A stretch of DNA of 60,023 nt from an uncultured Azospirillum sp. (lineage in GTDB: Bacteria > Pseudomonadota > Alphaproteobacteria > RF32 > CAG-239), in assembly GCA_947301965.1 (NCBI GenBank), contig CAMYUM010000008.1, forward strand, positions 1-60,023. Direction: 5' to 3'. Position numbers and translations under genes: made by a program. The first letter of the stretch is position 1. Each line of letters begins with the position of its first letter. This document shows, piece by piece, positions 1 through 60,023 of the stretch. The notes beneath the pieces are model-generated. The model saw only the letters and a list, made by a program, of their open reading frames with translations, was not told where the DNA came from and ran no database searches.

Positions 1-2
1 AC

Positions 3-77
3 GGTCCCATCGTCTAATGGTTAGGACATCACCCTTTCACGGTGGTAATATGGGTTCGAATCCCGTTGGGATCACCA
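3..77 (+). tRNA. tRNA-Glu (anticodon TTC)
   Basis: The cloverleaf folds fully. The acceptor stem pairs 3-9 with 67-73, the anticodon stem 29-33 with 41-45 encloses a seven-base loop with TTC at 36-38, the T-loop GGTTCGAATCC is present, and the 3' CCA is encoded (75-77). The sequence closely follows bacterial tRNA-Glu. A hairpin terminator follows directly, so the gene ends its transcript here. Confidence 0.97.
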
Positions 78-87
78 ATACAAAAAG

Positions 88-110
88 CCTCCCCTTGCGG
101 GAGGTTTTTT
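88..110 (+). terminator. Rho-independent terminator of tRNA-Glu
   Basis: CCTCCC (88-93) pairs with GGGAGG (99-104) around a CTTGC loop, and six T follow. It lies 10 bases after the tRNA CCA end. Confidence 0.9.
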
Positions 111-189
111 GTATTATTGATATTAATGAAGCTGAAGATGCCGTCAGTTCGAAATTGAATTATCTGGCGATTTGTGCTCTTAAAAAGTA

Positions 190-229
190 TTGACAGAACC
201 ACGTACTCATGAAATAGTATAGTACTATA
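190..229 (+). promoter_or_regulatory. Promoter with a 12-bp perfect palindrome
   Basis: A consensus -35 TTGACA sits at 190-195. The -10 area contains TAGTAT (215-220, long 19-base spacer) merging into the perfect palindrome TATAGTACTATA (218-229). The palindrome overlaps the likely -10 and start site about 30 bases before the 258 gene, which is a usual place for a repressor site. No regulator is encoded nearby, so who binds it is unknown. Confidence 0.5.
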
Positions 230-257
230 TAGGTTAAACTACTGAAAAGGTGACATT

Positions 258-704
258 ATGAGTCAAAAAGATTTAGAATATTTGCAAAAAGTTGAGAATT
301 CTAGTTTAGAAGATTTGACCTTAACGAAAGTTCACGTCGAAAAAGGTGGAAAGTATGGTTCGTGGGCGGGGTTTCATAATCAAAAAGGTTTGGGGTTCTG
401 CTTTGAACTATGCTATTCTATGGGAGATGAATGGGATGATGGTGGTGATTATATATCTGTTTATAAACAAACAAGAATTGAGGCAAAATTAGGTCTTAAG
501 GGAAAGAAACTTGATGTTCCTCATATATATGATACTCCCGAATATGAGGCACTTTATCCACTAATGGATAGATCAAAAAAAATTATCGAAAAAGAGTACT
601 CTAAAGTTTGTGGTGAGAGACGAAGAGAAGAAGAAAAGAAAAATAAAAAGAAACAATCCAAAGAAGTATCTTATATTAGAAGAGTTGCGGACCATACAAA
701 ATAA
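258..704 (+). CDS. Hypothetical protein, lysine-rich C terminus
   Basis: I do not recognise this 148-residue protein. The start is an ATG with AAAGGTGA five to six bases upstream. There is no signal peptide or membrane helix. The N-terminal two thirds look like a small globular domain with many aromatic and acidic residues (for example GDEWDDGGDYISVY). Residues 118-135 are almost all Arg, Glu and Lys, which suggests a charged helix or nucleic-acid contact. The gene is more AT-rich than the housekeeping genes and stands alone behind its own promoter, next to a tRNA gene, which is a common site for acquired DNA. Coding status is well supported by the start signal and codon pattern; the function is unknown. 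Confidence 0.75.
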   Translation: MSQKDLEYLQKVENSSLEDLTLTKVHVEKGGKYGSWAGFHNQKGLGFCFELCYSMGDEWDDGGDYISVYKQTRIEAKLGLKGKKLDVPHIYDTPEYEALYPLMDRSKKIIEKEYSKVCGERRREEEKKNKKKQSKEVSYIRRVADHTK

Positions 705-757
705 TTTTCAATTTGCTTATGATTTTTAGCTGATAAACCGTAAACTGTCACCAATGC

Positions 758-791
758 AAGCGGCGGGTCTTCAAAAGCCTGCTTTTTCTTT
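758..791 (+). terminator. Weak terminator-like hairpin
   Basis: AAGCGG (758-763) can pair with CCTGCTT (778-784, one G-T pair) and is followed by a T-rich run. It lies 54 bases after the 258 gene and would end its transcript. The stem is short, so confidence is low. The rest of 705-919 holds nothing I can identify. Confidence 0.3.
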
Positions 792-919
792 TATTTTCAA
801 GCGCTTATGCTGGTTCAGAGGTTCGTTTTCAAAAGCAGCTTAATTGTATAAATTTACCATATGGGTGTTGCATTTATGGATTTCTTAAATAAAATAAACA
901 ACATACTTGGGATTTTCAT

Positions 920-1498
920 ATGAAGGTTTATCTATATACATATGCATACGATAAAATTAAGAAAGAGGGATACAAATCTCTCTCTCGGTTTGATGAAAAT
1001 AGTGATTATTATAAAGATGCTCTATTAATACATCAAAGTAGTGCTAAATCCCAAAATCTTAATGATATTTTGGAATACTTGGAAAAAACATTTAAAGGAC
1101 GTTTGCGTTCAATTTGTGTTATAACAGATATTGCAGCTATAGAAGAATATAAACATCCTTATTTGAATTGGCTTGTTCATTATGCAGACGTGATTTCTTT
1201 TGATTTAAATCAGCTAATAAAAGATGGTATTGTTGAAGATATTTATTGCAAAGATTTAAGACAAACTGCTTTGAAAGACGCTAGTTTTGAAAATATTTAC
1301 AGAATAAATGATATTGATGAAATTGACTTTACCCCAAATGATTGGCATTTATGCGAAAATGAGCAATACAAAAATCTTTCTCCTTGGGCGACAATCAAGC
1401 ACTACTTTTTGGTATTAAAAGATGGAGTTATTCCACCAAAATATATAACATTGGAAATAGATAATTCTTTGGCACGAAAAGAGAATATTGGTTCGTAA
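920..1498 (+). CDS. Orphan protein, paralogue of the gene at 17717-18250
   Basis: This 192-residue cytosolic protein belongs to no family I can name, but it has a clear relative in this window on the minus strand at 17717-18250. Shared features in order are an N-terminal MKxYxY, a central region with 'DGxxExxY', and a C-terminal block: DEIDFTPNDWHLCENE here against EDIDYTPVDWSVCDDE there, followed by (R/K)HYFLVLKDGVIPPKY against VRYYLIVVRGGIIQPKY. The D-TP-DW-C spacing and the final G-I-PKY motif are probably structural or catalytic. The ATG at 920 has no strong Shine-Dalgarno site. The opening resembles the 'YHY...G' start of some ADP-ribosyltransferase-like folds; that is only a guess. A bidirectional terminator follows. 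Confidence 0.75.
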   Translation: MKVYLYTYAYDKIKKEGYKSLSRFDENSDYYKDALLIHQSSAKSQNLNDILEYLEKTFKGRLRSICVITDIAAIEEYKHPYLNWLVHYADVISFDLNQLIKDGIVEDIYCKDLRQTALKDASFENIYRINDIDEIDFTPNDWHLCENEQYKNLSPWATIKHYFLVLKDGVIPPKYITLEIDNSLARKENIGS

Positions 1499-1530
1499 CT
1501 TGCGCTGAATAAGTTTTACCCCTATACGAA

Positions 1531-1557
1531 AAAACCTCCCGCAAAGGGAGGTTTTTT
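1531..1557. terminator. Bidirectional terminator between convergent genes
   Basis: AACCTCCC (1533-1540) pairs with GGGAGGTT (1546-1553), loop GCAAA. Six T follow on the plus strand and an A-run precedes it, so it works for both the 920 gene and the convergent minus-strand gene ending at 1590. Confidence 0.9.
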
Positions 1558-1589
1558 GTGCTGTGAAAATTACATGCTTCTGATCGCGG

Positions 1590-1994
1590 TTACTCCTCGT
1601 CGAAGTCTTCCCATGGTTCGTCCAGGGAAGGAACCTCCTTGAGACCGTCGGGCGTCTCGATGAACGCCGTCGTTCCATAGATACCACAGTTCACGAGGAG
1701 ATACGTCTCGTCGACCTTCTGCCAGATGACGTGAATCCGGCTGATGAGGTTGTCCTCATAATTGTCAGCCTGAATGTCGCAGAGAGGGAGCCGTCCGATA
1801 GAGAGGATCTCGTCACCATCGATGGCCATGAGCTTGTTGCGATAGTCACTCAGCGGAACATCGATAAAGCCATCGACACCATGAAGGCGAATAACGGCCG
1901 GGAGATTCTCCGGTGCGAATGCATACTGTACGGTTACCTTGCGATCGTTTCCGATGCAGCTACGAATGTAGCTAATTGCTTGCTTTTTGTTCAT
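1590..1994 (-). CDS. Hypothetical protein (GC-rich orphan)
   Basis: I do not recognise this 134-residue protein. It is acidic, has no signal peptide or membrane segment, and ends in an acidic tail (EPWEDFDEE). Its third codon positions are noticeably richer in G and C than those of neighbours. The ATG start has no Shine-Dalgarno site; the bases before it are AT-rich. In these respects it resembles the orphan genes at 31670, 32236, 56969, 57294 and 58164. The 1731-2015 plus-strand reading frame is its shadow: the minus frame has the better start, length and terminator placement. Function unknown. Confidence 0.65.
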   Translation of the reverse strand: MNKKQAISYIRSCIGNDRKVTVQYAFAPENLPAVIRLHGVDGFIDVPLSDYRNKLMAIDGDEILSIGRLPLCDIQADNYEDNLISRIHVIWQKVDETYLLVNCGIYGTTAFIETPDGLKEVPSLDEPWEDFDEE

Positions 1995-2025
1995 ACGATA
2001 AAAGATTTAGTTTAGGAAATAGGTT

Positions 2026-2054
2026 GTTATAACAGGGTATTTGAATAACCTGTT
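2026..2054 (-). promoter_or_regulatory. Inverted repeat next to a -10 before the 1590-1994 gene
   Basis: On the minus strand TATAAC (2031-2026) is a possible -10. Just upstream of it AACAGG (2031-2036) and CCTGTT (2049-2054) form an inverted repeat with further internal pairing. It could be an operator in the promoter spacer. Read on the plus strand the same repeat is followed by five T and could be a weak terminator. The rest of 1995-2297 is AT-rich with no gene that I can see, apart from the anmK start region. Confidence 0.35.
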
Positions 2055-2297
2055 TTTGGATGTAATCTCACCGTAAACTAGTAGCTATGATAATATATCT
2101 AATAATAAAGTGATTTCCATACATAAAAATAAAATAGTTTCTGTTAAATAACATAGTTTGTTTTATTCGTCAAAAGTTTTTTTCGTTATTTTAAAGAAAA
2201 TTTTATCAAGCCGAATTTGTTTCTTTTTACTTCTATGGGTTAACCATTTAATAAAGCTTATGGTATAAAATACAATAAAAATAAATTGGGAGTTATA

Positions 2298-3560
2298 ATG
2301 CCAAAATATACAATCATCGGCAATATGACCGGAAATTCAATGGATGCGGTTGACTTGGTCTTAACCGAGTTTGATGGTGAAAATATGACTGACATCTGCT
2401 CTTATACTCGTCCGTATTCCAAAGATATGCAGAATGAGGTCGAGCATTTACGCACACTTGTCCATAACAAAACAGCTACGGAAATTGACTCTTTTCCGGC
2501 TTTTCAAAAAATTCATGATGAATATATACACCAAATTGCCGAATGTATAAATTCGCTGTGCGCCGAAAATCATATTGATAAAAAAGCCATTGATGCCATA
2601 GGTTTCCACGGCAAAACATTAGACCATAACCCCCCGTCAAAAGCGCATAAAGAAGGTACAGAACCATATACCCTGCAAATCGGCTCCGGGCAAATGCTGG
2701 CCGATTTGACCGGTATTCCGGTTATTTATGATTTTCGCTCCGATTTTATAATGTCCGGTTTTGACGGAGCTCCGCTGGTTCCTCCGCACAATGCTTTGAT
2801 TGCCGGCCTTGAGGGCGATGGTTGCTACTATAACGGCGGCAATACATCTAATTTTGCCATTGTCGTTAATGAACAGCCCTTATTTGCCGCCGATGCCGGT
2901 CCTTTTAACGAATATACCGACAATTATATCCGCCGCCATACTGATTATTCTTTTGATAAAGATGGAAAATTCGGAAAAGAAGGGCAACTTAACTCTCAAA
3001 TGTTGGAGAAGTTATTTAACTTCGGACGCTCATATTATGAAACCCCCTTGCCCAAATCGGGAGATCCGGCATATTATCATAAGGATGAGATATTTGCCTA
3101 TGTTGAAAGTCAAAATATTCCTTTTGCCGATGCTGTTTACACCTTTGAATATTTTGCCGCTTACATTGCCGCTCAGGCTCTGACTCTTGTGCCTGACAAT
3201 ATTCCTCTGCCATATGACATAATCCTGTTTGGTGGTGGTTGGAAAAATCCGATTGTCCGTTCAGGTTTTGAAACTTTGCTTCAGGGCAAAGGATATGTTT
3301 TGTCTGAACACAAAGCGCAGTTTGAGCATATGTGTTCTCGCTTTGTGCGGCAGCCGACGTTGCGTTTTTCAAAATTTGGAGATTATATGGAAGCCAGGCT
3401 TTTTGCTGACCTTGCGCGTTATCGTTTGGAGGGAAAACCTTGGCCCGTTCCTGAGACCGATAAGATTGTCTGCGGAGTTTTAGCTCGCCCGCAAAAACCG
3501 CGTACTAAATACTCTGATTGTGTCAGCCGCGCTGCAAAAGGTTGGCAGAAAAAACTCTGA
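2298..3560 (+). CDS. anmK: Anhydro-N-acetylmuramic acid kinase (AnmK)
   Basis: AnmK opens and phosphorylates 1,6-anhydro-MurNAc with ATP, giving MurNAc-6-phosphate during cell-wall recycling in the cytosol. The 420-residue length suits a slightly long member. Family landmarks are GNMTGNSMDAVD near the N terminus (the ATP-binding GxMSGTSxDGxD motif, here with A for G), GFHGKTLDHNP, FDGAPLVPPHN, YNGGNTSNFAIV and DAGPFNEYTDNYI. I chose the ATG at 2298 because TTGGGAG lies just before it; a TTG at 2286 falls inside that ribosome site. The sequence is divergent from textbook AnmK in several motifs, so altered substrate preference is possible. MurQ and the other recycling genes are not in this window. 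Confidence 0.85.
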   Translation: MPKYTIIGNMTGNSMDAVDLVLTEFDGENMTDICSYTRPYSKDMQNEVEHLRTLVHNKTATEIDSFPAFQKIHDEYIHQIAECINSLCAENHIDKKAIDAIGFHGKTLDHNPPSKAHKEGTEPYTLQIGSGQMLADLTGIPVIYDFRSDFIMSGFDGAPLVPPHNALIAGLEGDGCYYNGGNTSNFAIVVNEQPLFAADAGPFNEYTDNYIRRHTDYSFDKDGKFGKEGQLNSQMLEKLFNFGRSYYETPLPKSGDPAYYHKDEIFAYVESQNIPFADAVYTFEYFAAYIAAQALTLVPDNIPLPYDIILFGGGWKNPIVRSGFETLLQGKGYVLSEHKAQFEHMCSRFVRQPTLRFSKFGDYMEARLFADLARYRLEGKPWPVPETDKIVCGVLARPQKPRTKYSDCVSRAAKGWQKKL

Positions 3561-3563
3561 TTC

Positions 3564-4229
3564 TTATTTCATGGTCGTGTTTTTATATAACCAATCCTTA
3601 AACTCAATTACATCTTTAACTTCCGGTATCCAATCCAACTCTTTGGGTAAATCGGTTGTAAATTCGCATCTCATACGCACCGGATGCGCTCCGGCATTGA
3701 TTGTTGCGTATTGGTTATAAATTCGGTCATCTACAAGCACGGTTTCATCGGCTTTTAAACCGTATTTTTCAAAACACGATTTCAACATATCTTCTTTGGC
3801 GGAATCATGCATAAATTTTCCGTGCTGAACACATTCTATGGTTAAAAAATCGGTAACTTCATGCAACAATTCATTTAAGAACTTCTTTTTGACTTCAACA
3901 TTCCATGTTGCAGATAATGTAAATTGCCGATATCCTTTTTGGTGAAGCTCTTTCAAAACCTCAATTACATGGGGGTAGAGCGGTCGATTGCAAAAAAACT
4001 CCGGACTATGACAAAAGTCATAATCCATATCGATTCCATGCTCCGGGTGAGTTTTCAGTTCCAATGCCCCATAGGTCGGCACAATCGGCAAAACTTTGGG
4101 CAAATCTTCCCACTTCATATTGCCGTATATAGGAGCATATTTCGGGTGTTTGGTTAAAAAGTTATAATATGCAAAGTTTAAGTTGGCCAAAACTCCGTCA
4201 ATATCCCAGAAAATATTTTTTATAATCAT
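3564..4229 (-). CDS. HAD-like hydrolase
   Basis: The 221-residue product carries the HAD motif I signature DIDGVLA close to its N terminus (DxDGxxx, nucleophile and acid Asp), a Thr/Ser motif in FTLSATWN (motif II region), a conserved Lys region, and VLVDDRIYNQ as motif IV. This pattern fits a phosphatase of the HAD superfamily, possibly acting on a nucleotide or small phosphosugar; the substrate is unknown. The start at 4229 is chosen because GGAG lies six bases upstream; an ATG at 4235 is too close to it. The gene ends three bases after anmK on the opposite strand (convergent), and starts back to back with the cation exporter. Confidence 0.75.
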   Translation of the reverse strand: MIIKNIFWDIDGVLANLNFAYYNFLTKHPKYAPIYGNMKWEDLPKVLPIVPTYGALELKTHPEHGIDMDYDFCHSPEFFCNRPLYPHVIEVLKELHQKGYRQFTLSATWNVEVKKKFLNELLHEVTDFLTIECVQHGKFMHDSAKEDMLKSCFEKYGLKADETVLVDDRIYNQYATINAGAHPVRMRCEFTTDLPKELDWIPEVKDVIEFKDWLYKNTTMK

Positions 4230-4366
4230 ATTCATCTCCGCGGTACACATACGCCTTTTTAGCATATTTGTGCGTTTGTTGCAATATCAAAATTATGACA
4301 ATAAAACTTGATTTTTTGGGCATTTGTTACTACAACAAAATAAGAAATATTTTATTTGAGGTCATA

Positions 4367-5248
4367 ATGTCACACGAACACCATCATCATGAAATCAGCG
4401 AAAAAACGGTTTCATATTTATTGATATCATTTGTCATCAATATGCTTTTGAGTGTAGTTGAAACAATAGGCGGTATTATTGCCGGTAGCATTTCTTTGAT
4501 TGGTGATGCCCTGCACAATACTTCTGATGCTTTTTCGATTTTAATCGCGGTAATTGCATTCAAAATCGGTCGCCGCAAATCCGGAGGACGCTATACTTAC
4601 GGTTTCAAAAGAGCAGAGTTGATCGGCGGTTTTGTAAACCTTATTCTGCTTTTTATTGCCGGTGTTTATTTGGCATTTGAAGGTATAAGCAAACTGATTA
4701 CTCCTCAGCCTGTTGATGGTTGGGTTATCATTTGGGTTTCAGTTGTTGCGTTGATTATCGATTCCGTTACCGCCCAACTTTCCCACCATGGTTCCGAGCA
4801 TAACACCAATATGCGCATGGTGTTTTTACACAACCTTGCAGATGCTTTCGGTTCACTCGGCGTTATTATTGCCGGTTTAAGTGCGGTTTATTTTGGTATT
4901 TATCGAGTTGATGGCATAATTGCTTTGCTGATTTCTGCTTATATGATTTATCAATCAATTCTTTCTTTTCCCAAAGTTGTGGCTATTTTGATGAATGCGG
5001 CCCCTGAAGGCCTGGATTTAGAGCAAATCAAACGTGAACTCAAAAAAGTTTCAGGCGTTAAAGATGTTCATCACCTTCATGTTTGGTGCATAAGTGAAGA
5101 CGCTGTTTCTGCCGAATGCCATATTATTGCGGATGATACCAACATAATCCGCGATGTTACCGAACTGCTTGACAGCAAATTCGGTATCGGACATTGCAAC
5201 ATTCAGATTGAAAAACGCTGTCACGATTGCAAAGATTGTAAACTCTAA
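4367..5248 (+). CDS. Cation diffusion facilitator, CzcD/ZitB-like zinc exporter
   Basis: The 293-residue inner-membrane protein has six predicted helices and both halves of the CDF metal site: [12 protein letters not shown] in helix II and [11 protein letters not shown] in helix V (HxxxD pattern typical of zinc transporters). The N terminus is His-rich (SHEHHHHE), and the C terminus ends in CHDCKDCKL, extra likely metal ligands after the cytosolic ferredoxin-like domain (KDVHHLHVW). It should export Zn2+ or similar ions by proton antiport. The start is the ATG at 4367 behind TTGAGG; longer in-frame starts lack a ribosome site. Its stop overlaps the fhs stop by four bases (convergent), with no terminator visible between them. 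Confidence 0.9.
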
Positions 5249-6915
5249 AACAGTCCGGAGATTTTACCTTCATCATCGACATCAATTTGCTCTGCGGCAG
5301 GTTTTGCCGGCAGTCCGGGCATGGTCATAATATTGCCGGTTAAAACCACAACAAAGCCGGCTCCGGCAGACAACCTGACATCTTTTACCGGAAGCACAAA
5401 ACCGCTCGGTGCTCCAATTAATTTTGCATCTGCCGAAATGGAATTTTGAGTTTTGGCAATACAAACTCGCAGTTTTCCATACCCGTTAGCTTCATATTCG
5501 GCAAGTTTATCTGCGGCCGTCGGCTCAAACTCTACTTTTCCTGCATGATAAATTTTGGTAGCAATGGTTTCAATTTTGTTTTTTAAAGGCATATCCTCGG
5601 TATATAGCGGCGCATAATTATTCGCTTTTTGAGCCAGTTCAACAACTTTTTGAGCAAGATCAGTCGCGCCTTTTCCGCCGTTTTCCCAAGCCGAAACCAA
5701 AACAGCTTCCGCTCCGCAATCTGCACATAATTCTTTGACGGCATTTACTTCGTCATTGCTGTCGCTGACAAATTGATTGATTGCCACAACCGCCGGTACA
5801 CCGAATTTGCGAACATTTTCAATATGCGCTTTCAAGTTTTCAAACCCTTTTCGCACCGCATCGACATTTTCCGGCTTGAGATTATCCTTGGCAACACCGC
5901 CGTGCATTTTAAGAGCGCGTATGGTCGCCACAATCACAACCGCATCAGGTTTCAGTCCCACTATGGGGCATTTTATATCCAAAAACTTTTCGGCTCCCAA
6001 ATCAGCACCGAAACCGGCCTCGGTTACTACATAATCAGCTAGTTTGAGAGCCGTTTTCGTGGCAATAATACTGTTACAGCCATGAGCGATGTTGGCAAAA
6101 GGTCCGCCATGTACAAAGGCCGGAGTTTTCTCTAATGTCTGCACCAGATTGGGTTTTATTGCATCGCGAAGCAAAGCAGCCATAGCTCCGTGCGCATTAA
6201 TTTCTTCAGCCCGCACATATCTTCCGTCTTTGGTTTTACCGATTATAATTTTTTTCAGACGTTGTTTTAAATCAGCAATATCTTTTGCTAAACAAAAGAT
6301 TGCCATAATCTCGCTTGCAACACTTATATTGAAATGATCGGTTCGCGGTGTGCCGTTGATTGCACTTCCCAATCCGATATTAACTTGACGCAAGGCTCTG
6401 TCATTAAGGTCAACGCAACGCTGCCAAAAAATATTATTTTCATCAAGATTAAGCTGATTTCCTTGTTTGATGTGATTATCAATCATTGCCGCCAAAAGGT
6501 TGTTTGCGGCGGTAATAGCATGGATGTCCCCGGTAAAGTGTAGATTAATTTCTTCCATCGGCACTACTTGAGCATACCCTCCGCCGGTTGCTCCGCCCTT
6601 GAGACCAAAGCATGGTCCCATTGAAGGCTCACGCAGAGCAAGCATTGCTTTTTTGCCGATAGCTTGCAATCCGTCTGCCAAGCCGATAGATATAGTTGAT
6701 TTTCCTTCACCTGCCGGAGTTGGTGTAAGCGCTGTTACCAAAACCAGTTTTCCCTCGCGGGCAGAGGCATTGATTCTTTTTAATCCCTCAAAGCTTATTT
6801 TGGCTTTGTAAGGTCCGTACATTTCAAGCTCTTCAGCCTTAATACCGATTCTCTTCGCAATTTCAGCGATTGGTTCGGGCTTGTTTTTTTGTGAAATCTC
6901 AATATCTGAAAGCAT
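5245..6915 (-). CDS. fhs: Formate--tetrahydrofolate ligase
   Basis: This 556-residue enzyme makes 10-formyl-tetrahydrofolate from formate, THF and ATP in one-carbon metabolism. The P-loop [19 protein letters not shown] is intact near residue 65, followed by the diagnostic [20 protein letters not shown] and the [10 protein letters not shown] segment. Length matches the family. The ATG at 6915 has GGAGAAG directly upstream; a TTG five codons earlier overlaps that site. Many alphaproteobacteria lack Fhs or use FolD instead, so its presence suggests use of formate, as in anaerobic or microaerobic gut-type metabolism (inference). It is transcribed alone. Confidence 0.97.
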
Positions 6916-6974
6916 TTTCTTCTCCGGCAATCATAACTTTTACGGCTATTATCAATAAAATATGCCAAAAAGCA

Positions 6975-7008
6975 ACAAAAAAAAGACCTCGCCGCAAGAC
7001 GAGGTCTT
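6975..7008 (-). terminator. Terminator of the glycine-zipper lipoprotein gene
   Basis: AAGACCTCG (6983-6991) pairs with CGAGGTCTT (7000-7008), a nine-base stem. On the minus strand it is followed by a run of eight T, about 20 bases after the lipoprotein stop. Confidence 0.92.
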
Positions 7009-7027
7009 AAATAAAACCAACGAATGA

Positions 7028-7501
7028 TTAATATCCGTTATAAGGAATTACACGAGCTCGAGATGAGCCGTTTCCGTATAATACCATGCAGCGCTGACCG
7101 TTAGCAAGCAAAACATCATTACCTTGAGTAACGGTAACCACTCCGCCTTGGTCTAGTTGAACAACATATTCATAACCGCTTTGACTGGTCAAACCTTTTT
7201 GAGCCAAGTTGCCAGCAGCTCCCCCAAGCAAAGCACCGCCGGTCGCACCCAATAATGCAGCTGTACTGCCGCTGCCGATTTGAGAGCCTCCGATGCCGCC
7301 GGCAATTGCGCCAATGGCTGTACCGGCAGATCTATCGCTATCGCGTACGGAAATACTGCGGACGGAAATTACAGTACCCTTCAAAGCCTTGGTGACTGAA
7401 CCGACGGAAGAAGAGTCATACTGATTTGCACCGATATCAGCTGCACAGGCGGCCAACATCAAGAGTGCCGGCATAATCAAAAGTAATGCGAATTTTTTCA
7501 T
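7028..7501 (-). CDS. Outer-membrane lipoprotein with glycine-zipper domain (SlyB/Pcp-like)
   Basis: The 157-residue protein opens with a lipoprotein signal peptide (MKKFALLLIMPALL) and lipobox LAAC, then a linker, then a Gly-rich two-helix segment GAIAGGIGGSQIGSG...GATGGALLGGAAG, the glycine zipper 2TM pattern found in SlyB, Pcp and related envelope lipoproteins. A C-terminal beta-rich part follows (YVVQLDQGGVVTVTQG). The start at 7501 is supported by AAGGAG eight bases upstream; a longer frame start has no such site. It is divergent from asnS and has its own terminator. The role is envelope maintenance by analogy; the exact function is not known. Confidence 0.88.
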   Translation of the reverse strand: MKKFALLLIMPALLMLAACAADIGANQYDSSSVGSVTKALKGTVISVRSISVRDSDRSAGTAIGAIAGGIGGSQIGSGSTAALLGATGGALLGGAAGNLAQKGLTSQSGYEYVVQLDQGGVVTVTQGNDVLLANGQRCMVLYGNGSSRARVIPYNGY

Positions 7502-7635
7502 TTCTTGCTCCTTAATAAAATTTTCTGCCAATCATAATAACAAGTGTTCATTTTTTGTCAATGGCAGACTGGACAATTAAAGATAAGTGTTATATATTGC
7601 CAACGATTAATTTTTTTTAATAGGAAAAGGCTAAA

Positions 7636-9024
7636 ATGTTAAAACGAACAAAAATTGCTCAACTTCTCAAGTCGGATACTACTCTTGACGAGGTTTTGGT
7701 TAAGGGTTGGGTAAAGACCCGGCGTGATTCAAAAGATTTTATGTTTATTGAAATAAATGACGGCTCCTGCTTAAAAAACATGCAGGTTATCGCCAATAAC
7801 AATTTAGCCAACTATAATGAACTTAAAAAACTTACCACCGGATCTTCGGTTGCCGTTACCGGAGCTTTGGTTGAGTCGTTGGGTGGCAATCAAAAATACG
7901 AGATAAAAGCCTCGGATATTTTGATTTATGATATTGCTAACGATGACTATCCCCTGCAAAAGAAAAAACATACCGATGAATATCTGCGTACCATAGCTCA
8001 TTTGCGCCCCCGTACAAACAAATACGGCGCGGCATTCCGCATCCGCTCCGAGTTGTCTTATGCTATTCATGAGTTTTTCCACTCAAAAGGCTTTCGCTAT
8101 GTCCACACTCCGATTATTACCGGTTCTGACTGCGAAGGTGCCGGCGAGATGTTTCAGGTTACTACACTTGATTTGAACAACGTACCGAAGACAAAAGACG
8201 GCAAAGTTGATTATTCACAAGACTTTTTCGGTAAAGAAGCTCATCTCACCGTTTCCGGTCAGCTCAACGGTGAAATGTACGCTATGGCTTTGGGTGATAT
8301 CTATACTTTCGGACCGACTTTTCGTGCCGAGAATTCAAATACTACCCGCCATGCGGCCGAGTTTTGGATGATAGAGCCGGAGATGGCTTTTGCTGATATT
8401 TTTGATGACATGGATTTAGCCGAGGACATGATAAAATATTGCGTCAAACACGTTATTGAGCATTGTCCTGAAGACATTGAATTATTCGAAAAATTTGTTG
8501 CTCCCGGCTTGCAGGATACGCTGAACACCATCATCAATGAACCTTTTGCCCGCATTACTTATACCGAAGCAATTGAAATTATGCAAAAATCGGGGCAAGA
8601 ATTTGAATATAAACCCGAATATGGCGTAGACATGCAAACCGAACATGAACGCTTTTTGGCAGAAAAACATTTCAAGCGTCCGGTTATTGTGCGCGACTAT
8701 CCCAAGGAAATTAAAGCATTTTATATGCGTATGAATGATGATAATAAAACTGTTGCCGCCATGGATGTTTTGGTTCCCGGCATCGGTGAGCTTATTGGCG
8801 GTTCTCAACGTGAGGAGCGCTATGAATGCCTAGTTGCCCGTATTGAAGAATTGGGCATGAAAATTGAAGATTATTCTTGGTATCTCGATTCGCGTCGTTA
8901 CGGCTCGGTTCCCCATGCCGGATTCGGACTTGGTTTTGAACGCATGATGTTATTGCTTACCGGCATCGGCAATATTCGAGATGTCCTGCCTTTCCCGAGA
9001 ACACCGAAATCAATCAGTTTTTAG
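7636..9024 (+). CDS. asnS: Asparaginyl-tRNA synthetase
   Basis: This class IIb synthetase charges tRNA-Asn with asparagine. The 462-residue chain has the N-terminal OB-fold anticodon domain ([19 protein letters not shown]), class II motif 2 ([21 protein letters not shown]) and motif 3 ([15 protein letters not shown]). The final [11 protein letters not shown] is typical of AsnRS and separates it from AspRS. The upstream region carries AGGAAAAGG. The gene for the secreted protein at 9034 follows after nine bases, so the two are probably co-transcribed. Having AsnRS indicates direct Asn-tRNA charging rather than only the GatCAB route. Confidence 0.97.
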
Positions 9025-9033
9025 GAGAGTTTT

Positions 9034-9588
9034 ATGCGGTATTATCTGTGTTTAGTTTTGTTTTTGTTTTCTTTAAGTCCTCTTCAGGTCAACGCCGCCG
9101 AGGAAGATAATACTCCGATTATGGTTATTTATCCGACCGATGAAGGCAGTTATCTAAATACGGACAATATGCCGGATTGCAACAATCCCGAGCTGGTCTC
9201 CGACGTTAAAGAAGCGATTCGTTCATACTTGGAAAACATGCCCAAAATGTCGATTATAGATTATCGCAAACGCAACCTTGTCCTGAAAAACATTGATACT
9301 TATACCGAAATCCCTCTTGATGAATTCAATAATTCTGACAACTATTTGGTTGCCAATGAGCTGGCAATGACAAAAATCAACCGCCATATGACGAATAATG
9401 ATTTTCGCCTTTGTGTAGCCGAAGGCGCCAAACCGATATACTTATTGATTTATCCCGAGGATTTCAGATACCGCGTGCAGATTATCAATTTTGTACCTCC
9501 GGCATCAAACGGCAATGTTTTCTCGTTATTGTATACCCCTCCGGTAAAACAGTATGACAATTCAGAACTTTCTGGACCAGAAAATTAG
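9034..9588 (+). CDS. Secreted hypothetical protein
   Basis: The 184-residue product has a clear Sec signal peptide (MRYYLCLVLFLFSLSPLQ, cleavage near VNAAEE) and no other membrane segment, so it should be periplasmic or exported. I do not recognise the mature domain; it contains YPTDEGSYLNTDNMPDC and a second Cys near FRLCVAEG, so one disulfide is possible. AGGAGAG lies just before the ATG, and the gap to asnS is nine bases, so it rides on the asnS transcript. rpoH follows 65 bases later with its own start signal. Function unknown. Confidence 0.8.
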   Translation: MRYYLCLVLFLFSLSPLQVNAAEEDNTPIMVIYPTDEGSYLNTDNMPDCNNPELVSDVKEAIRSYLENMPKMSIIDYRKRNLVLKNIDTYTEIPLDEFNNSDNYLVANELAMTKINRHMTNNDFRLCVAEGAKPIYLLIYPEDFRYRVQIINFVPPASNGNVFSLLYTPPVKQYDNSELSGPEN

Positions 9589-9653
9589 GCTTGAACTTTG
9601 TTAAAAAAAAGACTACAATGCTCGCTTGAAAAGAGAAAGAAGGTTGATTTACT

Positions 9654-10553
9654 TTGAGTAACAGTTCTTCAATAATGGTTATAAAACCGTCAGCTAAACT
9701 ACCGTTGGTTGTAGAAAACAACGGGCTGGTGGCTTATTTTGAAAAGATTAAATCTTTTCCGGTATTGAGTGAAGAAGAAGAACGTAATTTGGTCGTTGAT
9801 TTCAAACAAAACAATAATCTTCAAGCCGCCCATAGTTTGGTTTTGTCGCATCTGCGTTTGGCCGCCAAAATTGCCTTGACATACCGTCGTTACGGGTTGC
9901 CGTTGGCCGATCTTATTTCTGAGGCCAACATCGGTCTTATGCAGGCAATCAAAAAGTTTGATTTGAGCAAAAAAGTTCGCTTGTCAACTTATGCCATTTG
10001 GTGGATTAAGGCTGCAATCAATGACTTTATCTTACGCTCGTGGTCCTTGGTCAAAATCGGTACGGTTGCGGCCCAGAAAAAATTGTTCTATAACCTCAGT
10101 CGTATAAAGGCTCGTTTAGGTATTTACGATAACAAAGAACTTGAACCCAAAGTTGTCAAAGAAATTGCCGATGAACTTGTTGTTGATGAGCAGGAAGTCG
10201 TTGACATGAACCGCCGCCTCGGTGGTGATGCTTCGCTCAACGTTACCATTGGTGATGAAGATGACTGCGAACGCCAGGATATGTTGGTTGACAACCGTCA
10301 AAATATTGAGGCCAACCTGGCAGCTCGTCAGGAAACGGGTTTTAAACACAGACTGCTGATGTCGTGCTTACAAGAACTTCCGGAACGCGAGGCTTATATC
10401 ATCAAAAATCGTATGTTAACAGAAACGCCGGAAACTCTTGATGAAATAGGGGCAAAATATAACGTTAGTCGTGAACGTGTCCGCCAGATTGAGAAAAAAG
10501 CATTCGACCATCTTTCGGAATTATTCAAAGAAAAATACAGTACTGCGGCATAA
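9654..10553 (+). CDS. rpoH: RNA polymerase heat-shock sigma factor RpoH (sigma-32)
   Basis: The 299-residue sigma-70-family protein directs transcription of heat-shock genes. Region 1.2/2.1 begins LVAYFEKIKSFPVLSEEEE, region 2 includes RRYGLPLADLISEANIGLMQ and LSTYAIWWIKAAI. The RpoH-box sequence QKKLFYNLSRIK identifies it as RpoH rather than RpoD. Region 4.2 is ETLDEIGAKYNVSRERVRQIE. I accept a TTG start at 9654 because AAGAAGG lies at normal distance upstream, whereas the next ATG (9675) has none. In this group RpoH is often controlled by chaperones and proteases; the DegP and HflKC genes in this window are plausible members of its response, but no RpoH promoter was confirmed. Confidence 0.95.
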   Translation: MSNSSSIMVIKPSAKLPLVVENNGLVAYFEKIKSFPVLSEEEERNLVVDFKQNNNLQAAHSLVLSHLRLAAKIALTYRRYGLPLADLISEANIGLMQAIKKFDLSKKVRLSTYAIWWIKAAINDFILRSWSLVKIGTVAAQKKLFYNLSRIKARLGIYDNKELEPKVVKEIADELVVDEQEVVDMNRRLGGDASLNVTIGDEDDCERQDMLVDNRQNIEANLAARQETGFKHRLLMSCLQELPEREAYIIKNRMLTETPETLDEIGAKYNVSRERVRQIEKKAFDHLSELFKEKYSTAA

Positions 10554-10569
10554 TAACACAGAGGCCACC

Positions 10570-10794
10570 ATGTCTGACCAAAAACACACCAGTAAGAACA
10601 ACACCTTTGATTTTGAAGGCGATATTACGCCGACTGATGTTTTTGGTTTTGAATATAAAAAGGTCTTTTCTCCGAGTGAACCTTTGGATGATATGCCCAA
10701 ACGCATGGAACAAAGGATCAGGCTGATACGTAAATTACGTAAAAAAAATATCTTTTCTCATCCTTATATTGCCTCAAACAACACAAATGACTGA
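10570..10794 (+). CDS. Small conserved-looking protein between rpoH and prmC
   Basis: A 74-residue ORF begins with ATG behind GAGG five bases upstream, 16 bases after rpoH. The product is soluble; its middle reads DITPTDVFGFEYKKVF and its C-terminal half is basic (RMEQRIRLIRKLRKK). It overlaps the prmC start by eight bases, which points to translational coupling. I do not recognise the family. A longer frame beginning inside rpoH at 10471 is not supported by a start signal. Confidence 0.65.
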   Translation: MSDQKHTSKNNTFDFEGDITPTDVFGFEYKKVFSPSEPLDDMPKRMEQRIRLIRKLRKKNIFSHPYIASNNTND

Positions 10795-11617
10795 CATCTT
10801 CCACAGCATAGTAAGTCGATTGTCCGATTCCGGCATAAATTCGCCGCGCCTGGAAGCGCGCATGCTTATTGCTCATGTTCTTGGTATTGATGTCGATAGT
10901 CTGCCGGCCGATATAATTGTTTCGGAAAAACAGCAAAACCAACTTTCGTTATTGGTAGAGCGACGTATAGCACACGAACCGCTTGATAAAATCTTAGGGT
11001 ATAAAGAGTTTTATAAATATACTTTTAAAGTAAATAGTGATGTTTTATCTCCCCGTCCTGATAGTGAGATTCTGGTAGAAGAGGCGATTCAAATCATTCA
11101 TCAGAAGGGTATCGATTCTGTACTTGAGTTCGGAGTTGGTTCGGGATGTTTAATCTTGTCGATTCTTGCGGACTGTCCCTCTGTTTGCGGTTTGGGTTTG
11201 GACAAGTCTGATGCCGCACTAAAAATTGCTCAAGCCAATGCGGCATCATTAGGCGTTAGCGATAGAATAAAATTAGAGCGGTTTGACTACTTCAAAGACA
11301 AATTAAGAGGTGCTTTTCCGCTTATAATCAGCAATCCGCCTTATATTCCCACTACCGAAATTTCAAAACTTGATATCGAGGTCAAAGCCTATGACCCGCT
11401 GACGGCTTTGGATGGCGGATATGACGGATATGAACATTATCGTCGGCTGTCGCAAATTGTTCCCTCATTATTGGCTCCGCAGGGCTTTGTTTTGTTTGAA
11501 GGCGGGGCGGGGCAGGCGGATATGATAGCTTCAATATTTGTCAAAGCCGGCTTGCGCCTGATTAAAAAGGTTTGTGACTTATCCGGCATAGAACGTTGTA
11601 TAATTTTGCAAAAATAA
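10787..11617 (+). CDS. prmC: Release factor glutamine N5-methyltransferase (PrmC/HemK)
   Basis: PrmC methylates the glutamine of the GGQ motif in release factors RF1 and RF2, using S-adenosylmethionine. The 276-residue protein shows an N-terminal helical substrate-binding domain, SAM motif I LEFGVGSGCL around residue 114, and the catalytic NPPY motif at about 183-186. I prefer the ATG at 10787 over a TTG six codons upstream because it preserves the usual N terminus and couples to the preceding ORF by overlap. One of its substrates, RF2, is encoded in this window (47.2 kb). DUF4167 follows, an adjacency common in alphaproteobacteria; prfA, the usual other neighbour, is absent here. Confidence 0.93.
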   Translation: MTDIFHSIVSRLSDSGINSPRLEARMLIAHVLGIDVDSLPADIIVSEKQQNQLSLLVERRIAHEPLDKILGYKEFYKYTFKVNSDVLSPRPDSEILVEEAIQIIHQKGIDSVLEFGVGSGCLILSILADCPSVCGLGLDKSDAALKIAQANAASLGVSDRIKLERFDYFKDKLRGAFPLIISNPPYIPTTEISKLDIEVKAYDPLTALDGGYDGYEHYRRLSQIVPSLLAPQGFVLFEGGAGQADMIASIFVKAGLRLIKKVCDLSGIERCIILQK

Positions 11618-11760
11618 GTTGCAATTATTATTTTTGCCTGTATTATGCTCTCAAAAGCGCGGCATAATGTTGTCGTTCTTTTATATTTCCAATTTTATTC
11701 ATCATATTGTTCGGAAGCGCCTGTTGGTGCTTTTTAACCCTTTTATCGTGGTAGTTTTAC

Positions 11761-12264
11761 ATGAAAAAAACAAATAACAGATATCGCAATAACAATTCTT
11801 CTAACACCATTTATTCTTTAAATTACAAATTTGACAGTACCTCGGTTGCCGGCAAAATCAGCGGAACAGCTCTTGAACTGATTAAACGTTACAATGATAT
11901 GGCCAAAGATGCTTTGAGCAATAATGACCATATTACCGCAGAAATTTTCCGCCAATATGCCGAGCATTACCGTAAAATCGTAACTGAGATCAACGAGCGC
12001 AAAAGCAATCGTGAGCAGAACGAAGCTAATGATAATTTAACCAACAACACGGCAGAACAGCGTGAAGACACCCAGCCGCAGCCGGTTTCGGCAACCCCCG
12101 TTGCTGAAGAAAAAGACGCTGCTGCTGATGAAGCAACCACTCCTCAGCCGACAAAAAAATCGTTTCATGTGATTGAAATTAATAACTCTGCCGAAAACGA
12201 CGAAAACAAAAGCGAAAACAAACCTCATCGCACTTATCGTCGCAAGACCGCAGCAGAGGCTTAA
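11761..12264 (+). CDS. DUF4167 domain protein
   Basis: The 167-residue protein has the DUF4167 pattern: an Asn/Arg-rich start (RYRNNNSSN), then a helical core SVAGKISGTALELIKRYNDMAKDAL and AEIFRQYAEHYRKIVTEI, then a low-complexity tail rich in Asn, Glu and Pro ending in basic HRTYRRKTAAEA. In alphaproteobacteria this family sits beside prmC and is thought to bind nucleic acid because of its basic ends; no biochemical role is established that I know of. The ATG lacks a strong ribosome site. About 140 bases of leader separate it from prmC, so it may have its own promoter. Confidence 0.85.
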   Translation: MKKTNNRYRNNNSSNTIYSLNYKFDSTSVAGKISGTALELIKRYNDMAKDALSNNDHITAEIFRQYAEHYRKIVTEINERKSNREQNEANDNLTNNTAEQREDTQPQPVSATPVAEEKDAAADEATTPQPTKKSFHVIEINNSAENDENKSENKPHRTYRRKTAAEA

Positions 12265-12288
12265 ATTTTTTTATTGAGAGGAAGATGG

Positions 12289-13416
12289 ATGTTTTTCTTC
12301 TATGCATCATTAGTTATTGCCGTAGCCTGTTCGCTCATAACCGAGCGCACGCTTGTCGGTTACAACAATGTTCATTGGGCAATAAAGCTCGGTGTTTTTT
12401 TGATATTTTTGGCGGCATGGTTCACTCCGGCAACTTTGAGCATAATCCGCCGCCGCATGTGGTTTAATGATGCATTTTATAATTTTTGCGCCGATTTCGG
12501 GTATATTTGCTTTGGTTTTGCATTTATACTTTTTGTTCTGATTTTTGTTCGTGACGGAATTTGGTTTTCTAGCTATTACATTTCCGGGCGTAAACCGCTG
12601 CTTGATCCGTTTAACATCAGCGTTTTAACTAAAGTTAATATCATTACCGTGATTTTTGCAGTTGTTCTTTCGGCTTATGGGTTCTATGAGGCCGTAAAAC
12701 TCCCGCAGGTTAAGCGTTTTACCATTTATACTGACAAAATAAACACCGAAATCAGCATATTACAAATCAATGATCTGCACCTTCACCGTAACAAACCGGT
12801 CAAAGATTTTGCGGCGATGGTTGACCTTGCAAATTCGTTGCACCCGGACATTATTGCCATGCCCGGGGACATTATTGACGATTCTGTCGGTCAGCTTGTT
12901 CCCCATCTTGAAACTTTAGCCAAGCTCCAAAGCAAATATGGTGTTTTTGTTTCTCCCGGCAACCACGAATACTACATCGGTCTTATTCCGAGTATGTGGC
13001 AGATGGAACAAATAGGTTTTCATATTTTGTCGGAAAACGGCATCCGTATAGATGAGCTTAATCTTTTTATTGCCGGAATTCCCGATAATCCGTCAGTCCG
13101 CAAAATGAAAGAATATCCCCGTTTGTTTGATGGTAGTGAACCTTACGATTACAGAATACTCCTTGCTCACAATCCTACTTTGAGCAAAGAATATATGGCA
13201 TTAGGTTTTGATTTGCAGCTGTCGGCTCATACACACGGCGGTCAGATTTTCCCGTTTCATATTATGGTTAAATGGGTTAACAACTATCTTTCCGGTCAAT
13301 ATAAAATCGGCAAAGGAATTTTACATATATCAAACGGAGCCGGTTATTGGGGACCGCCGATGCGCATTTTGGCTCCATCTGACATAACCCTGATTACATT
13401 GAAACCTAGACAATAA
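12289..13416 (+). CDS. Membrane-anchored metallophosphoesterase (YkuE-like)
   Basis: The 375-residue protein has about four hydrophobic helices in its first 150 residues, then a calcineurin-like phosphoesterase domain with the metal motifs in order: INDLHLHRN (D-x-H), PGDIIDD (GDxxD), SPGNHEYY (GNH[E]), and SAHTHGGQIFP (GHxH-like, with A for the first G). The catalytic domain should lie outside the membrane core and hydrolyse a phosphoester; relatives have been linked to lipid or UDP-sugar-lipid hydrolysis but the substrate here is open. I chose the ATG at 12289 with GAGAGGAAG upstream over a TTG at 12274. A hairpin terminator overlaps its stop. Confidence 0.85.
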   Translation: MFFFYASLVIAVACSLITERTLVGYNNVHWAIKLGVFLIFLAAWFTPATLSIIRRRMWFNDAFYNFCADFGYICFGFAFILFVLIFVRDGIWFSSYYISGRKPLLDPFNISVLTKVNIITVIFAVVLSAYGFYEAVKLPQVKRFTIYTDKINTEISILQINDLHLHRNKPVKDFAAMVDLANSLHPDIIAMPGDIIDDSVGQLVPHLETLAKLQSKYGVFVSPGNHEYYIGLIPSMWQMEQIGFHILSENGIRIDELNLFIAGIPDNPSVRKMKEYPRLFDGSEPYDYRILLAHNPTLSKEYMALGFDLQLSAHTHGGQIFPFHIMVKWVNNYLSGQYKIGKGILHISNGAGYWGPPMRILAPSDITLITLKPRQ

Positions 13417-13443
13417 AAAACCTCCCTTGCGGGGAGGTTTTTC
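13415..13443. terminator. Bidirectional terminator
   Basis: AAAACCTCCC (13417-13426) pairs with GGGAGGTTTT (13432-13441), loop TTGCG, with T after and A before. It separates the convergent metallophosphoesterase and bamE genes. Confidence 0.92.
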
Positions 13444-13459
13444 TCAATAAATCATAACA

Positions 13460-13924
13460 TCACGGTTCCAAATCGTTACCTTTTCCGTTTCCGAAAGGCA
13501 GATATTGTCCGACACCGCCGAAATATTTGCGGAAAAATCCCTGTTCATGTTCCTGGTTGGGCGTTTGCTCTTCGGCCACCGTAAACTGCTCACCGCTTTG
13601 TTTATCCATTTTGTTGACCGAAATTACGCGTCCGTCTTCACTGAATTTTACTACCAATACTTCGCGGTCAACCTCTTTCGGAGCCATAAAGGCAACCTGT
13701 TTGATTGCAGATGACATATAAATCCATGTGTCTTTATCAAGCGATACCACATTGGAAGGAGACCCCAGAACTTCTAAAACATCTTTTTTACTTTGTCCCT
13801 TAAAAACCATGGCAACTTTGTCATCAGAAGGCATATTGCCGGTATGACTGATAAAAGTGTCGCTGTTGCAAGCCGTTACCAGAATTCCGGCGCTTAATAA
13901 AAATATTTTGCTTATTGACATCAT
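13460..13924 (-). CDS. bamE: Outer-membrane assembly lipoprotein BamE (SmpA/OmlA)
   Basis: The 154-residue product has a lipoprotein signal with lipobox VTAC (Cys near residue 19) and the BamE fold signature: a helix-helix segment MVFKGQSKKDVLEVLGSPSNV, then strands DTWIYMSSA and REVLVVKFSEDGRVISVN. BamE supports the BAM complex that inserts outer-membrane barrels, such as the autotransporter at the right end. The tail after residue 115 is charged and of low complexity. The divergent DUF177 gene and the following plsX-fabH-ihfA-merR genes form the standard alphaproteobacterial neighbourhood for bamE, which supports the call. Confidence 0.9.
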   Translation of the reverse strand: MMSISKIFLLSAGILVTACNSDTFISHTGNMPSDDKVAMVFKGQSKKDVLEVLGSPSNVVSLDKDTWIYMSSAIKQVAFMAPKEVDREVLVVKFSEDGRVISVNKMDKQSGEQFTVAEEQTPNQEHEQGFFRKYFGGVGQYLPFGNGKGNDLEP

Positions 13925-13983
13925 AATTTATCCTTATCATTATGTCGTTAACCATAACAGTATATAACACAGGGAAAATATTT

Positions 13984-14502
13984 ATGCAAAAAGAATTTTC
14001 ATATCAGTTGGCTGTTGCCGATTTGCCTTTGAGCCGTCAGCATTATCATATGGTTGCCAATGCTGATAACCTGAAGTTTTTGACCGATGTTTTACAAATC
14101 CCCGAAGTAAAATCCTTTGTGGCGGATTTTTACATTAAGCCTGATCACAATACCCCGATCTTGAAGGTCTCCGGCCACATTAAGGCCGATTTGGTGTTGC
14201 AAAGTGTTATCTCGCTGGAAAATTTTGATCAAAAATATGATTTTGATTTTGAAACCGCATTTGATACCAAGGCAACTCTTCAAAAACAAAAAGAAGAAGG
14301 CGACGACTGGGATAAAGATACCCCCGAAATTGTAGTGAACGGAAAGATTGATTTGGGCGACATTGCAATTGAACAAGTAGCCTTGCGTTTAGAGGATTAT
14401 CCCCGCCGTGAAGGTGAAAAATTCAGCTTTACCCCTGACTTTGACCCCTCCGAAAAGCCGAATAACAATCCCTTTGCGGTTTTAAGCAAACTCAAGAAAT
14501 AA
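13984..14502 (+). CDS. DUF177 / YceD family protein
   Basis: The 172-residue protein fits DUF177 (YceD): N-terminal EFSYQLAVADLP, a central beta-rich core with VSGHIKADLVLQSVISLENF, an acidic insert (KEEGDDWDKD), then VNGKIDLGDIAIEQVALRLEDYPR and the end motif NPFAVLSKLKK. YceD-like proteins lie before rpmF and are linked to 23S rRNA processing or accumulation in other organisms. Here the usual two-Cys motif (CxxC) that some members have in the middle is missing. The ATG at 13984 has AGGGA eight bases upstream; an in-frame ATG at 13942 has none. rpmF follows after a 151-base gap. Confidence 0.85.
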   Translation: MQKEFSYQLAVADLPLSRQHYHMVANADNLKFLTDVLQIPEVKSFVADFYIKPDHNTPILKVSGHIKADLVLQSVISLENFDQKYDFDFETAFDTKATLQKQKEEGDDWDKDTPEIVVNGKIDLGDIAIEQVALRLEDYPRREGEKFSFTPDFDPSEKPNNNPFAVLSKLKK

Positions 14503-14653
14503 AAATTATACTTGCAAAAAGTATTTTTTAGGGTTAAAAGACATACAACCCTTTCAGAGTTGCAGAAAAATATTGCATTTTATTTGAAAATGTTCTATTA
14601 CTGCCTTTGAAATTTTTCGTGATAACAATGATTTTTTTGAAAAGAATAAAGAA

Positions 14654-14839
14654 ATGGCAACACCAAAACATAAGACTTCAAAATCTCGTCGCAATATGCG
14701 CCGTTCTCACGATGCTTTAGGTGCAAACTCTTATCATGAGTGCCCTAACTGCGGTGAGTTGAAAAGACCTCACAACGTTTGCCCGTCTTGCGGACAATAC
14801 GATAAACGTGAAGTTGTTGCAAAAAAAGCAGCAGAATAA
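14654..14839 (+). CDS. rpmF: 50S ribosomal protein bL32
   Basis: The 61-residue protein has the bL32 opening [21 protein letters not shown] and four zinc-type cysteines in [18 protein letters not shown], so this is the zinc-binding (C+) form. The C terminus is short and basic. It lies between DUF177 and plsX as in many proteobacteria. The leader of about 150 bases is AT-rich; no clear ribosome site stands out other than a purine stretch AAAGAA before the ATG. Confidence 0.97.
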
Positions 14840-14869
14840 AAACTAACCTAACCGGTATGGAGCAAAACT

Positions 14870-15925
14870 TTGTCTGAAAATCTGGTTATTTCGGTTGATG
14901 CGATGGGGGGAGATAATTCCCCTCGAGTCGTTATTGAAGGGATAAATATCGCCGCCAAGCGAAATCCCGACTTGCGTTTTTTACTATTTGGAGATGAAGG
15001 GCAGATTATGCCTCTGTTGCAACAATATCCTAAAGTTGCAAAAGTTTCCAAAGTTATTCATACTGCAGAACGCGTAAAAAACGAGGACAAGCCGTCGCAA
15101 GTGATTCGCAACCGCAATACCAGCATGTATATGGCGATTGATGCCGTTCGTTCCGGACGTGCTCAGGCAATAGTTTCTGCCGGAAACACCGGTGCTCTCA
15201 TGGCTATATCCAAAATGGTTCTCAAAACCATTCACGGCATTCATCGCCCGGCCATCTGTACCATCATGCCGCACATTGATGGAAAATTTGTTATGCTTGA
15301 TTTGGGCGCAAATACCGAGTGTGATGAAATCAATCTGGCAGAGTTTGCCATTATGGGCAACATTTTTGCCAAACATGCATTAGGGCTTGAATCTCCGCGC
15401 GTTGCTTTGTTGAACATCGGTGCCGAGGAGATGAAAGGCAAAGAAGAAATTCACCATGCCGTCAGAATTTTGAAAAATCCGCAATTAAACCTTAACTGTA
15501 CCGGTTATATTGAACCGCACGACATATCTAATGGTGTGGCAGATGTTATTGTTGCCGACGGCTTCACCGGCAATGTAGCTCTTAAGACAATTGAGGGAAC
15601 GGCAAAGTTTGTAGTTAAAATGATTAAAAAGTCGATAAGAAGATCTATTTTAGCCAAATTGGGAATTCCCTTCATGCTGGGGGTCGTCAGCAAAGTCAAA
15701 CGCAGTATGGATCCGCGTAACTATAACGGAGCCATGCTTATCGGTCTTAATGGCTTGACCGTAAAGAGCCACGGCGGAACAGATGGTTTTGGTTATTCGG
15801 TAGCAATTGACAATGCCGCCAAGCTTGTACGCAAAAATTTTGTTGCTACCATTCGCGAGGAAATTGAAAAGGTTGACCTTGACGAACTCAATCAAGAAAG
15901 TATTTACGAAGGATATTATCTATGA
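14870..15925 (+). CDS. plsX: Phosphate acyltransferase PlsX
   Basis: PlsX converts acyl-ACP and phosphate to acyl-phosphate, the first step of phospholipid synthesis in the PlsX/PlsY pathway. The 351-residue sequence opens with ISVDAMGGDNSPRVVIEG and includes VSAGNTGALMAIS and VADGFTGNVALKTIEG, all family hallmarks. The start is TTG at 14870 with GGAG seven bases before it; no ATG is available near the conserved N terminus. It overlaps fabH by four bases (ATGA), so the two are translationally coupled. Confidence 0.96.
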   Translation: MSENLVISVDAMGGDNSPRVVIEGINIAAKRNPDLRFLLFGDEGQIMPLLQQYPKVAKVSKVIHTAERVKNEDKPSQVIRNRNTSMYMAIDAVRSGRAQAIVSAGNTGALMAISKMVLKTIHGIHRPAICTIMPHIDGKFVMLDLGANTECDEINLAEFAIMGNIFAKHALGLESPRVALLNIGAEEMKGKEEIHHAVRILKNPQLNLNCTGYIEPHDISNGVADVIVADGFTGNVALKTIEGTAKFVVKMIKKSIRRSILAKLGIPFMLGVVSKVKRSMDPRNYNGAMLIGLNGLTVKSHGGTDGFGYSVAIDNAAKLVRKNFVATIREEIEKVDLDELNQESIYEGYYL

Positions 15926-16902
15926 GCCTGATCAGATCTCACATCGTTGGCACGGGATACAGTCTTCCTGCTAAAGTGTTGACGAATGACGATTTGTCAA
16001 AAATGGTTGAAACCAGTGATGAGTGGATTAGCACACGCACCGGTATTCGTAGCCGTCATATTGCCTCGGAAGGTGAATATACTTCTGACTTTTGCGTAAA
16101 AGCTGCGCAAATGGCGCTGAAAAACGCCGGCATGAAAATAGAAGAAATAGATTTTATTATTGTTGCCACGGTTACCCCTGATAACACATTTCCTGCCACG
16201 GCCGCCAAGGTCGGCAAAATTTTGGGTATTCGTCCGGGCGTTGCCGCAATGGATGTTAATGCCGCTTGCTCCGGCTTTATTTATGCTTCGCAAATTGCCG
16301 ATAACATGATTCGTCTGGGGCAAATTAAAACTGCTTTAGTTATTGGAGCCGAAACTCTTTCACGTATTGTCGACTGGACCGACCGCAACACCTGCGTTTT
16401 GTTTGGTGACGGCGCCGGTGCGGCAGTTTTAAAAGCTTCTGAAGAACAGGGAAACAACACCGACCGCGGTATTTTATCGGTTAAAATTTTTGCTGATGCT
16501 TCACACTATGAAACCCTTTGTTCTGACAGCGGTGTTTCTTTCAACCAAAAGTCAGGTTTTATACATATGGACGGCAAAGAGGTTTTCAAAATTGCTATTC
16601 CGAGTCTTATAGAAGGCATTGAATCAAGTCTTGAACTTGCTGATTTGACACTTAAGGATATTGATTGGTATCTTCCCCACCAGGCCAATGCCAGAATTAT
16701 TGATTCTGTTGCAAAAAAATTAGAGATAGATGATTCTAAAGTAATAATAACCGTTGACCACCATGGCAATACCTCTGCCGCCTCAATTCCTTTGGCGTTG
16801 GCAGAGGCAGTTGAAAGCGGCAAAATTAAGCGCGGTGATGTTGTTGTCATAAGTTCTATGGGGGCAGGTTTTACATGGGGCGGTATGGTCGTAAGAATTT
16901 AA
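15922..16902 (+). CDS. fabH: Beta-ketoacyl-ACP synthase III (FabH)
   Basis: FabH joins acetyl-CoA with malonyl-ACP to start fatty-acid synthesis. The 326-residue protein carries the Cys-His-Asn triad: Cys116 in DVNAACSGFIYA, His in LPHQANARIID, Asn in GNTSAASIPLAL. The N terminus SHIVGTGYSLPAKVLTN and the glycine-rich end SSMGAGFTWGG are typical. It is coupled to plsX by the ATGA overlap, and ihfA follows after 91 bases. Confidence 0.97.
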   Translation: MSLIRSHIVGTGYSLPAKVLTNDDLSKMVETSDEWISTRTGIRSRHIASEGEYTSDFCVKAAQMALKNAGMKIEEIDFIIVATVTPDNTFPATAAKVGKILGIRPGVAAMDVNAACSGFIYASQIADNMIRLGQIKTALVIGAETLSRIVDWTDRNTCVLFGDGAGAAVLKASEEQGNNTDRGILSVKIFADASHYETLCSDSGVSFNQKSGFIHMDGKEVFKIAIPSLIEGIESSLELADLTLKDIDWYLPHQANARIIDSVAKKLEIDDSKVIITVDHHGNTSAASIPLALAEAVESGKIKRGDVVVISSMGAGFTWGGMVVRI

Positions 16903-16993
16903 GTTGTAGATAGTTATCAAAAAAACTGGCGACAAGAAAATTTATTGCTATATTATGAACACATTAAATGGATGAAAAAGAAGGACTAAAAAA

Positions 16994-17278
16994 ATGAAAA
17001 CGATTACCAGAGCTGATATTGCTGAAATTTTATATCAAGAAGTTGGATTGTCTCGTAAAGATTCGGGCGAGATTTTGGATATGGTATTGGATGAAATTGC
17101 ATCAGAATTGGCAAAGGGCAACAGTGTTAAATTGTCTTCTTTCGGTACTTTTACCGTTCGTAACAAAAACCCGCGTATCGGCCGCAATCCTAAAACCGGT
17201 GTCGAGGCTGAAATTTGTTCTCGTCGCGTAATTTCATTTAAACCTTCGCAGACTATGCGCCAATCAATCAACAAATAA
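16994..17278 (+). CDS. ihfA: Integration host factor subunit alpha
   Basis: The 94-residue DNA-bending protein of the HU/IHF family has the alpha-subunit pattern: TRADIAEILYQEVGLSRKDS at the N terminus, SFGTFTVRNKNPRIGRNPKTG with the minor-groove-inserting Pro-containing arm (NPKTG), and the C-terminal helix. Its place between fabH and a MerR-type gene is the conserved position of ihfA in alphaproteobacteria, which favours IHF-alpha over HU. A purine-rich GAAAAAGAAGGA lies upstream of the ATG. IHF bends DNA in replication, recombination and promoter control. Confidence 0.94.
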   Translation: MKTITRADIAEILYQEVGLSRKDSGEILDMVLDEIASELAKGNSVKLSSFGTFTVRNKNPRIGRNPKTGVEAEICSRRVISFKPSQTMRQSINK

Positions 17279-17287
17279 GGTTTTACT

Positions 17288-17707
17288 ATGGTTATCAACA
17301 AGTCAAAAGCGGCGTTTCGTACCATTGCCGAAGTTGCTGACAAACTTGGTGTCGGTACCCACGTTCTGCGCTTTTGGGAAACTAAATTTTCGCAAATAAA
17401 ACCGCTCAAAATGCAAGGCGGACGCCGTTATTATCGTCCTGATGACGTCAAGCTTTTGGAGTGCATTCAAAACTTGTTGTACAACCAGCGTTATACTATT
17501 GAAGGTGTGCAAAAACTTTTCAAAGAAAAAGGCATCAAATCCTTTGTCGGAGATACAATTCAAGACGACTTCTTTGCTCCTGCCGAACAAAATGAAAATG
17601 AGGAGAAGCAAGCTGATAAAGCACCTTCTTTGTCACCGGAGTTGGTTTCCTCAATCATAAAAGAGTTATCATCAATCCGTCAGGAACTCCAAGACAATTT
17701 GAAATAA
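17288..17707 (+). CDS. MerR-family transcriptional regulator
   Basis: The 139-residue protein has an N-terminal winged helix of MerR type: [30 protein letters not shown] followed by [18 protein letters not shown]. The Trp-Glu after the recognition helix and RRYYRP are diagnostic. After residue 90 the chain is acidic and helical and ends in a short coiled-coil-like segment; there is no metal-binding Cys motif. It starts nine bases after ihfA, the arrangement seen across alphaproteobacteria, so the pair is co-transcribed. Target genes are unknown. Confidence 0.92.
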
Positions 17708-17733
17708 GCCGCATTATTAGCGGCTTATTTTTT
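17703..17733. terminator. Bidirectional terminator whose loop holds the stop of the next gene
   Basis: AATAAGCCGC (17703-17712) pairs with GCGGCTTATT (17720-17729), loop ATTATTA, then T. It ends merR on the plus strand. The stop codon of the convergent minus-strand gene (17717-17719) falls inside the loop, so both genes share one hairpin. Confidence 0.9.
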
Positions 17734-18250
17734 GCAAATATTTGGGCTGTATAATTCCACCCCTAACAACAATTAAATAGTAACGCACCCAAGCAAAACG
17801 GCGTCCGAGTTCGTCATCGCAAACGCTCCAATCAACAGGCGTGTAATCGATGTCTTCTATACTATTCAACTTCTGAAATATTTCATCAGCACATTCTTCT
17901 TCTTTTAGATTCGGAAAGTCCAGAACAGACGGACTGACATATACTGCTTCAATTACTCCATCTTTATCCATTGCAGAGATATCAATTTCAAATTGGTCAG
18001 TATTATCAATAAAATCTTTCAAACAATGAATGCTTTTGTCAGTCCATTTGATCGGTTCAGAAAAAGCTCTGATTGCTCGACTGCGACCGACAAAACAACT
18101 TTCCATCCACTCACAAATTTCTTTATGAGTAGTCTTACCACCGGTACGTTTGAAATAATAATGCAAATTCGCATCAGGATTATTTGCAAACGAAAGAATG
18201 CCTTCTTCCAGGGCTTTATTTCCCTTAGCTATGTAGTGGTATAGTTTCAT
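17717..18250 (-). CDS. Orphan protein, paralogue of the gene at 920-1498
   Basis: This 177-residue soluble protein belongs to no family I can name. It shares with the 920-1498 product the block EDIDYTPVDWSVCDDE, then WVRYYLIVVRGGIIQPKY, an N-terminal MKLYHY, and a middle 'KDGVIEAVYV'. It adds a region absent or altered in the other copy, GRSRAIRAFSEPIKW, rich in Arg. The opening YHYIAKGNKALEEGILSF recalls the first strand and substrate loop of ADP-ribosyltransferase-like folds, but no full motif set is visible. It begins eight bases after the flavodiiron gene stop and so is the last gene of that minus-strand unit. This copy's codon use looks more like the housekeeping genes than the AT-rich 920 copy. 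Confidence 0.8.
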   Translation of the reverse strand: MKLYHYIAKGNKALEEGILSFANNPDANLHYYFKRTGGKTTHKEICEWMESCFVGRSRAIRAFSEPIKWTDKSIHCLKDFIDNTDQFEIDISAMDKDGVIEAVYVSPSVLDFPNLKEEECADEIFQKLNSIEDIDYTPVDWSVCDDELGRRFAWVRYYLIVVRGGIIQPKYLQKISR

Positions 18251-18258
18251 TTTTTATT

Positions 18259-19437
18259 TTATTCCAAAATAGTCTTTACGTGTTCCTTGAGTTTTTCCAA
18301 CACATCGGATTTTGGAGTATATTTTTCTTCAAACGGTGAAATAGTTTCCCACTTCAACTCTTCCATTACGGCTTGAATTTTATTTACCACGCCCGGACGC
18401 CAACCATAAGACCCGAAAGCAAAGCCTTTTTTGTTTTTTGGAGCCAGTCCTTTAAGATAAGTAACAAACGCTGCCACTCTTGGAAAAATCTCGTTGTTGA
18501 GAGTAGGGGTACCGATTGCCACATACTTAGCCTCCAAAATATCGGCCATAACTTCCGATATATGCTTGTTGCTGAGGCAACGCTTAACTACCGGCACACC
18601 GGCATCTTGAAATACTGCGGTAATAGTATCGGCAAGTTTAGCGGTTGCACCCCACATGGTGTCATAAACCACTACTGCCGAGCCGTCATTTTCGGCGGCT
18701 GCCCATTTAGCATAATGGTTGATAATCCAAGATACTTCTTCTTTACCGTTCCAAATGCAGCCATGCGACGGAGCAATCATCTCAATGTCTAAATTAAGGT
18801 CGTTAGCAGTACTCAAGGCTTTTTGTGCCTGCATTCCATACGGAAACAAAATATTGGCATAATAGCTTTTGGCCTCTTCGCAGACCATGCCGAAATTAGC
18901 TTCCTTTGCCCAAATAGTCCCGACGCAATAATGCTGTCCGAAACCGTCATTTGAGAACAAAATCTTTTCTTGCGGACAATAACTCATCATTGAGTCTGGC
19001 CAGTGCAACAACGGAGTGGTTACAAAAGTCAAAGAATGCTTACCCAGTTGCAAACTGTCACCGGTCTTGATGATTTGAAAATTCCATCCTTCGGTGTCAA
19101 AATGTGCTTCTAAAGCCATTTTCCCCGCAGAGTTGGTTACAATAGTCATCTGCGGTGCCAACTTTATTAGTTCCGGAATGTTTCCGGAGTGATCTTGTTC
19201 GACATGGTTGACTACCAAATAATCAATTTTGCTCAAGTCAACTACATCTTTTATGCGATCAATCTGCTCTACCGATAGATAATGCTTTACACCATCAATA
19301 AGGGCAATTTTTTCATCTTTGATTAAATAAGAATTATAAGTTGATCCATGTGGTGTTGCATAGCCATGGAACTCAGTCAAATTCCAATCTTTTACGCCGA
19401 CCCAATAAATATCTTCTTTAACTTTAACCGCTTTCAT
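18259..19437 (-). CDS. Flavodiiron protein (A-type flavoprotein, FprA/NorV-like)
   Basis: The 392-residue enzyme reduces O2 to water or NO to N2O and protects anaerobic metabolism. The N-terminal metallo-beta-lactamase-like domain has the diiron ligands: HVEQDHSGN (HxExDH), His in LLHWPDSM, Asp in SNDGFGQHY, and His in APSHGCIW. The C-terminal flavodoxin domain begins near residue 255 (VVVYDTMWGATAKLA, FMN phosphate loop) and includes GSYGWRPG. There is no extra rubredoxin domain, so it is the class A form needing a separate electron donor. Its start overlaps the preceding gene's stop by one base (TAATG). Confidence 0.95.
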   Translation of the reverse strand: MKAVKVKEDIYWVGVKDWNLTEFHGYATPHGSTYNSYLIKDEKIALIDGVKHYLSVEQIDRIKDVVDLSKIDYLVVNHVEQDHSGNIPELIKLAPQMTIVTNSAGKMALEAHFDTEGWNFQIIKTGDSLQLGKHSLTFVTTPLLHWPDSMMSYCPQEKILFSNDGFGQHYCVGTIWAKEANFGMVCEEAKSYYANILFPYGMQAQKALSTANDLNLDIEMIAPSHGCIWNGKEEVSWIINHYAKWAAAENDGSAVVVYDTMWGATAKLADTITAVFQDAGVPVVKRCLSNKHISEVMADILEAKYVAIGTPTLNNEIFPRVAAFVTYLKGLAPKNKKGFAFGSYGWRPGVVNKIQAVMEELKWETISPFEEKYTPKSDVLEKLKEHVKTILE

Positions 19438-19886
19438 TATTTTTCCCCTTTATTGTTTTTAATTACCTCTTGCCATGGTTTGCCGTCAATCAGCAAATCT
19501 TTGGCCAGCGGTTTAACTCCGCTACGATATTTATATACGACCTCAAACACATGATTTCCACGTCCGTTACGGAACATATCATCAAGCTGTTTTGCATATT
19601 GTTCCGGAATGTAGAACCTGAATTGTCTGCCCCAAAAAGCTCTTACAGCATAATTCTTAAATTCTTTTTCAGGACAAATTTTGTTTTCAAACTGACCACA
19701 GTCGGTTTTTGCCCAGTCAATGGTATATGCAATATAGTGTCCCGAGAGTAGGTCTCGCGGATCATATCCGGTAATACGAACGGTAACTTCCGGCAATGTC
19801 ATACTTTTTACAGTCAAAAAGATTACCCATAAAACCAATACCAAAATAGGGAAAGTTAAAGCGGCTATAATTTTAATTTTTTGCAT
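19437..19886 (-). CDS. GDYXXLXY-domain membrane-anchored protein
   Basis: The 149-residue protein has one N-terminal transmembrane helix (IIAALTFPILVLVLWVIFLTV) and an outer domain beginning RITGYDPRDLLSGHYIAYTIDW, which is the GDYXXLXY signature (GxDPRDLLxGxYxxY). Two Cys (DCGQFENKIC) could form a disulfide. The family is normally found together with DUF2157 membrane proteins, as here, where the DUF2157 gene lies ten bases upstream in the same unit. Function unknown; probably a periplasmic partner of the DUF2157 protein. Confidence 0.88.
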   Translation of the reverse strand: MQKIKIIAALTFPILVLVLWVIFLTVKSMTLPEVTVRITGYDPRDLLSGHYIAYTIDWAKTDCGQFENKICPEKEFKNYAVRAFWGRQFRFYIPEQYAKQLDDMFRNGRGNHVFEVVYKYRSGVKPLAKDLLIDGKPWQEVIKNNKGEK

Positions 19887-19896
19887 GTCAATTCTC

Positions 19897-20871
19897 CTAT
19901 TTTACAGTTTTAAGTTTACGAATGATACTACGTGTTACGTACAGTCCGCCGATCAAAACAAGGCCGCTGATAATCATACCCAGACCGTTTTTAATCAGGC
20001 TTCCGAAAAGGTTGAAGTAGATGCACATAAAGTCAATATACAACAATGATACATTGAGGTTGACCAAACGTCGACGATTCAGCTTTTCGCCGACAAATGC
20101 CATCAACAACAAAAATGCGGTAATAACGGCATACACATCAAAGAAGTGGAAGCTGTGGAAAGATACCGCAAAAAACATAAATTCGATTACCGCGGCATAC
20201 ATGATAATATAGGCATACATTTTTGCCACGTTGAACACCGGATATTCTTTTTTGGTCAAAGTATCGGCCATGGCAAAAAAGCCTGCTAACAAGCCGCCGA
20301 TAACCAAGATAAGAACCAAAATAGCTTCGGGGTTTTCTTCCCAGAACCACCAATCAAAAATTCTTTCCAACAGCTCAAGAACCGATTCAATACTGAAAAT
20401 GCTGGCAAACAACAACGGTACCCAAAGTGACGGTAAAATTTTTCGCTTGGTAACGATAATTAAAGGCAAAGTCATAAACGACCAAAACAGCCCGGCAGAA
20501 GCAAAAGAACCATTGAGCTGATAAACTTGTCCGATCAGTCCGATACTGGCGCCGACCAACATAAACAAAGCCAGCATTCCGCCCTCAAACCAAATATTTT
20601 TTTGTGCTTTCCACGCCCAAAATGTTCCATAGGCAACCGCTGCCATAATCATGAAATCTGCAACCAGTTTAATAATATCCGAAATACCGTCCCAATTTGC
20701 GGCAACAACGCTGATAACACCGAGTGCAATCAAGAACACACCCAGCAATAACAGTGCATTAAAAAGTATCGGATTTTTGTGAGCTTTTTCAAAATCCATA
20801 ATTTTGTTTTTCTGCGCAACGGTAATAACTTTATTATCTACCCATTGTGCAAGCTTTTTTTCCAGTCTCAT
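19897..20871 (-). CDS. DUF2157 polytopic membrane protein
   Basis: The 324-residue protein has a short soluble N-terminal helix pair (LEKKLAQWVDNKVITVAQKNKIMDF) and then about nine to ten membrane helices, starting ILFNALLLLGVFLIALGVISVVAANWDGIS. The 'GV-VVAANWxxI' pattern is the core of DUF2157. Paired with the GDYXXLXY protein downstream, it forms a known two-gene module of unknown function. GGAG lies before the ATG. The sirtuin gene lies 41 bases upstream in the same direction. Confidence 0.88.
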   Translation of the reverse strand: MRLEKKLAQWVDNKVITVAQKNKIMDFEKAHKNPILFNALLLLGVFLIALGVISVVAANWDGISDIIKLVADFMIMAAVAYGTFWAWKAQKNIWFEGGMLALFMLVGASIGLIGQVYQLNGSFASAGLFWSFMTLPLIIVTKRKILPSLWVPLLFASIFSIESVLELLERIFDWWFWEENPEAILVLILVIGGLLAGFFAMADTLTKKEYPVFNVAKMYAYIIMYAAVIEFMFFAVSFHSFHFFDVYAVITAFLLLMAFVGEKLNRRRLVNLNVSLLYIDFMCIYFNLFGSLIKNGLGMIISGLVLIGGLYVTRSIIRKLKTVK

Positions 20872-20912
20872 ATTTTTCTCCTTACGAAATCTAGGGATAT
20901 TTTATTCTATTT

Positions 20913-21638
20913 TCAAATATCCGCAACAGCTTTTGTTTCTTGTAATAATTCTTCCACAAACTTTGGAAAAGTCTCTCCGGCTTTGCCGATAACATGGCGG
21001 TCGAAAGCATAGTTGTTGGCGGTTGCTTTCAGATTAAATTCGATTGTGTCGGCGTTATAATATTTTGCCGTCCGCACAAAAGTATTTGCCGGAAAAACCA
21101 CCCCTGAAGTGCCGATGGAAACAAACAAATCGCAACTGCGGAGCAGGGCATCAACTTCATTCATACACAACAGGTTTTCCCCGAAAAACACAATGTTTGG
21201 TTTGAACATTCCCTGTACATGGCATTGTTGACAGACATCTTCAGTCGTCACATCGTTCCACGTCGTCAACACATTACCGCAGTTCATACATACTGCTTGA
21301 TTTATTTGTCCGTGAATATGATAAATATTTTCGTTTCCGGCTTTTTCATGAAGAGTGTCAACATTCTGCGTAACCACCGAAATTTTTGCCGGATAATTTT
21401 TTTGCAATTCGGTTATCGCCAAATGGGCGGCATTAGGTTCAACTTTTATCAAATCTTTCTTCATCTCATTGTAAAAGTCGTGCACATATTCGGGGTTACG
21501 GGCAAAGGCCTGGATTGTCGCCACATCTTCGACCCGGTGTTTGTTCCACATTCCTTCCTCATCACGAAAAGTAGCCAGCCCCGATTCTGCCGAAATTCCT
21601 GCACCTGTCAAAATCACAATATTGTTATATTTTGCCAT
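20913..21638 (-). CDS. cobB: NAD-dependent protein deacylase, sirtuin (CobB-like)
   Basis: The 241-residue sirtuin removes acyl groups from lysines using NAD. It has TGAGISAESGLATFR (NAD loop), TQNVDTLH, catalytic His109 in IYHIHGQI, zinc cysteines C117, C120, C136, C139, and the SIGTSGVVFPAN segment. Class III sirtuins such as E. coli CobB have Y-x-x-R to bind succinyl or malonyl groups; here the aligned residues are Tyr56 and Met59 (FYNEMKK), so the arginine is lost and desuccinylation may be reduced. It could be the first gene of the minus-strand unit with DUF2157, GDYXXLXY and the flavodiiron protein. GGAGAGA lies before the ATG. Confidence 0.94.
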   Translation of the reverse strand: MAKYNNIVILTGAGISAESGLATFRDEEGMWNKHRVEDVATIQAFARNPEYVHDFYNEMKKDLIKVEPNAAHLAITELQKNYPAKISVVTQNVDTLHEKAGNENIYHIHGQINQAVCMNCGNVLTTWNDVTTEDVCQQCHVQGMFKPNIVFFGENLLCMNEVDALLRSCDLFVSIGTSGVVFPANTFVRTAKYYNADTIEFNLKATANNYAFDRHVIGKAGETFPKFVEELLQETKAVADI

Positions 21639-21741
21639 ATTTTCTCTCCTCCCGCATACTAAAATAATTTAGTTAAAATTAAATTGATAATTAAGATATT
21701 TTTCATATACTTAAACCAACAAATGTTTTGGGAGATTCCTC

Positions 21742-22062
21742 ATGGCTAAACACATTTTTTTATTATCAGCATTTTTGTTTTTTGGCAGCATCGGCATTTG
21801 CCGGGCCGGCAATGTTGCCCCGAATTGCACATATAACGGCATACCTCTTTATGGTAAAGTCAAAGTGGTTGACAGTTTTGAAGATATAAAAGTTAAAGTA
21901 GTAAATAATTTTGAGGACCTAAAGGCCAAGCCTGTGCAGCATTTTGCCAACAGTTGCGGTCAATGGCAGTTTGTTGAAAATTTTGAAGATTTCAAAGTCA
22001 AATTTGTTGATCATTTTGAAGACATAAGCATAAAATACGTTGATTTTTTTGAGGGAATGTAA
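21742..22062 (+). CDS. Small secreted repeat protein
   Basis: The 106-residue product has a Sec signal peptide (HIFLLSAFLFFGSIGICRA) and a mature part built almost only from short repeats of the form K(V/F)VDxFEDIKVK: [62 protein letters not shown]. One Cys is in the N-terminal segment (APNCTYNG) and one in NSCGQW, likely a disulfide. The regular alternation predicts a small all-beta repeat fold. GGGAG lies upstream of the ATG. The next gene starts five bases later, so they are co-transcribed. I recall similar small repeat proteins in other Gram-negative genomes but no function. Confidence 0.8.
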   Translation: MAKHIFLLSAFLFFGSIGICRAGNVAPNCTYNGIPLYGKVKVVDSFEDIKVKVVNNFEDLKAKPVQHFANSCGQWQFVENFEDFKVKFVDHFEDISIKYVDFFEGM

Positions 22063-22067
22063 CTGGT

Positions 22068-22712
22068 ATGAAAAAAGTGTTACCGCCCGCCAATCTTAAT
22101 ATTAACGTTGATAAAAGCATCAAAAAAGAATTTCAGCGCAAAGCTGTCCACTTAAGTTCGCTTTGGGTTCCGTCGGCAATATATTTTGTTCCGGAAGTTT
22201 TGCTTTTTCCGACATTATTTATTATTCTCTGCGGCAACATAGCTCTGGAATATGCCAATTTCAAACGCTATCGCTGGGCGCGTCAATCTTTCGGAGCCAT
22301 ATTTTTTAGGCTTTTGCGTGAAAAAGAGACTGCCCGCCAAAACTTTCAATTTACGGGCTCGGTGTATATCCTGACTTCGGCAATTTTGTGCATGTGCCTA
22401 TTCAGCAAAGAAGTTACGGTCATTGCTATGACGGTTATGCTGATTTCGGATAGTGCCGCGGCACTGATTGGGCGTACATTTGGTGAACATAAGATTTACA
22501 AAAGCAAAAGCCTTGAAGGCACGATGGCATTTTTTGTTTCGGCGCTTGTTATCAACCTCTTGTTCATTCCGATTTATCCGTTCCGTTTGGCGAGCATTCT
22601 GGCTTGTGCCGCCGCCACTGCAGTCGAGGTTTATGAAGACAAAATCGGCATTGATGATAACCTCTCAATACCGCTCGCCTTTTCTGCAGTAATATCACTC
22701 CTCCCATGGTGA
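22068..22712 (+). CDS. Dolichol-kinase/phosphatidate-cytidylyltransferase-like membrane protein
   Basis: The 214-residue protein has about six membrane helices. It matches the SEC59/VTE5-like family (diacylglycerol, polyprenol or phytol kinase group): N-terminal FQRKAVHLSSLWVPSA, then the signature MLISDSAAALIGRTFGEHKIYKSKSLEG, and VEVYEDKIGIDDNLSIPL near the end. These enzymes use CTP to phosphorylate lipid alcohols in the cytoplasmic membrane. The exact lipid is unknown; undecaprenol or a diacylglycerol is plausible. It is coupled to the secreted repeat protein upstream. Confidence 0.85.
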   Translation: MKKVLPPANLNINVDKSIKKEFQRKAVHLSSLWVPSAIYFVPEVLLFPTLFIILCGNIALEYANFKRYRWARQSFGAIFFRLLREKETARQNFQFTGSVYILTSAILCMCLFSKEVTVIAMTVMLISDSAAALIGRTFGEHKIYKSKSLEGTMAFFVSALVINLLFIPIYPFRLASILACAAATAVEVYEDKIGIDDNLSIPLAFSAVISLLPW

Positions 22713-22802
22713 GGCAAAGTACATTTCTGCCAAAAGGGGAACCCTGATGCACGTTTATCGTAATAATTTTATAGATTGATTAATGTACATGGGTTATAGT
22801 GG

Positions 22803-22865
22803 TGTCAGATTTTGGCATTTCTATGAACTCGCCCTGTTGCCAACTAAGTGCAAAAATGCTATAAT
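22803..22865 (+). promoter_or_regulatory. Palindromic operator and promoter of the MORN_2 gene
   Basis: TGTCAGATTTTGGCA (22803-22817) is a copy of the 15-bp imperfect palindrome also found at 25262 and 26915. Nineteen bases downstream begins TTGCCA (22837-22842), a 17-base spacer follows, then TATAAT (22860-22865). This is a near-consensus sigma-70 promoter 22 bases before the start codon of the 22888 gene. Confidence 0.7.
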
Positions 22866-22887
22866 TAGTTGTAAGAAGGAGGGTAAG

Positions 22888-23937
22888 ATGGAAAAGAAAA
22901 TGAGTGAAGCTTATAAAAAATATCGCGAACTTTTGGAGATATGGCATAATTCCAGTCCAAGTGAATTAGAGAAAAAACTTTCAATAGATGATTGGCAATG
23001 TCTGTTAAAACATGCCGGTACTGCACAGGCAAAAATCTATTGCTCCCAATGGATAGAAAAGTTACAAAAGATGGGTAGAGACCATGATGAAAAAATTGAA
23101 TGGTATGACTTTGATAATATATATATTGAAACTGGTAAATTGTATGATCAAGAAGGGAATTTGATTATTCCGGGCCACTACACGCATCCTAAAAACGGCA
23201 CAATGAAAATTTATACTCGCAAAAAATATCTGTTTTTAGAAATAACCTACAAAAATAACAAAAAGCACGGAATGACCAGATGTTATTTTGAAAATACCAA
23301 GCATCTGGCATGGGAGCAAAATTACACCAATGATAAATTGGACGGAATATGCAAACGCTATAACAAAAGCGGAAAATTGATACACGAAGATCCTTTCGTA
23401 AAAGGGGTAAAGAAAGGCATTGAGCGGACATATAGCAAAAGCGGACGACTTCTTTGTGAAGAAGAATATGACAACAATGTTAAAAACGGCATATCACGAA
23501 CTTATTATCAAAACGGTAATGTAAAGCAAGAGAGTACATATAAAAACGGCAAGAAATATGGTAACACCAAAAGATATGATATTACCGGCAAGCCCAAGAA
23601 GCTAACACCGAAAAAAAGCCCTCAAATAACCGAGTATTCTCGGACATTATACAAAAGTAACGACGGACTTACAATCACTGCCGAATTTACGGAAGACAAA
23701 AGATTAGATATTGTATATTACGACCTTGGAGGAGATTATTTTGAAAGCTACGAACACCACCAGGTCTTAACCGCCGAAGCAACGAAAAAGCTTTGTAAGA
23801 TATTCAAGTGCGAGTTGCCTGATTTATTACGCTACGTTTCCGAAAAAATAGACTGGAGCAGAGGATCAACGGAGCCGTTCTACGATTTTTGTAAAAAACA
23901 TAATTTGAAATACGAGACATGTACTTGGACAGACTGA
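22888..23937 (+). CDS. MORN_2-repeat (YwqK-like) protein
   Basis: The 349-residue soluble protein has a helical N-terminal part (about residues 1-75) and then tandem MORN_2 repeats, for example LYDQEGNLIIPGHY, KNNKKHGMTRCYFE, NDKLDGICKRYNKSGKLI, VKKGIERTYSKSGRLLCEEEY, VKNGISRTYYQNGNVKQES. A C-terminal domain after residue 250 (TITAEFTEDKRLDIVYYDLGGDYFESYEHH) is unlike MORN and I do not recognise it. Such repeats occur in the YwqK family, some members of which are called antitoxins; that role is not shown here. AAGGAGGG before the ATG at 22888 fixes the start, excluding an upstream in-frame ATG at 22783 that would read through the operator and promoter. Confidence 0.8.
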   Translation: MEKKMSEAYKKYRELLEIWHNSSPSELEKKLSIDDWQCLLKHAGTAQAKIYCSQWIEKLQKMGRDHDEKIEWYDFDNIYIETGKLYDQEGNLIIPGHYTHPKNGTMKIYTRKKYLFLEITYKNNKKHGMTRCYFENTKHLAWEQNYTNDKLDGICKRYNKSGKLIHEDPFVKGVKKGIERTYSKSGRLLCEEEYDNNVKNGISRTYYQNGNVKQESTYKNGKKYGNTKRYDITGKPKKLTPKKSPQITEYSRTLYKSNDGLTITAEFTEDKRLDIVYYDLGGDYFESYEHHQVLTAEATKKLCKIFKCELPDLLRYVSEKIDWSRGSTEPFYDFCKKHNLKYETCTWTD

Positions 23938-23973
23938 TTATCGTATAAAATCAATAAAGGAGGAATATTTTAA

Positions 23974-24198
23974 ATGACAAAACATACTACGGAGGAGACA
24001 ACAAAACCCATGACTTGTCCGCACTGTGGCAGTACAAATGTAGGAAAATATCTATATGGTATGCCTGTTTTTAGTAACGAACTAATGGAAAAGACATTAG
24101 ATGGAAAAATCATCATTGCCGGCTGTATAGTTACAGATGATGACCCCGGATACCACTGCCACAATTGCAAAAGAGACTTTGGAAAACCTGAGTACTAA
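23974..24198 (+). CDS. Small zinc-ribbon protein
   Basis: The 74-residue protein has two CxxC pairs, CPHCGS near residue 15 and CHNCKR near residue 63, separated by a segment with GKIIIAGCIVTDDDPGY. This is a zinc-ribbon layout; a fifth Cys lies in the middle. AAGGAGGAATATT precedes the ATG. It lies 36 bases after the MORN_2 gene and is probably in the same transcript. Partner and function are unknown. Confidence 0.78.
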   Translation: MTKHTTEETTKPMTCPHCGSTNVGKYLYGMPVFSNELMEKTLDGKIIIAGCIVTDDDPGYHCHNCKRDFGKPEY

Positions 24199-24253
24199 GA
24201 ATAAATTCTTGGTTAAACTGTAGCCTGTGCTAGTTTGCTATGTTAAGTGTTTT

Positions 24254-25204
24254 TTAGTCTTTCCAGACTTTGCGTTTATTAAAATCCTTAGGTTTGATTA
24301 CTTTTACATGCTTGCCCCAGGTATAAAGGTGCCAGTCCATTTCTCTTGCTCCACCGGCGTGGAATTTGACTGTTAGCGTGCCGTCGGCGTTAAAATGCAT
24401 CTTTTGGGTGGGATGAAATATATACTTTGCGGCATCTGTGGCAACTTCTTTATCAAACCGCCATTCAACATCAAAAGGCTCTTCCTGATATACGCCGAAA
24501 GACTGCTGACTGAAGTCCTCAAGTGAAAATTCCGGGTCTCGTGTAAAATATTCATCTGTTACATTAATTTTCTGAATGTTGTTCAGGTCAAAATGGCACA
24601 TAGCTTTGCGTTGCGTATGCCAAGCAATCAAATAATGTTTATTGCCATACAAAAAACCATAAGGGTGAACGGTTCGCCAACCGTCTTTTGACTTTGATTG
24701 GTATTTTATCTTAATAACTTTGCAGGCAATGACTGCATTACGTAGTGTCTGCATAAATTCTTTTTTGACTGCGATTCTCGGGCCAGGGCGCAGAGCATAA
24801 CCTTCGGCTTCTAACAAAACTTCGGCATCGGGTTCGATTCGTGTGCGCGATTCGTTACTCATTGAAGCCTTTATCTTGTGCATTATCATCTCAAGCGAAT
24901 CAACATCTTGAGGATTTTTCTTTTTCATTAGTTTTATTGCGTTCTGTAGGGCATTGAGCTCATTGAGTGAAAATCCGACATAATTATTGAGTGCCCCTTG
25001 CGGAATATACCAACGTTTGGTGTTATGGGCTCCGCTGATTTCTTTGATTTGCGGGAACTGCTCCTTAACCATGTCTTTCATACGGATAGCCGTGCGCCTG
25101 GAAACGCCGAATTTTTGCACAATATCAGCAATTGATACGCCGGCATCGGCATTTTGCATCCACAATGATAGCTCTAAGAGTTTTTGTGTCTTTTCATAAA
25201 ACAT
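24254..25204 (-). CDS. WYL-domain transcriptional regulator
   Basis: The 316-residue protein has an N-terminal helix-turn-helix (SIADIVQKFGVSRRTAIRMKDMV), a central WYL domain with RTVHPYGFLYGNKHYLIAWHTQRKAMCHFDLNNI, and a C-terminal WCX-like extension (DVEWRFDKEVATDAAKYIF, MDWHLYTWGKHVKVIKP). WYL regulators sense ligands such as nucleic acid fragments or cyclic nucleotides; BrxR and CapW are examples that bind inverted repeats and control defence loci. The ATG at 25204 has GGAGGGG just upstream and TATAAT (minus strand, 25230-25225) lies in the leader. A 15-bp palindrome lies 58 bases upstream, with copies before two other operons in this island, so this is the best candidate to bind them. 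Confidence 0.88.
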   Translation of the reverse strand: MFYEKTQKLLELSLWMQNADAGVSIADIVQKFGVSRRTAIRMKDMVKEQFPQIKEISGAHNTKRWYIPQGALNNYVGFSLNELNALQNAIKLMKKKNPQDVDSLEMIMHKIKASMSNESRTRIEPDAEVLLEAEGYALRPGPRIAVKKEFMQTLRNAVIACKVIKIKYQSKSKDGWRTVHPYGFLYGNKHYLIAWHTQRKAMCHFDLNNIQKINVTDEYFTRDPEFSLEDFSQQSFGVYQEEPFDVEWRFDKEVATDAAKYIFHPTQKMHFNADGTLTVKFHAGGAREMDWHLYTWGKHVKVIKPKDFNKRKVWKD

Positions 25205-25261
25205 TTTCCCCTCCGTTTTCCGCCATTATAAATCAACGATATTTAAAAAAAGTAAATATGA

Positions 25262-25324
25262 TGTCAGAATCTGGCAATACTAGAGTTTGGGCATATTGAC
25301 ACTAATTTTCTGCTGTAGTAAGCT
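25262..25324 (+). promoter_or_regulatory. Palindromic operator and promoter for the ncRNA/DUF6994 unit
   Basis: TGTCAGAATCTGGCA (25262-25276) is identical to the copy at 26915. Nineteen bases downstream begins TTGACA (25296-25301), with a 17-base spacer to TAAGCT (25319-25324). The site also lies upstream of the divergent WYL regulator and could serve both directions. CTAATTTTCTGCT in the spacer nearly repeats the sequence at 26934-26946. Confidence 0.6.
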
Positions 25325-25329
25325 GTTGT

Positions 25330-25734
25330 TAACTTGAAGCTCAGGGGAGAGAGCATTCCTCATTTGACCCTGACCAAGGGCGGTTTCAGATGCTTGGGAT
25401 GTCTGCCCCAGTGTAATAGGGGAGAATTGGACTCCACCAGCACTGCGGTGGCGACATATCCGTTGCCGAGTTGTAGTTTTAACCTGGTCACCAACAGGTA
25501 TGTTGTTGGAGATTTAGAGATTATTACAGGGACGAAAGTCGCTGTCTAAGGGGTCGCTTCGGGCGTATGGATAAGGGATGAGATGGACTCATCAGCAGCT
25601 TCCCCCCCTTTATTTAACCGTTTCCTTACACCCCTGGATTTGTAACCAGGTCGGTCTGAGGGGCAACCCCCGTATCCCCCGGATTTGTAGCCGGTGTGGC
25701 GTGTTGGGGGTTTTAGCTCTTGGAAGGAGGTAAT
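25330..25734 (+). ncRNA. Candidate structured RNA / 5' leader, GC-rich
   Basis: These roughly 400 bases hold no convincing gene but are clearly more GC-rich than the flanking genes, a common sign of structured RNA in AT-rich genomes. Hairpins can be drawn along it: CCACC/GGTGG (25434-25438 with 25447-25451), ACCTG/CAGGT (25482-25486 with 25495-25499), ACAG-GAC/GTC-CTGT closed by a GAAA tetraloop (25526-25545), GATGAG/CTCATC (25577-25593), CCTGG/CCAGG (25633-25650) and CCGG/CCGG (25679-25694). The last two present nearly the same eight-base loop, ATTTGTAA and ATTTGTAG. CCCCC (25676-25680) can also pair with GGGGG (25706-25710) before TTTT, an attenuator-like shape. It matches no RNA family I can recall (not RNase P, tmRNA or 6S). 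Confidence 0.5.
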
Positions 25735-25812
25735 ATGTCTACCTTGCGTTACTTTCAAGGCTCCCAGCAGGTGGACATATCGCCTGGTCTGGAACTTAAT
25801 CTAAGTTCGTAG
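25735..25812 (+). CDS. Possible 25-residue leader peptide
   Basis: An ATG follows GGAAGGAGG at ideal spacing, the strongest ribosome site in the island, and opens a 25-codon frame ending TAG at 25812. The start codon and ribosome site lie at or in an 11-pair stem (25733-25743 with 25770-25780), so translation could control folding. The peptide (MSTLRYFQGSQQ...) resembles nothing known to me. The DUF6994-like gene starts 28 bases later. It may be a regulatory upstream ORF or chance. Confidence 0.4.
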   Translation: MSTLRYFQGSQQVDISPGLELNLSS

Positions 25813-25840
25813 CAACGTTTTATTGAGCAAAGGAATTCGT

Positions 25841-26593
25841 TTGATTACATCGATTAAAGAAATTGATATCAATTTTGATTTTACAACAGATACCCGAGAC
25901 TATTGGTTGGGTATTGGTGCAGACCCTGATAGTGCCAGTCCAACTCTTCAAAGATACCAAAAACTACTATGGTCCAAGAAACTTCCAAATGGGGAAACTA
26001 TGGATTTGAGTGAAGGTTGTGGATCTAATTATTTATATTGGAAGAATTTTAGATTTGGTTCCGATTCAATTATTAATATGTATATGCATCATAAAAGTGC
26101 CTATATACAGGATTTATTGCTAGAAATAAAAAATACAATAACCGATTATAATAAATTTAGAGAAAACTACCTCAGAAAAACATATACAATTGGTGGTGAA
26201 TTAATTTTTCCCAAAAATGGAGCACATTCAATAAATTCACGAAGAGGCACGGATAAACTGATTAGAGATAGATTTGACTTAACAATTGAATGTATACGAA
26301 GGTTTTATAAAAATGAAGATAGTCCTTTAAAAGAAACCCTTGATAAAAATAAGGAGTTTTTCGACTTATTTGTTGATTTTAAAGGATATATTAATTACTT
26401 CCTGTTGCAAGATATGGTAAGTCAAGATTATTCTTCAACAAATTGTTTTCTCGATATTGCTGATTTTTCAAGAGACCCTTATCCAAAAGACACTACAGAA
26501 TGGCATACATTATATAATAAGCAGATGCAATTTTTAGAAAAAAGAAATCAAAGAATTTTTGAATATATACATAAAAATAATGCATTGGGTTAA
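25841..26593 (+). CDS. DUF6994-like protein
   Basis: The 250-residue soluble protein matches, from memory, the DUF6994 pattern: FDFTTDTRDYWLGIGADPDSASPTLQRYQKLLWSKKLPNG at the start (quoted in part: DPDSASPTLQRYQKLLWSK), YIQDLLLEI, TIGGELIFPKN, SINSRRGTDKLIRDRFDLT, and LFVDFKGYINYFLLQDMV near residue 195. Function is not known. I prefer TTG at 25841, because AAAGGA lies seven bases upstream, over TTG at 25823, which precedes that site. It is strongly AT-rich, unlike the leader RNA just before it. It is probably expressed from the operator-promoter at 25262. Confidence 0.65.
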   Translation: MITSIKEIDINFDFTTDTRDYWLGIGADPDSASPTLQRYQKLLWSKKLPNGETMDLSEGCGSNYLYWKNFRFGSDSIINMYMHHKSAYIQDLLLEIKNTITDYNKFRENYLRKTYTIGGELIFPKNGAHSINSRRGTDKLIRDRFDLTIECIRRFYKNEDSPLKETLDKNKEFFDLFVDFKGYINYFLLQDMVSQDYSSTNCFLDIADFSRDPYPKDTTEWHTLYNKQMQFLEKRNQRIFEYIHKNNALG

Positions 26594-26639
26594 ACAATGC
26601 TCAGAATCTGGAGTATCGTTCAATTTATGGTAAAAACAA

Positions 26640-26891
26640 ATGAAAAAATATGATTACTACTACAAAAACTCTCTTTACCGAGTATCTGGCGATGAGACAG
26701 AAAGATATGCAGGAGGCGGAGAGTGGAAAAGCGTAACCTGCCAGCTTGCAGGTAGGGTAGACCCAAAAAGCCCAGACTACGACTATGGTGAAACCACTAA
26801 AGAAACGGAGCAGGAGGCGATGAGAATTATGAAGTCAGAAGATGATATTCTTGAACTTCGTCGTAAAAATGGTTGGTATGATAAGAATTGA
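26640..26891 (+). CDS. Small hypothetical protein
   Basis: An 83-residue ORF starts with ATG behind a weak purine-rich region. The product is Tyr-, Lys- and Glu-rich (KYDYYYKNSLYRVSG), with SVTCQLAGRVDPKSPDYDYG in the middle, no signal peptide and no membrane helix. I do not recognise it. A partial palindrome, TCAGAATCTGG (26601-26611), lies 29 bases before the start and resembles the island operator core. Confidence 0.55.
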   Translation: MKKYDYYYKNSLYRVSGDETERYAGGGEWKSVTCQLAGRVDPKSPDYDYGETTKETEQEAMRIMKSEDDILELRRKNGWYDKN

Positions 26892-26914
26892 ATGATGCAC
26901 CAAATATAAAGCGG

Positions 26915-26976
26915 TGTCAGAATCTGGCAAAACTAAATTTTCTGCTCTTGCATGATAAAAACACCACTTGTAAGAT
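26915..26976 (+). promoter_or_regulatory. Palindromic operator and promoter of the three-gene operon
   Basis: TGTCAGAATCTGGCA (26915-26929) is identical to the copy at 25262. Eighteen bases downstream begins TTGCAT (26948-26953), with a 17-base spacer to TAAGAT (26971-26976). This promoter lies 24 bases before the first gene at 27001. Confidence 0.65.
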
Positions 26977-27000
26977 ATAAAAAACAAAGTGAGGTGAAAG

Positions 27001-27339
27001 ATGTTGCAAGATTTGCGAGAAATAAACTGGCTAGCATTTATGCGCTGGGTAGGCTGGAAAGTTATTCAAATTTTTTGTGTGTTCCTTTGTTATTGGGTTT
27101 GTTACACCTTGTCAGGTGAACTCGGACTGGCAGGGGTGCAACGAGCCGTCTTTACGACCTTTATAGGTTCCTGCGGTCTATGTTTTTTACAATTGGCCGG
27201 AGTTTTGCCCAAAGACCTTTTAGAAAACAGAATACTTGATAAAATAATGCCAAAGTTTATGGATTTTATCATCTTCACCGGACTAATATTTTTTGCAATT
27301 TTGATACCTGTTATAATGTATTTTGAGACCCATCAATAA
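27001..27339 (+). CDS. Small membrane protein, first gene of the operon
   Basis: The 112-residue protein has three hydrophobic stretches: VIQIFCVFLCYWVCYTL, RAVFTTFIGSCGLCFLQLAG, and FIIFTGLIFFAILIPVIMYF. GTGAGGTG lies before the ATG. It belongs to no family I recognise. It is followed after 48 bases by the DnaB-like gene. A small multi-pass protein heading an operon of this kind could be an effector or membrane anchor, but nothing in the sequence proves that. Confidence 0.7.
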   Translation: MLQDLREINWLAFMRWVGWKVIQIFCVFLCYWVCYTLSGELGLAGVQRAVFTTFIGSCGLCFLQLAGVLPKDLLENRILDKIMPKFMDFIIFTGLIFFAILIPVIMYFETHQ

Positions 27340-27387
27340 ATGCAAGAGGCTTTTCTTGTACGTGCGAATAATTTGAAAGGGTGTAAA

Positions 27388-28392
27388 ATGGCTATAAAGT
27401 ATAACGATGAGCAAAAGCAACAGAACAATAAAAGTTTTCATAACAACCATATTGCCCAGATACTTCAAAATTATGATATAGATTTGGCATTCAAATACCA
27501 AAATCCTGATAAACTGCGTGGCATATCGACTGGTTTAACTGCTCTTGATGCCAAACTTGATGGTTTGTGTCCCGGCGATGTTGTGCTCATTGGTGGGCGT
27601 CCGGCAATGGGTAAAACTTCCCTTGCTATCAATATGGCTCGTAACATAGCGACAGATTTTTCTGCTCAATATCAGCAAAATCCCGATGATAATAAATGTG
27701 TGGTATATATAGGGCTCGAATATTCTTCCAAAAAGTTTGCAGAACGCCTGGTCGGTATGGAAGCCTCAATACCTGTATATCAAATGCGAGGTTCTTACAT
27801 ACGCGAAAATTATGATCGCATAGTTACAACCGAATATACTTTGGAAAAATTGCCACTTTACTACTATGACAACATTTATAACATTGATGATATCGCAGAC
27901 GAACTGCAAAATATCCGGCGGGAACATCAGATTGGAGCGTTATTTATTGATTACTTACAACTAATTACCCCAAGTCTTGATGGACCTTGTGATGACGTTA
28001 TGTGTCAGATTAAAGAACTGGCAGTTAGATTCGAAATTCCGATTATCGTTCTTGCCCAGCTGGACCGCAATCTTGAAAGTAGGGCAGATAAGCGCCCCAT
28101 GTTATGCGATATTCGAGGTTTTGAAAGTCGCCACCCCTTATGTGCTAATAAGGTTCTGTTCATATACCGTGAAAGTTATTACTTGATTAATAATGAACCT
28201 CTCCCGCGCCGCAATGAGAGCCCAGAGAAGTTTGAAAAACGCCACGCAAGCTGGGAAAAACAGTACAAAGAAACAAAAAACTTATGTGAGATTATAATTG
28301 CCCAAAACAGCGACGGCTACGCCGGAATAGTGAGAGTTTGTTTCGATCCTGTCACCGGAGTTTTTAATAACCTATACGGTGAATATGATTAA
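27388..28392 (+). CDS. DnaB-type RecA ATPase lacking the DnaB N-terminal domain
   Basis: The 334-residue protein is a stand-alone replicative-helicase ATPase domain. GISTGLTALDAKLDGLCPGD leads into Walker A GGRPAMGKTS (about residues 69-78), Walker B is ALFIDYLQL (about 184-192), and AQLDRNLESRADKRPMLCDIR aligns with DnaB SQLNRxxExRxDKRPxxxDLR. The DnaB stretch that follows, RESGxIEQDAD, is replaced by GFESRHPLCAN, so a region that contributes to inter-subunit contacts is altered. The roughly 150-170-residue N-terminal collar domain that binds primase is missing; only about 45 residues precede the core. The ATG at 27388 has GAAAGGG upstream. The FtsZ-like gene follows after 17 bases. It may interfere with or replace DnaB, or be an ATPase of a defence or plasmid-like system. 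Confidence 0.85.
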   Translation: MAIKYNDEQKQQNNKSFHNNHIAQILQNYDIDLAFKYQNPDKLRGISTGLTALDAKLDGLCPGDVVLIGGRPAMGKTSLAINMARNIATDFSAQYQQNPDDNKCVVYIGLEYSSKKFAERLVGMEASIPVYQMRGSYIRENYDRIVTTEYTLEKLPLYYYDNIYNIDDIADELQNIRREHQIGALFIDYLQLITPSLDGPCDDVMCQIKELAVRFEIPIIVLAQLDRNLESRADKRPMLCDIRGFESRHPLCANKVLFIYRESYYLINNEPLPRRNESPEKFEKRHASWEKQYKETKNLCEIIIAQNSDGYAGIVRVCFDPVTGVFNNLYGEYD

Positions 28393-28409
28393 ACCAAAGG
28401 AGATAAACC

Positions 28410-28799
28410 ATGATAAACACCATTACCTGTGATAAAAATACAGTTGAAGTAATTAATAAACTTTTTGATTTACTGAGCAGACCGGGATTAATAAACCTAA
28501 ACGCCCAAGATGTTGAAAATATTACGAAATATGCCAAAAGCATAACCAATCAAACCGTAACTATAAAAGAAGCAACCAGAGAGGCAGTAGAGAAATCAGG
28601 GATTCTCTCAGATGAACTTAAAAGGGCTCATAAATATATTATTTGCGTTACTGCCGGAGCAAACTTGAGCCTTGGTGATCTTGATACAATTGTCGGTACA
28701 ATTTACTCTGTTAATGATAATGAACGCACTTTTGCATCCCTATATGATGAATACCTTACCAACGAAATCGTCATCAACACCTTTTTAGTCAGATTGTAA
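28410..28799 (+). CDS. FtsZ C-terminal-domain-only protein (no GTPase domain)
   Basis: The 129-residue protein aligns from end to end with the C-terminal half of FtsZ. LLSRPGLINLNAQDVENITK (21-40) matches the end of helix H7 and the T7 loop of FtsZ (RPGLINVDFADVRTVM). EATREAVEKSGILSDELKRAH matches the EEAAEMAISSPLLED stretch, and VTAGANLSLGDLDTIVGTI (80-98) matches NITAGFDLRLDEFETVGNTI of E. coli. The last strand NEIVINTFL fits NDELRVTVVATGI. The N-terminal nucleotide-binding domain and the C-terminal tail that binds FtsA/ZipA are absent. In the T7 loop the second catalytic Asp is kept but the first (NxD) is Asn. AAAGGAG precedes the ATG. It is the third gene of the operon. Confidence 0.75.
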   Translation: MINTITCDKNTVEVINKLFDLLSRPGLINLNAQDVENITKYAKSITNQTVTIKEATREAVEKSGILSDELKRAHKYIICVTAGANLSLGDLDTIVGTIYSVNDNERTFASLYDEYLTNEIVINTFLVRL

Positions 28800-28835
28800 A
28801 CAGTATTTTAATAATGAGATGATATAAACCAATCA

Positions 28836-28850
28836 AACTAAATGTTAGTT
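28836..28850 (+). promoter_or_regulatory. Inverted repeat before the GmrSD-like gene
   Basis: AACTAA (28836-28841) and TTAGTT (28845-28850) form a perfect inverted repeat around ATG. It lies 20 bases before the start codon at 28870 and may be an operator or a weak hairpin. It does not match the TGTCAGAATCTGGCA palindrome. Confidence 0.3.
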
Positions 28851-28869
28851 AAACTAAAGGAGAATTTAT

Positions 28870-30579
28870 ATGACAACACCCCATCCAATGTCTATATTAG
28901 ATCTAGTAAAAGAATTTGAAAGAGGACAAATGCAGTTGCCAGAAATGCAACGAGGATATGTCTGGAAATCTACGCAGGTTCGAGATTTATTAGATTCACT
29001 ATATAGGGGATATCCAACAGGTAATATTCTGCGATGGGAAACGACAGATAATTCTATTGAATTGAGAAATGCAGCAATTGAACAGACATGTGAAAAATGG
29101 GTTAATTCTTACCTTCTTTTAGACGGGCAACAAAGATTAACGTCTTTAGCCGCAATTATTCAAGGAAAACCAATATATGTTCGAGATTCTAAAAAACCAA
29201 TTGATATTTATTTTAATCTTGAGCACGAAGAAAACAGTTATGAGACAGAATTAGGTAATGATGAGGCAGATGAGAGCATTTTTGAAGCAGATGATGATGA
29301 TGAAAATGAAGAAGAAGAAAAAAATTCATTAGATAGCTATAAAAAACCTTTTATTGTTGCTAATAACAGGGTAAAACAGGACCCAAATTGGGTATCAGTT
29401 ACAGAAGTTTTTAAGGCAAGTGATATAACACCATTTTTAGAAAGAATTGGTATTACCAATTTGAAAGATCCTCGTTATAAAAAATATCAGGAAAGATTAG
29501 GAAAACTCATGAGCATAAGAGATTATGAGTTTCCAGTTATAACGCTAAAAAAAGATTTAAAATATGATGAAGTTGCAGATATTTTTGTTCGGGTCAATTC
29601 ACTCGGTACAAAATTAAAAGGATCAGATCTTGCTCTAGCACAAATTACATCAAAATGGCATGGATCCTTAAAGACATTCGATGAATTCCATGATGAATGT
29701 AAAAAAATAAATTGGGATGTAAGTATTGGTATATTACTAAGAACCCTTATTGCAATCATAACAGGGCAGTCTAAATTTAAAGTTGTTTCTTCTCTTTCGC
29801 TAGAAAAATTGCAAGAAGGTTGGAATAGAACAAAAGAAGCGGTCTCTTTTGCTCTAGCGTACCTGACACAAAATTTTGATGTTGAAAATCAAAATCTGTT
29901 GTCATCTCCCTATTTTATAACAACATTAGCATATTTTGTAGATGCTAAAAATAAACAAATAACAGAACGGGAAACGAATATTTTGAAAAAGTGGTTTTTA
30001 ATAGCAAATGCCAAAGGTAGGTATTCTTGGGGATCCTCAGAAACAAAATTGGATGAAGATCTTTCGGCTATTAAACAAGGAAATATTGAAAAATTGCTTG
30101 ACATTATTGCTGCTCAATTTGGTAGGTTGGATATTACCATAGATGATTTGCGAGGAAAAAATCGTACAAGTGGTTTCTTTAAAACTATGTTTACTTTAAT
30201 GCACAGAAATAAAGCTAGGGACTGGAATACAGATCTTGTTATAAGTATGAAACATCCAGGAAAAAAAGATAAAATCGAATTCCACCATATATTTCCTAAG
30301 AACATCTTAAGAGGAGAGAAATTTGAACGAAAAGAAATAAATGATATTGCTAATCTTACATTTATTGGAAAAGTTACCAATATAAAGATTAGTGATAACG
30401 ATCCAGATGTTTATCTTGAGGCCATTTTAAAAGAACGAGGAGAGGGAATTCTACGAGAACACTGTATTCCAACAGACAAAGAACTTTGGAAGATAGATCG
30501 GTTTATAGATTTTACTAACAAAAGGAGAGAATTACTTCTTGAACTCATTAATAAGTATCTAGAAGAAATAAAAGTATGA
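28870..30579 (+). CDS. DUF262 + DUF1524 (GmrSD-like) restriction protein
   Basis: The 569-residue protein fuses the two GmrSD-type domains. The N-terminal DUF262 domain has LPEMQRGYVWKSTQVRDLLDSL, GYPTGNILRWE and the catalytic-type DGQQRLTSL motif (residues 85-93). An acidic low-complexity insert (about 135-150, DDDDENEEEE) follows. The C-terminal DUF1524 domain carries the His-Me nuclease motif EFHHIFPKN. GmrSD proteins are NTP-dependent type IV restriction enzymes that cut modified phage DNA; related proteins include BrxU and SspE. AAAGGAG precedes the ATG. Strong AT-richness suggests horizontal transfer. It lies 70 bases after the FtsZ-like gene and may be transcribed with it. Confidence 0.9.
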   Translation: MTTPHPMSILDLVKEFERGQMQLPEMQRGYVWKSTQVRDLLDSLYRGYPTGNILRWETTDNSIELRNAAIEQTCEKWVNSYLLLDGQQRLTSLAAIIQGKPIYVRDSKKPIDIYFNLEHEENSYETELGNDEADESIFEADDDDENEEEEKNSLDSYKKPFIVANNRVKQDPNWVSVTEVFKASDITPFLERIGITNLKDPRYKKYQERLGKLMSIRDYEFPVITLKKDLKYDEVADIFVRVNSLGTKLKGSDLALAQITSKWHGSLKTFDEFHDECKKINWDVSIGILLRTLIAIITGQSKFKVVSSLSLEKLQEGWNRTKEAVSFALAYLTQNFDVENQNLLSSPYFITTLAYFVDAKNKQITERETNILKKWFLIANAKGRYSWGSSETKLDEDLSAIKQGNIEKLLDIIAAQFGRLDITIDDLRGKNRTSGFFKTMFTLMHRNKARDWNTDLVISMKHPGKKDKIEFHHIFPKNILRGEKFERKEINDIANLTFIGKVTNIKISDNDPDVYLEAILKERGEGILREHCIPTDKELWKIDRFIDFTNKRRELLLELINKYLEEIKV

Positions 30580-30682
30580 CAGAAAGGGATTGTTTTAATA
30601 TGCCTTTCTATTGTTCGCAATGATACATCTCCAAATCATAAAAGAGGTGCTGCTAAAGATTCTCATAAAAAACAATAAAGGC

Positions 30683-31369
30683 CTACATATACTGCGCCAA
30701 CAAATCTTTCCATACCTGTGGTGCATCAACTTCATCAAAATAGGTTTTTAAGAAATTGGCAATTATCTTGTGTTTTTCTTCCAAACACCTGCGCCCCGGC
30801 TCTGTCAGCGCCATATCGCGCAAGTGAAATAACTTATCAAAAAAATGATTTACGACCGGGCAATATTTTATTTGCTTATACTTTTGGGCATCCATTTCTA
30901 CCGGCAGATAATCAGGGTCAAAAAAAGGTTCTCCGCCTTCAGAACGATAAGCGCGATATTCAATACAACGGATGACGCCGATTAAACCGCTTGCATCTGC
31001 CATATCTGCATCGGAAACGATTTTACCCTCTATGCAATTAGGCTTTATTCCGTTTAATCGTTTGCTATATCCGATTGTTTGAACAATATCGATACATTTA
31101 TTATTAAAATCAGTATCAAACCCGGCACCGGCCAATATACGACGAGTATTCGTCAATAAACGGGCAGATTCTTCACCGAATAATTTATAATCGTCACAAT
31201 CATGTAAAAGGGCAGCTGCAGCGACTAAATCACGGTTTGCCTCAGGAATTTCATTACAAAAATTCATGGCATTATCATAAACACGAAAAACATGCTTATA
31301 GTCGTGTCCACCCAAACCATTACCCATTAAGTCAGAAACGGATTTTTTTATATATTCAATGCCTGTCAT
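30683..31369 (-). CDS. HD-domain phosphohydrolase
   Basis: The 228-residue protein has the HD metal motifs in order: His in GGHDYKHVFRV, the LLHDCDDYKLFG doublet (HD), and D in VSDADMADASG. This arrangement matches the YedJ-like group of HD phosphohydrolases acting on nucleotides or similar phosphoesters. The C-terminal half is helical with FFDKLFHLRDMALTEPGRR, typical of this group. GGAG precedes the ATG on the minus strand. It is transcribed alone, convergent with the GmrSD-like gene. Substrate unknown. Confidence 0.88.
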   Translation of the reverse strand: MTGIEYIKKSVSDLMGNGLGGHDYKHVFRVYDNAMNFCNEIPEANRDLVAAAALLHDCDDYKLFGEESARLLTNTRRILAGAGFDTDFNNKCIDIVQTIGYSKRLNGIKPNCIEGKIVSDADMADASGLIGVIRCIEYRAYRSEGGEPFFDPDYLPVEMDAQKYKQIKYCPVVNHFFDKLFHLRDMALTEPGRRCLEEKHKIIANFLKTYFDEVDAPQVWKDLLAQYM

Positions 31370-31440
31370 ATTTATCCTCCGTTTGAATCAATCAAAAATT
31401 CACACGATTGTCAATATATTGGCATGAAAAAATTGAAAAC

Positions 31441-31467
31441 AAAAGAAAAAACCGCATAAAATGCGGC
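31441..31467 (-). terminator. Terminator of tRNA-Pro
   Basis: CCGCAT (31452-31457) pairs with ATGCGG (31461-31466). On the minus strand a T-run follows, eight bases beyond the tRNA 3' end. Confidence 0.85.
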
Positions 31468-31474
31468 TTTTTAC

Positions 31475-31551
31475 TGGTCGGAGTGACTGGATTCGAACCA
31501 GCGACTTCTTGCACCCCATGCAAGCGCTCTACCAGGCTGAACTACACTCCG
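31475..31551 (-). tRNA. tRNA-Pro (anticodon GGG)
   Basis: On the minus strand the acceptor arms CGGAGTG and CACTCCG pair, the anticodon stem CTTGC/GCAAG encloses loop ATGGGGT with GGG at 34-36, the T arm contains GGTTCGAATCC, and 3' CCA is encoded (31477-31475). All arms are intact. Confidence 0.96.
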
Positions 31552-31603
31552 GTATCCACTTCTATATATCCGCCGGTCTTAAAATGCAAGCAAAAAAATC
31601 AGG

Positions 31604-31632
31604 TTGCTTTTTGTCAAAGATTTTGCTAGACT
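31604..31632 (+). promoter_or_regulatory. Promoter of the 31670 orphan gene
   Basis: TTGCTT (31604-31609), a 17-base spacer and TAGACT (31627-31632) lie 37 bases before the start codon. The layout repeats at 32177, 56893 and 58104. Confidence 0.5.
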
Positions 31633-31669
31633 GCCGACATTCGCTAATTATTTACAAACTATTTATTAT

Positions 31670-32122
31670 ATGGAAAAAGAAGAGCTTTTAGTCAAAGCCG
31701 AACAAGCTTTTGAAGCTGAGTTTGGTGTTCCCTCGACGGTGGAAAACTTTAATATCAAGACTATCGTCGATGGCGGCGTGTTGTTTACCCCCAGCATCAA
31801 GGAAAGAGACGCCTACCTTGAAAGAGAGCGCCTTGTGCGTAGGAGTATTTTGGGGTTCTCTATTCTGCTCGTGGTTATGTTTATAGGTACAATCGGTCTG
31901 CTTACTTATCAGTACCGCGTTCTCGGAGGTCTCCGTGATGCGTACATGTACACCTGGATAGGCATAGTCATTGTGGCTGCAATTATTGCCGCGGCAATCG
32001 ACAGCAAACGCTATCTGACCTGTGAGCGACTTGAGTGCATCTATACCGGTGAGGGCAAAAATATGCTGTACAATGGTGAAAAATTTATCTGCTTGCAGAA
32101 AAGTTTTTACCCGTGTATCTGA
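31670..32122 (+). CDS. Two-helix membrane orphan protein, copy 1
   Basis: The 150-residue protein has a soluble N-terminal part (KAEQAFEAEFGVPST, then DGGVLFTPSIKERDAY) and two membrane helices (ILGFSILLVVMFIGTIGLL; YTWIGIVIVAAIIAAAI), then a short Cys-containing tail (CERLECIYTGEGKNMLYNGEKF). Every element is repeated in the next gene, so the two are tandem paralogues. The ATG at 31670 has no Shine-Dalgarno site but sits in the leader ACTATTTATTATATGG. The coding sequence looks richer in G and C than the AT-rich island. A terminator follows 18 bases after the stop. Function unknown. Confidence 0.7.
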   Translation: MEKEELLVKAEQAFEAEFGVPSTVENFNIKTIVDGGVLFTPSIKERDAYLERERLVRRSILGFSILLVVMFIGTIGLLTYQYRVLGGLRDAYMYTWIGIVIVAAIIAAAIDSKRYLTCERLECIYTGEGKNMLYNGEKFICLQKSFYPCI

Positions 32123-32140
32123 GCTCTACACAAGTTCAAA

Positions 32141-32170
32141 AAATCTCGTCCCGCCGGGACGAGATTTTTT
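32141..32170 (+). terminator. Terminator after orphan copy 1
   Basis: AAATCTCGTCCC (32141-32152) pairs perfectly with GGGACGAGATTT (32156-32167), loop GCC, followed by T. Confidence 0.93.
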
Positions 32171-32176
32171 TATGTC

Positions 32177-32205
32177 TTGTTTTTGTCAAAATTTTATGTT
32201 ATAAA
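32177..32205 (+). promoter_or_regulatory. Promoter of the 32236 orphan gene
   Basis: TTGTTT (32177-32182), a 17-base spacer and TATAAA (32200-32205) lie 30 bases before the start codon. Confidence 0.5.
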
Positions 32206-32235
32206 ACCGCCATAATACCTTATTATTTAGAAATT

Positions 32236-32673
32236 ATGGCAAAAGAAAAGTTTAATCGGGCAGAACAGGCCTATGTCAAAGAGTTCGGACACACCCCCAG
32301 AGAAGACGGCTACGTCAACATGACTACTTGGCGCGATGATGTGATGTTTTCCAAGAATGACGAAATTCGCGATTCGTTCATCACTTGCCAAACGACTATT
32401 CGCCACGCGTACATTCGCGCTGCAGCTTTCGGCATCTTCACGGCCTTGGCGGTTATCGTCTTTTTTGTTTATGAGGCGATAAAATACCACCAAATCGTGG
32501 AAAGGCATGCTTTCATCTGGCTCGGTATCCTGATCACAATCTGTGTCGTGGGGCTTATCGCCAACTACGCATGCTACAGGACCTGTCAAAAGTTCACACC
32601 TATCTTCACCGGTGATCAAAAATTGCTCTTCTACAACGGAGAGGAATTTAAGACCATCGAGTTTGACGACTAG
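32236..32673 (+). CDS. Two-helix membrane orphan protein, copy 2
   Basis: The 145-residue protein is a diverged copy of the preceding one: NRAEQAYVKEFGHTPRE against the AEQAFEAEFG start, DDVMFSKNDEIRDSF against GGVLFTPSIKERDAY, two membrane helices (AAAFGIFTALAVIVFFVYEAI; AFIWLGILITICVVGLIANYA), and CQKFTPIFTGDQKLLFYNGEEF against the CERLECIYTGE tail. The ATG at 32236 again lacks a Shine-Dalgarno site and follows an AT-rich leader. Each copy has its own promoter and terminator rather than forming an operon, which suggests duplication of a complete one-gene unit. Function unknown. Confidence 0.7.
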   Translation: MAKEKFNRAEQAYVKEFGHTPREDGYVNMTTWRDDVMFSKNDEIRDSFITCQTTIRHAYIRAAAFGIFTALAVIVFFVYEAIKYHQIVERHAFIWLGILITICVVGLIANYACYRTCQKFTPIFTGDQKLLFYNGEEFKTIEFDD

Positions 32674-32697
32674 GTACAGGAACCTGCTTCCCCCGTC

Positions 32698-32732
32698 AAA
32701 AAACCTCGCACCCAAGGGTCCGAGGTTTTTTT
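32698..32732. terminator. Bidirectional terminator
   Basis: AAACCTCG (32701-32708) pairs with CGAGGTTT (32721-32728), extended by ACCC/GGGT inside, with a T-run after and an A-run before. It separates orphan copy 2 from the convergent membrane-protein gene. Confidence 0.88.
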
Positions 32733-32734
32733 AT

Positions 32735-33178
32735 TTATTTTTCTTTGAGATTTTTGAAAAAATTGATAAAGAACAGCGTCAATGAACTGAAAAACAAAAT
32801 TACACTCGCCGCCGCACCGCATATACACAGCCACTTTGGCGGATTGGTATAAAATATCAGATATATACCCAAAATCACCGCGGCAATAAAGGGCAGAGCC
32901 AGCTGATCCGGCGAAATACTGATTTTTCGGCTCAAAAGCGCCATAATCGCATTGATTGCCAACAACCACAATACCTCAATTACAACGACCAAATATGCCA
33001 CTTTGCCGCTGTTATGCCACGGCGAAAATTCAAAGTCAGCCGTATAGATGATAAAAGTATTATAAATCAACGTCAGTAGTAGCAGGCTTAATGCAACATA
33101 AAAAATCCTGTATAACCGCAGGTTGTCAACCATAAAAATTCCCATAACCAAAATAGTGCATGCGACAATAAACGGCAT
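32735..33178 (-). CDS. Membrane protein of unknown function
   Basis: The 147-residue product has about five membrane helices, starting MPFIVACTILVMGIFMV. I do not recognise the family. The ATG at 33178 has AAGGAGTTTAATT before it; this ribosome site overlaps the end of the dipeptidase gene, so the two are coupled. It is the last gene of the hflK-hflC-degP-holC-dipeptidase run and ends at the bidirectional hairpin. Confidence 0.7.
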   Translation of the reverse strand: MPFIVACTILVMGIFMVDNLRLYRIFYVALSLLLLTLIYNTFIIYTADFEFSPWHNSGKVAYLVVVIEVLWLLAINAIMALLSRKISISPDQLALPFIAAVILGIYLIFYTNPPKWLCICGAAASVILFFSSLTLFFINFFKNLKEK

Positions 33179-33180
33179 AA

Positions 33181-33828
33181 TTAAACTCCTTTTTTCTTGC
33201 TGAGGTGTTCGCTCCACTCAAACACAGGGTATTTTGAAATCCCTTCCGGCAACTGGAAATGCCACCATTCCGAGCGTATTCCCTCAAAACCTGCATTAAA
33301 CATAATTGACTTTAGCAATTCACGATTATAAATCTCGCGTTGATATTTTTCATCATAAAAATCGGCGGCAGCTTTTGCAAAGTGCTTATAAAACTCATCA
33401 GTTTGCCCAAACGCCAGTTCTCTCGCCAATTTTTTATCATATGCATCAACCTTGGTCGGAAAACACAAATTGTTCCCTTGTTCATCAGTCAGACAGCAAT
33501 CAATTGCCACCGCATGGCAATGAGCTGATTTTTCCGCCGTCGGAGCAAACAGCCCTTTTATCAATAACAAATCCAAAATTCGGCGATGAGCGATTGGTGG
33601 TCGATAAGCATCATAAATCCGCATTTTTAGCTTCAAATCTTTCAATTTTTTGCTGACCCCAGTCAAACATTTGGCTACATCACGATGAACATAGGCTTTT
33701 TTCCCAAAGCCCACTTCTTTATACACCGGATGCATTGTAATATTCTCTGGTTTTGTATACATTAAATCGACAATAAAGCGCTCGTCTTTAATTTCGACCA
33801 GATTATTATCCTTAAAAAAATCACCCAT
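33181..33828 (-). CDS. D-alanyl-D-alanine dipeptidase (VanX/DdpX family)
   Basis: The 215-residue zinc peptidase cleaves D-Ala-D-Ala. It has the arginine that stabilises the transition state (DAYRPPIAHRR), the zinc motif SAHCHAVAIDC (SxHxxGxAxD, with Ala in place of Gly), and SEWWHFQLP (ExxH-type: catalytic Glu and third zinc ligand). The N terminus shows no signal peptide, so it is probably cytosolic, fitting a recycling rather than a resistance role; no vanA/vanH-like genes are near. It lies three bases after holC. Confidence 0.88.
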   Translation of the reverse strand: MGDFFKDNNLVEIKDERFIVDLMYTKPENITMHPVYKEVGFGKKAYVHRDVAKCLTGVSKKLKDLKLKMRIYDAYRPPIAHRRILDLLLIKGLFAPTAEKSAHCHAVAIDCCLTDEQGNNLCFPTKVDAYDKKLARELAFGQTDEFYKHFAKAAADFYDEKYQREIYNRELLKSIMFNAGFEGIRSEWWHFQLPEGISKYPVFEWSEHLSKKKGV

Positions 33829-33831
33829 TAC

Positions 33832-34287
33832 TTAAGCCTTTTGTTGCCAAGAGCCGTTTGCGTTTTGCTGCCAATAAAACACTTCCACGCCTTGATTTTT
33901 CAGTTCCTTCCAAAAGGCGCGTGCTTTTTCCAAAGCCTCGTTTAAGTTTCCGTCGAAAATGTTAAAAACTCGTTCAAAATTAGAAATTTCTTCCAACTCC
34001 GCACTGGCCCCGTCAACCAAAAACAAAAACTCTGCTTTATTCGGCACATCATTGTCGGCGGTCAGCCAAATCGGCTGCATGTCAGCGGCTCCGTCTTTCT
34101 TGCTTCCGTGCGGCAAAAATGATTGTTCATCATAAGTCCACAACATACTGTTCAAAAACTCTACCCGTTCGCTGTTACCGACACGCACGACAGCTTTTTT
34201 GCCAACTCCGTACGCCTTTTCCAAAAGCTTTGGCAGGACATCTTCAAGTTTTTTGCTTTGCAAATGATAAAAGTCAACTCTACTCAT
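33832..34287 (-). CDS. holC: DNA polymerase III subunit chi
   Basis: The 151-residue protein has the chi pattern: DFYHLQSKKLEDVLPKLLEKAY near the N terminus, then VGNSERVEFLNSMLWTYDEQSFLPHG, PIWLT and the C-terminal FWKELKNQG. Chi links the clamp loader to SSB at the replication fork. The start ATG overlaps the degP stop by eight bases (ATGAGTAG), so its translation is coupled to degP. Confidence 0.93.
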   Translation of the reverse strand: MSRVDFYHLQSKKLEDVLPKLLEKAYGVGKKAVVRVGNSERVEFLNSMLWTYDEQSFLPHGSKKDGAADMQPIWLTADNDVPNKAEFLFLVDGASAELEEISNFERVFNIFDGNLNEALEKARAFWKELKNQGVEVFYWQQNANGSWQQKA

Positions 34288-35698
34288 GTTTTTTCAGCTT
34301 TACGGATACTGCGGATATTACGCCTTGTTCTTGATCTTGCAGCATTAACATAATCGGGCGGTTATTTTCTTGCCGCGCTTCCTTAATATAATTGAGCAAG
34401 GCCTCTGTTGTCATAACATCTTTCTTGTCGATTTTTACCACAACATCACCTTTTTTAACCCCTTGAGCAGCGGCATCGGAATTGGCTTCAACATTTGTTA
34501 CCACCAAACCTATTGTTACCGGAGATAAATCAAAAGCTTTTAGCAGTTCGGGTGTAATTTCTTCAACTTTAATACCGACTTCGTACAAAACACGATCATT
34601 ATCCTGCATTTGTTCCGGAGCTGTCGGTTTGTTGATTGTGGGAGCCGCGGGCATTTCTTTCACCGGAACATTAATGGTTGTAATTTCGCCGTCACGCCAC
34701 ACCAGCAATGATATTTCTTTTCCGATCGGGCTTTCGGCAACCATACGCGAAAAGTCTTTAGAACTGCTGATTTCTTTTTTACCAAGGCTCAAAATTACAT
34801 CACCGACCGTAATTCCGGCTTCTGCCGCGGGGCTGTCTTCGGTTACGGCAGAAACAATCACTCCTTGTTTATCTTTCAAATCCATTGCTTCGGCTGTTTC
34901 GTGATTATTAGCCTGAATCTTAACTCCGATCCAACCGCGCTTTACCTTTCCGGTTTCTTCCAACTGGCTTATAATCCACCCAGCGGTGTTGATTGGAATA
35001 GCAAACCCAACACCCATGCTGTTGCCGGTGGTTGAGAACAAAGCCGTATTAATGCCGATTACTTCCCCTTTCATATTAAACATCGGTCCGCCGGAACTTC
35101 CCTGGTTTATGGAAGCATCAGTTTGAATAAAGTTGTCATACGGACCGGCGGCAATGTCGCGTGATTTTGCGGAAACAATACCGGCGCTGACACTTCCGCC
35201 CAATCCGAAAGGATTGCCGATAGACAACACCCAATCGCCGATTCTCAACTCATCGGAATTACCGAATACTGCCTTATCCAGCTCAAACGGAGGATCAATC
35301 TTGATTAATGCCAAATCGGTTTTTTCATCTCCGCCGATAATATCGGCCTCAACCTCGGTATTATCAAACAGTACGACATTAATTGAGCTTGCATTTTCAA
35401 TCACATGATAGTTGGTTATAATGTAGCCTTGTTCATCAATAATAAAACCTGATCCCAAAGCTTGCCTCAAAACACCGTCCGTATCCGCATCAATCTGAGC
35501 GGCAGCATCTTCTCCGTCGGCATCATCAGGTAGAGCAACATCAATCTTTTCGGTCTTTTGAATTGTTGAAATATTGACCACGGTCGGCAACAATTTTTCA
35601 GCCAAATTTGCAAAAGACGGAAAGCCGTTTTGTGCCTCGGCTTGAGGAGCCATTGCCAACAGTGCAATTCCTAAGATATAACCAACTTTTTTAAGCAT
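34280..35698 (-). CDS. degP: Periplasmic serine protease DegP/HtrA
   Basis: The 472-residue protein has a signal peptide (KKVGYILGIALLAMAPQAEA), a trypsin-like domain with His98 (TNYHVIEN), Asp128 (KTDLALIKI) and Ser202 (GSSGGPMF), and two PDZ domains (RGWIGVKIQANNHETA; VTNVEANSDAAAQGVKKGDVV). It degrades or refolds damaged envelope proteins. Between the signal peptide and the protease domain lies an acidic stretch (PDDADGEDAAAQIDAD). It lies one base after hflC, in the usual alphaproteobacterial hflK-hflC-degP order. Confidence 0.95.
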   Translation of the reverse strand: MLKKVGYILGIALLAMAPQAEAQNGFPSFANLAEKLLPTVVNISTIQKTEKIDVALPDDADGEDAAAQIDADTDGVLRQALGSGFIIDEQGYIITNYHVIENASSINVVLFDNTEVEADIIGGDEKTDLALIKIDPPFELDKAVFGNSDELRIGDWVLSIGNPFGLGGSVSAGIVSAKSRDIAAGPYDNFIQTDASINQGSSGGPMFNMKGEVIGINTALFSTTGNSMGVGFAIPINTAGWIISQLEETGKVKRGWIGVKIQANNHETAEAMDLKDKQGVIVSAVTEDSPAAEAGITVGDVILSLGKKEISSSKDFSRMVAESPIGKEISLLVWRDGEITTINVPVKEMPAAPTINKPTAPEQMQDNDRVLYEVGIKVEEITPELLKAFDLSPVTIGLVVTNVEANSDAAAQGVKKGDVVVKIDKKDVMTTEALLNYIKEARQENNRPIMLMLQDQEQGVISAVSVKLKKHE

Positions 35699-35699
35699 G

Positions 35700-36566
35700 T
35701 TATTTCATTGCCTTTCTAAAGAAGTGAAAGAAATCACTATCCGGTGATAATATCATTGATGATTTTCCATCGGTCAGTGAGTTTTTATAAGCCTCAAGTG
35801 AGCGGTAGAAGTTAAAGAACTCAACATCTTTTCCGGCGGCGGCATTCCAAATTTCAATAGCTTTTTCATCGCCCTGACCGCGAATAATCTGCGCCTGCTT
35901 TTCGGCATCGGCCAAAATAATGGTTTTTTCTTTGTCGGCACTGGCTCTTATTTTCTGAGCTTCTTGGCTGCCTTGAGCGCGAAACTCTTTTGCTTCTCTC
36001 TCACGTTCGGTTTTCATACGCGCGTTGATTGCCTGCAAAACCTCGAGCGGCAGGTCGGCACGGCGGATACGCACATCAGCCACGCTGACACCGATTTGAG
36101 TAGCATCAATTTTTACCGCACTGCTTATATCGTTCATAATCTTGGTACGTTTTTCCGAGAGCAGTTCTTGCAAAGTAATACGTCCCAAAATTTTACGTAC
36201 TGATGAGTTAACGATTTCGGCCAACTTGCTTTGAGCCTGCTGTTCGGTGCGTACGGTCTGATAAAATCTGATCGGATCAACAATCTGATAACGTGTAAAA
36301 CTGTCAACGTCCAAACGTTTTTTATCATTCAGCACCACTTCTTGTGCCGGAGGATCAAGGTTTAGCAATCTCTTATCATAAAAGACCACATTTTGAATGA
36401 ACGGAATTTTCATTTTTAACCCTGGTTCCTGCACCAAACGTACCGGACGTCCGAATTGCAAAACAATAGCCTGTTCTGCCTGGTTAACAATATATACGCT
36501 GGTTCCGATTAAGAACACGACCACCAGTACAATACCGCTCCAGAAAATTTTCATTTTATTTTTCAT
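35700..36566 (-). CDS. hflC: Protease modulator HflC
   Basis: The 288-residue membrane-anchored SPFH/band-7 protein has one N-terminal helix (IFWSGIVLVVVFLIGTSVYIV), then the SPFH domain (EQAIVLQFGRPVRLVQEPGL) and a long helical region (MKTEREREAKEFRAQGSQEAQKIRASA). With HflK it forms a complex that restrains FtsH. AGGAGAAA precedes the ATG; hflK ends 11 bases upstream. Confidence 0.95.
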   Translation of the reverse strand: MKNKMKIFWSGIVLVVVFLIGTSVYIVNQAEQAIVLQFGRPVRLVQEPGLKMKIPFIQNVVFYDKRLLNLDPPAQEVVLNDKKRLDVDSFTRYQIVDPIRFYQTVRTEQQAQSKLAEIVNSSVRKILGRITLQELLSEKRTKIMNDISSAVKIDATQIGVSVADVRIRRADLPLEVLQAINARMKTEREREAKEFRAQGSQEAQKIRASADKEKTIILADAEKQAQIIRGQGDEKAIEIWNAAAGKDVEFFNFYRSLEAYKNSLTDGKSSMILSPDSDFFHFFRKAMK

Positions 36567-36577
36567 CGTTTTTTCTC

Positions 36578-37603
36578 CTATTTAGTAGTGTTCAGCGGTA
36601 ATACCGGCAATACATTAGCACCTTTGGCCGACGGATCGATTATGGTTCGGTCAGATTTTTTCAAAACTTCTTCCATGGTTTCAAGATATAGTCTGCGAGC
36701 AGTTACGTCTTTTCCCTTTTGATAAGCCTTATATACCGAATTAAAACGATCAGCCTCACCGGTAGCTTTGTTTACGACGGCTTGGTTATAAGCCTCGGCA
36801 CTTTGCAGGATTTGCGAAGCCTGACCTCTGGCATTTGGTACAACTTCGTTACGATAAGCCTCGGCCTCGTTTTTAAAACGTTCCATATCGGCTTTTGCAC
36901 GTTGTACTTCATTAAAAGCATCAACCACTTGTTGCGGGGGGTCTGCCTTTTGCAGTTTTACGCGCACAATCTCAACACCGGAGCCGAAATCATCGAGCAC
37001 TCTTTGCAGTTCGGCCTTGGTGTCGTCCTCAACTTTACCGCGGTCACCGGAAATAATCGGCATCATTTGTGATTGTCCGACAATTTCACGCAAAACTGAC
37101 TGGGCTGCAACACGGACGGTTTGTTCTGGTTCGCGCATATTGAACAAAAAGTCCTTAGCGTTTTTAATACGCCAAACGATTGTGAGGTTAATGTCGACAA
37201 TATTTTCATCACCGGTCAGCATATGAGTTTCCGTAAACGCATTGTCGCGATAGTTACGAGCATATGAACCGTCGTTTACACCTAAGTTAATACTGCGTTC
37301 CTGGGTCATGCTGACCTTATAAACTTCCTCAATCGGGTAGGGCAGGTGATAATGCAATCCCGGCTCGGTGGTATCGACATATTTTCCAAAGCGTAAAACA
37401 ACACCGTTTTCGTTGGTTTGCACCTGATAAAAACCGGTCAAAGCCCATAATGCCACAACAATAATCACCCATGTAACCGGGCTGATATTAATCTTTGGCG
37501 GTTTCGGTTTAACAATTTTTTTGAATTTTATAACCTTTTCCCCCGCGGAATCATTCAAAGGGGTTTCTGGTTCATCATCCCAGGGACTTTTAGTATTTGC
37601 CAT
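36578..37603 (-). CDS. hflK: Protease modulator HflK
   Basis: The 341-residue protein has a cytosolic Pro-rich N terminus (SPWDDEPETPLNDS), one membrane helix (VTWVIIVVALWALTGFYQV), the SPFH domain (NENGVVLRFGKYVDTTEPGLHYHLPYPIEEV) and helical C-terminal segments ending in the usual hydrophilic tail. The HLPYPIE motif is typical of HflK. GAGGT precedes the ATG. It heads the operon hflK-hflC-degP-holC, divergent from mrp. Confidence 0.96.
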   Translation of the reverse strand: MANTKSPWDDEPETPLNDSAGEKVIKFKKIVKPKPPKINISPVTWVIIVVALWALTGFYQVQTNENGVVLRFGKYVDTTEPGLHYHLPYPIEEVYKVSMTQERSINLGVNDGSYARNYRDNAFTETHMLTGDENIVDINLTIVWRIKNAKDFLFNMREPEQTVRVAAQSVLREIVGQSQMMPIISGDRGKVEDDTKAELQRVLDDFGSGVEIVRVKLQKADPPQQVVDAFNEVQRAKADMERFKNEAEAYRNEVVPNARGQASQILQSAEAYNQAVVNKATGEADRFNSVYKAYQKGKDVTARRLYLETMEEVLKKSDRTIIDPSAKGANVLPVLPLNTTK

Positions 37604-37709
37604 ATTTTTACCTCATTAACAGTTTATTTTGTTGCATTTGCTTAAATATATAATATAAACATTCTAAAGACAATTTAAGGATTTCACATATCAACAGGGG
37701 AGCAAAAAC

Positions 37710-38699
37710 ATGGCGGAAACAGAAGAAGTAAGGTCTTTTGTGCTCAAATATTTTAATCCGGAAAACATTGACAGTGTCAACATTTTCAACGGTCGTGCAA
37801 TTGTAACGCTGATTAATACACCTGAAAATCGGGATAAAGCCGAAGCCTTAAAACAAGAACTTCTTCAGCTTGAAGGGGTTTCAAAAGCCTCGGTTGTTTT
37901 TACGGCCGTAAAAGACGCTGAAAATGACCATTATTGGAAGATTCGCGGCGTCAAAAAGATTATTGCCGTTGCCTCGGGTAAAGGCGGTGTCGGCAAATCG
38001 ACAACAGCCGTCAACATTGCACTTGCACTCAAGCGACTGGGGCAGAATGTTGCTCTGTTTGATGCCGATATTTACGGTCCGTCAGTTCCGACCATGCTCA
38101 ATTATGAAGGATTAACGCCAATCTCCAAAGACGGCAAAACCTTTGAGCCTTTTGAGGTTATGGGTTTGCAGACCATGTCAATCGGCACATTGATAGACCG
38201 TAATACTCCGTTGATTTGGCGCGGTCCCAAAGCCTGCGGGGCTTTACAACAACTATTGTCTGATGTCAATTGGGACAATATTGATGTTATGGTTATTGAT
38301 ATGCCTCCCGGCACCGGTGACATTCAAATTACTTTGTCGCAGCAGGTTCATATCAACGGTGCGGTTATTATTTCTACTCCGCAGGACATAGCTCTTATTG
38401 ATGCTGTCAAGGGTGTAAATATGTTCAAAGCGGTAAACGTTCCGATTTTTGGCATTGTTGAAAACATGAGCTATCACATCTGTGAAAAATGCGGACATAA
38501 AGAATATATTTTCGGTGAACACGGAGCCGAGGATACAGCGGCTAAAATCGGCGTTGATTTCCTGGGAGCAGTTCCGCTCAATATCAAAATCCGCAGCCAT
38601 GCCGATACCGGCACCCCGATTGTTGAGGCTGAACCCGACGGTGACTTTGCCAAAGCTTATCTTACTATTGCCGCCAATATCATTAAAAAACTGAAATAA
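37710..38699 (+). CDS. mrp: Iron-sulfur cluster carrier Mrp/ApbC (P-loop NTPase)
   Basis: The 329-residue protein has an N-terminal DUF59/MIP18-like segment (VLKYFNPENIDSVNIFNGRAI) and the MinD-type deviant Walker A VASGKGGVGKSTTAVNIALA at about residue 92. DADIYGPSVPTML and VIDMPPGTGDIQIT follow, then the cluster-binding CEKCGH. Family members bind a bridging Fe-S cluster through the C-x-x-C as a dimer and pass it to apo-proteins. AACAGGGGAG precedes the ATG. A strong hairpin terminator follows. Confidence 0.95.
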   Translation: MAETEEVRSFVLKYFNPENIDSVNIFNGRAIVTLINTPENRDKAEALKQELLQLEGVSKASVVFTAVKDAENDHYWKIRGVKKIIAVASGKGGVGKSTTAVNIALALKRLGQNVALFDADIYGPSVPTMLNYEGLTPISKDGKTFEPFEVMGLQTMSIGTLIDRNTPLIWRGPKACGALQQLLSDVNWDNIDVMVIDMPPGTGDIQITLSQQVHINGAVIISTPQDIALIDAVKGVNMFKAVNVPIFGIVENMSYHICEKCGHKEYIFGEHGAEDTAAKIGVDFLGAVPLNIKIRSHADTGTPIVEAEPDGDFAKAYLTIAANIIKKLK

Positions 38700-38720
38700 G
38701 TAAACTTTAAGCAAACAAAA

Positions 38721-38748
38721 ACTCCGACATTGCCGTCGGAGTTTTTTT
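38721..38748 (+). terminator. Terminator of mrp
   Basis: ACTCCGAC (38721-38728) pairs with GTCGGAGT (38735-38742), loop ATTGCC, then seven T. Confidence 0.93.
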
Positions 38749-38749
38749 G

Positions 38750-39070
38750 TGTAGCGCCACAAAAAACATCTTGCTTTCATGTCAAAAAGGCGGTACAACC
38801 AAACCACTTTTTGTTATTAATAAATTATTGAGTTCTTTGACATACGGAAAACATCTTAAATGGGTGATACTGATATCAGAAACACACTTTCAAAAATCGT
38901 GGAAAGTTGCAGCAACCTTTTGGCGTACGACGAAAAACTGTCACACTTTCAATTTTTCAAAGATGTGTTGGGACACTAAGGTCTTCGAACAGCAAGAAAC
39001 ACACCAAGAAACCCATGAAAAGACGTTTAAAGAGGAATCATGCTCCACGCATGACTCCTCTTTTTTTTTT
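38750..39070 (+). ncRNA. Candidate small RNA transcript ending in a strong terminator
   Basis: This region of over 300 bases has no convincing gene. It begins after the mrp terminator and ends in a second plus-strand terminator, so an independent transcript must start inside it. TTGACA at 38838-38843 is a -35 candidate but I see no good -10 at 17 bases. AACATCTT (about 38848) could pair with AAGATGTG (about 38960), giving a long-range stem, and AAAGTTG/CAACCTTT a local hairpin. The 125-codon plus frame here has a low-complexity Thr/His/Glu-rich composition unlike the neighbours. Confidence 0.4.
39031..39070 (+). terminator. Strong orphan terminator
   Basis: AGAGGA (39031-39036) pairs with TCCTCT (39056-39061), and after one mismatch TCATGC pairs with GCATGA, loop TCCAC; ten T follow. 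It faces the plus direction and does not serve the M48 gene, which reads the other way. Confidence 0.9.
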
Positions 39071-39086
39071 AACGCAATTGACCTGA

Positions 39087-40445
39087 TTATATTATCTTCT
39101 TCATTTCTTTTTCTTCGTCCTTAATACGCATCATCAAATCGTCCAATTTGAGGCGCAAAGACGAAGACGGGTTAGATTTTAACGCTTGTTCGGCCTGCTG
39201 TTTGGCCAACTTTATGTCATGCATACGCAGACTATATTCGGCAGCGGCATAATTATATCCGGCGGCATTTTGTTGCAAACCATAGGCCCGTGACAGCAAA
39301 ACCCATGCATAACTATCAGGGTTATATATCAAAACTTGATTTAGCATATCAACAATTTGTTGCTGTTCCGCCGGTGTCGGAGAATTTTCCAACATTGCCT
39401 GCGCCAAATTGAGCTTAAATAGTGCCGAATTAGGACGCAGACTTAAAGCTTTTTGATAAATATTTACCGCTTCACGAACATTGCCGGTTTCCATTGCCAT
39501 TTGCCCTTTTAGTTCGTAAAAATAAGGGTTTTGCGGCTCTTCTTGAATCAATCCGTCAACCAAAGCCGTAGCCTGAGGCATTTTCATCTGTTTAAAATAA
39601 GCTATTGTCCGCGCATACCTTGCGGGCAGAGAAACATCACTTTCCGGATATTTGATAAAAGTGTTTTTCGGCTCTTCAATATAAGCATAGATTTTTGCCT
39701 TAACTCTGGCAAAGGTGCTTTCTTCAGCTCCTCTTGCCGGTGCATTTGAATCTTTGGTTGCTTTTTCCAAAAAGGCGATTCTCTCTGATGTAACTGGGTG
39801 AGTGCGATAATAGCTGGTTTCCTCAATCCCTTGCAAGGTATTGTTTTTCTGAATTTTTTTCATAAAGTTCAACATCCCGGCCGGAGATTGATTTATGCGC
39901 CTCAACAATTTTATTGCGGCTTCATCGGCACTGCGCTCTTCGCTGACTTGATAAGATAACATATTGCTCATTGCCGAACCTTGAGAACCTAAAATTGCCG
40001 CAATACTGATATCCGGTCTTCCCGCGGCAATTCCGGCCGCTCCGCCCAGCAACATTGAGGCCAGGCTCACTCTTTGTACTTCCCGCGCTTGAATTTTGTG
40101 GCGTAACAAATGTCCGCCCTCAATATGCCCGGTTTCGTGCGCCAATACGCCGCTGATTTCATTTTGGCTGTCAGCATTCATCAATGTTCCGACGGTTACA
40201 AACATATTGTTTCCGTCAGCTACAAAAGCATTAAGCGCCTTGTCGTTTACAATATATATATTTCGAGGGTTAAAAGTGGTTCCCGAGGCCTGAAAAATCG
40301 GTTTTAAGGTCTGATGCAAAAAGACTTCGGTTTCCTCATCAGAAATCAAAGATAAAGCCCGAGCGGGCAGAGCGGCAAAACACATTGCCGCCGCTAGCAT
40401 TGACATTAAAAATCGGTTTATCCGTTTATGAGCTTTTTCCACCAA
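39087..40445 (-). CDS. M48-family metalloprotease with TPR domain (BepA-like)
   Basis: The 452-residue protein has a signal peptide (FLMSMLAAAMCFAALPARA), an M48 zinc-protease domain with HETGH at residues 103-107 and SEERSADEAA supplying the third ligand Glu, and a C-terminal array of tetratricopeptide repeats from about residue 285 (PYFYELKGQMAMETGNVREA). BepA-type proteins act as chaperone-proteases for outer-membrane barrel assembly. The start is uncertain: GTG at 40445 lies inside the rne end but gives a basic n-region (KAHKRINR); an ATG at 40406 leaves a weak signal peptide and has no ribosome site. rne lies upstream in the same direction and overlaps by 28 bases if GTG is used. Confidence 0.9.
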   Translation of the reverse strand: MVEKAHKRINRFLMSMLAAAMCFAALPARALSLISDEETEVFLHQTLKPIFQASGTTFNPRNIYIVNDKALNAFVADGNNMFVTVGTLMNADSQNEISGVLAHETGHIEGGHLLRHKIQAREVQRVSLASMLLGGAAGIAAGRPDISIAAILGSQGSAMSNMLSYQVSEERSADEAAIKLLRRINQSPAGMLNFMKKIQKNNTLQGIEETSYYRTHPVTSERIAFLEKATKDSNAPARGAEESTFARVKAKIYAYIEEPKNTFIKYPESDVSLPARYARTIAYFKQMKMPQATALVDGLIQEEPQNPYFYELKGQMAMETGNVREAVNIYQKALSLRPNSALFKLNLAQAMLENSPTPAEQQQIVDMLNQVLIYNPDSYAWVLLSRAYGLQQNAAGYNYAAAEYSLRMHDIKLAKQQAEQALKSNPSSSLRLKLDDLMMRIKDEEKEMKKII

Positions 40446-42988
40446 GCAACCTTTCGTGTTTCGGATTTTTCTTCAGTTTCCGGCGCGTTATTGTTATTCT
40501 CCGCAGGCATTTTTTCTTCTGCCTGTTGAGCATAATCATTTCTGCGATCACGGCGACGACGGCGATCAAAACGATTGCGTCTGCCGTATCTTTCTCTGCG
40601 GCGACGATATTGAGGTTCGTCAGTTTCTTCTGCTTCGGTTATAGGATTTTCGATTTTTTCTTCCTCTTCTTCAACCGGTTCATCATAAGATTGTAACGGT
40701 GCCGGTTTAGGCTCTTCGGTCTTTACGGCTTTTACGCGCTCAATCCGATATTCGGCAATATTTTTGATATTGTTATCGGCGCTGATAATCACAGCCATAT
40801 TGTAGCGTTGTTCAATGTCATAAATTGCCTGACGTTTCTGGTTGAGCAGATATACGGCATAATCCGCCGGCACAAATACATTTATGCTTGATGAGCGAGC
40901 TTTGGTACCTTCTTCTTCAATTATGCGCAAAATCGACATCGCTCCGGACTCAACCGTACGGATAATGCCTCTGCCGCGGCAGAACGGGCAGGTTTGATAA
41001 TTGCTTTCCAAAAACGAAGAATGCATTCTCTGACGCGAAATTTCCAACAACCCGAAACAACTCATTTTGCTGATTTGAACACGAGCGCGGTCGTTTTTCA
41101 TCGCCTCTTTCATGCGTTTTTCAATCGCTTGATTGTTTTTCGGCTCGTCCATGTCAATAAAGTCAATAACCACCAAGCCGGCCAAATTTCTCATTCTCAA
41201 CTGTTTGGCAATTTCATCTGCGGCTTCCAAATTGGTTTTTAATGCAGTTTCTTCCAAATCACGTTCTTTAGTGGCACGACCGGAGTTAACATCTATTGAA
41301 ACCAAAGCCTCGGTCGGATTAATTACCAAATATCCGCCCGATTCCAACGGAACGTTCGGATCATGCAACTTATCAAGCTGACTCTCAACCTGAAAACGCT
41401 GGAACAACGGAACATCATCGGCTTTGCACGATTTCAGTTTTTTCATATTATGCGGTGACAAAATACGCATAAAACTGCGTGCCGTTTTATAAGCTTCATC
41501 TCCGTCAACGATAATTTCCGATATCTCTTTGGTAAACATATCGCGGAGTGCGCGTTTTATTAAATTTCCTTCTTCATAGATTAATGTCGGAGCCTTATTT
41601 TTCAACGCATCAAGACGAATCTGATTCCATGTGCGGATTAGATAGTTATAGTCGCGGGTTATATCAGCCTTTGTCTTTTCTTCGCCGGCGGTGCGTACAA
41701 TCAGCGACATATCGTTTGACATCGGCAGTTCTCTGATAATACCTTTCAAACGTTTGCGATCTTGAGCATTGGTAATTTTTCTTGATACGCCGCCGCTTTT
41801 AATACGATTCGGCATCAAAACGCAATATCTGCCGGCCAATGATAAATAAGTTGTCAGCGCTGCACCTTTGTTGCCGCGTTCTTCTTTGACAACCTGAACC
41901 AACAGAATTTGTCCTTCCTTCAAAACATCTTGAATGGTGCTGTTGTGGAACAATTTACGCATCAAAATCAATTTTCTCTGCGCTTCAAAGTCATATTCTC
42001 CGTCATCGTCATCATCATCGGGAATATCATCATCACCGACATTATCAGAGGTTATGTTATTGACTTCTTCTTTATCATCATTGTTTTCCGTAACATCTTG
42101 GGCGACACTTTCTTCCGTTTCGGTTTCACCGGCAACTTCTTGTGTAACAGTTTGCTGTTCGGTTCCTTCATCATCGGCCATAGTTTTAACCCGTCTGCGA
42201 TGATAATGACGTCTAGGCTTGCTGTTTTCGTCTTTTTCACCTCCGGACAATGGCAATTCCTGATCTTTTTGCGGCGGAACCTCTGTATCGGAAGTTTCCG
42301 GTACAGTGTTGAGTTGAGCCGTTTCATCAGCAGAAACAGTATCATCATTTGAGCGGTGAGCGCGACTAACTTTGCGCTTGTCCTGTTCTTGCGAGGCTTT
42401 TTGTTCTTCATCAGCCGGTGTAGCTGCTTTTTCGACTTGGTTTACGGGTGTTTCAGCCTCATTAACGACAGGTTCGGTCGTAACCGCTGTTTCAACCTTG
42501 ATTTCTTCGTCCTTTTCGGCAATTACGGCATCTGGCTGTTGTTTTTCTGCGGCTTCTTGTTCGGCGGCGGCAGCCTCAGCCTCTGCGGCAGCTTTTGCCG
42601 CTTCTTCTTCCAAACGTTGGGCGCGCTTCAAAGCCTTTTCCTCGCGAATTCTTGCTCTTTCAGCCTCGCGCTCCTTAATCATCTGCTTTTTATTTTCGAT
42701 TATTTCATCAACTTCTTTTTCGTATTGAGCCAAAACTTCCTGCGATACGTTGTAATAATCGGGATGAATTTCACCAAAAGCCAAAAAACCGTGGCGGTTT
42801 CCGCCATAATCTACAAACGCCGCTTGCAGGGAAGGTTCGATTCGCATAATCTTGGCCAAATAAATATTTCCTTTTATCTGACGGCGAAAAGTCGATTCAA
42901 ACTCCACATCTTCAATTTTATTTCCGTTAACCACAACCACTCTGGTTTCTTCGGGTTGGGTATCATCAATTAACATTCTTTTTGTCAT
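40418..42988 (-). CDS. rne: Ribonuclease E/G
   Basis: The 856-residue endoribonuclease processes rRNA and starts mRNA decay. The S1 domain begins EDVEFESTFRRQIKGNIYLAKI and is split by a long Ala/Glu-rich and charged insertion (about residues 95-330) before it resumes KEGQILLVQVVKEERGNKGAALT. The catalytic core has SIDVNSGRATKERDLEE and VVIDFIDM (Mg-binding Asps), the zinc-link motif CPFCRGRG, and ISRQRMHSSF. The C terminus is Arg-rich (RRRRERYGRRNRFDRRRRR), a likely RNA-binding site. The large S1 insertion is typical of alphaproteobacteria. The ATG at 42988 has GGAG five bases before it. The leader is long and structured. Confidence 0.95.
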   Translation of the reverse strand: MTKRMLIDDTQPEETRVVVVNGNKIEDVEFESTFRRQIKGNIYLAKIMRIEPSLQAAFVDYGGNRHGFLAFGEIHPDYYNVSQEVLAQYEKEVDEIIENKKQMIKEREAERARIREEKALKRAQRLEEEAAKAAAEAEAAAAEQEAAEKQQPDAVIAEKDEEIKVETAVTTEPVVNEAETPVNQVEKAATPADEEQKASQEQDKRKVSRAHRSNDDTVSADETAQLNTVPETSDTEVPPQKDQELPLSGGEKDENSKPRRHYHRRRVKTMADDEGTEQQTVTQEVAGETETEESVAQDVTENNDDKEEVNNITSDNVGDDDIPDDDDDDGEYDFEAQRKLILMRKLFHNSTIQDVLKEGQILLVQVVKEERGNKGAALTTYLSLAGRYCVLMPNRIKSGGVSRKITNAQDRKRLKGIIRELPMSNDMSLIVRTAGEEKTKADITRDYNYLIRTWNQIRLDALKNKAPTLIYEEGNLIKRALRDMFTKEISEIIVDGDEAYKTARSFMRILSPHNMKKLKSCKADDVPLFQRFQVESQLDKLHDPNVPLESGGYLVINPTEALVSIDVNSGRATKERDLEETALKTNLEAADEIAKQLRMRNLAGLVVIDFIDMDEPKNNQAIEKRMKEAMKNDRARVQISKMSCFGLLEISRQRMHSSFLESNYQTCPFCRGRGIIRTVESGAMSILRIIEEEGTKARSSSINVFVPADYAVYLLNQKRQAIYDIEQRYNMAVIISADNNIKNIAEYRIERVKAVKTEEPKPAPLQSYDEPVEEEEEKIENPITEAEETDEPQYRRRRERYGRRNRFDRRRRRDRRNDYAQQAEEKMPAENNNNAPETEEKSETRKVAWWKKLING

Positions 42989-43330
42989 AAAAACTCCACA
43001 ATCAGCGCACAATGTGCGCGCAACTCCGCGGAAAGAATATCGATTAAGAACTCGGGAAGACGGATTCTCCCCCGTATTTTGAAAACTCGGCGCTTTTACG
43101 CCTCATCCGTAAATCGGCACCTGAAGTGCCGCACTTGTCCAAATACCATTCTTTTTTGAACATTTTTGTTGTTTGTTTATTTATTGTTCAAAAAAATCAA
43201 AAATTCTCTCCGAGGAAAAACCTCTCCAACTTCAAATCTGTCCAAGCACGACTTTCGCTATGAAAGCGGCGGCGACCGGAGCTCTGCACTCTGTAGTTTC
43301 ATCATATATCATCTGTTGCAGAACCGATCA
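42989..43330 (-). promoter_or_regulatory. Structured 5' leader of rne
   Basis: Nearly 350 bases upstream of rne hold no gene but many hairpins on the minus strand, among them GCGCAC/GTGCGC (43005-43010 with 43014-43019), GGCG/CGCC, and CGGCAC/GTGCCG with a five-base loop near 43117-43133. GC content is higher than in the adjacent AT-rich stretch. RNase E is known in other bacteria to control its own mRNA through its leader, so this is the likely role here. The remaining bases to 43473 are AT-rich and should hold the amidase promoter. Confidence 0.55.
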
Positions 43331-43473
43331 AAACAAATTTGATAACTCTAAAATATAACAAGCTTACAAAAATTACAACAGGTTTTTCACAATATAATAA
43401 AATAACATTTTGCAATGTTTTAATATCTTGGTAATAAGTAATATGTATAATATACCAAACAAAGCGGTATAAA

Positions 43474-44688
43474 ATGAAAAAACTGATTCTGACATTCAGC
43501 AAATTGGCACTTTTTGCGATTCTGTGCTGCATTATATCTCTGCGGGCATCGGCCGGTGAAATTACCGGTTTGCGTACCGGGCAGGGTATGGACAGTGTTC
43601 GCATTGTTTTTGATGCTTCGTCAGATTTCCATTATGAAGTGTTTTTGCTCGATACCCCGAAAAGACTGGTGATTGATGTCGACGGCATAAATGTTGCCCG
43701 CTCAATTGAAAATACCAAAGACAAAAACAACATTATTGGACGCGTCCGAGTCGGCACGAGTGACGGAACCAAAAAACGCATCGTTTTTGATTTACAAAAG
43801 CCGGTTGTCATCAAAAAAGCCTTTATGCTTTCTCCGCAGTCTAATTTTAATTGGCGTTTGGCGATAGATGTTAATGTCGCTTCCGAACGTGATTTTGCTT
43901 CCAAAGTCGGACTGAGCCATGCCATAAGCAACGGAGCTAAAAATAAAAACACCTCTTCAACACCCCCGATTAAAACCACAAATAATGAAAATGCTAAAAA
44001 AGTAATAGTTATTGATGCCGGACACGGTGGTCATGATCCCGGCGCAATAGGTTATTCGGGCGTTTATGAAAAAACAATTACTCTTGCGGTGGCAAAAGAG
44101 CTCAAAAGGCTGTTGGACAAAGAAAATAAGTACAACGTCTATTTAACCAGAAGTACTGATATTTTTATTCCGCTGCGTGATCGTTTCAAAATTGCCCGTA
44201 AGCACAATGCCGATTTGTTTATTTCTTTGCATGCGGACAGCGCTCATAACCGCAATGCTAAAGGTTTATCGGTTTATACTTTATCTGAAACCGCATCCGA
44301 CAAAGAAGCCGAAGCTCTTGCCGAACGTGAAAACAAAGTTGATATAATTGCCGGCGTCAATATGTTTGAACAGTCAAAAGAAGTTAATGACGTTCTTATC
44401 AGTCTGGCGCAGCGAGAAACCCGTAACCGTTCATCAGAGTTTGCCCGCTGCATAGAACTGGAAATGCGTAAATCTGTTCAGTTAATCAGTAACACCCACC
44501 GTTTTGCCGGTTTTGCGGTCTTAAAGGCGCCCGATGTCCCTTCGGTTCTCCTGGAAATGGGCTATCTTTCCAACAAAAATGAAGAACGTTTGTTGCGCCA
44601 GGACAGCTATCGTCGCAAGTTGGCATCATCGGCAGTAAAGGCAATCAATCGATATTTTGAAGATATGAAACATAAATCATTGTTTTAA
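43474..44688 (+). CDS. amiC: N-acetylmuramoyl-L-alanine amidase (AmiC-type)
   Basis: The 404-residue protein has a signal peptide (LALFAILCCIISLRASA), an AMIN domain (GLRTGQGMDSVRIVFDAS) that binds peptidoglycan at the septum, a linker rich in Asn, Thr and Ser, and an Amidase_3 domain. The zinc ligands lie in VIDAGHGGHDPGAIG (His), the conserved Glu in GVYEKTITLAVAKEL, and SLHADSAHN (His); VLLEMGYLSN near the end supplies the catalytic Glu. It cuts the peptide from the glycan strand during daughter-cell separation. PBP1A follows in the same direction after 80 bases. Confidence 0.93.
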   Translation: MKKLILTFSKLALFAILCCIISLRASAGEITGLRTGQGMDSVRIVFDASSDFHYEVFLLDTPKRLVIDVDGINVARSIENTKDKNNIIGRVRVGTSDGTKKRIVFDLQKPVVIKKAFMLSPQSNFNWRLAIDVNVASERDFASKVGLSHAISNGAKNKNTSSTPPIKTTNNENAKKVIVIDAGHGGHDPGAIGYSGVYEKTITLAVAKELKRLLDKENKYNVYLTRSTDIFIPLRDRFKIARKHNADLFISLHADSAHNRNAKGLSVYTLSETASDKEAEALAERENKVDIIAGVNMFEQSKEVNDVLISLAQRETRNRSSEFARCIELEMRKSVQLISNTHRFAGFAVLKAPDVPSVLLEMGYLSNKNEERLLRQDSYRRKLASSAVKAINRYFEDMKHKSLF

Positions 44689-44768
44689 GGATAAAAAAAA
44701 TAGTTGTATGAAAATCTAAAAACTGCTAGTTTTATTGCAAGTTTATTTTCAACGGACAAAAACGAAAC

Positions 44769-47222
44769 ATGCTCAAAACTTTATCATCATTGCTTAGTAC
44801 CTGCTTTTTCTTTGCGGTAGTCGGACTGATTTTGTTGATGGTTGTGTTATTACGCATTAACCACAACCTTCCGGACTATCACCAGCTTGAAAAGTATGAA
44901 CCCCCGATTACAACCCGCCTTTTTGCCGGTGATGGTCAGCTGATGATGGAATATGCCACCGAACAACGTTTGTTTGTGCCGATTGAAAAAATCCCTGCTA
45001 TGGTCAAGAATGCATTCATTGCCGCAGAAGACAAAAACTTTTATACCCATTCCGGCATAGATTATTTGGGTATCGTTCGTGCCGTACTGGGCAATCTCAA
45101 ACAAATCGGAAGCGGACGTCGTCCTGCAGGTGCTTCTACCATAACGCAACAGGTAGCTAAAAACTTTTTGCTTTCTTCTGAAGTTTCATATGTCCGCAAA
45201 ATCAAAGAGGCAATTATATCCCGACGCATAGAAAAAGCCTTTACCAAAGACCACATTCTAGAACTCTACTTAAACGAGATTTATCTTGGTAATCGTTCAT
45301 ACGGTGTTGCTGCGGCGGCACTTAACTATTTTGGCAAGCCTCTCGACAAGCTTTCGGTCGCAGAAACGGCATATCTTGCAGCCCTGCCAAAGGGACCAAA
45401 CAATTACAACCCTCATCGTCACTATGATGCTGCCATTGCCCGCCGAAATTGGGTGCTTACTCGTATGAACGAAGAAGGTTATATTGATGAGGTAACATTA
45501 GCCGAAGCACAAAACAGCCCGTTAAAAGTTATTGACCGTTCGGACAACTATGTTACCAATGCTGAATATTTCAGCGAAGAAGTACGCCGCGAAATCCAAA
45601 ATCGTTTTGGTGCGGAAGATCTGAATGAGGGAGGTCTGATTGTCCGTACGACACTTGACCCGCGCTTACAGGATATTGCCACCAAAGTCTTTCGTGAAGA
45701 AATTGAGAACTATGATATTCGTCACGGTTGGAGGGGTCCTTTGGCTCACATTAACCCTGATGATGCCAAGGCGTTTGAAGAAATCCAGCTCCCCGCATAT
45801 CTGAACAAAGGGTGGCAAAAAGCTCTTGTGGTTGATGTTAACGACAAAGAGGCTTCAATAACCACAGCGGACGGAACTGTAGGTGTTATTCCGATGGCTT
45901 TGCTCAAATGGGCACACAAAACTTTGCCTGACCAGCGTATCGGAGACACTCCGACCAAGCCGAGTGCGGTTTTAAGTGTCGGCGATGTCATCATTGTTGA
46001 GCCGGTGAGTGAAGAAAGAATTACCAAACAAAAGTTGCCGGAACACACATATTATCTGCGGCAAGAACCGGATGTTGACGGCGGCCTTATTGCCATTGAT
46101 CCGCACACCGGAAAGGTATTGGCTGTTGTCGGCGGATACGCCTTCGGTCGTTCGCAGTTCAATCGTGCCACCCAAGCCAAACGCCAAACCGGATCTGCGT
46201 TTAAGCCTTTTGTTTATTTAACTGCACTAGAAAACGGATATTCTCCGACAGATTTAATTTTGGACGCTCCGTTTGTGCTTGATCAAGGTCCCGGCCTGCC
46301 GAAATGGAAGCCCGAAAACTACTCTAAAAAGTTCTACGGATTGATGACCTTGCGTGCAGGTATAGAAAAATCCCGTAACCTTATGACCGTTCGTCTTGCC
46401 CAAGATGTCGGCATGGATAAAGTTGCTGAATTTGCTGCCAGAGTCGGCATTAATAAAAATCTGCCCAAGCTGTTGTCAATGTCTTTAGGCGCGGGTGAAA
46501 CCAAACTTGATAACCTGACTTCTGCATATGCAATCATCGTTAACGGTGGTAAAAAAGTTACTCCGTATTTTATTGAGCAGGTTCAAGACCGCTACGGCAA
46601 TACCATCATGAAACACGATAAACGTAAATGTGAGGATTGTAACTATGATAAGTGGAATTCTCCTGAGGTGCCGCAACTTTCCGACCCCCGTGAGCAAGTA
46701 ATTGATAAACTTTCGGCTTATCAAATGACTTCTATCCTTGAAGGTGTTGCTATCCGCGGTACCGGTGCACGTTTGCGCGGACTGGGACGGCATCTGGCCG
46801 GCAAAACCGGAACCACCAATGACAATAAAGAAGGCTGGTTCGTAGGTTTTTCTCCGGATTTGGTCGTAGGTACTTATGTCGGTTTTGATGAACCGCGCTC
46901 TCTTGGTAAAGTAGAAACCGGAGCCAGCGTTGCCTTGCCGATTTTCTATCGTTTTATGGAAGAAGCTTTGAAAGGTCAGCCGGATACGGCTTTCCGTATT
47001 CCCACCGGCATCAAACTTGTTCGTGTTAATTATGAAACCGGCAATCCCGCACAGCCGAGCGATAAAGTTGTTATTTTAGAGGCTCTCAAACCTGAGTTCA
47101 GTTTTTCCAATACTGCCCGTGTAATCGGCGGCAATGACGGAGATTCTCCGGCCAACGGTGGTTATAAGAGTTTGGGTAATACCCTCGGGCAAGAAGATTT
47201 TCAACTTGGCAGCCAATATTAG
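44769..47222 (+). CDS. mrcA: Penicillin-binding protein 1A (bifunctional)
   Basis: The 817-residue protein has one N-terminal membrane helix (CFFFAVVGLILLMVVLL). The glycosyltransferase domain shows AAEDKNFYTHSGIDYLGI, GASTITQQVAKNFLL and LNEIYLGNRSYGVAAAAL. An insert of about 110 residues (OB-like) follows. The transpeptidase has GSAFKPFVYL (SxxK, catalytic Ser), EKSRNLMT (SxN) and GKTGTTNDNKEGW (KTG). It polymerises and cross-links peptidoglycan on the periplasmic side. The C-terminal tail is Gly- and Asn-rich. prfB starts 12 bases later. Confidence 0.96.
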   Translation: MLKTLSSLLSTCFFFAVVGLILLMVVLLRINHNLPDYHQLEKYEPPITTRLFAGDGQLMMEYATEQRLFVPIEKIPAMVKNAFIAAEDKNFYTHSGIDYLGIVRAVLGNLKQIGSGRRPAGASTITQQVAKNFLLSSEVSYVRKIKEAIISRRIEKAFTKDHILELYLNEIYLGNRSYGVAAAALNYFGKPLDKLSVAETAYLAALPKGPNNYNPHRHYDAAIARRNWVLTRMNEEGYIDEVTLAEAQNSPLKVIDRSDNYVTNAEYFSEEVRREIQNRFGAEDLNEGGLIVRTTLDPRLQDIATKVFREEIENYDIRHGWRGPLAHINPDDAKAFEEIQLPAYLNKGWQKALVVDVNDKEASITTADGTVGVIPMALLKWAHKTLPDQRIGDTPTKPSAVLSVGDVIIVEPVSEERITKQKLPEHTYYLRQEPDVDGGLIAIDPHTGKVLAVVGGYAFGRSQFNRATQAKRQTGSAFKPFVYLTALENGYSPTDLILDAPFVLDQGPGLPKWKPENYSKKFYGLMTLRAGIEKSRNLMTVRLAQDVGMDKVAEFAARVGINKNLPKLLSMSLGAGETKLDNLTSAYAIIVNGGKKVTPYFIEQVQDRYGNTIMKHDKRKCEDCNYDKWNSPEVPQLSDPREQVIDKLSAYQMTSILEGVAIRGTGARLRGLGRHLAGKTGTTNDNKEGWFVGFSPDLVVGTYVGFDEPRSLGKVETGASVALPIFYRFMEEALKGQPDTAFRIPTGIKLVRVNYETGNPAQPSDKVVILEALKPEFSFSNTARVIGGNDGDSPANGGYKSLGNTLGQEDFQLGSQY

Positions 47223-47234
47223 GAAACAAAAACA

Positions 47235-48336
47235 ATGCAAGCCGAAGTTTACAATTTAAATGAAGAAATCAAGCAGTCAATCAACCTGCTGAGGAGGTCT
47301 CTTTGACTACGACAATGCTGTCATTCGGCTTGATGAGCTGAACAATCTTACGTCTGATAACGAACTGTGGAACGATGCCGCCAAAGCGCAAAAACTGCTT
47401 AGCGAAAAAAATAAGCTTGAAGCGGATATTAGCCTTATTGATGAGCTCGAAAAATCTCGCTCCGATTTGGTTGAGCTTTGCGAACTCGCCGAACTTGAAA
47501 ATAATCAGGACCTTATTTCTGAAATAATTTCCCAGATGCAAAGTCTAAAATCGAAAGGGCGACGCGGTGAGTTGGAGGCGTTACTTTGCGGAGAAGTTGA
47601 TGCTAACAATGCCTTTTTAGAGGTTCATTCCGGCAGTGGCGGAACTGAGGCTCAAGATTGGGCAGAAATGCTTTTACGAATGTATACCCGGTGGGCCGAA
47701 GCTCATCAGTACAAAATTGAATATATAGAAGAATCCGAGGGTGATGTTGCCGGTATCAAATCTGCAACAATCAAAATTATCGGACATAATGCTTATGGCT
47801 GGCTCAAGTCTGAAAGCGGAGTTCATCGTCTGGTACGTATTTCGCCGTTTGACAGCAACGCTCGTCGTCATACCAGTTTTGCCTCTGTCGGGGTATATCC
47901 TGACATTGACGACAAGATTAACATTGAAATTAACGAGGCAGATTGCCGTATTGATACTTATCGCGCTTCTGGTGCCGGCGGTCAGCACATTAACAAAACC
48001 GATTCTGCCGTCCGCATTACCCACTTGCCGACAGGCATAGTTGTTCAGTGTCAAAACCAACGTTCTCAATTTCAAAACCGCGAGGCGGCATGGAATATGC
48101 TGCGCGCACGTTTATACGAAATAGAGGTCAAAAAACGCGAAGATGCCGAAAAAGGACAATGGGACGCTCAAGGTGATAACGGCTGGGGCTATCAAATTCG
48201 TTCTTACGTTTTGCAGCCGTACAAAATGGTTAAGGATCTGCGCACAGAGGTCGAAACTTCAGACGTAAAATCGGTGCTTGACGGTGATATAGATTTGTTT
48301 TTGGAAGCAGCTTTGGCTGATAAGGTGGCAAAATAA
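47235..48336 (+). CDS. prfB: Peptide chain release factor 2 (programmed +1 frameshift)
   Basis: RF2 reads UGA and UAA. Translation starts at ATG 47235, meets an in-frame TGA at 47304-47306, and continues after a +1 shift: codon CTT (47301-47303), then T is skipped and GAC (47305) is read. The coding join is 47235-47303 and 47305-48336, 366 residues, the family's usual length. The stop-recognition tripeptide is in ISPFDSNARRH (SPF) and the GGQ motif in SGAGGQHINKTDSAV; PrmC at 10.8 kb would methylate that Gln. A frame starting at ATG 47467 alone would lack the first helical domain. The AsmA-like gene follows directly (TAAATG). Confidence 0.97.
47292..47307 (+). other. RF2 programmed frameshift site
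   Basis: The internal Shine-Dalgarno AGGAGG (47292-47297), three bases TCT, then CTTTGAC (47301-47307) reproduce the layout of the E. coli site (AGGGGGTATCTTTGAC), with a one-base change in the ribosome-binding element. It is an autoregulatory switch: low RF2 favours the shift. Confidence 0.97.
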
Positions 48337-51300
48337 ATGCGCAAAGTATCAAACAGGCTCTATCTTACCCGCAAAATTTTCAATTACACAATGCTTGCAT
48401 TGTTGTTTATCTTTTTACTGTTTTTGTGGCAGCTGTACCGTGGTCCTATTTCAGCACCTTTTCTCAAACCATATATCATAGCGGCCTTAAGTCCTGATGC
48501 TGAAACGGCAGAAGTCTCTTTGGATAGTGTTAACATTGAACTGGTTCGTTCGGTCAAGCCGATTAAGATTATCGCCAAAAAAGTAGTATATAAAAGCAAG
48601 GATGAAACCGTAAAATTTTCGGCTCCGCGTGCTGCAGTGTCGTTCAGTATAAAAGCTCTTTTGCGGGGTATTGTGGCTCCGTCATCAATTGAGCTTGAAA
48701 ATCCGTCTGTATATATTTTTACTACATATGGCTTGAAAAAACAGGATAAAGCATCCGAAGTTACGGAGAAAAAACTCGATTATTACGTAACCTTGTTTGA
48801 AGATTTTCTTGAGCGCTTTAATTCCAACGATAACACATATCCGGAAAGTTACATCAACAACATCAGAATTTCCGGCGGTGAAGCCGAGTTTCATGAGGTT
48901 GATTTGGGAAGAAAATGGGTTTTATCCGACCTCAACTATCACTTTAATCGCGGCCTCAGTGATATGTCTACGGATGTAAGCGCCCTCATTAATATCAATG
49001 ATACACAAATTTCTGCCGGTGTTGAAGCCGGATACCGCGCCGGTGATAATAAGCTTGCCGTTCAGGCATATTTCAGCGACTTGGTTCCGTCAACCGTCAT
49101 TAACAATTATGTTGATGATGAAACTCGTGCCAAACTATACCAAATTAATGTTCCGGTCAGCGGAAAAGTCTCAACCGTTGTTGATTTTAATGAATTTGCG
49201 ACCAAACGTGAGGATTTGATTAATGCAGTTGAAACAGCAATACGAGAAATCAGTTTTCAGTTTGAGGGCGGGCAGGGCAACATTATTTTTGCTGCTGACG
49301 ATGAAGAATCAAAATACAACATTTCATCATTTGTTTTAGACGGAAAAATCAACGGCGGACTTGATAATCTCGAAATCAAAAATGCTGATTTTAACCTTGG
49401 TGACCAGAAAGTAAAGGTCGGTTTTAGCGCCACAGGTTTGGGAAAAATGCTGCTCAAATCATCTTTCAAAGCGCTTAAAATGAAATTTACTGCCGATATA
49501 AAGGCTTTTAAGTTAAATGACCTCTACATATATTGGCCGCGCTATATTGCTTCAGAGGCGTGGGAATGGTGTAAAGAGAGCCTATTCGGCGGCGATGCCA
49601 GAAACGGTCATTTTGAGTTTGACTTTGGATATAACGCCAAGACCAAAAAAATTGAGTTGAGTAAACTAAGTGGTGGGGCATATATTGAAGATTCAAATGT
49701 TCGTTATATTAACACTATGCCGATGGTTACCAATGTTTATGGCGAGTTCAAGGTTGATTCCAACAGCATTACAATCAATTTGGATAAAGCAAAATCAGAC
49801 GGAATATTGTTAGATTCTGGGGTAGTCAGAATTTATGATTTAGATAAGAACCGCAATTATATCAAAATTAAATTGCTTTCCAATTCATCAATTACCGATG
49901 CCCTCAAACTTATTGATCATGAACCGCTTAACTTTACATCGGAACTCGGTCTTAAACCTGATATTATGCAGGGTTCTGCAGAGACTGATTTAACTCTTGA
50001 TTTTGAGCTCAAAAAAGACCTTGGATACAATGACGTTAAAGTAGCCGTAAAATCAACTTTGCATGACGTCAAAATCTCTGATGTTGTTGACAACAAAGAT
50101 GTTAAAGCCGATGAATTGAACCTGTTCGTAGACAATTCGGGGCTGAAAGTTAATGGTGATGCTGAGCTTGACGGCATTCCGTTGAACATTTCATGGAATG
50201 AACGTTTCAATCCTGACAAAAACAATACCAGCAGCTATCGAGCCAAGTTTAAAGGTGATGAAGCCTTGCTTAAAAAACTCGGAGTTGATGTCAGTTTCTT
50301 GAGCAAACCTTATATAGAAGGCTATACCGAAATTGAAGCCGTGGCCGAACCGACCAAAAACGGATATAATGTTGATGTTACGGCCAATATGTTACACGCA
50401 GCACTTGATTATAGTTTTTTGGGCTTTGTCAAACCCAAAGATCAAAACGGAGAACTGAAAGCAACCTTAATCTTCAAGGACAAAAAGCTTGCATCGATAC
50501 CTTCATTTACCATGACCAAACCCGATTTTGAAATTATAGGTCGTGCCGATTTTGATAATCAAAGCCGTCCCAAACTTATTGATATCAGCAAAATCAATGG
50601 TCCGAAAACCAGAGCTCAGGCCAAGATAGATTTAACTTATGATAAAAACCAAAAATATACGATTAATATCTCCGGTAACAGCTACGATTTGTCAGAGTTT
50701 TTTGAACGCCGTTCCTCTTCGTCATCCGAGGGCAAAAAACAAACATCTGACAGCAATTGGGAAAACACCCCTAATATTGATTTGAACATAGCGGTTAACA
50801 GTTTGTGGAGCAACCCTGATGTCGCCGTTACCAATTTTGCCGGCACGGCGCAACTTGTTCACGGTATCGGTATTCACGAAGTGCATTTGGTCGGCAATTA
50901 TGATTATAACAAAAATATGACGCTTAAAGTTGATTATGAACCCAAACCCAACAAAGAATATTATTTAAGCATTACCAGCAACTCTGCCGGCAACACTTTG
51001 CGCTTTTTGCGTGTTTACAATGACCTTTACAGCGGCAATCTTAAGATTGAGGCCAAGCGCGGTGCTGACAAGATGTTAATCGGTCATGCCAAAATTCGTG
51101 ACTTTAGTTTGCATAATACTCCGGTACTGGCAAAATTGTTAACGGTTGCCTCTTTTACCGGTATGGTTGATTTGCTTACCGGCGATGGTATGACATTTTC
51201 TCATTTTGATGCCCCGTTCAAATATAAGAATGATATATTATATGTAAATAAAGCTCATACTTATGGTAATGTTTTGGGAATTACATTCAGCGGAGCATAC

Positions 51301-51558
51301 AATATGTCCAGTGATGTTATAGATATTAACGGTATGGTTGCACCGGCATATGGACTTAATACCATGATCGGAAAAATTCCGCTGGTTGGCAACCTGTTGG
51401 CCGGAAAAGACGGAACGGTTTTTGCCGCCAATTATACAATTTCGGGAACATCGGAAGCCCCCGAGGTTGATTTAAACCCGCTTTCGGCGCTCAGTCCTAA
51501 TTCTTTGAAAGAAGTTGTTGCTTCTCTGTTTAACGAAGACGAAGGTGAGGATTTTTAG
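48337..51558 (+). CDS. AsmA/YhdP-like (DUF3971) envelope protein
   Basis: The 1073-residue protein has one N-terminal membrane helix (FNYTMLALLFIFLLFLWQL) and a very long beta-rich periplasmic part. The AsmA-like C-terminal domain is near residues 830-1050 (LAKLLTVASFTGMVDLLTGDGMTF, VIDINGMVAPAYGLNTMIGKIPLVG), the pattern of YhdP/DUF3971 proteins. Such proteins form groove-like bridges that help move phospholipids to the outer membrane. It starts one base after the prfB stop, in the same transcript. MlaC nearby adds to a lipid-transport theme. Confidence 0.88.
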   Translation: MRKVSNRLYLTRKIFNYTMLALLFIFLLFLWQLYRGPISAPFLKPYIIAALSPDAETAEVSLDSVNIELVRSVKPIKIIAKKVVYKSKDETVKFSAPRAAVSFSIKALLRGIVAPSSIELENPSVYIFTTYGLKKQDKASEVTEKKLDYYVTLFEDFLERFNSNDNTYPESYINNIRISGGEAEFHEVDLGRKWVLSDLNYHFNRGLSDMSTDVSALININDTQISAGVEAGYRAGDNKLAVQAYFSDLVPSTVINNYVDDETRAKLYQINVPVSGKVSTVVDFNEFATKREDLINAVETAIREISFQFEGGQGNIIFAADDEESKYNISSFVLDGKINGGLDNLEIKNADFNLGDQKVKVGFSATGLGKMLLKSSFKALKMKFTADIKAFKLNDLYIYWPRYIASEAWEWCKESLFGGDARNGHFEFDFGYNAKTKKIELSKLSGGAYIEDSNVRYINTMPMVTNVYGEFKVDSNSITINLDKAKSDGILLDSGVVRIYDLDKNRNYIKIKLLSNSSITDALKLIDHEPLNFTSELGLKPDIMQGSAETDLTLDFELKKDLGYNDVKVAVKSTLHDVKISDVVDNKDVKADELNLFVDNSGLKVNGDAELDGIPLNISWNERFNPDKNNTSSYRAKFKGDEALLKKLGVDVSFLSKPYIEGYTEIEAVAEPTKNGYNVDVTANMLHAALDYSFLGFVKPKDQNGELKATLIFKDKKLASIPSFTMTKPDFEIIGRADFDNQSRPKLIDISKINGPKTRAQAKIDLTYDKNQKYTINISGNSYDLSEFFERRSSSSSEGKKQTSDSNWENTPNIDLNIAVNSLWSNPDVAVTNFAGTAQLVHGIGIHEVHLVGNYDYNKNMTLKVDYEPKPNKEYYLSITSNSAGNTLRFLRVYNDLYSGNLKIEAKRGADKMLIGHAKIRDFSLHNTPVLAKLLTVASFTGMVDLLTGDGMTFSHFDAPFKYKNDILYVNKAHTYGNVLGITFSGAYNMSSDVIDINGMVAPAYGLNTMIGKIPLVGNLLAGKDGTVFAANYTISGTSEAPEVDLNPLSALSPNSLKEVVASLFNEDEGEDF

Positions 51559-51560
51559 CC

Positions 51561-52037
51561 ATGCGTATTGGTATAGATTTTCATGGAGTAATTACCGAAG
51601 CCCCGGTGTTTTTTCGCAACTTTAACGCTTTAGCTTTGAGCAGAGGTCATGAAATATACATAATTTCCGGTGGCCCGCACCAAATGGAAAAGGATTTTTT
51701 GCAGGCATGGCACATTCAATACACCCAAATATTTTCATTGCTGGATCATTTTGCTTCCCGAGGCAAGGTCGAATATTTTGATAACGGCAATTTTAAAGTT
51801 CCTGATGAATTATGGAACAAAGCCAAAGCTGACTACTGCCGCGAAAACAACATTGATATTCAAATTGACGACACAGCAAGCTATGGTAACGATTTTTCAA
51901 CACCGTTTTGTCTTTATAATCCGCAGACCGCAACTTGCACAATAGCGGATAAAAACATAGACTTCGGAAAGTCTCCGTTGGCAACTCTTAAAGCTATTGA
52001 AAAATATGTTGCTTCTATAAAAACGGTTCAGAAGTAA
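51561..52037 (+). CDS. Small HAD-like protein
   Basis: The 158-residue protein begins RIGIDFHGVITEAP, a HAD motif I with DFHGV (first Asp kept, second Asp replaced by His-Gly register DxHG). YIISGGPHQMEKDFL gives the motif II Ser, and IQIDDTASYGNDF a motif IV-like Asp pair. The second Asp of DxD being His suggests weak or different catalysis. It starts two bases after the AsmA-like gene and its last 23 bases overlap the convergent ABC-binding-protein gene. Confidence 0.72.
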   Translation: MRIGIDFHGVITEAPVFFRNFNALALSRGHEIYIISGGPHQMEKDFLQAWHIQYTQIFSLLDHFASRGKVEYFDNGNFKVPDELWNKAKADYCRENNIDIQIDDTASYGNDFSTPFCLYNPQTATCTIADKNIDFGKSPLATLKAIEKYVASIKTVQK

Positions 52038-53034
52038 TCAATCCACCGTTTCTGAGCAGATTATTTTTACCGCGTTTAATTTTAAAGCGCGACTTCTCTC
52101 CAAAAGCCTTCTCAAAAATCTCGCCGTAATTGCCACGCTCCTCAAGCATGGTTTGAACCCACGTCGGCTCCAGTTTAAAGCGTGTCCATAATTTCTCGTC
52201 CACACCTAAAAGGTTCATAATTTCCGGATTTTTTGAACCGATATTCAATTTATAATTTTCTTGTGTAAGTCCGACGTCTTCGGCAAACTTCGGGGCATTA
52301 ACAATCCATTTCAGAATTGTCCGCAGAGTGGTATTATCCTTTAGTGCAAAAAGATATACAGCCCTCTCGGCTACGGTTTCGGGCAACATTTCCACGTCCT
52401 CAAGCCCGTTTGGCGTATTGACCAGCATGTCTTGCAACAGCATATAGTTTCCGGCCAACAAGCGGCAACGATGTAACAAAAAGTTTGCTCGAGCGCTGCT
52501 TGCGGTTTGATAAGTCGCCGGTTGCAAGTCAAGATTGTAATGTTCACTATATGTCATAAGCCTTTTAATATCATCGGGATCTTGTGCAATACAAACTCGT
52601 TCCCCTTTAAAATCCTTCATTGATTTTGCTTTTCCCGCCCCTCTGGACAAGAAAGTTAACCGGTCATAATACAAAATATCAACCGGTGCGGCTTTTGTAG
52701 ATATTTCATTGGTTGCCGAATAAGGCAGTCCTCCGATCATCACATCAATTTTGTTTGTTGCCAAAGCCTTTGAAACCAACAGTTCAGGCACTTGAACCAT
52801 ATGAATACGATCGCTTCTTCCGAAGATTGCGGTTGATATAATACGGCATATTTCAACGCTAATGCCCTGCCAATTTCCGTCCTCGTCTTTATAAGCAAAG
52901 ATCTGATTATCATTCGGAGTGCCACAACGCACGACACCTCTTGTATTAATATACCGCAGTCCGGCATCAGCCGCAAAAGCGTTTCCGAGCAGGGTTGTAA
53001 ATAATATACTCAACAGGCACAATTTTAGTTTCAT
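52015..53034 (-). CDS. Amino-acid ABC transporter substrate-binding protein (AapJ-like)
   Basis: The 339-residue protein has a signal peptide (LKLCLLSILFTTLLGNAFA) and the solute-binding type 3 fold of the general L-amino-acid receptor: RYINTRGVVRCGTPNDNQIFAYKDEDGNWQGI (quoted in part: RGVVRCGTPNDNQIF), ALATNKIDVMIGGLPY, and the late WVQTMLEERGNYGEIFEKAFG. AapJ homologues deliver amino acids to AapQMP; the permease and ATPase genes are absent here, so it works with a distant partner or has another role. The ATG at 53034 is preferred; ATG 53043 (MPEMK) is possible. Its 3' end overlaps the convergent HAD-like gene. Confidence 0.88.
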   Translation of the reverse strand: MKLKLCLLSILFTTLLGNAFAADAGLRYINTRGVVRCGTPNDNQIFAYKDEDGNWQGISVEICRIISTAIFGRSDRIHMVQVPELLVSKALATNKIDVMIGGLPYSATNEISTKAAPVDILYYDRLTFLSRGAGKAKSMKDFKGERVCIAQDPDDIKRLMTYSEHYNLDLQPATYQTASSARANFLLHRCRLLAGNYMLLQDMLVNTPNGLEDVEMLPETVAERAVYLFALKDNTTLRTILKWIVNAPKFAEDVGLTQENYKLNIGSKNPEIMNLLGVDEKLWTRFKLEPTWVQTMLEERGNYGEIFEKAFGEKSRFKIKRGKNNLLRNGGLITSEPFL

Positions 53035-53092
53035 TTCCGGCATCACTCTGTTATAATGAATCCACATAGAAATATATATAGGGCATTTTTTT

Positions 53093-53740
53093 ATGAAAAG
53101 TAACTGTTTTTTATATTTTATTCTATTTTGTGGACTATTGTTATTTTCGCCAATCAGTCAAGCGCAGGAACTCACAACCGCGGAAGCCGAAGCTTTTGCC
53201 TTAGAACAGGGCAACAACTTATTGGCGGCTTTTGCCGAAAAAGACCTGGCAACCAAATATCAAAAGCTTGACAATCTTTTCATTAACTATATTGACCTGG
53301 ACTATATTTCTAAATTTGTTGTCGGCAAATACTGGCGTGATATGAGTATGGAACAGCAAAAAAAATACCAGTCGCTGTTCAAACGTTACGCTATGAGTCT
53401 TTATAAGGGTTTTCCATTACAATTTGACAATCGAATTTCTTTTACCATCATCGGCAGCCGTCTTGACGGCAAAGCGGTTATTGTCGGTGCCAATATAAAC
53501 TATAAAAATCCGGAAGGGGAGATAAATACCTATCTTGTTGAATTCAGAATACACAAAACCGACGGGCATATAATGCTGACAGATATTAAAGTTGCCGAAA
53601 GTTCATTGATATTATCATACCGCAGTCGCTTTTATCAGATGATAAAAGAGAGTGACGAAGATATGGAATGGTTTTTAGAAGATTTTGAGCTGACAACCAA
53701 ATCTACAGAACAGCATTATGTGCTTCCGGAACAAAAATGA
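53093..53740 (+). CDS. mlaC: Phospholipid-transport protein MlaC (Ttg2D family)
   Basis: The 215-residue protein has a signal peptide (FLYFILFCGLLLFSPISQA) and the MlaC/Tol2 pattern: LDYISKFVVGKYWRDMSMEQQKKYQSLFKRYAMSLY in the middle, then beta-rich IIGSRLDGKAVIVGANIN and VEFRIHKTDGHIMLTDIKV. MlaC shuttles phospholipids through the periplasm. The mla ABC genes are not in this window, so it is an isolated mla gene. It ends one base before the convergent macB-type permease. Confidence 0.88.
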   Translation: MKSNCFLYFILFCGLLLFSPISQAQELTTAEAEAFALEQGNNLLAAFAEKDLATKYQKLDNLFINYIDLDYISKFVVGKYWRDMSMEQQKKYQSLFKRYAMSLYKGFPLQFDNRISFTIIGSRLDGKAVIVGANINYKNPEGEINTYLVEFRIHKTDGHIMLTDIKVAESSLILSYRSRFYQMIKESDEDMEWFLEDFELTTKSTEQHYVLPEQK

Positions 53741-53741
53741 T

Positions 53742-54971
53742 TTATTCATAACGCAGGGCATTTATAGGATTGAGGAGTGAGGCTTTATAAGCCGGATAAA
53801 ATCCGAACATAACGCCGACCAAGCCCGAAAATACAAAAGGTATAACAACATAAGCCCAGGCAATTTTTAAGGTAAAGGTTGTAAACAATTTCATAACCTC
53901 AACCCCGACCAGCCCGGTAACAATTCCTACCAACCCGCCGATAAGAGACAGCACGATTGCTTCCATCAAAAATTGCCATCTGATATCCCAAGCCTTGGCA
54001 CCGATTGCCATTCTTATTCCGATTTCACGAGTTCTTTCGGTTACTGATACCAACATAATGTTCATAATGCCGATACCTCCGACCAAAAGCGAAATTGAGG
54101 CGATTGAGCCGAGCAGGACCGTCAAAATCTGGGTTGAACTTTCCATCATTTCCTGCATTTGGGTCAGATTCATAATCACAAAATCGTTTTCTTTATTTGT
54201 TCCCAAATTATGCCGCTGCCGCAACAATTGGGCTATATCGTCTTGTGAAGAATAGGTTGCTTCGCCGTCAACAGCCTGCAACATAATCATATTGACCTGG
54301 TCGGGAAAAGTAATACCGATAACTTTCTTCTGTGCGGTGGTAATAGGGATAAACACGGCATCATCTTGATCCATACCCATTCCGTTTTCGCCGCGCTTTT
54401 GTAACACACCTATTACCGTAAAAGGCATTCCCTTAATACGCACGGTTTTTTCCAACGGGTCGACATCACCGAACAGCTCTGTTACTACGGTCTTGCCCAA
54501 AACTGTAACTTTTGCGGCATTTTTAATATCACTTTCCGAAAAATTACGCCCATAGTCCAAGGCCCAGTCCTTAATTTCAAAATAACGATTGTCGGTTCCT
54601 GTCGTAGATGTTGCCCAGTTGGCATTTCCATATACAATTTGGCTTGTTTGTTCCAAAACCGGCGCGGCCAGTCGTACTTTTGCTATTTTTTCCTGAATAG
54701 CGTCTCCGTCAGCGGCTTTCATCGTTGGCAGAGAGCCTCTTCCCCCGCGTGCGCCTCCCGAAGTTGAAGTTCCTGAACGTACAATCATCAAATTTGAACC
54801 CATTGTTCTCATATCTTCCTGGATTGAAATTTGTGCACCATGTCCGATAGCCAACATAACAATTACCGCGGCCACACCGATAATGATACCGAGGCTTGTC
54901 AGAGATGAGCGCATTTTATTGGCTCTTATTGCCCGTATGGCGATTTTGGTAATGGTTTTAAGCTCAATCAT
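53742..54971 (-). CDS. ABC transporter permease, MacB/YknZ-type
   Basis: The 409-residue protein has a cytosolic N-terminal segment and membrane helix ([37 protein letters not shown]), a large periplasmic MacB_PCD domain, and three C-terminal helices ([43 protein letters not shown]). The Gly- and Arg-rich [12 protein letters not shown] is in the periplasmic loop. Coupled with the ATPase gene by a four-base overlap, it is the permease half of a macrolide- or toxin-type exporter that E. coli makes as one chain. Confidence 0.94.
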
Positions 54972-55657
54972 TTAACATTCCTTTCATCGCTTCTGATTTC
55001 ACCGTCAACAACCTTAATAATTCTATCGGCATACAGAGCAATATCTTCCTCATGGGTTACCAAAATAATTGTCCGATTGAGTTCTTTATTAAAACGCGTA
55101 AAAAGTTCCATTACCTCAACGCTGGTCTTAGTGTCGAGGTTTCCGGTAGGTTCGTCGGCAAAAATAATCGGCGCCTCGGTTACCAATGCACGAGCAATAG
55201 CCACACGTTGCTGTTGTCCTCCTGAGAGTTGGTTGGGCTGGTGATCCATACGTTGTTCAAGTCCGACGCTTTTAAGCGCAGCTACTGCCTTTTGATGACG
55301 CTCCTGATCGGGAACACCGGCATAAACCATCGGCAGTTCTACATTTTCTATTGCCGAAGTCCTTGACAACAAATTAAACCCCTGAAATACAAAACCGATT
55401 TTCTGGTTGCGGATTGTGGCCAAATCGTCGCTATCAAGATTACCTACTTCTTTTCCCTCCAAAAAATATTTTCCCGCTGTCGGTTTATCTAAACAACCGA
55501 GAATATTCATCAGAGTAGATTTTCCCGATCCTGAAGGTCCCATAATCGCCACGAACTCTCCCTGATTGATTTCCAGCGAAATGCCTTTCAAAATCTCAAG
55601 CATTCCGTCGCCCAGCGGATAACTTTTTCTAATATTTTCCAGTTTTATCAGCGGCAT
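54968..55657 (-). CDS. ABC transporter ATPase, MacB/LolD-type
   Basis: The 229-residue ATPase has Walker [16 protein letters not shown], the Q-loop FVFQGFNLL, signature [15 protein letters not shown], Walker [13 protein letters not shown] and the His of [10 protein letters not shown]. It belongs to the LolD/MacB subfamily that pairs with FtsX-like permeases. It overlaps the MacA-like gene by one base and the permease by four, so the three are a translationally coupled operon. Confidence 0.95.
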
Positions 55658-56802
55658 TAACGTATCCTCATCGGCATATTCCGTCCGCCGCGCTCCTTGG
55701 CATCAGCGGTATCAACAATAATTTCCATACCCTCAAAAAGTTTTTCGCCCTCAATTTGAGTATTATTATCGTCATAAACGCCTGATTTTATCTCTACACG
55801 GGTGGGTTTGCCATTTTCCATAACCCACACACCCTTTTGGGCATAACGAACATTATCCCCCATCGAAAAACGAAGGGCTTTATTAGGAACGACAAAAACA
55901 TTCTTTTCGTTGGCTGTAATAATCTCAACATTAGCCGTCATACCCGGTTTAAATTTCAGTTCACCGTTATCAACGGCGATAACCACCTGATAAGTTACGA
56001 CATTAGAGGTCGTAACCGCCTCATTTCTAACTTGTGTAACAACACCTTCAAAAGTTTCATTCGGAAAACTATCAACATTAAATTGAACTCGCTGTCCTTC
56101 TTTTACCTTGGCAATATCAGCTTCTACCACCGAGGCCTCAATCTGCATCTTGGTTAAATCCTCTGCCACATTAAATAATGTCGGAGTTTCAAAGCTGGCC
56201 GCCACGGTTTGTCCTTCTTCAACGCTTTTAGAAACGATAATTCCATCGACCGGTGAAACAATTTTGGTATATCCGAGCTGAATTTTATTATAGTCGAGAG
56301 CCGCCTGAGCCTGTTCAACCTGAGCCTTATATAAAGCCACGTTTGCTACGGCAGTATCATAGTTTTTCTGGGCCTCATCAAGTTCTTTGTCGGCAGAATA
56401 GTTCTGCTTGTTTAGTTTTGCAATGCGAGCCAGATGTTTTTTATAATAGTCGCGGCTTGCTTCTGCGCTCATAACCTGAGCTTTAGCCACGTCGAGATTG
56501 GCTTTTTCCTTGGCGACATTTGATTCAAAAGAGGAGGGATCAATTTCTGCCAACAGCTGGTCTTTTTTAACCAAAGAGTTATAATCAACATAAATTTTCT
56601 GAATTCGACCCGAAACCTGAGTACCGACATCAATGTTAGAAATCGGATTAATCGTGCCTGATGCGGAAACCATTTCGGTAATATCACCCTTTGAGAGTTT
56701 GTAAGTCACAAACTTTTTGCCGCCCGTGCTTTTTTTGATAAACCCAAAGCCGAGTACAACTGCCACAACTACCGCTACAATAACAATCGCTAATTTCTTC
56801 AT
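55657..56802 (-). CDS. macA: Periplasmic adaptor protein MacA-like
   Basis: The 381-residue membrane-fusion protein has one N-terminal helix (LAIVIVAVVVAVVLGFGFI), a lipoyl-like and coiled-coil hairpin region (KEKANLDVAKAQVMSAEASRDYY and KALVEQAQAALDYNKIQL-like), and beta-barrel and membrane-proximal domains (IVSPVDGIIVSKSVEEGQTV; VVPNKALRF). It connects the ABC exporter to an outer-membrane channel; no tolC is present in the window. The ATG at 56802 has GAGG six bases upstream; a longer frame start at 56829 has none. Confidence 0.93.
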   Translation of the reverse strand: MKKLAIVIVAVVVAVVLGFGFIKKSTGGKKFVTYKLSKGDITEMVSASGTINPISNIDVGTQVSGRIQKIYVDYNSLVKKDQLLAEIDPSSFESNVAKEKANLDVAKAQVMSAEASRDYYKKHLARIAKLNKQNYSADKELDEAQKNYDTAVANVALYKAQVEQAQAALDYNKIQLGYTKIVSPVDGIIVSKSVEEGQTVAASFETPTLFNVAEDLTKMQIEASVVEADIAKVKEGQRVQFNVDSFPNETFEGVVTQVRNEAVTTSNVVTYQVVIAVDNGELKFKPGMTANVEIITANEKNVFVVPNKALRFSMGDNVRYAQKGVWVMENGKPTRVEIKSGVYDDNNTQIEGEKLFEGMEIIVDTADAKERGGRNMPMRIR

Positions 56803-56892
56803 TTTTGCCTCATAAATAGCTCTATACACACACTTTTAACGCCATAATAATCACAAAAGTTCAAAAAATCTATAATTTTTATAAAAATATAC

Positions 56893-56921
56893 TTGCACCA
56901 TGGACTGTTTTTGTCTATAAT
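56893..56921 (+). promoter_or_regulatory. Promoter of the 56969 orphan genes
   Basis: TTGCAC (56893-56898), a 17-base spacer and consensus TATAAT (56916-56921) lie 47 bases before the start codon, in an AT-rich leader without Shine-Dalgarno site. Confidence 0.6.
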
Positions 56922-56968
56922 ACACCACGATATCCTATTTTTAATAATATTATTAAACCGTTTAAAGA

Positions 56969-57280
56969 ATGAACAAAAAGAATGAAGAAGCTGTTAAACA
57001 AGCCAATGCGCTTAAACAGTTGTTGAAGACTGCCAGTGATGCAGAACTCGTTGTTTTAATCAACGGAGTGTGTGAAGAAATGCAGATTTCGCAGTTGCGC
57101 AAGCCCGCCGTCAAGTACAAGGCCGAGGCCGTGCTCTACAGCAAGAAGCCCAAGGTCAACAAGACTACGCGCGAAGCCTATCGCCGTTTCGTCGATTTGA
57201 TTAGGAGCTGCGCCACCGCAATCAGCAATTCACAGATTATCACGTCTGCCAACAACTTTGAGAAAGCCTACTTGGCTTAA
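56969..57280 (+). CDS. Small basic orphan protein
   Basis: The 103-residue protein is soluble and helical (EEAVKQANALKQLLKTASDAEL, then VNKTTREAYRRFVDLIRSCATAIS). I do not recognise it. The leader has no ribosome site other than AAAGA and the codons favour G and C at third positions. The 57294 gene starts 13 bases after its stop, so the two form one transcript. Function unknown. Confidence 0.65.
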   Translation: MNKKNEEAVKQANALKQLLKTASDAELVVLINGVCEEMQISQLRKPAVKYKAEAVLYSKKPKVNKTTREAYRRFVDLIRSCATAISNSQIITSANNFEKAYLA

Positions 57281-57293
57281 AAAACACTGATGT

Positions 57294-58043
57294 ATGAAGA
57301 CCAAACCTACAGAAGAGCAGGTAGCTCAAATGCGAGCCCAATGGGCGAAAGATTATCCCGAAGAAGCAGCTCGCAGAGCAATGAAACGCAAGGCAAATCA
57401 GCCGGCGTTTGAGCGTGATAACGAGGAGAACATCAAAGATGTCACCCCCGTTGAAGACCTAACCGATCAGGAGATTGCTGAAGTTAAGCAGGAAATGCTT
57501 GACCTCTGGCGTTATCTCTACGATCGTCGCCATGCTTATCTCCAGCACCGCAACCTAGCGTCAGCGGGCTTGTCCAAAAAGGACAAAGAAAAGTTCAAGA
57601 CATTCATCCTTCACTTTGAAGGTGTCCCGGGTTTTTCACTTGAAACCGAGCAACTGTTGATTGAAGGGCTGAAGTATCCTGAAGAAGACCACGACCTGGC
57701 AAATTTCTGTTTTAAGTATTTGGATGACAAGTACCAAAAGGGAATTGTCCCGTCACCTTCTTTGTGGGTACAGTTGTGGAGTAGAGATTTTGTTCCTCTT
57801 GATGCCGTGCGTCTTATGATGAAGCATGACAACGAAAGCGGAACCTACCATCGTCAAAAAGGTTTTGAAGAAATCTTCCCTCTATTAGTCGACAAAATCC
57901 AGGAGCATGCCGACAAAGAGCAGGAGAGACTTTATGAAGCCACGCGCATGAACGACGGCAAATCGAGCGGTCGTCGCGCACGGAGACATTTCTTCTTTAC
58001 GGTACTTCTCAACATTTACGGAGGCTCAAAGCCGATTATGTAA
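57294..58043 (+). CDS. Orphan protein, charged and helical
   Basis: The 249-residue soluble protein begins with a basic region (EEAARRAMKRKANQPAF), has an acidic helix (DLTDQEIAEVKQEMLDLW), and ends with a second basic patch (SSGRRARRHFFFTVLLNIYGG). No domain is recognised. The ATG has no ribosome site. It shares the transcript with the 56969 gene and is followed by a terminator. The composition is richer in G and C than that of the AT-rich orphans. Function unknown. Confidence 0.68.
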   Translation: MKTKPTEEQVAQMRAQWAKDYPEEAARRAMKRKANQPAFERDNEENIKDVTPVEDLTDQEIAEVKQEMLDLWRYLYDRRHAYLQHRNLASAGLSKKDKEKFKTFILHFEGVPGFSLETEQLLIEGLKYPEEDHDLANFCFKYLDDKYQKGIVPSPSLWVQLWSRDFVPLDAVRLMMKHDNESGTYHRQKGFEEIFPLLVDKIQEHADKEQERLYEATRMNDGKSSGRRARRHFFFTVLLNIYGGSKPIM

Positions 58044-58069
58044 TGAGAACTACTGTTTGTTTACAAAAG

Positions 58070-58102
58070 ACGTTTCCCCCTCACGGGTGGAAACGTTTTT
58101 TG
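58070..58102 (+). terminator. Terminator after the 57294 gene
   Basis: ACGTTTCC (58070-58077) pairs with GGAAACGT (58089-58096), extended by CCC/GGG with one bulge, followed by a T-run. Confidence 0.92.
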
Positions 58103-58103
58103 T

Positions 58104-58132
58104 TTGACAAAAAAACGCTGAAATGGTAGCTT
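58104..58132 (+). promoter_or_regulatory. Promoter of the 58164 orphan gene
   Basis: TTGACA (58104-58109), a 17-base spacer and TAGCTT (58127-58132) lie 31 bases before the start, directly behind the previous terminator. The leader ends TTATTTATTATATATT before the ATG. Confidence 0.6.
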
Positions 58133-58163
58133 ACTCGGAGCAAAAAATTATTTATTATATATT

Positions 58164-59129
58164 ATGAAAGTAACAAAAGAACAAGGTCAAGTATTTGCCG
58201 TATTGCCACGTGCAACGCGTAAAGCCGCAGTACTTTTATCACAAGACGAAAGCAGCCCCGAAGTTGTTTTAGAGTTTTTGGCTCCGTTTGCGGAATTTGA
58301 AAGACAGTTGTACCACAAATGGTTTTTGAAATTATCTCGCGATATCAACGATTTGCGAGCTGATCCCGAAACCTTTGCGTATAAAATTGTAAAAGAAATC
58401 CGCGGCAACGAAAAAGTCAATCTCCCCAAGCTTGTTTCTGAGGGTGAAAAGCAGATGAATTTGCAACAATCAGCCGGACATCGTCCGAGCCGTATGTTGG
58501 GACAAGTTTTGGATCTGATCAAAAGGTATTTGGATCGCCGTAACAAGTTTTACGACTATGCTGTTAACTACATTAAAGAGCTGGATATGGACGGTTTGCT
58601 TCAACAGGTTGCCGTTCATGAAGAATCATATCGCCGCCACAATGAAGATCAGCTGTTCCAATTACAGGTCTTAAAACATGTTCGCAGTCTTCAGGACTAC
58701 GACCGCCCAATTCCGATTGAGCTGTTCAAAATTGCTCTTCAGACCGATTTTTCGGATAACCCGAAGATCCTGCACGAGCAAAGCCTCTTGGTTTACCACG
58801 TTTATGACAGTCAATGCGAAAAACCTTTGCTGTTCAAGCAGATGTGCTTTGATTTTATTTACGAGGTACTGACCACAATCAAGTGCGATGTCACGTTAAT
58901 CAACTGGCTGTTCCGCGATGACTGGATTTCCAAGGAGACGCGCGATCTTTTGATAGAGGCGCATCCCATGATCCGCAAATTCGGAATGGGGGTTGTGGTA
59001 CTGTTCAAGGCGCGGAAAATCTACAATCAGTGGAACATCGGCAACCATGGTGAAAATCTCACCGGACCGGAAAAGTTTGTCGTTGACATCATTAATGAGT
59101 ATGCCGCCGACGAATGTCACGGATCCTGA
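58164..59129 (+). CDS. Large helical orphan protein
   Basis: The 321-residue soluble protein is mainly helical. Segments include FAEFERQLYHKWFLKLSRDI, LGQVLDLIKRYLDRRNKFYD, YVHHVYDSQ-like VYHVYDSQCEKPLLFK, and KFGMGVVVLFKARKIYNQW. I recognise no domain. Like the other orphans at this end it has no ribosome site and an AT-rich leader, with a monocistronic promoter and terminator. An 18-pair hairpin ends it. Function unknown. Confidence 0.7.
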   Translation: MKVTKEQGQVFAVLPRATRKAAVLLSQDESSPEVVLEFLAPFAEFERQLYHKWFLKLSRDINDLRADPETFAYKIVKEIRGNEKVNLPKLVSEGEKQMNLQQSAGHRPSRMLGQVLDLIKRYLDRRNKFYDYAVNYIKELDMDGLLQQVAVHEESYRRHNEDQLFQLQVLKHVRSLQDYDRPIPIELFKIALQTDFSDNPKILHEQSLLVYHVYDSQCEKPLLFKQMCFDFIYEVLTTIKCDVTLINWLFRDDWISKETRDLLIEAHPMIRKFGMGVVVLFKARKIYNQWNIGNHGENLTGPEKFVVDIINEYAADECHGS

Positions 59130-59132
59130 CCG

Positions 59133-59172
59133 AACAAAGAAACCTCTCCAAATGGAGAGGTTTCTTTGTTTT
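59133..59172. terminator. Bidirectional terminator, 18-pair stem
   Basis: The inverted repeat 59133-59150 with 59153-59170 pairs perfectly around a two-base loop; T-runs and A-runs on both sides serve the plus-strand orphan and the convergent autotransporter gene. Confidence 0.93.
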
Positions 59173-59180
59173 TATTCAGA

Positions 59181-60023
59181 TTACCAAGCGTAGTTCAAGC
59201 CTGCACCCAGGGCAATAGCATCATAGCTTGAACCGAAGGTGTAATTAGCCCAGGCATAGCCGGACAAAGCATCGGTAAAGCCGTAACGTCCGCCAATTTC
59301 AACTCTGCCTAAAGTTTGGTCGCTGTAAGTAGAGGCTTTGTTCATGCCGGTAATCATTACGCTGTCGCCGTTGGTAAAGGTGCGGATTACACTCGGCTTA
59401 ATATATACTTTCGCATTATCAAACTGCTTCTCAAGTTTGGCTCCCAATTCTGCTTCAAGATGTTTGATGTCTTCCCATTCATAATGTTTACCTACATTGT
59501 CATCTGCATCATCAAAGTTAACTTGAGTATAGTATATTCCAACACTAGGATCTAACAGTAAGTCATTAGCGAGAGGAATGGTTCTTCCGATTTCAATACT
59601 GGCTCCAAATTCTACTCCGTCTGTACTGAATTTAGCTATACCGTCATCAGTCTTAACATCGGCTTGTTGAACTCCTCCATATAAGGTAGCAAATGCCCAG
59701 ACTAGATATCTATCATAACGATAATATAATCCGGCTAAATAACTGTCTATTTCAATGCTAGAGCCTATGTTAGAGCGGAACTTGTCGCCTTTGCCCGAGA
59801 GGTCATAATCACCTTTACGATAAGAGGCAAATACACCCAAGGTATTATGTAAGTCTCCCTGGAAGTCCATACCGCCTTCTACGGCATAGATCTTTGCTTC
59901 CATATCTACCGGTTCTTCTATATTTGCACTTTCTCCCTGTACAAGTACCCAAGCATTATTCAACAACTTATTATCCCAACCGTAATCGTATAATCCGCAT
60001 CTCGGGCAGAATTCTCTTCCGGC
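59181..60023 (-). CDS. Autotransporter beta-barrel domain protein (truncated by window edge)
   Basis: The reading frame is open to the right edge, so at least 280 residues of C terminus are present and the N terminus is missing. The sequence is an autotransporter barrel: NNAWVLVQGESANI at the start of the barrel, YAVEGGMDFQGDLHNTLGVFASYRKGDYDLSGKG, LAGLYYRYDRYLVWAFATLYGG, repeated amphipathic strands, and the outer-membrane C-terminal signal GAGLNYAW ending in an aromatic residue. Upstream, CPRCGLYDYGWDNK contains a CxxC before the barrel. A shorter TTG start at 59966 is not believable. BamE and other envelope factors in this window would assist insertion. Confidence 0.88.
   Translation of the reverse strand, partial: AGREFCPRCGLYDYGWDNKLLNNAWVLVQGESANIEEPVDMEAKIYAVEGGMDFQGDLHNTLGVFASYRKGDYDLSGKGDKFRSNIGSSIEIDSYLAGLYYRYDRYLVWAFATLYGGVQQADVKTDDGIAKFSTDGVEFGASIEIGRTIPLANDLLLDPSVGIYYTQVNFDDADDNVGKHYEWEDIKHLEAELGAKLEKQFDNAKVYIKPSVIRTFTNGDSVMITGMNKASTYSDQTLGRVEIGGRYGFTDALSGYAWANYTFGSSYDAIALGAGLNYAW

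Follow-up and report, generated by a model that had tools for sequence, protein, structure and literature searches.

The gene-free stretch between a WYL-domain regulator gene and a DUF6994 gene is well supported, by comparison with related sequences, as a modular structured RNA in which at least six modules could be resolved. The array in the window holds six modules of four unlike kinds (A, B, K, and U) that are structurally unrelated to one another, and for nearly every module we found single copies in other genomes, most of them antisense within phage or prophage genes. One possible reading, to which we give slightly less than an even chance, is that one long transcript concatenates at least six modules, mostly with single phage counterparts, and that this transcript is controlled by the WYL regulator and acts in trans on phage RNAs. 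The window, meaning the whole 60,023-nt stretch of DNA that was analysed, comes from an uncultured Azospirillum sp. genome of 1.29 Mb in 21 contigs; other genomes are given as G numbers. An initial annotation of this DNA had suggested a new structured RNA driven by a palindrome-linked promoter, either a regulatory leader or an RNA component of a defence system. Compensatory changes in the helices and the absence of an Rfam match agree with a new structured RNA, which is linked to an operator and lies in a defence locus. The aspect it missed is modularity, with modules that occur singly in phages. The features of the window are listed below.

24254..25204, minus strand: WYL/WCX-domain transcription regulator (Pfam WYL 3.9e-12, WCX 1.4e-7), divergent from the RNA
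25262..25277, plus strand: operator palindrome TGTCAGAATCTGGCAA, found by pattern search; identical site at 26915-26930, variant at 22803-22818
25296..25324, plus strand: putative array promoter (TTGACA, 17-bp spacer, weak -10 TAAGCT)
25336..25409, plus strand: module A, stem TCAGGG/CCCTGA (25341-25346 with 25368-25373)
25352-25356 with 25390-25394, plus strand: loop-distal pairing AGCAT/ATGCT of module A, a pseudoknot
25409..25445, plus strand: module B, hairpin GGAG[AATTGGA]CTCC within stem CAGTG/CACTG
25441..25512, plus strand: module K1, two hairpins (model match 49.6 bits)
25454-25460 and 25497-25503, plus strand: K1 loops ACATATC and GGTATGT, a 7-bp kissing pair with one G-U
25513..25620, plus strand: structured stretch outside the named modules, with the GAAA stem and a GATGAG/CTCATC hairpin
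25622..25664, plus strand: module U1, hairpin with 8-nt loop ATTTGTAA (R3 match 58.9 bits)
25667..25709, plus strand: module U2, hairpin with 8-nt loop ATTTGTAG (R3 match 31.3 bits)
25715..25792, plus strand: module K2, two hairpins (model match 77.4 bits)
25733-25739 and 25774-25780, plus strand: K2 loops ATATGTC and GACATAT, exactly complementary
25735..25812, plus strand: 25-codon ORF; related units have no ATG or an early stop
25841..26593, plus strand: DUF6994 gene (PF22507, 2.9e-72), probable start TTG at 25841 after AAAGGA

The stretch had been described as GC-rich amid strongly AT-rich genes. Its GC content is indeed 0.50-0.525 across 25300-25799, but strongly AT-rich applies to the downstream flank only, as the DUF6994 gene is at 0.27-0.29 and the upstream WYL gene at 0.37-0.46. 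The twin hairpins with ATTTGTAR loops were recovered (two matches, at 25634 and 25679, against 0.23 expected in shuffles), and the GAAA stem and the CCCCC/GGGGG stem are both present in the predicted fold. The density of stems proved to be a weak argument, with a z-score of -1.29 on the plus strand and 12 of 100 shuffles folding equally well; for the minus strand, the free energy of the whole stretch gave z -2.76. Because the whole-stretch folding energy is unexceptional, the case for structure was made by comparison, and we accept the structure because of covariation rather than folding energy (z -1.3). Compensatory changes were found in the module stems of homologous units. A search of the window, arrays, and single copies against Rfam returned only tRNAs above threshold, and at permissive thresholds the best sub-threshold matches reached 16.5 and 14.9 bits where 83 and 44 are required. 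No match was obtained with blastn against phage and plasmid records.

Three further proposals of the initial annotation concern K2. A discrete RNA end near 25710 does not fit with a module that extends to 25792. The 25-codon ORF with a ribosome site exists, but a coding reading is doubtful given the related units, and the ORF is probably a by-product of K2. The 11-bp stem placed at the start of that ORF is part of K2, where the inner hairpin (98% paired) fits better; the four outermost pairs of the extended 11-bp form are disrupted in 2-6 of 15 alignment rows.

In the eight K units aligned, hairpin 1 has a 7-nt loop, ATATRTC or ACATATC, and the loop of hairpin 2 is complementary to it. The K model (R1) was built without this loop-loop helix, and searching with it added units in G466 (three in tandem), G455, G465, G020, and G045, and later in G464. 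Across a 16-unit alignment with 15 distinct sequences, the K structure is 97.8% paired, against 21-49% in slid controls. The kissing helix, which was left out of the alignment model, is 99% paired, with both-sided compensatory changes at three of its seven positions. Covariation in K1 is seen in alignment A3. Exactly complementary pairs of 7-nt-loop hairpins number 12 in the arrays and single copies, compared with 0.005 expected in shuffles, and K2 holds the only exact pair in the 60-kb window when both strands are scanned. The arrays of G009 contig 30 and G466 each carry three tandem K units in the same order, and units Kb and Kc of the two genera keep their order and pairing despite many compensatory stem changes, so the array RNA itself appears, from these sequences, to be maintained by selection. 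Whether or not the proposed function holds, the 7-bp kissing-hairpin modules are RNA motifs that are supported by covariation and new to Rfam.

The U model (R3) describes hairpins with the 8-nt loop ATTTGTAR, or with the variant loop AATYGGA (referred to as V). Outer and inner stems covary among 15 U units, with a covariation score of 0.376 against 0.08-0.16 in slid controls. For module A, all pairs of the stem (6/6) and of the loop-distal helix (5/5) hold across six sequences, and both helices show compensatory changes; they were chosen by eye and checked afterwards. The module B stem covaries among relatives from GGAG/CTCC to GAAG/CTTC to GAAA/TTTC, and its single copy has the loop GATTGGA instead of AATTGGA. 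The stretch at 25513-25620 is conserved in G002 and replaced in G009 (alignment A8), and no single phage counterpart of it was found, including by a pattern scan of viral contigs.

We identified nine arrays, spread over six genomes from two genera and mostly adjoining a WYL regulator and its operator; the large genome searches were run with stricter filters. Mosaics of the stretch occur in two genomes of the same genus, once in G009 (contig 37) and twice in G002 (contig 12), and G009 contig 30 holds a diverged version. The G009 contig 37 array is 97% identical up to ~25533; different pieces follow, and the terminal part of K2 closes it. On G002 contig 12, one copy reads U1-U2-K2, and the other reads A-B-K1-U1 followed by a different cargo gene. 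A complete array also lies on G002 contig 17 (6080-6560, minus strand; locus L034), near a tRNA and away from any WYL gene, with an operator, a promoter scoring 11/12, and a T run behind a hairpin.

The relationship of the U units to phage alleles bears on how such arrays arose. U2 of the window shares 31 of 33 core bases with the solitary unit in G047's LPD3 prophage gene, while U1 is nearest to G002 array units and matches any single copy at no more than 24/33. On G002 contig 17, the two U units agree with phage or prophage alleles in 32 and 31 of 33 bases but with each other in only 25, and the V unit of G009 matches a single G481 copy at 32/33. Overall, units of G002 contig 17, G009 contig 37, and window U2 stand at 31-32/33 to phage or prophage alleles and at ~25-26/33 to units of their own array. 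Because these units are nearer to phage alleles than to their array neighbours, the arrays look like collections assembled from different phage RNAs. K1, K2, U1, and A show only moderate similarity to the single phage copies found.

Most single copies have a recurrent setting. U occurs alone in three IMG/VR contigs (L072-L074), within genes of 2000-2400 aa, where it is antisense and placed where the LPD3 domain ends. It has the corresponding position in the G047 prophage gene (PF18798, 8e-17) and in G708, a member of another family of the class. A polyvalent gene of G481 carries V in antisense, a phage polyvalent gene of G451 carries B, and a phrog_5880-type gene of G465, probably also one of G045, carries K; A is antisense twice in a phrog_5880 gene of G433 and lies beside a terminase in G453. 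The copies in G403 and G476 lie outside recognisable phage genes. One promoter-bearing U unit on G403 contig 16 (L082) lies antisense to the 5' end of an AbiEi-like gene that has an AbiEii-like gene behind it, and so adjoins a defence-type toxin-antitoxin pair as assigned by eye. Sigma-70-like promoters with a 17-bp spacer were found for 11 of 11 single copies tested, 10 of which score 10-11/12; the G708 copy has a poor -35. Scans of viral contigs with the DUF6994 protein, the G465 phage protein, the K pattern, and the V pattern returned nothing.

The same LPD3 boundary holds unrelated hairpin RNAs in three other prophages (G037, G016, and G004), with promoters laid out in the same way (folding z ~-5). 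At the other LPD3 loci of this comparison, G047 excepted, no strong promoter was observed there. Since unrelated hairpin RNAs share it, the boundary looks like a phage site for variable small RNAs. A further hairpin RNA type with a covarying stem (CTACGGATTTATCTGTAG / CCGCGGATTTATCCGTGG; L115, L122) was also seen antisense at a prophage LPD3 boundary. Single copies are distributed more widely than arrays, reaching another family of the class in G708, and from this distribution, thinly sampled as it is, we infer that transfer probably ran from phage to host.

WYL orthologues adjoin the arrays of G002, G009 (contigs 37 and 30), G466, G455, and G454, and both the gene and TGTCA-N5-TGRCA operators are present at the loci on G009 contigs 37 and 30 and G002 contig 12. 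The operator form recurs before arrays in relatives, including the one on G002 contig 17. The promoter of the window array has 9 of 12 consensus matches, which alone is not above chance; the other arrays have 9-11/12 in the same place. Regulation of defence islands by WYL proteins with inverted-repeat operators has been described (PMC9122601), and here the WYL regulator, bound at this operator, would control the array transcript. Several operator sites without K or U units stand before ordinary genes, and no K or U matches were found at sites on G009 C42, G466 C50 and C127, G002 C1, C4, and C9, and C4 and C10 of the source genome. The variant operator at 22803-22818 lies near the start of a MORN-repeat gene (22783-23937) and suggests a wider WYL regulon in the window. 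The window also encodes 83-aa and 112-aa proteins of unknown function and a DnaB-C-like ATPase (26640-26891 and 27001-28392); G002 and G009 retain the ATPase and the 112-aa protein, preceded there by an operator of their own. On G466 contig 50 (L105), CRISPR-like repeats (GTTTCACAATCCCC...TTGGGGCTTATATTAT) with differing spacers sit beside an operator-like site.

A mechanism can be sketched from this arrangement. Relief of the WYL repressor, for example by infection, would lead to the array RNA being made, and its modules would act in trans on the phage RNAs that they resemble. In the simplest case, they would pair with mRNAs of the phage polyvalent or internal-protein genes that harbour the phage copies in antisense orientation; alternatively, they could serve as decoys that compete with phage small RNAs for their partner. 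In effect, the cell would store in its genome a set of phage RNA elements directed at several lineages of phage. Because the modules are structurally unrelated, such a collection is favoured over a single effector reading repeats. Prophage RNA STnc6030, antisense to a tailspike gene, gives superinfection exclusion (PMC12197685). In its full form, the proposal is tentative: a non-CRISPR RNA immune repertoire in which phage antisense small RNAs are gathered in one WYL-controlled transcript that silences or titrates matching RNAs from several lineages of phage; the phages, for their part, would have hypervariable genes for small RNAs, set at fixed antisense positions in polyvalent or internal-protein genes. 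If true, bacteria would hold a heritable set of phage RNAs, separate from CRISPR and under a defence regulator, and phages would have a hidden variable small-RNA position antisense to these genes. Irrespective of the function, the relation between arrays and solitary copies yields a clear prediction, open to testing, of which phages each array should affect.

The gene behind the array invites two other explanations. DUF6994, for which the Pfam authors predict an HNH or type IV restriction nuclease-like fold (PMC11701544), is probably co-transcribed cargo: between K2 and the gene, the tool's criteria revealed no terminator and the plus strand no promoter-like site, so transcription probably runs through the RNA into the gene. 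Such read-through would suit the regulatory leader or attenuator of DUF6994 proposed by the initial annotation. However, arrays occur without a DUF6994 gene (G009 contig 37, G466, G454, and G002 contig 17), and DUF6994 relatives elsewhere, including those in Gastranaerophilales records, had no K module when searched with the K model, which together make a leader role unlikely. Cargo can also be missing altogether, as in G466, or the next gene may have a separate operator, as in G009 contig 37; we regard the leader as very improbable. An RNA of type III toxin-antitoxin character, with repeats inhibiting the protein encoded downstream (DUF6994 or other cargo), would match the order of promoter, structured repeats, and gene, the pseudoknot-like units, the defence context, and the three tandem K units of G009 contig 30 and G466. 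It is nevertheless improbable: the units within an array are unlike one another, the cargo varies between arrays (DUF6994, a 208-aa unknown protein, small proteins, or nothing), DUF6994 has relatives without a K module, and its predicted fold is HNH-like and not that of a ToxN-type endoribonuclease.

The main rival reverses the roles, making the array the working RNA of a host defence and the solitary phage copies RNA counter-defence mimics. The phage copies are solitary, have strong constitutive-type promoters, and lie within polyvalent-protein genes; Racrs are likewise solitary mimics of array units (PMC10651486), and the array sits in a WYL/GmrSD/DUF6994 defence locus, with a GmrSD gene downstream. 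One effector would hardly read all of the structurally unrelated modules, however, and no conserved protein partner lies beside every array (none was seen at that of G466). Single copies also spread more widely than arrays (G708), and other prophages bear unrelated RNAs at the LPD3 boundary with no known host array. On balance, we consider this reversal unlikely. A hotspot behind a promoter might instead gather functionless phage-derived hairpins, comparable to palindromic repeat elements, which would account for module replacement between strains, the several module types, and single copies antisense inside open reading frames. That too seems quite unlikely, since no multiplication of the units was seen in the genomes searched, K units of two genera keep their pairing through many compensatory changes, and an operator precedes the arrays.

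The proposed repertoire resembles several known systems in part. TIGR arrays also consist of short RNA units arrayed in bacteria and phages (PMC12045711), but the unit structure here (alignments A2, A3, and A7) lacks the two alternating 8-12-nt repeats with ~9-nt spacers, and a Pfam scan of ten neighbouring proteins found no Nop-domain Tas protein. Type III toxin-antitoxin RNAs (ToxI, CptI, AntiQ) share tandem structured units, pseudoknot-like contacts, and a position ahead of a gene; in contrast, the units here are 40-80 nt long and of several unrelated kinds. They do not form near-identical tandem repeats, K units being tandem only in G009 contig 30 and G466, and no conserved endoribonuclease toxin lies directly downstream of the arrays. 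The regulatory setting is that of BrxR/CapW, in which a WYL protein has inverted-repeat operators and a GmrSD-type neighbour (PMC9122601): judging by sequence, a WYL regulator with inverted-repeat operators before defence genes is present here as well, although one regulated product would be a non-coding RNA array. As with Racrs, single phage units resemble units of a host array (PMC10651486), but they resemble array modules rather than a CRISPR repeat, the host units are mutually unlike, and no Cas genes were noticed next to the array. Closest in kind are the prophage antisense RNAs (STnc6030 of BTP1, P22 sas, and P1 c4 RNA), small RNAs antisense to phage genes that are expressed from prophages and gain their specificity through base pairing (PMC12197685). 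The single copies, predicted to have their own promoters and antisense to phage genes, are by sequence of this type; what differs is that several unlike modules would be joined in one bacterial transcript beside a WYL defence-type regulator. The arrays may be a hitherto undescribed store of RNAs that derive from viruses and are turned against them.
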